This document shows, one piece after another, positions 1 to 21,485 of a stretch of 21,485 bases of DNA. Made by a program: the position numbers and the translations under genes. The stretch is taken from IMG/VR virus record IMGVR_UViG_3300046809_000259, positions 1 to 21,485 of that record; one strand, written 5' to 3'. Under the pieces are notes generated by a model. That model did no database searches. It worked only from the letters and a program-made list of their open reading frames with translations, and had not been told where the DNA came from. Each line of letters begins with the position of its first letter. Positions within the stretch are counted from its first letter, which is position 1. This DNA is from a virus.

Positions 1-20
1 ATCAGTTCCGGTTTGCTCAT
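1..20 (-). CDS. 5' end of a leftward gene, cut by window edge
   Basis: Only the first residues (MSKPEL) are visible on the minus strand before the window ends. The ATG at 20-18 is preceded by a G-rich ribosome site (GGGGGGGA, complement of about 27-34) at good spacing. It would be the third leftward gene after those at 183-413 and 115-186. No function can be assigned. Confidence 0.5.
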
Positions 21-114
21 TTTCGTCCCCCCCAGGTAGTCATCTGCGTGTCCGCCGCGAACAGCCCGCGAAGGTCATGGCACGAGCCGTGCGGGCGCCC
101 GAATGTTGTGCCCC

Positions 115-186
115 TCAAGCGATGATTAGGGCGCAGCAGACGCAAGCGAGTGCGGTAACGGCGAGAATGGCAATGATGGGGTTCAT
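115..186 (-). CDS. 23-residue hydrophobic membrane peptide
   Basis: The ORF encodes MNPIIAILAVTALACVCC followed by ALIIA. It is almost wholly hydrophobic, so it would form a single membrane helix. Its ATG overlaps the stop of the upstream 76-residue gene in an ATGA arrangement, which suggests translational coupling. Phages often carry such tiny membrane peptides near lysis or accessory genes, but no function can be assigned. The evidence is the overlap and the composition only, so a chance ORF is possible. Confidence 0.4.
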   Translation of the reverse strand: MNPIIAILAVTALACVCCALIIA

Positions 187-413
187 GGGGTTAGTCCCTG
201 GCGGTAGTTCATCGCAAGATAGGAACGCGCCAATTGATAAGTGGTCGGCGTGTTTGCATTCCACGATGCCGCAGCTTCGGCGCGAAGCTCGTCAGCGGTG
301 CGCGACATCCACCATTTGCGGTCGCCCGTTGCGAAAGCTGCGTCTAGCCTTGCAATCAGCGCGTGGTACGCGTCGATCTCGGCGGGCGTGAGGATTTTTG
401 ACCATTGAGACAT
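183..413 (-). CDS. 76-residue hypothetical phage protein
   Basis: I chose the ATG at 413 because a clear GGGAG ribosome site sits 6 bases upstream; the open frame extends further but has no such signal. The product starts MSQWSKILTPAEIDAYHALI and is rich in Trp, Arg and Ala, probably a small helical soluble protein. I recognise no family. It heads a leftward cluster with the membrane peptide at 115-186, whose start overlaps its stop. Confidence 0.65.
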   Translation of the reverse strand: MSQWSKILTPAEIDAYHALIARLDAAFATGDRKWWMSRTADELRAEAAASWNANTPTTYQLARSYLAMNYRQGLTP

Positions 414-440
414 GCTGTGCTCCCGTTTCGATGGTTGAGT

Positions 441-510
441 GTCGCATAATGAGATTGAAATGTAAATTGGTGATTCGGCATTGCTGGCATGCAGTAGTCG
501 CATAATGAGA
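441..510. repeat. 14-bp direct repeat upstream of leftward gene
   Basis: The sequence GTCGCATAATGAGA occurs at 441-454 and again, identically, at 497-510, a 56-bp period. Both copies lie in the control region between the leftward gene at 413 and the rightward gene at 681. The spacing is near five helical turns, which would suit paired binding sites for one regulator. No matching palindrome or clear -35/-10 pair is visible around them. Confidence 0.5.
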
Positions 511-680
511 CTAGCAGGAAGCGGATTGCAAAAATGTCCGGTTGACGCGCCGTGCATTTCGGCGGATGTATTTCGTGGTTCGGGCCGAAGGCGCCTAGCG
601 CGTCGCTGGACGATCTGAAGCCGCGGCGGCGATCCTCTCATTGGCCGAAACCGTCGCGCGGTAAAATCACAGGAGGCGTA

Positions 681-1067
681 ATGAGCGGACCTGAGGATTA
701 CGGCCCCATCGGCATTCGGGATCAGCGGCAGCCTCGTGTCGAGCCGAGGATTCCGACATTCCTGACGGGGCAGGGCGGCAAGCCGTTGAGGGCGGATCGG
801 CCGTGCGACGTCGATCCGCCGCCCGCGCCGGCGGTGTCTTTGGCGAAGCTCGAGCGTGCGGTGTCTGCCGCGCAGGCTGCGGCGGAGTGGAGCGCCGGTG
901 AGCCGACGCGGCTGCAGGCGATCGCGGAGTTGCTGGCGGTGCTTCCGTATGGCGATATGATGGAGCTCGCGGCGGGCTGTTGCGGGGATGCTGCGGCGAT
1001 CTTCAATTGGGCGACCGCGAACGTTCGGGGAGTTGCGAACATTTCGGAGGTGGACGATCTCTCATGA
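681..1067 (+). CDS. 128-residue hypothetical protein
   Basis: The start at 681 is fixed by an ideal AGGAGG ribosome site at 671-676; the same frame is open back to an ATG at 552, but that ATG has no ribosome site. The product begins MSGPEDYGPIGIRDQRQP. It has a Pro-rich first 50 residues, then an Ala-rich helical segment resembling a small structural or regulatory helix bundle. No known domain is recognised. Its stop overlaps the next gene's ATG (ATGA), so the two are translated together. Confidence 0.65.
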   Translation: MSGPEDYGPIGIRDQRQPRVEPRIPTFLTGQGGKPLRADRPCDVDPPPAPAVSLAKLERAVSAAQAAAEWSAGEPTRLQAIAELLAVLPYGDMMELAAGCCGDAAAIFNWATANVRGVANISEVDDLS

Positions 1068-1249
1068 TGCGCTGCACCGGATGCGGATCGACGGAAACAC
1101 TTGCGGAGATTCGCGCTAAGAATCCCGAGGCAATCTCATGTTGCCCGGAGCGAAAACTTAAAAGCGTATGCAAATCGTGCGACGCGGATACAGAGGAATG
1201 GTGGAACTATTGCGCGATGTGCGGTTATCATATCGCCGGCAACAACTAG
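1064..1249 (+). CDS. 61-residue zinc-ribbon protein
   Basis: The product has three CxxC pairs (C4/C7, C36/C39, C50/C53) plus adjacent cysteines at 26-27, the pattern of a small zinc ribbon or rubredoxin-like knuckle. Such proteins bind nucleic acids or proteins, but the partner cannot be read from the sequence. The start overlaps the stop of the upstream gene by 4 bases, and a GGAGG lies about 14 bases upstream. A second ATG directly follows the first, so either could be used. Confidence 0.65.
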   Translation: MMRCTGCGSTETLAEIRAKNPEAISCCPERKLKSVCKSCDADTEEWWNYCAMCGYHIAGNN

Positions 1250-1255
1250 GGCTGT

Positions 1256-1498
1256 CTAATCACGGTTGCGGCATGCCTCCTTGCCCTCTGCCCACTCGTC
1301 GACGACGCGCTCGGCCTCGTCCTCGCCAATGGCCTGCAAGCGGCTGACGGCCTCGAGGTAGGATAGGTCGCCATCGATGTACTCGGAGTGGATAGCCTTG
1401 GTGCTGTCCTCGGCGTCCAATTGGCATTGGCATGCGGCATCCGTGCATTCGTTGGTTTCGCCACAATCAGGGCAGGTCCAAGTCAGGTGGCGCGTCAT
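1256..1498 (-). CDS. 80-residue zinc-ribbon protein, leftward
   Basis: The N-terminus carries a CxxC knuckle (C9/C12) followed by clustered cysteines at 18, 23 and 25, so a metal-binding module is likely. The remainder is acidic and helical (DEAERVVDEWAEGKEA). Its ATG overlaps the stop of the gene at 1495-1677 (ATGA), making it the last gene of a three-gene leftward unit. It faces the 1064-1249 gene tail to tail. No specific function is recognised. Confidence 0.65.
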   Translation of the reverse strand: MTRHLTWTCPDCGETNECTDAACQCQLDAEDSTKAIHSEYIDGDLSYLEAVSRLQAIGEDEAERVVDEWAEGKEACRNRD

Positions 1499-1677
1499 GG
1501 CTTGGTCGCCTTTGCGATGGCCATACAGGCGATTGCATGAGCCTGGGCTTTAGTCAGTGTGGTTGTTCTCTCGGCGAATGTACCAGTATCTCGCAGGCCA
1601 TCCGCAATGATCTGCAATGCCTCCAGAAGATCAGGCCCGGCCTGCTTGACGCGCTCAAGTTCCTCAAGGGTTTTCAT
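1495..1677 (-). CDS. 60-residue helical hypothetical protein
   Basis: The start at 1677 (MKTLEELERVKQAGPDLLEA) has a GGGAGA ribosome site at good spacing; the longer open frame upstream lacks one. The product is a short amphipathic helical protein of the type common in phage early regions, with a TLTKAQAHAIACMAIAKA tail. The stop overlaps the next leftward start. It shares the 11-base stretch TCTCCCATCGG (plus-strand sense) upstream with the 1728-1913 gene, so the two leaders are partly duplicated. Confidence 0.6.
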   Translation of the reverse strand: MKTLEELERVKQAGPDLLEALQIIADGLRDTGTFAERTTTLTKAQAHAIACMAIAKATKP

Positions 1678-1727
1678 GGCAGTCTCCCATCGGTTGGACG
1701 GTGCCCCGCAGGGTGCACCGTCGCGCG

Positions 1728-1913
1728 TCACTGTTGCATCGCCGCTGAAACAACCGCCCAATCGGCGTCGCTTGCAGGATGATGCCTCTTGGCTGCATCC
1801 ATCATCCGCTTAGCGGCGTCCATCACGGCTTGGTTGTTGGCGGCCTTCGCGGCCCAATAGGCCCTCCAGAAGGCGGTCATCTGGGTAGCGTTCTGCTTAG
1901 TGGCTTGTGTCAT
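1728..1913 (-). CDS. 61-residue hypothetical protein, first leftward gene
   Basis: The product is Ala-rich and helical (MTQATKQNATQMTAFWRA start), with a repeated MDAAKR segment (VMDAAKRMMDAAKRHH), a small internal duplication. A GGGAGA ribosome site precedes the ATG at 1913. It is the first gene after the leftward promoter at 1960-1987. No family is recognised. Confidence 0.6.
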   Translation of the reverse strand: MTQATKQNATQMTAFWRAYWAAKAANNQAVMDAAKRMMDAAKRHHPASDADWAVVSAAMQQ

Positions 1914-1947
1914 CTCATCTCTCCCATCGGGCGGCGTCGAGCCGCTG

Positions 1948-1987
1948 TTGACAATTTAGAGAATATCTTATAAGAAAGTGATGTCAA
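1948..1987. promoter_or_regulatory. divergent promoter/operator region
   Basis: Consensus TTGACA boxes face each other here. One lies on the plus strand at 1948-1953 with TATAAG at 1969-1974 (15-bp spacer). The other is on the minus strand at 1987-1982 with TATTCT at 1965-1960 (16-bp spacer). The two -35 boxes form an inverted repeat, and a perfect CTTATAAG palindrome (1967-1974) sits in the middle. Overlapping back-to-back promoters mean rightward transcription of the three DNA-binding genes (2001 on) and leftward transcription of 1913-1256 probably compete. Confidence 0.6.
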
Positions 1988-2000
1988 CGGGAATTTTGGT

Positions 2001-2189
2001 ATGAAGCAAAAAAAGATTGAGATAGCGAAACGCCCACGCGGGCGGCCAAAGACAGACCGCGAAACGCGCCGATTCACCATGGTTCTTGACCTATCGGTTT
2101 ATGGCCGGATTGAACAGTTTGCGCTCGCCAACAGGATTACACATGGCGAGGTGATCCGACGAGTTCTCGAAAGAGGGCTGCCGAAGTGA
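2001..2189 (+). CDS. ribbon-helix-helix DNA-binding protein
   Basis: The 62-residue product starts with a basic AT-hook-like segment (KRPRGRPKTDRETR, residues 10-23). A ribbon-helix-helix pattern follows: the strand RRFTMVLDLS, then helices around IEQFALANR and GEVIRRVLERGL. This is the Arc/CopG/MetJ fold, which acts as a dimeric repressor. It is the first gene downstream of the divergent promoter, the usual place for an autoregulating phage repressor, so its operator is probably 1948-1987; that last point is inference. Confidence 0.7.
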   Translation: MKQKKIEIAKRPRGRPKTDRETRRFTMVLDLSVYGRIEQFALANRITHGEVIRRVLERGLPK

Positions 2190-2392
2190 TGGCGGACGAA
2201 GCGCAGTGCCATTTCCTGCGCACTCTCGCTCAATGGGGCGGGATAGCGACATCTCGACAATTGGGCATCTTTGTCGACCGGGAGCAGGACCGCGCCCGCC
2301 AGAAGTGCAGGCGCCAAGGTCTCGTCACGTTCGAAGGGGGCTTTTGGCGGGTGACCGAAAAAGGTCGTGAGGCCGGTCATGCGTTTAGGTAA
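2189..2392 (+). CDS. small winged-helix-like protein
   Basis: The 67-residue product (MADEAQCHFLRTLAQWGGIA start) has the pattern of a compact winged helix. A helix 'FLRTLAQWGGIATSRQLG' resembles a transcriptional HTH, followed by a helix with basic residues (RARQKCRRQGLVTF) and a hairpin-like FEGGFWRVTEKGREA. I infer DNA binding. A GTG three bases earlier is an alternative start; the ATG overlaps the preceding stop as TGATG. It sits between two other DNA-binding genes in a tight operon. Confidence 0.6.
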   Translation: MADEAQCHFLRTLAQWGGIATSRQLGIFVDREQDRARQKCRRQGLVTFEGGFWRVTEKGREAGHAFR

Positions 2393-2606
2393 GGTTCTTG
2401 CAGATTATCGGGACGCCAATCGAATGGGTGTGCGCGAGCTTGCCAAGCAGATGTTCGTTTCGGCCGCCACACTCTCCCGGATTGAGAATGACAAGCCGTG
2501 TGACGGCGAGACGTTGACGAAGATTATGATTTGGCTCTTCACCAACGAGGCAAGCAGCGACGCTCGGCGCTCGTTCCCCCTCGTCAAAACGAAACCGACG
2601 ATCTGA
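2379..2606 (+). CDS. XRE/Cro-C1 family HTH regulator
   Basis: The 75-residue product contains a classic Cro/C1 helix-turn-helix: LGKVLADYRDANRMGVREL, then AKQMFVSAATLSRIENDK, with the typical SxxTLSRIE recognition helix around residues 32-40. The ATG at 2379 has GAGG at 2369-2372. It overlaps the end of the winged-helix gene. It belongs to the family of phage immunity and early-switch regulators. With the RHH gene it makes a candidate lysis/lysogeny or early-gene control module. Confidence 0.8.
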   Translation: MRLGKVLADYRDANRMGVRELAKQMFVSAATLSRIENDKPCDGETLTKIMIWLFTNEASSDARRSFPLVKTKPTI

Positions 2607-2731
2607 GGAGAATTCGGTTTTGAGATTGACAAGCTCCGATGTTGACGCCCCTCCCGCAGACGCCCATGCTGGATTGTCGCTATTGTCTCGGACGGTTCAT
2701 CACCCCCGAGATCGGCGACGCCTCGAAACTT

Positions 2732-2769
2732 GCCCGGGTGAGGTCGCGCCCTCCGCCCGGGTCTTTTTT
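2732..2769 (+). terminator. GCCCGGG hairpin with T tract
   Basis: GCCCGGG at 2732-2738 and again at 2755-2761 can pair through their palindromic CCCGGG cores, giving about 9 bp including two G-U pairs. TCTTTTTT follows immediately. This is a plausible intrinsic terminator for the 2001-2606 regulatory operon. Confidence 0.55.
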
Positions 2770-2789
2770 GAGACATGACCACTAATATG
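2764..2789 (+). repeat. imperfect 26-bp repeat, copy 1
   Basis: The segment TTTTTTGAGACATGACCACT plus AATATG matches 4918-4943 at 21 of 26 positions. Both copies lie next to a GCCCGGG hairpin. This copy runs from the terminator T tract into the start of the 52-residue gene at 2775. Confidence 0.4.
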
Positions 2790-2933
2790 ACGCCGCGCGA
2801 ATGGCATGTCCGATATGTAAAGCATCATCGCGTCATAGATTATCTGTGGCTCGGATGGATGGTGGTCGCTGATCTTGGCTCAACACATGGATGGCGTCGT
2901 GGGCGCGCATGGCAGAGAAGCCTTCCAACTTGA
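2775..2933 (+). CDS. 52-residue phage protein of the VKHHRVxxYLxxGWMVVADLG type
   Basis: The product begins MTTNMTPREWHVRYVKHHRV and continues through a conserved-looking Trp/Val core (GWMVVADLGSTHG). It resembles small phage proteins of the type 'VKPHRVLxxxxxGWxVVADLGxxHG' that I recall from alphaproteobacterial phages; this recall is not a database result. Its C-terminus (WRRGRAWQRSLPT) is unlike that pattern and the gene runs 25 bp into the helicase remnant, so its 3' end may have been replaced by the deletion that removed the helicase N-terminus. No strong ribosome site is visible. Confidence 0.5.
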   Translation: MTTNMTPREWHVRYVKHHRVIDYLWLGWMVVADLGSTHGWRRGRAWQRSLPT

Positions 2934-3052
2934 CCGGCATCGAGGCGGACGACGTGAGTTTCATTCTGCCGCCGTTCGAAACAATCCGACACCGCGCCAA
3001 GGATAGCCGTATCGACCGGGAACTGGCTGATCTGTTCGGCGCGCCGGCATAA
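2909..3052 (+). pseudogene. SNF2-type helicase fragment, 5' part, out of frame
   Basis: This frame encodes MAEKPSNLTGIEADDVSFIL, then PPFETIRHRAKDSRIDRELA and DLFGAPA, ending in TAA. The following helicase text (NATTLHEVKRQTSEARAEAA) continues in another frame from about 3049. The two read as one protein if the frame is shifted by one base near 3046-3052. The whole N-terminal RecA-like ATPase lobe, with Walker A and the DEAD/DEAH motif, is absent upstream. I infer a decayed helicase with both a 5' deletion and a frameshift. Confidence 0.55.
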
Positions 3053-3120
3053 ATGCGACGACGCTTCATGAGGTCAAGCGGCAGACCAGCGAGGCCCGCG
3101 CGGAAGCCGCCGCGGCCGTC

Positions 3121-3618
3121 GTGAGAGCCGAGAAGGGCCAGCCGTGGATTATTTGGACAGACACGGATTATGAAGCTGATGCGGTTCGCAAAGTGCTTCC
3201 TGATGCGATTGAGGTCCGCGGCTCGCAATCGATCGAAGAAAAGGAAGAAAAGCTAAACGCCTTCGCACTTGGAAAGGTCGATATCCTCATCGGAAAGCCC
3301 AGCATGATCGGCTTCGGATCTGACTGGTCGCACTGCGCCCGCATGGCGTTCCTGGGGCGCAGCTACAGCTACGAGACATGGTATCAGGCCGTGCGGCGAT
3401 GCTGGCGGTTCGGACAAAAGCGCAAGGTCGTGGTGCATTTGATCGTGGCCGAGGGAGAGACGGAGATCGGCCGCGTAATCGATCGGAAAGCTGGCGACCA
3501 TGCCCGCATGAAAGACGCCATGCGTCACGCGATGTTGCGCGCGACTGGACGCTCGGCAATTGTCAAGGAAGTCTACAATCCAACTCAAAAAGCGAAGGTG
3601 CCCGAATGGCTACGGTGA
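3121..3618 (+). CDS. C-terminal lobe of a SNF2-like DNA helicase (remnant)
   Basis: The product matches the second RecA-like lobe of phage SNF2/DEAD helicases. PWIIWTDTDYEADAVRKVLP and IEVRGSQSIEEKEEKLNAF come first, then motif V-like GKPSMIGFGSDWSHCARM and motif VI QAVRRCWRFGQKRK, whose arginines would contact ATP. GTG 3121 is only the first formal start and has no ribosome site. The same frame is open from 3031 and encodes matching helicase sequence, so this is the tail of a longer gene rather than a complete enzyme. Without lobe 1 it cannot hydrolyse ATP. A separately expressed remnant is possible but not shown. Confidence 0.65.
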   Translation: MRAEKGQPWIIWTDTDYEADAVRKVLPDAIEVRGSQSIEEKEEKLNAFALGKVDILIGKPSMIGFGSDWSHCARMAFLGRSYSYETWYQAVRRCWRFGQKRKVVVHLIVAEGETEIGRVIDRKAGDHARMKDAMRHAMLRATGRSAIVKEVYNPTQKAKVPEWLR

Positions 3619-4016
3619 CATTCCCATGTGAACAATGCGGGAAGGTAGTTTCAGTATACCGCAGCCCGTCTAACATGAAGAAATATCCTCCTAAGTTTTG
3701 TAGCTTGAAGTGTACTGGCGCGGCTCAGCGTGGTGCAGGAAATCCCGCATATAATGGAGGTCGATACATTGATCCTAATGGCTATGTGCATGTGTTTTCT
3801 CCTAACTATCCTAATTGTGATTGCAGAGGATATATTTATGAGCATAGAGTGGTGGCTGAACAAAAATTAGGTAGAAGTTTACTCGATGGAGAAGTTGTCC
3901 ATCACATCAACGAGATTAAGATAGACAATCGTCCCGAGAACATTGTGGTCTGTGCTTCTCAGGCCGAACACATGAACACTTATCATCGCAGGGGGCAAAG
4001 ATGGTGCAAAAGATAA
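3606..4016 (+). CDS. freestanding HNH homing-type endonuclease
   Basis: The 136-residue protein has an N-terminal zinc knuckle (C8/C11 with C32/C36) and an HNH nuclease core: H80, the HH pair at 99-100 (GEVVHHINEIKIDNRPENIV), and N108. This is the ββα-metal fold that cuts DNA. Its start overlaps the helicase end and its end overlaps the methyltransferase start, so it is wedged between two genes. Its DNA is visibly richer in A+T than its neighbours, a sign of recent transfer. It is presumably a selfish homing gene acting on an allele lacking it; its target site is not known. Confidence 0.85.
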   Translation: MATVTFPCEQCGKVVSVYRSPSNMKKYPPKFCSLKCTGAAQRGAGNPAYNGGRYIDPNGYVHVFSPNYPNCDCRGYIYEHRVVAEQKLGRSLLDGEVVHHINEIKIDNRPENIVVCASQAEHMNTYHRRGQRWCKR

Positions 4017-4900
4017 AATGTCTTGGTGCCGAACATGGAGATAAGTGGAGCGCGATTTGGGGAGATTGCGTTGATGTATTGTCTCAAATTCCATCAGAAA
4101 GTGTGGGATTTTCTTGCTATAGCCCCCCGTTCGGATCGCTGTTCGTCTATTCCGAGTCTGCCGCTGACATGGGAAACAGCACAGACGAGGAATTTGCGCA
4201 GCATTATGCCTACCTCGTGCGAGAGAAGTTCAGGGTGACTATGCCGGGGCGACTGACAGCCGTGCATTGCTCCGATCTGCCGATGACGAAATGGAGGGAT
4301 GGGGCAGTCGGCATCAAGGATTTCTCCGGGCAGATCATCCGCATACACGAGGATGCCGGCTGGATTTTGCACGGGCGACGGACCATCTGGAAGTGCCCCG
4401 TTGTCGAGATGACGCGCACGAAGCACGTCGGCCTGCTCTACAAGCAATTGCAGAAGGATAGCAGCAAGTCCCGCGGAGGGATGCCGGACTATCTTCTGAC
4501 ATTCATCAAGCCCGGCGAGAATGCTGAGTTGATCGCGCACACGCCGCAGGATTTTCCGCTCGATCAATGGCAGGAATGGGCGTCCCCTGTGTGGATGTCG
4601 GTTGACCAATCCAATGTGCTCAACGTCAAGGCTGCCAAGACGGCTGGCGACGAGCGCCATCTGTGCCCGCTGCAATTAGATGTGATCGACAGGGCCGTCA
4701 TCATGTGGTCGAACCCCGGCAATGTGGTGCTCTCGCCGTTCATGGGGATAGGCTCGGAAGGAGTTCGATCTCTGGCGCTCGGCCGCAAGTTCTTTGGTGT
4801 CGAGTTGAAAGAGGCATACTGGAAGCAGGCTTGCCGCTACATGCGCGCCGAGGAAGATCAAGGCGGCCTATTCTCAATCCCTAGTGTGGCGGCCGAGTGA
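4001..4900 (+). CDS. DNA methyltransferase (N6-adenine/N4-cytosine class)
   Basis: The 299-residue protein carries the catalytic motif IV SPPF at residues 41-44 (CYSPPFGSLF) near its N-terminus. The SAM-binding region is near the C-terminus (VVLSPFMGIGSEGVRSLALG, RKFFGVELKEAYW). This is the β-like order of amino-methyltransferases that modify adenine N6 or cytosine N4. No restriction partner is visible, so it is probably an orphan phage methyltransferase that protects phage DNA or modulates packaging or expression. The start has a GGGGG ribosome site inside the preceding HNH gene. The Ser in SPPF is an accepted variant of (D/N/S)PPY/F. Confidence 0.85.
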   Translation: MVQKIKCLGAEHGDKWSAIWGDCVDVLSQIPSESVGFSCYSPPFGSLFVYSESAADMGNSTDEEFAQHYAYLVREKFRVTMPGRLTAVHCSDLPMTKWRDGAVGIKDFSGQIIRIHEDAGWILHGRRTIWKCPVVEMTRTKHVGLLYKQLQKDSSKSRGGMPDYLLTFIKPGENAELIAHTPQDFPLDQWQEWASPVWMSVDQSNVLNVKAAKTAGDERHLCPLQLDVIDRAVIMWSNPGNVVLSPFMGIGSEGVRSLALGRKFFGVELKEAYWKQACRYMRAEEDQGGLFSIPSVAAE

Positions 4901-4917
4901 CCGCGCTGTCACTACCC

Positions 4918-4943
4918 TTTTTCGAGACATAACAGCTAATGTG
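4918..4943 (+). repeat. imperfect 26-bp repeat, copy 2
   Basis: This segment (TTTTTCGAGACATAACAGCT plus AATGTG) matches 2764-2789 at 21 of 26 positions. It lies just after the methyltransferase stop, upstream of another GCCCGGG hairpin. Confidence 0.4.
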
Positions 4944-5008
4944 TGATACCCAACATACGGCCGTCCCCGGCCTATCCTCCCCCGGCCCCGGACGGTACTC
5001 AGCGACTT

Positions 5009-5047
5009 GGCCCGGGCCTGCCTTCTCCGAGACGGCCCGGGTCCTTT
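5009..5047 (+). terminator. strong GGCCCGGGCC hairpin after methyltransferase
   Basis: GGCCCGGGCC at 5009-5018 pairs with GGCCCGGGTC at 5034-5043 to give a 10-bp stem (one G-U) around a 15-base loop. Only a short CTTT follows, so the T tract is weak. It occupies the 200-bp gap between the methyltransferase and the LuxR-type gene, and probably ends or attenuates transcription there. The rest of this gap is CG-rich with no supportable gene. Confidence 0.5.
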
Positions 5048-5101
5048 GCCAGGATACCAAAGTCCTGACAAAGTTCCAATATCGGAGGGAAAGGCGGATG
5101 C

Positions 5102-5338
5102 ATGATGATAGGCCCTCAGCATTACGGGCTGCTCGGTCAGTTGAGCCCAGCGGAAATGGCCGTTGCGTTTGAAATTGGCGTGTTGTGCGTCACGTCTAAG
5201 GTGGCCGCCAGGCATCTAGGTTTGTCATATCGCACAGTCGATACGCAGCGTGAGAATATTTACCGTAAGCTGAAAATCACGCATGGCGCGCCAGAGTTGG
5301 CTAGGCGGATGGCTCTGGCAGAGGTTGCCTCGCCATGA
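5102..5338 (+). CDS. LuxR/GerE-type HTH protein
   Basis: The 78-residue protein is essentially a lone LuxR C-terminal HTH: LSPAEMAVAFEIGVLCVTSK, then VAARHLGLSYRTVDTQRENI and YRKLKITHGA, roughly residues 12-62. The TVDTQRENIYRKL recognition helix matches the family consensus TVxxHxxxIxxKL. No receiver or autoinducer domain is present, so it is a single-domain DNA binder. Ribosome-site sequence GGAGGGAAAGGCGG lies at 5084-5097. It may regulate adjacent phage genes. Confidence 0.8.
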   Translation: MMIGPQHYGLLGQLSPAEMAVAFEIGVLCVTSKVAARHLGLSYRTVDTQRENIYRKLKITHGAPELARRMALAEVASP

Positions 5339-5417
5339 ACGCAGCGTGAGAAGATAACTGGTATTGGGACACCCACGAAAGTGGATAAGTAAAACCAGTA
5401 AACATAAGGACTTAACT

Positions 5418-5795
5418 ATGTCCCTACAGGATCAACCAAAGCCAAAAAGAGCCGGTTTTCGTGGGACGCCTAATATTCATGGCCGCCCCAAAGGCGCAAA
5501 GAATAAGACTACTCTCCCCGCAAAAGAAGCACTAGAAGCAGCCTTCGAAGGAATGGGCGGAGTGCCACGATTACTTGCATGGGGCAACGCTAATCCTGGC
5601 GAATTCTATAGACTGTGGTCGAAACTCATCCCAACAAACGTCAAGGCCGAAATCAACGGCGGCATCACGCTGACCCCGGTCATCAACCTCTCAGGCCGAC
5701 CCGAGCCTGCGAGGCTCGAAACAACCGCCCAAAAGGTGATCGAGGCTGTAGTTGAGGCCGTAGTTGCTGACAAAGCCGAGAACGATGGCGACTGA
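5418..5795 (+). CDS. basic GRPKGAKNK-type phage protein
   Basis: I chose ATG 5418 (MSLQDQPKPKRAGFRGTPNI) because AAGGA sits 8 bases upstream. The N-terminal half contains the basic GRPKGAKNKTT motif seen in DUF5681-like and some small-terminase-like phage proteins. A helical segment follows (AKEALEAAFEGMGGVPRLLAW) and then a tail with VIEAVVEAVVADKAE. It may bind DNA, and a terminase-small-subunit-like role is possible, but distance from the large terminase argues for caution. The leader at 5357-5399 can fold (ACTGG/CCAGT enclosing a CCAC-GAAA-GTGG hairpin). Confidence 0.6.
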   Translation: MSLQDQPKPKRAGFRGTPNIHGRPKGAKNKTTLPAKEALEAAFEGMGGVPRLLAWGNANPGEFYRLWSKLIPTNVKAEINGGITLTPVINLSGRPEPARLETTAQKVIEAVVEAVVADKAENDGD

Positions 5796-5801
5796 TGCCT
5801 C

Positions 5802-6140
5802 TCACGTCATATGCCATGACGGGGGGCAAGACGGAAAGACCAACAATTTCAGATGCTTAGCTCGATAGCCGCTTACTTGTGTCAGCGCCATGTAAGCGTG
5901 CGGAAATTGGACAGTCACGGTCGGCGGCCCATTACGCTCGATGCGGGTAATCGGATGTTCGGCGGCGGCCTGTTCGCAGAGTGCGCGCGCCTGTTCTTTC
6001 GTCAATGGTGGGGCTTTGCCGGTTCGCACGAGGCGGTGCAGGCGAGACTTCTTTGCCGCCAGCTTGTGGTTGAGCATGGGAAAGCGGTGGCTGGTTTCGA
6101 TCAGCCTTTGCTTGGGTCCGCTGCCGGTGAGAATCTTCAT
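5802..6140 (-). CDS. 112-residue hypothetical protein, leftward
   Basis: The start at 6140 (MKILTGSGPKQRLIETSHRF) was chosen by its natural-looking N-terminus; the ribosome site is weak and a start at 6182 is also open. The product has a basic helical middle (KLAAKKSRLHRLVRTG), then EQARALCEQAAAEHP and a strand-like VTVQFPHAYMALTQV. I recognise no family. It converges on the 5418-5795 gene and is divergent from 6399, with the inverted repeat at 6182-6282 in the shared upstream region. Confidence 0.5.
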   Translation of the reverse strand: MKILTGSGPKQRLIETSHRFPMLNHKLAAKKSRLHRLVRTGKAPPLTKEQARALCEQAAAEHPITRIERNGPPTVTVQFPHAYMALTQVSGYRAKHLKLLVFPSCPPSWHMT

Positions 6141-6181
6141 GGTCCGTGGTTGTCTCTCATGGGTCGTTTTCTCGTGTGACA

Positions 6182-6282
6182 TAGGATGAACCGTAGGCAC
6201 AAGTACTTTGTTATGTGGTTGATATTGGCTGATGATTTCCCAGATTATGGAACATGTGCCTGCCTGCCTACGCTTCATCCTA
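6182..6282. repeat. 18-bp inverted repeat in divergent gap
   Basis: TAGGATGAACCGTAGGCA at 6182-6199 and its reverse complement at 6265-6282 match at 17 of 18 positions, separated by 65 bp. Allowing a 4-base insertion (GGCA) in the right arm, pairing extends by CA. It lies between the leftward gene starting at 6140 and the rightward gene at 6399. It could be a pair of operator sites, one per promoter, or the terminal repeats of a very small mobile element. No clean target duplication is seen. Confidence 0.6.
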
Positions 6283-6398
6283 CGCGAATCGTGTGCGGTT
6301 TTGTGCGGATCATTCCGGTTCTTTCCGGTTGCGCGTCATGCTGGGATTGCTAGCCCATTGTTGACATCGTGCGCTCGTAGCTAAAGGATTGGCATCAA

Positions 6399-6743
6399 AT
6401 GACCATCGACCCTGATGTGCTGGCAGCGCTCGAGCGCGCAGAATATGAGTTGCGCGACTGTTCCGGGTCCGTGTCGGATTCAGCGTCGCGTACCGCGATG
6501 TTGCAGGCGGCGGACTTCGTCAGTGCGACGATTCGCAAATACACGGCCGCTTCGTGGAGAAAGTTGTTGGCTGATCAGGCCAATCGGATCGCGGAGCTAG
6601 AGGCCGAGGTTAGGGCACAGTCTGCTGTGATTGACAACCTTGAGGCAGAGTTACGGCGGGTGCGACCTTCGCCTGTGACACATGTCACACCAGAGCCGAT
6701 GCGGCTTCGTAACGGTAAGGTAACGCGGCGGGAGGCCAAATGA
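6399..6743 (+). CDS. coiled-coil hypothetical protein
   Basis: The 114-residue protein has a long heptad-like segment (LLADQANRIAELEAEVRAQS, AVIDNLEAELRRV) at residues 55-88, predicted as a coiled coil, and a basic tail. AAGGA at 6384-6388 precedes the start. The gene lies just downstream of a TTGACA box at 6361 with no convincing -10. Its stop overlaps the next ATG. It begins a run of small rightward genes up to 9617. Function unknown. Confidence 0.65.
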   Translation: MTIDPDVLAALERAEYELRDCSGSVSDSASRTAMLQAADFVSATIRKYTAASWRKLLADQANRIAELEAEVRAQSAVIDNLEAELRRVRPSPVTHVTPEPMRLRNGKVTRREAK

Positions 6744-6985
6744 CCATCAACCGCCTGATGCGCCGCGGCGAGGTCTCGGCCCGCCACGCCCTGCCCCTCA
6801 AGACGAGGGAGGATTCACACTATTCCGCCACGCGCGGCGTGACAGATCGGCATTGCGGGCCTACAAGCAATTGGCCGCATAACGATTGCCGGCATTTCGT
6901 CGGACCGAATGCGTGCACCGAGGTTGGTGGCGTGATAGCCCGACGAGGGCTATGCGACTGGTGGAAGTCAACAAAGGGAGATTAA
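6740..6985 (+). CDS. four-cysteine HiPIP-like small protein
   Basis: The C-terminal half reads RHCGPTSNWPHNDCRHFVG, then PNACTEVGGVIARRGLCDWW. Cysteines 39, 50, 59 and 72 follow the order C..C.HF..PNAC..V.G.I...G.C.WW. This resembles the binding pattern of high-potential iron-sulfur proteins, which hold a 4Fe-4S cluster, and similar small phage proteins I recall. Cluster binding is inference. ATGA overlap with the preceding gene and GGAGG at 6731-6735 support translation. Confidence 0.6.
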   Translation: MTINRLMRRGEVSARHALPLKTREDSHYSATRGVTDRHCGPTSNWPHNDCRHFVGPNACTEVGGVIARRGLCDWWKSTKGD

Positions 6986-6988
6986 TCA

Positions 6989-7178
6989 ATGAAGGGTCTT
7001 GTTGCAGGAATAATGCTGCTGGCGCCCTGCCGTGCTGCAGATCGACTTGCCGTTCCAGCCCGTACCTGTTCCAGTGGTCGGCGCCGGCTTGCCGGGGCTG
7101 GTCGCCGGATGCCTCGGGCTCGTGGTGCTGGCTCGTCGCAGGCGAGGTCGTAATGCGGAAACAAATATCAAAGCGTAA
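6989..7178 (+). pseudogene. frameshifted signal-peptide/GAGLPGL membrane protein
   Basis: ATG 6989 has an excellent AAGGGAG site 8 bases upstream and encodes MKGLVAGIMLLAP, a signal-like start. After 7027 the sensible protein continues in another frame as AVLQIDLPFQPVPVPVVGAG, LPGLVAGCLGLVVLA, RRRRGRNAETNIKA, then TAA at 7176-7178. Removing the single T at 7028 joins them perfectly into a 63-residue protein. The tail has the layout of PEP-CTERM-like or small phage membrane proteins: a GAGLPGL motif, a hydrophobic helix and an arginine cluster. It is either a one-base insertion, a sequencing error or a frameshifting site. Confidence 0.6.
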
Positions 7179-7320
7179 GTGGAAGGCTCGGTGTCGCATC
7201 GGGAGAGAAATACCTCTCACCGAGATTGTTAACCACAGGTTGAATACGTGGTTTGACTTCGACTATGCACCGCATGGCGAGTACACGTATTTTTTCGTAG
7301 CGAGAGGCAAACAATTCTGA
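7153..7320 (+). CDS. 55-residue basic hypothetical protein
   Basis: ATG 7153 follows GAGG at 7144-7147 by 5 bases. The product starts MRKQISKRKWKARCRIGREI, then has a tail rich in aromatic residues (NTWFDFDYAPHGEYTYFFVA). It overlaps the end of the frameshifted membrane gene by 26 bp. No family is recognised, and a fair chance remains that it is fortuitous. Confidence 0.45.
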   Translation: MRKQISKRKWKARCRIGREIPLTEIVNHRLNTWFDFDYAPHGEYTYFFVARGKQF

Positions 7321-7353
7321 GTCGATGGCTCGGAGGCGTCGAAGGGTGCTGCA

Positions 7354-7515
7354 ATGACCGAGTGGACGAGTCGCACGCCGCCGTCGTCTGGCATGTTACC
7401 ACGATGGACTGACGACGGCCGCTTGCTGGTGCTCGACAACCGCGGCTTTTGGATTACGGTGAACATCAACAAGAGCGTGCCAAGCTGGCATCAACCGGGA
7501 GCATCAAATGTCTGA
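7354..7515 (+). CDS. 53-residue hypothetical protein
   Basis: ATG 7354 follows an AAGGG ribosome site. The product begins MTEWTSRTPPSSGMLPRWTD and has a short β-like core (DGRLLVLDNRGFWITVNI). It ends 8 bp inside the next gene, the tight spacing usual here. No family recognised. Confidence 0.5.
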   Translation: MTEWTSRTPPSSGMLPRWTDDGRLLVLDNRGFWITVNINKSVPSWHQPGASNV

Positions 7516-7939
7516 GTCGATGGAAAGCATGTACCGCCGCGGGGTGATCAGCCGCAAGCAGATGGGCCGCATGGCCAAGCCGGCGATCCTAAACAAGACG
7601 ACGTCCCAGGCCTCGAAGATGGCGTCCTTTGATGGCAAGGGCCGCAAGGACGAGGGCGGCGTCCGCGACCGCGGCGAGGTTCCGACGACGGAGATCAATC
7701 ACCCGACGAACCAGAAACGCGGCAAGGTCGGAGCCGTCAGCAAGGGCGGCGGCGTTGGCAAGAGCGGTCAGCGTGGCGCCGGCGCCATCAACGAAGAGCA
7801 GACGCCCAAGTTCCCCGCGGGCGGCACCGTAAAAAAAAACGCTAAGCCGGTAGGGCGACGAGGGCTCGGCGGCGCGTCGGCTGGTCTTCGATCCAGCGGG
7901 CCGAAGTACGGTGGTCCGTCCTCGCGCGCTAATGGATAG
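7508..7939 (+). CDS. 143-residue basic Gly/Lys-rich phage protein
   Basis: The product begins MSESMESMYRRGVISRKQMG and becomes low-complexity and highly basic (GKGRKDEGG, KGGGVGKSGQRGAGAI). It is probably disordered and possibly nucleic-acid binding. A run of nine A bases at 7831-7839 encodes VKKN; slippage there would end the protein within a few codons in either other frame. Function unknown. Confidence 0.6.
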   Translation: MSESMESMYRRGVISRKQMGRMAKPAILNKTTSQASKMASFDGKGRKDEGGVRDRGEVPTTEINHPTNQKRGKVGAVSKGGGVGKSGQRGAGAINEEQTPKFPAGGTVKKNAKPVGRRGLGGASAGLRSSGPKYGGPSSRANG

Positions 7940-7942
7940 GCC

Positions 7943-8137
7943 ATGCAAAAGCAGATCGAGGCTGAGACGCCACGATTGGATGGGCTTATCCAATTGGATG
8001 ATGCGGGAACGCTTTTCTACGTGGCGATGCGTAGGTGGGTGGGTGAAAAAGTCATTGACGCTGCTAGGAAGGTATACGCCCCTCACTACACCACAGGTTG
8101 GGCCGACTGGTATGAACACGGAGGCGAGTTGCCATAA
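7943..8137 (+). CDS. 64-residue hypothetical protein
   Basis: The product (MQKQIEAETPRLDGLIQLDD start) is a compact helical protein with a Trp/Tyr-rich end (YTTGWADWYEHGGELP). A GGATAGG ribosome site precedes it. Its TAA overlaps the next gene's ATG by one base (TAATG), so the pair is coupled. No family recognised. Confidence 0.6.
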   Translation: MQKQIEAETPRLDGLIQLDDAGTLFYVAMRRWVGEKVIDAARKVYAPHYTTGWADWYEHGGELP

Positions 8138-8334
8138 TGGGTGGCATAATCACCCTTGTCATTACGATGGTGGTCGGCGGCCACGATGTCGAGCGTCATC
8201 AGCCCATGTCGTCAATGGAACAATGCTGGATCGAAGCACGAAAGACTATGGCTGAGATGCAATTCAGCCACGACAATGCAAAGATCACGAAGATCGGCAT
8301 CGGTTGCGTGGTTGATGGAGGCGATCCGGCCTAG
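8137..8334 (+). CDS. 65-residue exported or membrane-anchored protein
   Basis: The N-terminus MGGIITLVITMVVGG is a short hydrophobic signal or anchor. The remainder is polar, with two cysteines (EQCWIEARKTMAEM, KIGIGCVVDGG) that could form a disulfide in the periplasm. It is coupled to the preceding gene. A membrane or lysis-related role is possible but not shown. Confidence 0.55.
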   Translation: MGGIITLVITMVVGGHDVERHQPMSSMEQCWIEARKTMAEMQFSHDNAKITKIGIGCVVDGGDPA

Positions 8335-8349
8335 AAGCAAGGTGTTATA

Positions 8350-8460
8350 ATGGCCTGGGCCATCTCAATCGCGCTTGCGCTGATCGGGGTCGGCCTGCTG
8401 CTATGGCATGCGCGTCGAGAAAAGTACGATCCTTATAGGATAAGGCGACATCGCAAGTGA
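8350..8460 (+). CDS. 36-residue single-span membrane protein
   Basis: The product MAWAISIALALIGVGLLLWH continues with a basic ARREKYDPYRIRRHRK tail, giving one membrane helix followed by positive charges (N-out/C-in). AAGG lies 8 bases upstream. It could be a small holin-like or anchor protein; nothing in the sequence decides. Confidence 0.55.
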   Translation: MAWAISIALALIGVGLLLWHARREKYDPYRIRRHRK

Positions 8461-8466
8461 CTGGCA

Positions 8467-8520
8467 ATGACGGCCACGGTGTTATGGCTGATGATTGTCG
8501 TTTGCATGGTGATCGTGTAA
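8467..8520 (+). CDS. 17-residue hydrophobic peptide (doubtful)
   Basis: The frame encodes MTATVLWLMIVVCMVIV, entirely hydrophobic, directly after another membrane peptide. No ribosome site is obvious. It is listed because of its composition and position; a chance ORF is equally likely. Confidence 0.2.
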   Translation: MTATVLWLMIVVCMVIV

Positions 8521-8578
8521 AGTGTCCCAGTCGCAGATAGCGGCACGCGCGACGAGAAAAGTATTAAGGAGCAATATC

Positions 8579-8821
8579 ATGGCAAACGATCCGACGTATG
8601 CGGGTACGAAGAACGAGCCGGTTCTACCGATGGGCGGCCCGCCGCCCGCGAGGCCGGACGCGCCCGTCGAGCCGGAATTGAGCCCGCAGGACCGGCTCGA
8701 GGCGCTGCTGCTGCACGTTCGATCGCAGGCTCAGAGCGGCGCGCCGGTATCGCCTTACATTCTCAAGGAACTCGACAGCATCGTAACGGCTGGCCGCGTG
8801 GAGCCGGCGCCTGCGGCCTGA
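8579..8821 (+). CDS. 80-residue Pro-rich hypothetical protein
   Basis: ATG 8579 has AAGGAG 8 bases upstream, preferred over the earlier start at 8522. The product opens MANDPTYAGTKNEPVLPMGG with a Pro-rich stretch (PPPARPDAPVEPELSP), then a helix (DRLEALLLHVRSQAQSG). Its stop overlaps the next ATG (TGATG). Function unknown; possibly virion-associated given its place before the packaging genes. Confidence 0.6.
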   Translation: MANDPTYAGTKNEPVLPMGGPPPARPDAPVEPELSPQDRLEALLLHVRSQAQSGAPVSPYILKELDSIVTAGRVEPAPAA

Positions 8822-9195
8822 TGGCTGACACCGCCCCTTCGTCCAACAACCGCACGGTCGTCTATCGCGGCCGTGCCGAGCGGGAGCGCCCTCGGATGTC
8901 AGGCTTTGCGGCATCGCCGTTGCGGCAGTCGAACGGCGCAGGTGGAGATGGTCAAATGCCATGGTCTGGGAAGAGTTTTGCCGCCAAGCACAACAAGAAA
9001 TTGTCGGGAGCCGGCGCGGCGAAGGCTGCGGAACAGGCCAATGCTATATTAAGAAGCGGTGCAGATGAAGGGGTGGCTATTGCGGTCGCAAATAAACGCG
9101 CTAATATGATGCGTAAGCGCGGCAATATCTCCGGGCGAGCTGCGTCGAGCACTGGGCTTGATCGCGACCGGGATGTGGATGCCGCTACGGCATGA
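8821..9195 (+). CDS. 124-residue hypothetical protein with MPW..KSF..KHN motif
   Basis: After a basic, disordered first 45 residues comes MPWSGKSFAAKHNKKLSGAG, followed by AAEQANAILRSGADEGVAIA and VANKRANMM. This second part has the look of a stand-alone phage family of about 60 residues (MPW-xxKSF-xxxHNKKLSG... ANA...GDEG.AI..AN). An internal ATG at 8956 (MPWSG) could be the start of the short form. Function unknown. Confidence 0.55.
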   Translation: MADTAPSSNNRTVVYRGRAERERPRMSGFAASPLRQSNGAGGDGQMPWSGKSFAAKHNKKLSGAGAAKAAEQANAILRSGADEGVAIAVANKRANMMRKRGNISGRAASSTGLDRDRDVDAATA

Positions 9196-9209
9196 GGAAC
9201 GGATATCAC

Positions 9210-9617
9210 ATGAACGAATTCAGCCAAGACTACGAGCCGGATGTGGCTGTCGAGCCGACCAAGAAGCGCCGCGGCTGGCCTAAGGGTCAGAAGCGCGGGC
9301 CGCGGAAGGCGAAGGCTGAAGCGATGTATGGCAAAGCAGTGGTAAAGAAATGGGCTACTGCTGGACAGAAAAATAGCGCATCACTTCCCAACGGCGCCGA
9401 GCAACCCAAGACGTTGACACAACTCATGTTCAACGTCGACCGCGCGACGGCGCTCGTCCTCAGAGCCATGAGCAACGCGATGTCAGATGAGGAAAAAGCC
9501 TTTTGGTCGGATTGGACGACGGAGGAATTTGACCGCCTGAAAAGCATCCAAAAGGAAATGGTGAGAAATTGGTTGGCAGCGGGAGCACCGCATAAAGCAT
9601 CCAAAAGGAAATGGTGA
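9210..9617 (+). CDS. 135-residue basic protein upstream of large terminase
   Basis: ATG 9210 is preferred to 9192 because a GAGGA site at 9194-9198 precedes it. The N-terminus is rich in Lys/Arg (KKRRGWPKGQKRGPRKAKAE, residues 17-36); a helical region follows (QLMFNVDRATALVLRAMSNA, FDRLKSIQKEMVRN). Position just before the large terminase and the basic, helical nature suit a small terminase subunit or its accessory, but no HTH is evident. The C-terminus was altered by the 30-bp duplication at 9541-9623, so WLAAGAPHKASKRKW may not be ancestral. Confidence 0.55.
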   Translation: MNEFSQDYEPDVAVEPTKKRRGWPKGQKRGPRKAKAEAMYGKAVVKKWATAGQKNSASLPNGAEQPKTLTQLMFNVDRATALVLRAMSNAMSDEEKAFWSDWTTEEFDRLKSIQKEMVRNWLAAGAPHKASKRKW

Positions 9618-9623
9618 GAAATT
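9541..9623 (+). repeat. 30-bp perfect direct repeat at the 3' end of 9210-9617
   Basis: The 30 bases starting AAAGCATCCAAAAGGAAATG are identical at 9541-9570 and 9594-9623, a 53-bp period that is not a multiple of three. In the frame of the first copy the second would read KSIQKEMVRN followed by TAG, but the shift places it in another frame. It looks like a recent duplication. Confidence 0.85.
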
Positions 9624-9656
9624 AGCCCAGCGCATGGATGCTGTGGATGACGCGCC

Positions 9657-12236
9657 ATGAACGCGCACTCTGGCATCCCGCTATCAGGCGACATCGCGCT
9701 TGATCTGCACCTACAGCCGAAGCAGTGGGTGGCGTTTGATACTCCCGCTACAGAGGTATTATTCGGCGGTGCAGCCTTTGGTGGCAAGAGCCATCTTATG
9801 CGCGTGGCTGCGATTCTGTGGTGCAGTGAAATAGCTGGATTACAGGTTTATTTGTTCCGCCGCATCCGTGATGATCTCGTTAAAAATCATATGGAAGGTC
9901 CTAAGGGGTTTAGGGCGCTGCTGGCGCCGTGGACATCTACTGGAATATGCAGGATTGTTGAGAACGAAATACGGTTCTGGAATGGAAGCAAGGTTTATCT
10001 GTGTCATTGTGAGCACGAGACAGATATATACAAATACCAAGGAGTAGAAGCGCACGTTTTATTAATCGATGAACTTACACATTGGACTGAATCTATGTAC
10101 CGTTTCTTGAGAAATCGTGTGCGCATGGTCGGAATTACTTTGCCGAAGCAGTATGAGGGCCGGTTCCCGCGGATTCTATGCGGGGCTAATCCTGGCAACA
10201 TCGGCCACCTATGGGTCAAGCGGACGTTTATTGAAGGTGATCAGCCGCTGAAGATCAGGTTGATGCCGGCGTCCGAGGGCGGGATGCTGCGGCAGCTCAT
10301 CCCGGCTCGGCTCGAGGACAACGAGATAGGGGTTCACGATGATCCAGAATATGAGGCGCGTTTGGAAGGCCTTGGCTCGGCGACGCTCGTTGCCGCCATG
10401 CGATGGGGAGACTGGGATGTCGTCGAGGGCGCCTTCTTTGACTGTTGGCAGCACCGCAAGCACGTTATCGCGCCGTTCGCTGTTCCAAAGGATTGGGTGC
10501 GCTTTCGCAGCGCTGACTGGGGCTCGGCTAGTCCCGGAAGCGTTGGCTGGTGGGCCGTCGTCCAGGACGATTACAAATTGTTTGACGGCGACGGTGGAAT
10601 TGCCATTGATGAAGTGCTCACTGACGGAGGAGGAATTCGACGAGGCGATGAAAAATTGGCGCCCGGCCATAACGTACTGGGAACCCGACTGCTCCCCCGC
10701 GGTGCCCTCGTCCGCTACCGCGAGGACTACATCGCCAGCGGCCCAGGAAAGGGCCTAAAGCTGACGGCAGAGCAGGTAGCAGATCGGATTATCGAACGCG
10801 AGAAGGACGATCCACGACTTGCGTACGCGGTCCTGGACCCGAGCACGTTCAAGGAGGATGGTGGACCGTCGATTGCGGAGCGGATTAATACGAAGCTCGT
10901 CAAGGCCAAGCTGCCGGCGTTTCGCAAGGCGGATAATGCCAGGGTGACGAAGATCGCTGGGCATGGCAGCGGGCCGATGAGCGGCTGGGACATTGTGAGG
11001 CAGAGGATGATCGGGACGGGAACGGCGGACGATCCGCATCCGACGATCTTCTGGTTTTCTACGTGCTTGAATTCGATCCGCACCATTCCCGCACTGCAGC
11101 ATGACCCGGCACAGCCCGAAGATATTGAAAAGTCGGCCGAGGATCACTGCTTTAGTAGCGATACGCTTGTCAGGACTTCGGAAGGGCTGTATTCTTTCGC
11201 TGAACTGATGGGGAAAACCGGTCTTGTGCGATCTCATGATGGCGAATGGCACCGGTTCCGATCAGTCAGGCTCATTAAGCACGATCAAGAGATGGTGCGC
11301 CTGAATTTCAGCGATGGGGCAGAGATACGATGTACATCAGACCATCAATTTCTGACGGCGAGGGGGTGGATGGCGGCGAGCAATCTTCTGGGATCAGCGA
11401 TCCTGTCGTTATCACAAACACAGCCCAAGAATTTGACGGCAAGAGATATTATTTCTGTGGAGGCCGCTACTATCGAGGACCGGGCGGCCTCCTTCATCGC
11501 CTTGTTTGGATTGCCAACAATGGCGCAATCCCGAAGGGGTGGCATGTCCATCACAAAGATCGTAACCGCCACAACAATGCAATTGCAAATCTTGACTGCA
11601 TGTCTTCGAACGCTCATCAATCCGGCGAGCATGGGGCCGAAACTGGCGCTAGAGGGCGTATCTATATCGAGTGCGCTCGCGAGGCTGCTCGTGAGTGGCA
11701 CGGATCTCCGGAAGGAATTGCTTGGCATCGCGAGCATTATGAGAAGCATTGCGCCGCCGCTATCCACGTTAAAGAGCAAAAAATATGCGAAGCCTGCAAC
11801 GCAACATTTAATGGACGACCAGGGGACAGCAATAGATTTTGCTCGAATGCCTGCAAGTCGCGATGGCGCAGAGCATCTGGAGTGGATGATGAGAAGCGCA
11901 TTTGTGCTGAATGCGGAGAAAGCTTCGTTACCAATAAATATAGCAAACAGAAGCGTTGCTCCTACCGCTGCAGTGGCATCAACAGCGCTCGCACTAGGAC
12001 CGATCTGTTCTGGCGTGAACGAAACAAGTCGCGCTGATGTTTACTGTTTTACGGTTCCAGACACGGGCAACTTTGAGATGGCTAACGGGATGATCGCTGC
12101 CCAATGCGCAGATGATGCCCGCTACGCCTGCTTGTCCCGCCCATGGCTCAAGACCAAGCTTGCGCCCGAGCCTGTGAAGGACGCCTATCGGCCTCCGGGT
12201 GAAGAGATACCGTCTTCGAACTTCAAGGTGCTCTGA
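9657..12236 (+). CDS. terL: large terminase subunit (packaging ATPase/nuclease) interrupted by an intein
   Basis: The 859-codon gene encodes the motor that pumps and cuts phage DNA. Visible motifs are Walker A at residues 37-45 (GGAAFGGKS), Walker B LLIDE at 135-139, coupling motif CGANPG at 175-180, and the RNase H-like nuclease with D287 in SADWG. The last acidic nuclease motif, read across the splice, is SAEDH-CADDARYACLSRPW. Residues 498-816 are an intein (11148-12104); removing it leaves about 540 residues, near the usual size. The ATG overlaps no upstream gene and follows 39 bases after the 9210-9617 gene. Residues around 322-346 may lie in a locally shifted frame (see findings). It should work with the portal at 15995. 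Confidence 0.93.
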   Translation: MNAHSGIPLSGDIALDLHLQPKQWVAFDTPATEVLFGGAAFGGKSHLMRVAAILWCSEIAGLQVYLFRRIRDDLVKNHMEGPKGFRALLAPWTSTGICRIVENEIRFWNGSKVYLCHCEHETDIYKYQGVEAHVLLIDELTHWTESMYRFLRNRVRMVGITLPKQYEGRFPRILCGANPGNIGHLWVKRTFIEGDQPLKIRLMPASEGGMLRQLIPARLEDNEIGVHDDPEYEARLEGLGSATLVAAMRWGDWDVVEGAFFDCWQHRKHVIAPFAVPKDWVRFRSADWGSASPGSVGWWAVVQDDYKLFDGDGGIAIDEVLTDGGGIRRGDEKLAPGHNVLGTRLLPRGALVRYREDYIASGPGKGLKLTAEQVADRIIEREKDDPRLAYAVLDPSTFKEDGGPSIAERINTKLVKAKLPAFRKADNARVTKIAGHGSGPMSGWDIVRQRMIGTGTADDPHPTIFWFSTCLNSIRTIPALQHDPAQPEDIEKSAEDHCFSSDTLVRTSEGLYSFAELMGKTGLVRSHDGEWHRFRSVRLIKHDQEMVRLNFSDGAEIRCTSDHQFLTARGWMAASNLLGSAILSLSQTQPKNLTARDIISVEAATIEDRAASFIALFGLPTMAQSRRGGMSITKIVTATTMQLQILTACLRTLINPASMGPKLALEGVSISSALARLLVSGTDLRKELLGIASIMRSIAPPLSTLKSKKYAKPATQHLMDDQGTAIDFARMPASRDGAEHLEWMMRSAFVLNAEKASLPINIANRSVAPTAAVASTALALGPICSGVNETSRADVYCFTVPDTGNFEMANGMIAAQCADDARYACLSRPWLKTKLAPEPVKDAYRPPGEEIPSSNFKVL
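11148..12104 (+). mobile_element. intein in terL, 319 residues
   Basis: The intein begins with Cys1 in block A (CFSSDTLVRTSEGL). Block B has T63 and H66 (IRCTSDHQFLTARGW). It ends with block F/G VYCFTVPDTGNFEMANGMIAAQ, then Cys+1. Excision would ligate EDH to CADDARY, restoring a conserved terminase motif. Non-canonical features are a terminal Gln instead of Asn and Ala instead of the penultimate His. The middle 227 or so codons show no LAGLIDADG or HNH in the intein frame; they instead overlap a full HNH gene in another frame (11330-12037). Splicing is inferred from the motifs, not shown. Confidence 0.88.
11330..12037 (+). CDS. HNH homing endonuclease nested out of frame inside the terL intein
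   Basis: Read one frame away from terL on the same strand, this 235-residue ORF is a convincing HNH_3-type homing endonuclease. It has RYYFCGGRYYRGPGGLLHRL, then WIANNGAIPKGWHVHHKDRN and RHNNAIANLDCMSSNAHQSG, with core H74/H75 and N83. Two zinc knuckles follow: CEAC...FCSNAC and CAEC...CSYRC. Its ATG lies 9 bases before the T63 codon of intein block B, and its TGA falls just before block F VYCF. No strong ribosome site precedes it, so expression may be by weak internal initiation or frameshifting. It presumably drives spread of the whole intein. Confidence 0.88.
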   Translation: MYIRPSISDGEGVDGGEQSSGISDPVVITNTAQEFDGKRYYFCGGRYYRGPGGLLHRLVWIANNGAIPKGWHVHHKDRNRHNNAIANLDCMSSNAHQSGEHGAETGARGRIYIECAREAAREWHGSPEGIAWHREHYEKHCAAAIHVKEQKICEACNATFNGRPGDSNRFCSNACKSRWRRASGVDDEKRICAECGESFVTNKYSKQKRCSYRCSGINSARTRTDLFWRERNKSR

Positions 12237-12364
12237 TGCCAAAGCGCGATTGGGAAGCGATTGGTCGCCGCCATGGCGAGTGGCTTGGCAAATGGTTCTT
12301 TTGGTGCTGCCCCGCTTTCTATGTTGAGGCATGGAAATCGATCAAACGTGAATTCTCGCGATGA
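12236..12364 (+). CDS. 42-residue Trp-rich protein
   Basis: The ATG overlaps the terL stop by one base (TGATG) and AAGGTG lies 5 bases upstream. The product MPKRDWEAIGRRHGEWLGKW continues FFWCCPAFYVEAWKSIKREF, an amphipathic and aromatic helix that may sit at a membrane or pack on another protein. Its TGA overlaps the next ATG. No family recognised. Confidence 0.55.
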   Translation: MPKRDWEAIGRRHGEWLGKWFFWCCPAFYVEAWKSIKREFSR

Positions 12365-12648
12365 AGCCCAAGACGCTCCCTCCCGACGCCAACCTTCTCG
12401 GCCTCGCCCGCGCTATCAATGCACGCCTGCCGCCGAGCGCCGCGGTTAACTTCTACCGCATCCAGCACGAGGACGGCCGGGAGCAAGTTGGCATCGTCTA
12501 TCAGTCGGGCTTGCGGCGTGCTATTGTGTTGACGCACTCCGGTCTGGGCGATGGCGACGCTGACGAGATCGTGATGGCGGTAAACGAGTGGGCTGAGCGG
12601 CAGAGCCAGGAATCGCGATGGACGACGGACCCGAAAGAGGCGGCCTGA
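12361..12648 (+). CDS. 95-residue hypothetical protein
   Basis: The product (MKPKTLPPDANLLGLARAIN start) has an α/β-like pattern: VNFYRIQHEDGREQVGIVYQ, then RRAIVLTHSGLGDGDADEIV, and a helical MAVNEWAERQ end. It is ATGA-coupled to the gene before. A fold cannot be named. It belongs to the run of small genes between terL and the portal. Confidence 0.65.
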   Translation: MKPKTLPPDANLLGLARAINARLPPSAAVNFYRIQHEDGREQVGIVYQSGLRRAIVLTHSGLGDGDADEIVMAVNEWAERQSQESRWTTDPKEAA

Positions 12649-12701
12649 GGCTGATGGGCATCGTCGCTACGGCGATCTTCACATGCCGTTGGCGGTGATC
12701 C

Positions 12702-12842
12702 ATGGCCAATGATCGCAAATGCAAGAACTGTGGCCACTCCATCGATCCGCGTCGCACGCTCAATGCGCTGTATTGTTCGAGTGTGTGCCGTGAGGCGTTC
12801 AACAACAAGAAGCCCAGGAAGAAGGCGAGGAAGGCGGCATGA
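12702..12842 (+). CDS. 46-residue zinc-finger protein
   Basis: The product MANDRKCKNCGHSIDPRRTL ends NALYCSSVCREAFNNKKPRK plus KARKAA, with a CxxC...CxxxC zinc knuckle (C7/C10, C25/C29) and a strongly basic tail. It resembles the isolated zinc knuckles found fused to HNH nucleases, here alone. The start has a GGCGGTGA site and the stop overlaps the next ATG. Nucleic-acid binding is likely. Confidence 0.65.
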   Translation: MANDRKCKNCGHSIDPRRTLNALYCSSVCREAFNNKKPRKKARKAA

Positions 12843-13195
12843 GCGAGCGCGGCATCATTGCCACCAGTCCGATTTACGATGATGAATTGCGGCAAGCGGT
12901 CTTTGCCTTGGTGAAGGACTGGCAGAAGGGTTCGGCGATTGTCTGTTTGAGTGTAATTGCGGCTCCGGGCGGCTTACACTCTGGATGTGAGACAGAGGAT
13001 GCTGAGCAGTTGGCAAGGGATGTTTCTGATTGGATGAAAAATAATGGCCATTCTGATGATTTAGCTGATCTTGAGATTTACTGCATTCCCGACAGTGGTG
13101 AATCGGTTGTTTATTTTGTTTCTTCTTCAGGAGTTAAGATGAGAGTGTTTTCTTCTTTCGTGACTACTGTCAAGGATTGGAGAAAATCGGCATGA
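12839..13195 (+). CDS. 118-residue hypothetical protein
   Basis: The product begins MSERGIIATSPIYDDELRQA; alternating helices and strands (VFALVKDWQKGSAIVCLSVI, ESVVYFVSSSGVKMRVFSSF) suggest a small α/β fold. Its DNA is richer in T in the second half than its neighbours. It is coupled at both ends by ATGA overlaps. No family recognised. Confidence 0.6.
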   Translation: MSERGIIATSPIYDDELRQAVFALVKDWQKGSAIVCLSVIAAPGGLHSGCETEDAEQLARDVSDWMKNNGHSDDLADLEIYCIPDSGESVVYFVSSSGVKMRVFSSFVTTVKDWRKSA

Positions 13196-13437
13196 AGAAC
13201 TGCATCCGCATGACTGTGCCGCTGTTCATTCGCCTGCTGGAATATGCTCGCGAGGACGCGAAGTCAGACTTGCCTCTGCACGACGTCGCCGAGCGCGCGA
13301 TGCGGGCGAGCGAAATCCTCGATATGGACGACTATGAGGGACTGGTCGGGAAAGCTGGGAAAGCTGACCGTGACGACAAGCCGCTGACGAAGCCTCGTCC
13401 GAAGGTTGATCGGATCGCGAAGGACTATGTGGGTTGA
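13192..13437 (+). CDS. 81-residue hypothetical protein
   Basis: ATG 13192 overlaps the preceding stop and has TGGAGA upstream; the GC-rich start MKNCIRMTVPLFIRLLEYAR continues EDAKSDLPLHDVAERAMRAS. This resembles small phage proteins with a MTVPLFIRLLEYAREDAxxD helix pair that I recall from Bradyrhizobium-type phages (recollection, not a search). The tail is basic (KADRDDKPLTKPRPKVDRIA). Function unknown. Confidence 0.65.
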   Translation: MKNCIRMTVPLFIRLLEYAREDAKSDLPLHDVAERAMRASEILDMDDYEGLVGKAGKADRDDKPLTKPRPKVDRIAKDYVG

Positions 13438-13438
13438 T

Positions 13439-14116
13439 ATGCCCTACAACACTCGGACGATCCAACTCATCCGCCACGGGGCGACCAGCCTCAACAACGA
13501 TGACGTGTCAGTTGACCGCATCCGCGGCTGGAAGGACGTTCCGCTGTCTGATGACGGCCGCAAGGAAGCGTACCGCATCGCCGAGAAGATGGCGCATCGC
13601 AAGCCCGACGTGATTGTGACCTCGGATCTCAAGCGGGCGCATGACACGGCTGAGATCATCGCCAAGGAGCTCGGGATGAAGGTGGCTCTTGTGACGAAGG
13701 GATTTCGTCCGTGGAATGTAGGCACTTGGTCCGGTGTGGTGACCTCGAAGGCTATCCCTGTGCTGTGCGAATATGCGGAGCATAAGCCCGACAAGGCATT
13801 GCCCGAGGGTGAGAGTTTCAACACATTTCGCCTGCGGTTTTTCTCCGAATTGCTGCATGTGCTAGAGAAATATCCCGGCAAGATCGCCGTCGTGACTCAC
13901 CACCGCGGCGAGCGTCTGATGAAGGCATGGGCTGGGACGGAGAATGCTTCCGATGGCTCATGCAAGATGGCGGAGTTCAACAAGAAGGGCGAGCACACTG
14001 GATCGCTTGAGGATATCTCCATCCCGCAGGGGCGGCTGGCGAGCGCCGTGAAGGCGCTGGGCGGAAAGGGAGAGCACAAGGCCGGCGGCTTGGCTGCCGT
14101 GTTGGCGTATCCATGA
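13439..14116 (+). CDS. histidine phosphatase (RHG/phosphoglycerate-mutase-like)
   Basis: The 225-residue product has the RHG catalytic motif IQLIRHGATSLNND with His13 as the phospho-acceptor, the SDLKRAHDTAEIIAKEL element, an EGESFNTFRLRF acid motif and the second histidine in VVTHHRGERL. Such enzymes remove phosphate from small molecules or proteins. A phage copy within the packaging region is unusual; its substrate is unknown. The last 40 residues (DISIPQGRLASAVKALGGKG, EHKAGGLAAVL) are an extra tail. A start at 13427 (MWVDMPYN) is also possible. Confidence 0.85.
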   Translation: MPYNTRTIQLIRHGATSLNNDDVSVDRIRGWKDVPLSDDGRKEAYRIAEKMAHRKPDVIVTSDLKRAHDTAEIIAKELGMKVALVTKGFRPWNVGTWSGVVTSKAIPVLCEYAEHKPDKALPEGESFNTFRLRFFSELLHVLEKYPGKIAVVTHHRGERLMKAWAGTENASDGSCKMAEFNKKGEHTGSLEDISIPQGRLASAVKALGGKGEHKAGGLAAVLAYP

Positions 14117-14313
14117 ACCACAGAGAACGCGAAACAATAAACGCAGTGAAACTGTTGGGATTATGGAGCCCTGTTGGTCGCCATTTCATGCGCACTACGT
14201 CGGGCTGCACACTTGCGTTCCAGCTTGGCGAGATGCACGAGGTGTCGTTCAGGTCGATCATACTGCGCACCGGGCTGCGGTTCGGGTTCATCCAGACGAC
14301 GGGGAATGCATAA
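14113..14313 (+). CDS. 66-residue hypothetical protein
   Basis: The product MNHRERETINAVKLLGLWSP continues VGRHFMRTTSGCTLAFQLGE, a small mixed fold. Its ATG overlaps the phosphatase stop, and its TAA overlaps the next ATG (TAATG). It is part of the coupled run. No family recognised. Confidence 0.55.
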   Translation: MNHRERETINAVKLLGLWSPVGRHFMRTTSGCTLAFQLGEMHEVSFRSIILRTGLRFGFIQTTGNA

Positions 14314-14600
14314 TGACAGCGCACAAAGCCAAGACTATCACGGTATCTAATGTGATCGACGCCGCATGGCGCAATTTGCTCGAGCAGAACGTCCCGCCAG
14401 AGACGCATCCTGATCTTGTGAAGACGTTCAAGCGGTTCTTCTACGCCGGCGCCAAGACGTCGCTCGATAGCCTTGTCTACTCGGATGTATTGGACGAGGA
14501 TCATCCCGACACGGCGACGCCGGAAGACATCAACCGCATTGATGCGATGATGCACGAGGTGCAGGCTTTCTTTGTCGAAGTGGCATCGGGGCGGCAATGA
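14313..14600 (+). CDS. 95-residue helical hypothetical protein
   Basis: ATG 14313 overlaps the preceding stop. The product (MTAHKAKTITVSNVIDAAWR start) is mainly helical (NLLEQNVPPETHPDLVKTFK, RFFYAGAKTSLDSLVYSDVL) and acidic at the C-terminus. Phage head-tail genomes of this type often carry such a protein near the terminase; function unknown. Confidence 0.65.
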   Translation: MTAHKAKTITVSNVIDAAWRNLLEQNVPPETHPDLVKTFKRFFYAGAKTSLDSLVYSDVLDEDHPDTATPEDINRIDAMMHEVQAFFVEVASGRQ

Positions 14601-14788
14601 GCGAACGTGATCTGACTTTGAATGATGACGATCTTGCCGGCATGGCGCGCCGCATTGCCGATTACGCGAGAAGCGCTCTAGAGGCGAAAGATAAGGCGTG
14701 GATTTATTTGCCAAGCTTTCGTGATGAAGTGACTTCCGAGGCGTTGGCGATGCTTAAAACAGTCATTCTTCACGAGCGTCGAAAATGA
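14597..14788 (+). CDS. 63-residue helical hypothetical protein
   Basis: The product MSERDLTLNDDDLAGMARRI continues ADYARSALEAKDKAWIYLPS, two amphipathic helices. It is ATGA-coupled both upstream and downstream. No family recognised. Confidence 0.6.
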   Translation: MSERDLTLNDDDLAGMARRIADYARSALEAKDKAWIYLPSFRDEVTSEALAMLKTVILHERRK

Positions 14789-14997
14789 ACGTCGATTCCA
14801 TCAAGGTCATGCAGCCGCTCGACGATTTGCGGCCCGGCTTCCGCGCCCTCGTCCACGAGTACGGCGCCGTGATTGTGCTGAAGATGATCGCGGAAGGCTA
14901 CGACAGGCCAGAGGACTTGCGCCCAGTGCTTGAGATATGGCGCGAGCGCCGCCAGGAGATCGTGGGGACGCCTGCGTATCTGAGGATCAATGCATGA
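14785..14997 (+). CDS. 70-residue hypothetical protein
   Basis: The product begins MNVDSIKVMQPLDDLRPGFR and is a compact helical protein (ALVHEYGAVIVLKMIAEGYD, RPEDLRPVLEIWRERRQE). ATGA overlaps link it to the genes on both sides. No family recognised. Confidence 0.6.
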   Translation: MNVDSIKVMQPLDDLRPGFRALVHEYGAVIVLKMIAEGYDRPEDLRPVLEIWRERRQEIVGTPAYLRINA

Positions 14998-15146
14998 TAA
15001 AATGTCCGTATGGAAGATGCACCATGGTCAACCTTTGCAAAGGAGACCATTGTGTAAGAATGGCATTGGAGCTTGACGGATGGGTCAGAGATAAGGATGG
15101 CCGTCTCGTAAAAACGCCAATTGCCCGGCAGGGCGAAGCAGGATAA
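14994..15146 (+). CDS. 50-residue zinc-knuckle protein
   Basis: The N-terminus MIKCPYGRCTMVNLCKGDHC places cysteines at 4, 9, 15 and 20, a likely metal site, followed by a polar tail (DGWVRDKDGRLVKTPIARQG). It is the last gene of the coupled run starting at terL, and a strong hairpin follows at 15153. Confidence 0.6.
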   Translation: MIKCPYGRCTMVNLCKGDHCVRMALELDGWVRDKDGRLVKTPIARQGEAG

Positions 15147-15152
15147 AACAAC

Positions 15153-15189
15153 GGGGCGACGGGGTTGCATGCGGCGCCCCCATCGCCCC
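15153..15189 (+). terminator. strong hairpin after the small-gene operon
   Basis: GGGGCGA (15153-15159) pairs with TCGCCCC (15183-15189), and GGGG (15161-15164) pairs with CCCC (15177-15180), giving 11 base pairs with a small internal loop. No T tract follows, so it may be an attenuator, an RNA stability element or a boundary left by insertion of the HNH gene just downstream. Confidence 0.45.
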
Positions 15190-15219
15190 TGACCACATCG
15201 AGTGGAACGAGCACCCGAC

Positions 15220-16047
15220 ATGACTGAGGCGGAAGATAGACATATTGTCACACGGGCACAAGCCAAGCGGCTCGGGCTCAAGCGGTACTTCACAGGGAAG
15301 CCGTGCAAAAGAGGGCACATAGCAGAGCGCTGGGTTTGTGGTCCATGCATTGTTTGCCAGCGAGAGAATGTCAATCGATGGCATTTGGAAAACCGAGACA
15401 AAGTCAATGCAGGTGCCCAACGGCGACATGAGGCAGATCCTGAGAAGGCAAGATCGAAGAAGCGAGAGTGGCGACGGGACAATCCAGAGAAGGCACGAGA
15501 GGCTGATCGACGCTTTCGAGAGAAGCATCCTGAGAAAAAGCTAAAATGGACTAAGGAATGGATTGAGAGAAACAAAGAACGCCACCAAGAGACGCGTAAA
15601 AAATGGTCTGAACTCAATAAAGAGAAATTGCGGGAATCCAGAGAGAAATGGAAAGACGCCAATCCCGATTTACATTTAGAATCGCTTGAGAAATGGCGGA
15701 TCAACAATCCAGATTTCTTACGCGCAAGCAGGGCTCGGCGTCGAGCAAGGGTCAGAAATGCTGAAGGACGATACACTGCATCTGATCTTCAAGAGATATT
15801 TCAGCGCCAACATGGCTGCTGTATTTATTGCCGTAAGGAATTGGGTGCAAAATATCACGCAGACCATATTGTTGCATTGGCTCGGGGTGGTTCGAATTGG
15901 CCATCTAATATCCAATTATTGTGTCCATCGTGTAATTGCGCCAAAGGCGCCAAGGGGCACGATGAAGTCGCAGCCTTATTGTGTGAGGCGATAGATGCCC
16001 CAGGTCAGTTCAGCGGACGGCACATTAGGAAGGACATGGACGACTGA
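15220..16047 (+). CDS. HNH endonuclease with zinc N-terminus and 15-residue repeats
   Basis: The 275-residue protein has three parts. Residues 10-53 are a Cys/His cluster (C29, H33, C40, C43, C46) of the type that starts some phage HNH proteins. Residues 54-173 are eight 15-residue repeats (see 15379-15738). Residues 198-245 are the HNH core: CIYC (201-204), HADHIVALARGG with D215/H216, N230, and CPSC (235-238). ATG 15220 has GGAACGAG upstream and is preferred over GTG 15202. Its last 53 bases double as the start of the portal gene. It cuts DNA, probably as a freestanding homing gene; the repeats may give the spacing or extra DNA contacts. Confidence 0.88.
   Translation: MTEAEDRHIVTRAQAKRLGLKRYFTGKPCKRGHIAERWVCGPCIVCQRENVNRWHLENRDKVNAGAQRRHEADPEKARSKKREWRRDNPEKAREADRRFREKHPEKKLKWTKEWIERNKERHQETRKKWSELNKEKLRESREKWKDANPDLHLESLEKWRINNPDFLRASRARRRARVRNAEGRYTASDLQEIFQRQHGCCIYCRKELGAKYHADHIVALARGGSNWPSNIQLLCPSCNCAKGAKGHDEVAALLCEAIDAPGQFSGRHIRKDMDD
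15379..15738 (+). repeat. eight 15-residue (45-bp) helical repeats in HNH protein
   Basis: The units are WHLENRDKVNAGAQR, RHEADPEKARSKKRE, WRRDNPEKAREADRR, FREKHPEKKLKWTKE, WIERNKERHQETRKK, WSELNKEKLRESREK, WKDANPDLHLESLEK and WRINNPDFLRASRAR. The consensus is W-x3-N-P-E-K with an aromatic every 15 residues. It is exact in length but diverged in sequence, so the duplication is old and spacing is conserved. Confidence 0.85.
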
Positions 16048-18046
16048 GTCCTACGACGATTACGACTTCAGCAGTTCAGAAGAGGGCTTCTGGCCCGTCT
16101 CTAGGTTGCGTCAGCAATATCTCGACTACTTAACCGCGAAGACTCCTGAGTACGAAGAACAAAAAAATTCACGTCACCTCTATCACGGAGCTCAATGGTC
16201 ACCCGAGGAAATAGAAATCCTCCGCAAGCGCCGCCAGCCTATTATCACGTTCAACCGGATCAATCGCAAGATCGACAGCATCGTTGGTATGGTGCAGCGG
16301 CTTCGGCAGGACCCGAAGGCGTATCCGAAGAATCCGAGGAATGCGGACGGGGCCGAGATTGCGACGCAGGCGGTGCGCTCGGTTCTTGAGGGCAATGAGT
16401 GGCAGTTCCTCGATCCGTACTGCGCCGGCCAAGCGGGGATTGAGGGCATCGGCGGCGTCGAGCTGAAGCTGATTGAGGGCGACCATGAAGACCCGGACGT
16501 GGGCATGGATTTCGTCTACGGGGATGACTGGTTTTACGATCCTCGTTCCCGTAAGCCGGATTTTTCGGATTGCCGTTATCATGGGCTGGCGAAGTGGCTT
16601 GATGTTGAGGCCGCGATTGAGCTTTTCCCGGATCGTGAGGAAGAGCTCCGCACGCTCATGGTTGAGACGGGCTTTGACCTGACGACGCATGCGGATATCG
16701 AGTTCAAGTGGATATACGTCAATGAAAAGCGGCTGCGGCTCGTCGAACATTGGTATCGGCATAAGGGCAAGTGGTACTGGGCGTTCTATTGCTCAATGAT
16801 CCTGCTGGCGCAGGGCGTGTCGCCGTTCCTGGACGAACGCAACAAGCCGATGTCGCGGTTCATCATGTTCTCGGCCGCGGTCGACCATGACGGCGATAGA
16901 TACGGGTTTGTACGTAATTTGAAGGGCCCGCAGGACGAGCTCAACCAGCGACGTTCGAAGGCGTTGTTCATGTCGAACGTGACGCGGTTGATTGCGCAGA
17001 AGGGCGCGGTCGACAGCGTCGAGACGGCGCGCCGGGAGTACGCGCGGCCTGACGGCTATGTCGAGTTCAATATGGGGTTTGATCCTCCGAAGCCTGACGA
17101 CACTGCGGCTGATCTGGCGCAGCAGCTTGCGCTGATGCAGGACGCCCGGCAGGAGATCGACAGCTTCGTGAACATCAATCCGGCATTGATGGGCCAGGAG
17201 GTCGATACGCACTCGGGGGTGGCGATCAATCTGCTGCAGAAGGCCGGCATTGCCGAGCTGGGGACGTTTCTGCGCAACTATCGGGCCTGGAAGATTAGGG
17301 TTTACAAGGCGATCTGGAACATTACGCAGCGGACATGGACTAAGGAACGATATCTCAGAATTAGCGACAACCAGAACTTTGCGCAATTTCTACAGATCAA
17401 TGGCATTGACCGGGATGAATGGGGACAGCCCATTCTTGATGAGTGGGGACAGCCGACCCTTATCAATTTCATCGGCAATCTCAACGTCGAGATTACGATG
17501 GACGAGGGACCGGACGTTGAAAACTTAATGCAGGACACGTACAATTCGATCAAGGACGATCCGACCATTCCGTGGCAGATCAAGCTGGAATTCATGCCGT
17601 TGCCGAGCACATTCAAGAAGAATATCGAGCAGAAGTTGGCGGCGGCTTCGCAGCAGCAGAAGCCCGATCCGAAGATGCAGGCTGCTATGGTGCAGGCGCA
17701 GACGGCCCAGCAGAAGGGCCAAATCGACATCCAGAAGGCGCAGATTGACGCCCAGGCGGCCCAACAGAAGAGCCAAGCCGAAACTGCGGTTGCCCACATG
17801 GCGGCCCAGGCCGAGATCACCAATGCGCAGCAGGACGCGCTTGCCCGGCAGCAGGACGCCCAGCTACAGCGCGAGAAGGCGCAGGCCGAGCGCGAGCAGA
17901 TCAGGATGGAAATGGCGCAGGCCGCGGCTGATCACGCCTACAAGATGCGTGAATTAGCGGCGCAGCATGAAACGCGGCAGGCCGAGCACGCCGCACGGCG
18001 GCAGGCGATCAAGAGCAAGCCGAAGCAATCGGAGGCCAGAATATGA
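15995..18046 (+). CDS. portal protein, P22-like
   Basis: The 683-residue protein is near the length of the P22 portal. It has the family layout: ITFNRINRKIDSIVGMVQRL (a portal-type helix around 85-105), QAVRSVLEGNEWQF, EHWYRHKGKWYWAFY, then HSGVAINLLQKAGIAELGTF and FLRNYRAWKIRVYKAIWNIT. The C-terminal 130 residues are Gln/Ala-rich coiled coil (QAQTAQQKGQIDIQKAQIDA), resembling the portal barrel. It forms the ring through which TerL pumps DNA. The ATG at 15995 lies inside the HNH gene with GAGG upstream. An 8-residue duplication (DEWGQPIL/DEWGQPTL) lies at about 17414-17461. Confidence 0.9.
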   Translation: MPQVSSADGTLGRTWTTESYDDYDFSSSEEGFWPVSRLRQQYLDYLTAKTPEYEEQKNSRHLYHGAQWSPEEIEILRKRRQPIITFNRINRKIDSIVGMVQRLRQDPKAYPKNPRNADGAEIATQAVRSVLEGNEWQFLDPYCAGQAGIEGIGGVELKLIEGDHEDPDVGMDFVYGDDWFYDPRSRKPDFSDCRYHGLAKWLDVEAAIELFPDREEELRTLMVETGFDLTTHADIEFKWIYVNEKRLRLVEHWYRHKGKWYWAFYCSMILLAQGVSPFLDERNKPMSRFIMFSAAVDHDGDRYGFVRNLKGPQDELNQRRSKALFMSNVTRLIAQKGAVDSVETARREYARPDGYVEFNMGFDPPKPDDTAADLAQQLALMQDARQEIDSFVNINPALMGQEVDTHSGVAINLLQKAGIAELGTFLRNYRAWKIRVYKAIWNITQRTWTKERYLRISDNQNFAQFLQINGIDRDEWGQPILDEWGQPTLINFIGNLNVEITMDEGPDVENLMQDTYNSIKDDPTIPWQIKLEFMPLPSTFKKNIEQKLAAASQQQKPDPKMQAAMVQAQTAQQKGQIDIQKAQIDAQAAQQKSQAETAVAHMAAQAEITNAQQDALARQQDAQLQREKAQAEREQIRMEMAQAAADHAYKMRELAAQHETRQAEHAARRQAIKSKPKQSEARI

Positions 18047-18438
18047 TGATGAGACGATCCGGGATAGCGGTTGCCTTTGTTCTTCTGGCATGGGTTGCCG
18101 CGGCTCTGGCGCAGGTTCCCGTCACTCCGGTCCCGTCTGGGGTGTCGGGCACGCCGGCGATCTTGGGGGTAAACGCGACAGCTCAGCCGTTATTTGCCCG
18201 CGGCGAGGTCACGCGGTCATGCGCCATCATCAACCCATCAACTGCGGCCGATCAGAACATCGGTGCTTCGGAGGAGATATGGGTGGACTTCACGGGCGTG
18301 GCGGCTGTTGCTGCGTCTGGTGGTACATCCATTCCGATACCGGCCGGTCAGGCCATCGCTTGCCCTGGCCCGTTGACGACGTCGGTCAGTTGGATTGCGG
18401 CGACGGCTCCGCACCGGATCACGGCCTATCATTGGTAG
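18043..18438 (+). CDS. 131-residue exported protein
   Basis: The N-terminus is a classic signal peptide (MMMRRSGIAVAFVLLAWVAA, then ALAQ with a likely cut after ALA). The mature part is β-rich (GEVTRSCAIINPSTAADQNI, VDFTGVAAVAASGGTSIPIP) with two cysteines. A phage protein with a signal peptide may act in the periplasm or be a virion accessory. Three consecutive ATGs overlap the portal stop. No family recognised. Confidence 0.65.
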   Translation: MMMRRSGIAVAFVLLAWVAAALAQVPVTPVPSGVSGTPAILGVNATAQPLFARGEVTRSCAIINPSTAADQNIGASEEIWVDFTGVAAVAASGGTSIPIPAGQAIACPGPLTTSVSWIAATAPHRITAYHW

Positions 18439-18448
18439 GTGACATGAC

Positions 18449-20200
18449 GTGCCCGATGATCGGTTTGACTTTCCGACGCCCAATTTTGCGAGGCCTATCA
18501 ACAATTGGCTGGGCCTTGCACAGCAACAGTCCGCCGCATCGCCGGACGCTGAACTGGCGGCGTCGATGACGCACCAGCCGGAGCGGCAATCCCGTTTTGC
18601 TCCGGTTCTCAACCGCATTGCGACATGGCCTGGCCGGATAGCGGATACCATCCGCAGCGGTCTGACACTACCACGAGATGTATACAAGGGCGATGTCGAC
18701 CCCAATAGCCCTGAGGGCATGGGGCGTCTGGGTGACATGGCTGCGCTGGTGCCCGGCGGCGGCATGCTAGCGGCGGAGCGCGGAGCTCTGGGGATGGCCG
18801 GCGGGAGGGCGATGGCACGTCCTGCGTCGCGTAAGGCTGAAGCGGCGGCTGAGGCGCATCCAGACTGGATCGACACCCGATTGCCGACCGGAAAGAACGA
18901 GATCGCCGTCGGCGAGCCTGGAGCGCCACGCATTGTCGACATGGACTCATTGCGGGCGACGCCGGAACTTCACGACAAGAACGTCGATCTGGTTCGGAAC
19001 TACCCAAATTTGCCCAAGAAGATCATCAAGAAGGACGCGGATACTGTATCGGAGGCGTTCATCGATCATGTCAAGGACAACCTGCTGTGGCTTCATGATC
19101 AGGTGCCGTCTGAGGTAGCGGCGCGCAGCCAACTCTGGTACGAGGGAGGCAATAAGATCGTAAAAGACTGGGCCAAGAAATATGACGTCAGCGACTCAGC
19201 TGCGGCCGGCGCGCTTGCGGCATTGTCGCCGCAGAAGGACTGGTATCAAAATGTCTCGCTCGCCAATCGTGTCTTGCATACTCTCAAGGGCAGCGGCGAG
19301 AATTGGTACCAAGGAGCTACGATGACGCCTGAGATGGTTAAAACGTTCCGTTCTCTCCCGTCTTTGAACAAGCCAAAATACCAAGGAATGTTCAACGACA
19401 TCAAGGGACGTAGCCTCGGCGACATCGACAAGATGGATGCAACTGGCGCAGAAAAGGCTGGTCTGAAGGCTTTATGGGTGCGCCTGCACGATCAGGCACA
19501 CAATTCGCCGTCCTACCCATTGGTAACGCCTGAGGGCGGGTTCGGCGAGATGATGACCAATCAACCAACCGGCAAACAGGTAAAGGCAGGGCTGCCAGGC
19601 AGCGAGTCCAAGGCAGGGTGGGGGTCGCTGACTGAAATAAGCAAGGCTATCCGGTCCATCCAGAACGACCCCGAGGGGGTTAGCAAGTTGATGGGCGAGA
19701 AGCACAAAGTGCGTAATTTTTACAACAATCTACTCGATCCGAATTCGCCCCGCGGTGATGTAACCATCGACACTCATGCCGTCGCGGCGGGATTACTACG
19801 CCCGTTATCAGGAGATTCGCTTGAGGTTGCTCATAATTTTGCGAATTATCCCGGCGCCGGACTTCCATCCGCGGGCGGCTCGGCTAATACCGGCATCCAA
19901 GGTACTTATCCGCTCTATGCCGAGGCCTACCGCAGGGCCGCGGCAGAACGTGGGCTGCTGCCGAGACAGATGCAGTCGATCACATGGGAAGCCATCCGTG
20001 GGATGTTTCCTGACACCTTTAAGAGTGCAGCCAACAATGCTAAGATAGATGCCATCTGGAGGCAATATCGCGACGGAAGGGCGAACCTCAATGACACCCG
20101 GGAAGCCATCCACGACCTCGCAGGGGGCATCCGCAACCCGTCATGGTTCCGACCCGGTGCTGGCTCTGATGAAGCGCTACGGCATCCCGGTAACCCGTGA
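18449..20200 (+). CDS. 583-residue phage protein with a possible glycosylase-like C-terminal domain
   Basis: The start is GTG 18449 with AGGTGA upstream; there is no ATG in frame nearby. Residues 1-140 contain PNFARPINNW, GLTLPRDVYKGDVDP and a glycine-rich loop segment. The C-terminal 400 residues carry KYDVSDSAAAGALAALSPQK, DVTIDTHAVAAGLLRPLSG and AYRRAAAERGLLPRQMQSIT-WEAIRGMFP. This resembles a phage family (a DUF, possibly DUF7178-like) with a DNA-glycosylase-like helical fold; that memory is uncertain. Position between portal and scaffold suggests a virion or ejected protein. The 3' end overlaps the gene at 20091. Confidence 0.6.
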   Translation: MPDDRFDFPTPNFARPINNWLGLAQQQSAASPDAELAASMTHQPERQSRFAPVLNRIATWPGRIADTIRSGLTLPRDVYKGDVDPNSPEGMGRLGDMAALVPGGGMLAAERGALGMAGGRAMARPASRKAEAAAEAHPDWIDTRLPTGKNEIAVGEPGAPRIVDMDSLRATPELHDKNVDLVRNYPNLPKKIIKKDADTVSEAFIDHVKDNLLWLHDQVPSEVAARSQLWYEGGNKIVKDWAKKYDVSDSAAAGALAALSPQKDWYQNVSLANRVLHTLKGSGENWYQGATMTPEMVKTFRSLPSLNKPKYQGMFNDIKGRSLGDIDKMDATGAEKAGLKALWVRLHDQAHNSPSYPLVTPEGGFGEMMTNQPTGKQVKAGLPGSESKAGWGSLTEISKAIRSIQNDPEGVSKLMGEKHKVRNFYNNLLDPNSPRGDVTIDTHAVAAGLLRPLSGDSLEVAHNFANYPGAGLPSAGGSANTGIQGTYPLYAEAYRRAAAERGLLPRQMQSITWEAIRGMFPDTFKSAANNAKIDAIWRQYRDGRANLNDTREAIHDLAGGIRNPSWFRPGAGSDEALRHPGNP

Positions 20201-20294
20201 GAACTATATCGAGATGGCCTATTTGGACGAGAATAGGAAATTGGGGCCCGAGGAAGAGGCAAATTTGCCATCCTCATTGCGTCGTCAGGAATGA
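20091..20294 (+). CDS. 67-residue hypothetical phage protein
   Basis: The recognisable part is SDPVLALMKRYGIPVTRENY, then IEMAYLDENRKLGPEEEANL. This matches a small phage protein pattern that I recall (SDPVLAxMxxxGIPxTRxNYLxxAYLG...LSAEEEAxLP). The start is uncertain: ATG 20091 has GGAAGG upstream but adds a Thr/Ser-rich leader, while GTG 20160 or ATG 20172 would give shorter forms. It overlaps the 583-residue gene by 110 bp in a different frame. Confidence 0.55.
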   Translation: MTPGKPSTTSQGASATRHGSDPVLALMKRYGIPVTRENYIEMAYLDENRKLGPEEEANLPSSLRRQE

Positions 20295-20467
20295 TTCGTT
20301 GGCGCCGCACGAAAGCGGCGTGAGGTTGCGAGACCTCCCTACATCTCGCCCGCTGGCTCCGAGCGATATCGAGCAATGCGCCGCCGGCATTAACGGGCGT
20401 CGTTCGCCTCACGATACGGGGCAGTCGTAGTCCCGACGATACCGGGAGCAGTGAGAGGTTGGGTTAC
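20295..20467 (+). other. 170-bp gap before the scaffold-like gene
   Basis: It contains a CGCCGC-ACGAAA-GCGGCG hairpin at 20303-20320 with no T tract, and two partial repeats ACGATAC followed by GGG (around 20412-20443). No promoter with clear boxes and no supportable gene is visible. It may be a processing site or attenuator between the portal-side genes and scaffold/coat expression. Confidence 0.35.
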
Positions 20468-21485
20468 ATGGCAACAAAGCAAGCATCCGCTGATAAGGCG
20501 GAAGCATCGGAGCGCGAATACCAGTCCACGCTCAACGCGGCCGTCGCGGCGACTGAGGATGAAATCTTCAACGACGCGATGGGCGACGATGAGTTGGACA
20601 ATGACGGCGACACATCGCTCGAGGATATGGGCGATGGCCTTGAAGGCGAAGTCGAAGCGGAGGGCGACGACGAGGCTGAAGAGGAAGCCGAGGGCGAGGA
20701 CAAAGAGGCGGCCGAAGACGAGGAAGGCGAAGAAGCCGGAACCGAAGAGGCCGCGGGCGAGGATGAGGGCGAAGAGGGCGAGGAGCAACCGCGCGATCAG
20801 CGTGGCCAGTCCCGAGACCGCGAGCCGGCAGTTCCTCCGTCCAGACTGCGACAAGAACGTCAACGGGCGACCGAGGCCGAACAGCGCGTGCAAGCGTTGG
20901 AACGCCAGATTGCCGAATACAACGGTCGGGTCGCTGAACTCTCTGCTCGTGTCAATGCACCACCGCCGCGTCAAGCGGAGGCGCCGCCACCGCCCAAGCC
21001 CGACATGTTCGCGGAACCCGATAAGTACGAGCAATGGGTTCTCGAGCAGGCCGAGCGCAGGGCGTCATCTAGGATCGAGGAGCGTTTTGCTGCGTTCCAG
21101 CAAGTGCAGCAGCAACGGGAAATGCAGCGAGTGGATCAGAACCTGTCCGCGGCGGCCCAAGGCGAACGCGCCTTCGAGTTCCAGGCTGCGTACAATGCTC
21201 TGACGAGGCTTGATCCTCGCGACCCGAGGAACCAGTCGTTGGTGCAGGGCATCTACACCGCGCCCGACCCATCCAAAGCGATGTTCGATTGGTGGGATCG
21301 CAACGGTGGTGAAGAGTATCGCGCTCAGGTGTTTGAACAGCTCGCTCCACGTGTCCAGCAGCGGCAGCAATCGCGCGCTCCGCAGAACGGCAACGGGCGA
21401 ATGCAACCACGCCATGAAATCAGGCCAGCACAGCGTCTACCATCCCTTAACAGCGCCACGGGCTCGAATGTCCAGCGCAACGCAG
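20468..21485 (+). CDS. scaffold-like acidic coiled-coil protein, 3' end outside window
   Basis: The frame is open from ATG 20468 (AGAGG about 10 bases upstream) to the window edge, so at least 339 residues. Residues 24-118 are extremely acidic (GDDELDNDGDTSLEDMGDGL, EDEEGEEAGTEEAAGEDEGE). A Gln/Glu coiled coil follows (RLRQERQRATEAEQRVQALE), then EPDKYEQWVLEQAERRASSR and a Gln-rich tail. The acidic start, the DPDKYEQWLxxQ-type motif and position after the portal fit the P22-like scaffolding protein that guides coat assembly. The strongly acidic stretch is unusual for P22 gp8. Confidence 0.7.
   Translation, partial: MATKQASADKAEASEREYQSTLNAAVAATEDEIFNDAMGDDELDNDGDTSLEDMGDGLEGEVEAEGDDEAEEEAEGEDKEAAEDEEGEEAGTEEAAGEDEGEEGEEQPRDQRGQSRDREPAVPPSRLRQERQRATEAEQRVQALERQIAEYNGRVAELSARVNAPPPRQAEAPPPPKPDMFAEPDKYEQWVLEQAERRASSRIEERFAAFQQVQQQREMQRVDQNLSAAAQGERAFEFQAAYNALTRLDPRDPRNQSLVQGIYTAPDPSKAMFDWWDRNGGEEYRAQVFEQLAPRVQQRQQSRAPQNGNGRMQPRHEIRPAQRLPSLNSATGSNVQRNA

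What the first reader, a model, noticed from the sequence alone, without database searches (positions are those of the whole stretch)
11330..12037. HNH homing endonuclease encoded out of frame, on the same strand, inside a terminase intein
The terL frame is intact from 9657 to 12236 and carries intein blocks A, B, F and G. Between B and F, a different frame of the same strand encodes a complete 235-residue HNH plus two zinc knuckles. The HNH ATG sits 9 bases before the block B Thr codon and its TGA falls immediately before block F. The terL frame has no stop across about 235 codons of overlap, where roughly ten would be expected by chance at 3/64 per codon, so both frames seem to be maintained. 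Usual inteins fuse the endonuclease in frame. Here it would be a separate product sharing DNA with the splicing domain, letting homing and splicing evolve with separate proteins. The intein-frame middle reads as an odd Ala/Ser/Leu/Met-rich filler, which suggests the HNH sequence came first or constrains it.
Basis: partly seen in the sequence, partly recalled or inferred. Interest (0 to 1): 0.92.

Follow-up and report, generated by a model that had tools for sequence, protein, structure and literature searches.

The report
Intein hiding an out-of-frame homing endonuclease
In this phage, one stretch of DNA encodes a predicted self-removing protein insert (an intein) in the DNA-packaging enzyme and, in a shifted reading frame, a DNA-cutting enzyme that probably spreads the insert; dozens of distantly related viruses share the layout, which I found described nowhere.

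Summary
The terL ORF (9657-12236) carries a 319-aa intein (11148-12104) in the nuclease-domain motif DH|CxDAxRY. A 235-aa HNH_3 endonuclease with two zinc knuckles (11330-12037) lies wholly inside it, one frame off. The splicing halves are predicted as a confident Hint fold; the ~190 residues overlapping the HNH are predicted disordered and are a by-product of the HNH codons. An HNH-based search gave 54 divergent lineages with the same layout. Across them the intein frame has 0 stops against about 279 expected; free-standing and split-gene relatives carry 234 against about 246. A separate intein-based search showed this layout is the rule for TerL nuclease-site inteins (32 of 49 lineages); 7 of these use the OTHER shifted frame, also without stops. 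Truncated HNHs, mini-inteins, empty sites and split terL genes with the HNH between the halves complete the picture. Best reading: an intein that splices in one frame and homes through a separately translated HNH in another. Out-of-frame HNH insertions (ShiLan) and fractured split-intein genes are published; I found no report of the contiguous two-frame intein. Splicing, HNH translation and homing are inferred, not shown.

The parts
9657..11147 (+). terL N-extein (497 aa; ATPase and most of the nuclease domain)
   Evidence: phrog_979 terminase large subunit 4e-26; 42-62% identical intein-less relatives
11148..12104 (+). whole intein, 319 aa, C1 ... Q319, followed by Cys+1
   Evidence: boundaries confirmed by empty sites EDH|A-ADETRY in relatives
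11148..11414 (+). intein N-terminal splicing half (aa 1-89): C1, block B T63-x-x-H66 at 11334-11345
   Evidence: AlphaFold2 pLDDT about 97; solved inteins match profile columns 1-88; C1 and H66 invariant in 48 inteins
11415..11987 (+). filler in the intein frame (aa 90-280), overlapping the HNH; predicted disordered
   Evidence: pLDDT 42-59; no match to solved structures; identity at or slightly above what HNH codons impose
11988..12104 (+). intein C-terminal splicing half (aa 281-319), blocks F and G, ends AAQ
   Evidence: pLDDT 96-98; profile columns 285-317 match solved inteins
12105..12236 (+). terL C-extein (43 aa, begins CADDARYACLSRP) with stop
11330..12037 (+). out-of-frame HNH endonuclease ORF, 235 aa; alternative start GTG 11366
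   Evidence: phrog_15471 4.7e-41; AlphaFold2 mean pLDDT 89.6
11492..11617 (+). HNH_3 catalytic domain (HNH residues 55-96)
   Evidence: PF13392 7.6e-14; H56, H74, H75, D77, N83, N87, H96 invariant in 36 relatives; profile hits I-HmuI 1u3e
11786..11854 (+). zinc knuckle 1 (C153, C156, C171, C175)
   Evidence: invariant cysteines in 36 relatives
11903..11971 (+). zinc knuckle 2 (C192, C195, C210, C214)
   Evidence: C192, C195, C210 at least 90% conserved

Best explanation
This is an intein in the terL nuclease motif whose homing endonuclease is encoded in a shifted frame of the same DNA instead of being fused in frame. Translation of terL makes a precursor whose intein folds from its two ends, with a long disordered loop where endonuclease domains normally sit, and splices to a 540-aa TerL. 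Internal initiation in the shifted frame makes a separate HNH/zinc-knuckle protein, which cuts intein-less terL alleles so that repair copies the whole 957-bp element. The terL frame must stay open for TerL to be made, and the HNH protein must stay intact for homing; both constraints fall on one sequence. Shown by sequence: both frames, their conservation, the stop purge, precise empty sites, decay intermediates. Inferred: splicing, separate HNH translation, cutting and homing.
For: 54 lineages (HNH below 85% identity) in which IntN and IntC lie in one ORF around an out-of-frame HNH. Stops in the intein frame: 0 observed, 279 expected by synonymous resampling, 115 by permuting own codons; in the third frame 887 observed against 902 expected. 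In 32 lineages of the same HNH where the frame need not be open (21 free-standing, 11 split terL): 234 observed, 246/226 expected. Independent nesting in the other frame: 0 stops against 9-14 expected in each of nine loci, seven lineages. HNH codon position 3 varies about 2-3 times more than 1 and 2. HNH starts carry Shine-Dalgarno cores of at least 5 nt in 18 of 54 nested lineages against 3.6 expected (maximum 9 in 2000 draws). Splicing halves match solved inteins by profile and fold, pLDDT about 97, filler below 60. HNH profile and fold hit the homing endonuclease I-HmuI. Empty sites EDH-A-ADETRY. Truncated HNHs, mini-inteins and remnants.
Against: No splicing, translation or cleavage data. 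This lineage has no strong Shine-Dalgarno before the HNH, nor does the other-frame group, so how ribosomes start there is unknown. The intein ends in Gln after Ala, not His-Asn. The nested class was defined by an open frame, so its zero is partly by definition; the strength lies in how many lineages meet it and in the split and free controls. The fold match of the HNH to I-HmuI is weak (E 0.017), though the profile match is significant (5.7e-4).
Confidence: 0.85

Rival explanations
1. The HNH is a packaging accessory protein that helps TerL cut DNA, as reported for some phage HNH proteins next to terminase genes, and is kept by the phage for that reason rather than as a selfish homing enzyme.
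For: Free-standing members lie beside terminase genes in PAE1, SN1, FBPa53, BP10 and EauM-23.
Against: Patchy presence: intein-less relatives at 42-62% identity, mini-inteins, truncated HNHs; the gene sits inside an intein; the only solved relative found is a homing enzyme; one nested case is in a probable single-strand annealing protein, not terL.
Confidence: 0.08
2. The HNH is reached by programmed -1 frameshifting from terL, giving a TerL-IntN-HNH fusion rather than a separate protein.
For: In the 54-lineage class the HNH lies in the -1 frame relative to terL, the direction of common bacterial frameshifting.
Against: Slippery heptamers occur near the entry in only 14 of 54 lineages, at unrelated positions; start codons exist in all 54 and Shine-Dalgarno cores are enriched; a second group has the HNH in the other frame.
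Confidence: 0.05
3. The insert is a self-splicing RNA intron carrying an HNH ORF, and the terL reading through it is accidental.
For: HNH_3-type genes are common in group I introns (general knowledge).
Against: No Rfam intron match; terL frame open with conserved intein blocks at both ends in 54 of 54 lineages; Hint fold predicted with high confidence.
Confidence: 0.01
4. Sequencing or assembly frameshifts: the true gene is an ordinary in-frame intein-HNH fusion.
For: One relative, L234, does show a frame break at the end of the HNH.
Against: The same HNH, 100% identical, in nine other metagenome contigs; two compensating errors would be needed in each of 54 lineages and in sequenced isolates such as TJE1 and Highwayman.
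Confidence: 0.01

Closest known systems
[quoted passage not shown]
   Same: HNH with zinc fingers hidden in a shifted frame of an insertion whose host frame has no stops; phage gene; homing proposed.
   Different: The authors found no splicing domains and conclude the insertion stays in the protein. Here the insertion is a recognisable intein with both splicing halves, in a different gene, in many lineages and in both shifted frames.
Fractured genes: split inteins with a free-standing endonuclease gene in between (Dassa et al. 2009, NAR gkp095; not held here, content from memory)
   Same: Splicing part and endonuclease are separate proteins sharing one locus; mostly phage. Eleven relatives here are of this type at the same terL site.
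   Different: In the window and 53 other lineages the intein is one continuous ORF and the endonuclease gene overlaps it out of frame.
Classical large inteins with an in-frame homing endonuclease domain; TerL inteins of mycobacteriophages (Kelley et al. 2016, PMC5050341)
   Same: Splicing blocks, insertion in a conserved motif, endonuclease between blocks B and F.
   Different: Classical endonuclease domains are in frame, and the mycobacteriophage TerL inteins lie in the ATPase domain; here the HNH is out of frame and the site is the nuclease-domain motif.
I-HmuI and HNH_3 homing endonucleases (PDB 1u3e)
   Same: HNH catalytic core; the only plausible solved relative found by profile and the top fold hit.
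   Different: I-HmuI is encoded in a group I intron (general knowledge) and has a different DNA-binding part; here two zinc knuckles follow the HNH.

Membership tests
Intein | N- and C-terminal splicing motifs (Cys1, block B TxxH, block F, terminal Asn/Gln, Cys/Ser/Thr+1) | tested here: met
   window ends Gln, most relatives Asn
Intein | Precise in-frame insertion; intein-less homologues exist | tested here: met
Intein | Protein splicing activity | not testable with these tools
   needs expression of the precursor
Classical intein with fused homing endonuclease | Endonuclease domain in the same frame as the splicing domain | tested here: not met
   filler in the intein frame has no recognised domain
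HNH_3 homing endonuclease | HNH catalytic motif | tested here: met
HNH_3 homing endonuclease | Cuts the cognate intein-less site and drives homing | not testable with these tools
   only indirect: empty sites, patchy presence, decay series
Fractured gene (split intein with free endonuclease) | Host gene broken into two ORFs between the intein halves | tested here: not met
   terL is one ORF; met in 11 relatives such as Lactobacillus phage CL2
ShiLan-type out-of-frame HNH insertion | HNH in a shifted frame of a stop-free insertion | tested here: met
ShiLan-type out-of-frame HNH insertion | No splicing domain in the host frame | tested here: not met
Group I or II intron | Intron RNA structure | tested here: not met
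   no Rfam match in the window
Packaging-type phage HNH protein | Interaction with terminase in DNA cleavage for packaging | not testable with these tools
   only neighbourhood of free relatives

The most novel reading that the evidence does not exclude
Two-frame inteins are a widespread class of mobile element in which splicing and homing are encoded on the same DNA in different frames. They arose at least twice (both shifted frames are used), interconvert with free-standing HNH genes and with split terL genes, and are one natural source of split inteins. The frames uncouple evolution of the two proteins and may protect the HNH from loss, because most frameshifting indels in it would destroy the essential TerL.
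Probability: 0.55. Interest if true: 0.9.

Novelty: new variant of a known kind. Interest (0 to 1): 0.82.

Why it matters
Inteins are textbook one-frame elements: splicing domain and endonuclease in a single polypeptide. Here the two functions share DNA but not a protein, in dozens of viral lineages and in bacterial and archaeal assemblies. It offers an answer to the puzzle left open for the ShiLan insertion (how a host protein tolerates an out-of-frame endonuclease gene): splice it out. It joins free-standing endonucleases, fractured genes, split inteins and mini-inteins at one insertion site, so the route between them becomes testable. It is also a natural case of long gene overlap with a clean internal control, and gene finders miss it: the HNH is unannotated inside terL of several isolates, and some terL genes in reference records lack their last part.

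Tried and rejected
RNA intron: no Rfam hit. Programmed frameshifting: no conserved slippery site. Filler as a conserved intein-frame domain: no database match, predicted disordered, identity at or only slightly above HNH-imposed values; the conserved Gly184 of the filler is a shadow of the conserved Trp-His of the HNH. One origin of all window-type nested HNHs: rejected by AU test, p 7e-6 on a quick tree; gains and losses cannot be told apart. Highwayman versus BP10 as an empty-site pair: rejected, their terL genes share DNA only at the 3' end. Genome-wide search with profile A1 failed for lack of conserved patterns and was replaced by A4. A search for more inteins of the single-strand-annealing type found none in IMG/VR. 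The 2009 fractured-genes paper is not held.

Full report
WHAT IS THERE. terL (9657-12236, 859 codons) is open throughout. Residues 498-816 (11148-12104) are an intein: TIGR01445 above its cut-off, Pfam Intein_splicing 3e-8 (just under Pfam's own cut-off). Inside it, on the same strand and one frame off, ORF 11330-12037 encodes a 235-aa HNH_3 protein (7.6e-14) with two C4 zinc knuckles; PHROG 15471 HNH endonuclease, 4.7e-41. Removing the intein gives a 540-aa TerL. Relatives at 42-62% identity lack the intein and read ...EDHA-ADETRYACMSRP where the window reads ...EDH[intein]CADDARYACLSRP. This fixes both ends and shows that the invaded allele carries Cys at +1 where empty ones usually carry Ala.

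STRUCTURE. With 48 aligned inteins, AlphaFold2 gives pLDDT about 97 for residues 1-89 and 280-319, a complete Hint fold, and mostly 42-59 for the 190 residues between. The model matches solved inteins (best E 4e-6). Profile search matches solved inteins only at columns 1-88 and 285-317. The HNH is predicted with mean pLDDT 89.6; its profile hits I-HmuI (5.7e-4), which is also the top fold match (weak, E 0.017). The filler therefore occupies the place where an in-frame endonuclease usually sits, but is only a loop.

IS IT CHANCE? For this locus alone the evidence is moderate: 0 stops against 5.0 expected (p about 0.003) or 1.3 under the harsher null (p about 0.17). The class decides it. HNH-based searches gave 81 nested loci in 54 clusters below 85% HNH identity. 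In all 54 both splicing halves lie in one ORF. Total stops in the intein frame: 0, against 279 (synonymous resampling) or 115 (own-codon permutation). The third frame is normal: 887 against 902. The same HNH family in 32 lineages where the frame need not stay open has 234 stops against 246 and 226. The nested class is defined by an open frame, so the zero itself is partly definitional; that so many independent lineages meet it, with terL on both sides, is not.

THE CONTROL WITHIN THE FAMILY. Eleven of those 32 lineages turned out to be split terL genes: terL-IntN ORF, then HNH, then IntC-terL ORF (in one, L103, only the C half was detected). Same HNH family, same intein, same site, but the frame is no longer needed across the HNH, and stops are present there. 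Lactobacillus phage CL2 is a sequenced example.

AN INTEIN-FIRST SAMPLE. Searching by the intein C-terminus, independently of any HNH, gave 80 loci in 49 clusters: 25 intact HNH in the window's frame relation; 7 intact HNH in the OTHER shifted frame; 5 truncated or remnant HNH; 9 mini-inteins with linkers of 130 nt or less; 1 split; 1 in-frame HNH (an RtcB-like intein); 1 other. The seven form one clade (SH-aLRT 93). Nine loci of this group have 0 stops in the host frame against 9-14 expected each, the minimum of 300 simulations being 2-6. Out-of-frame nesting is thus the rule at this site and is used in both possible frames.

WHICH FRAME IS SELECTED FOR WHAT. HNH codon position 3 varies 2-3 times more than positions 1 and 2 in the closer pairs and about 2 times in most others, in both frame groups: the HNH protein is under purifying selection. 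Over the overlap, the intein-frame identity is at most a few per cent above what the HNH codons alone impose. So the intein frame there is mainly kept open, not kept in sequence.

EXPRESSION. Every nested HNH has an ATG, GTG or TTG start available. Shine-Dalgarno cores of at least 5 nt at proper spacing precede 18 of 54, against 3.6 expected for start codons in the same frame elsewhere in the same terL ORFs (maximum 9 in 2000 draws); cores of at least 4 nt, 32 against 15. This supports internal initiation in part of the class. The window's lineage has no strong Shine-Dalgarno. No slippery site is shared.

RANGE. Host genes are terL of several families (Terminase_6N, Terminase_3, Terminase_3C, Terminase_6C, T7-like). 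Isolates: Tetrasphaera phage TJE1, Acinetobacter phage Highwayman; also the complete record of Rhodobacteraceae phage LS06-2018-MD07. Bacterial and archaeal assemblies also hold it (Methyloceanibacter, Bacteroides, Nitrospiraceae, Thermoplasmatales, Acidobacteria, Candidatus Falkowbacteria). One case, L174, has the same layout in a probable single-strand annealing protein (phrog_3290 3.8e-5), so the layout is not tied to terL.

HISTORY. On a quick tree of 93 HNH proteins, the nested, split and free states need 17 changes; one clade for the window-type nested HNHs is rejected (AU p 7e-6). Free-standing members often sit next to terL. I infer repeated exchange between free, split and nested states; direction is not resolved.

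MECHANISM (INFERRED). Precursor TerL splices; HNH is made separately, cuts empty terL, and repair copies the element. Decay runs from intact HNH through truncated HNH to mini-intein. Because most frameshifting indels in the HNH would break TerL, the overlap may also protect the HNH.

RELATION TO KNOWN SYSTEMS. The nearest published case is the ShiLan insertion in phage methylases (PMC11855218): also an out-of-frame HNH in a stop-free insertion, but without splicing domains by the authors' own tests. Split inteins with endonuclease genes between the halves were described as fractured genes in 2009 (from memory; the paper is not held). TerL inteins of mycobacteriophages lie in the ATPase domain (PMC5050341). 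Nine literature searches found no report of a contiguous intein with an out-of-frame endonuclease; the library holds open-licence papers only, so an unseen report is possible.

Noticed in passing
L034 (Lactobacillus phage CL2, NC_028835) 506-1954, 1967-2590, about 2487-2771: terL is annotated as complete but ends inside an intein; the C-terminal intein half and terL end (HN|CMDATRYF) lie in an unannotated ORF after the HNH gene: a natural split-intein terL.
   Followed up: partly
L031 (Brochothrix phage BL3, NC_015254) 727-2301 and 2311-2607: terL stops inside the intein; gp3 is the C-terminal intein half plus terL end; only the zinc-knuckle end of an HNH remains between them. Looks like a split intein left after HNH decay.
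   Followed up: partly
L156 and L157 (Vibrio phages 1.238.A and 1.245.O): terL split the same way: terL-IntN, an unannotated HNH, then an ORF annotated as hedgehog/hint domain protein carrying the C-terminal intein half.
   Followed up: partly
L014 and L017, terL N-terminal part: A second intein with an in-frame LAGLIDADG domain (detected in L014) sits in the Walker A region of the same terL, so both intein designs coexist in one gene.
   Followed up: no
L174 1169-2779: Out-of-frame HNH inside an intein of a probable single-strand annealing protein in a Dermatophilaceae assembly; very GC-rich, so the stop-free frame is weaker evidence there.
   Followed up: partly
L167 2457-4652: Two-frame intein in a terL in a Thermoplasmatales archaeon assembly: would extend the host range to archaea if the contig is not misassigned.
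   Followed up: no
L223: In-frame HNH inside an intein of an RtcB-like protein: the ordinary fused design with a related HNH.
   Followed up: no
L234 about 2980-3763: Relative of L045 with a frame break at the end of the HNH that fuses HNH and IntC in one frame; natural variant or assembly error.
   Followed up: no
window 3378-4016 and 15202-16047: Two further HNH genes (HNH_3 2.6e-10; HNH_5 6.7e-11), one next to a DNA methylase gene (4001-4900), the other overlapping the start of the portal gene (15995-18046).
   Followed up: partly
phrog_28563, phrog_35162, phrog_36001: PHROG families of unknown function match the two-frame intein ORFs (in L014 over the filler and C-terminal intein half); they may be artefact families made of intein pieces.
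   Followed up: no
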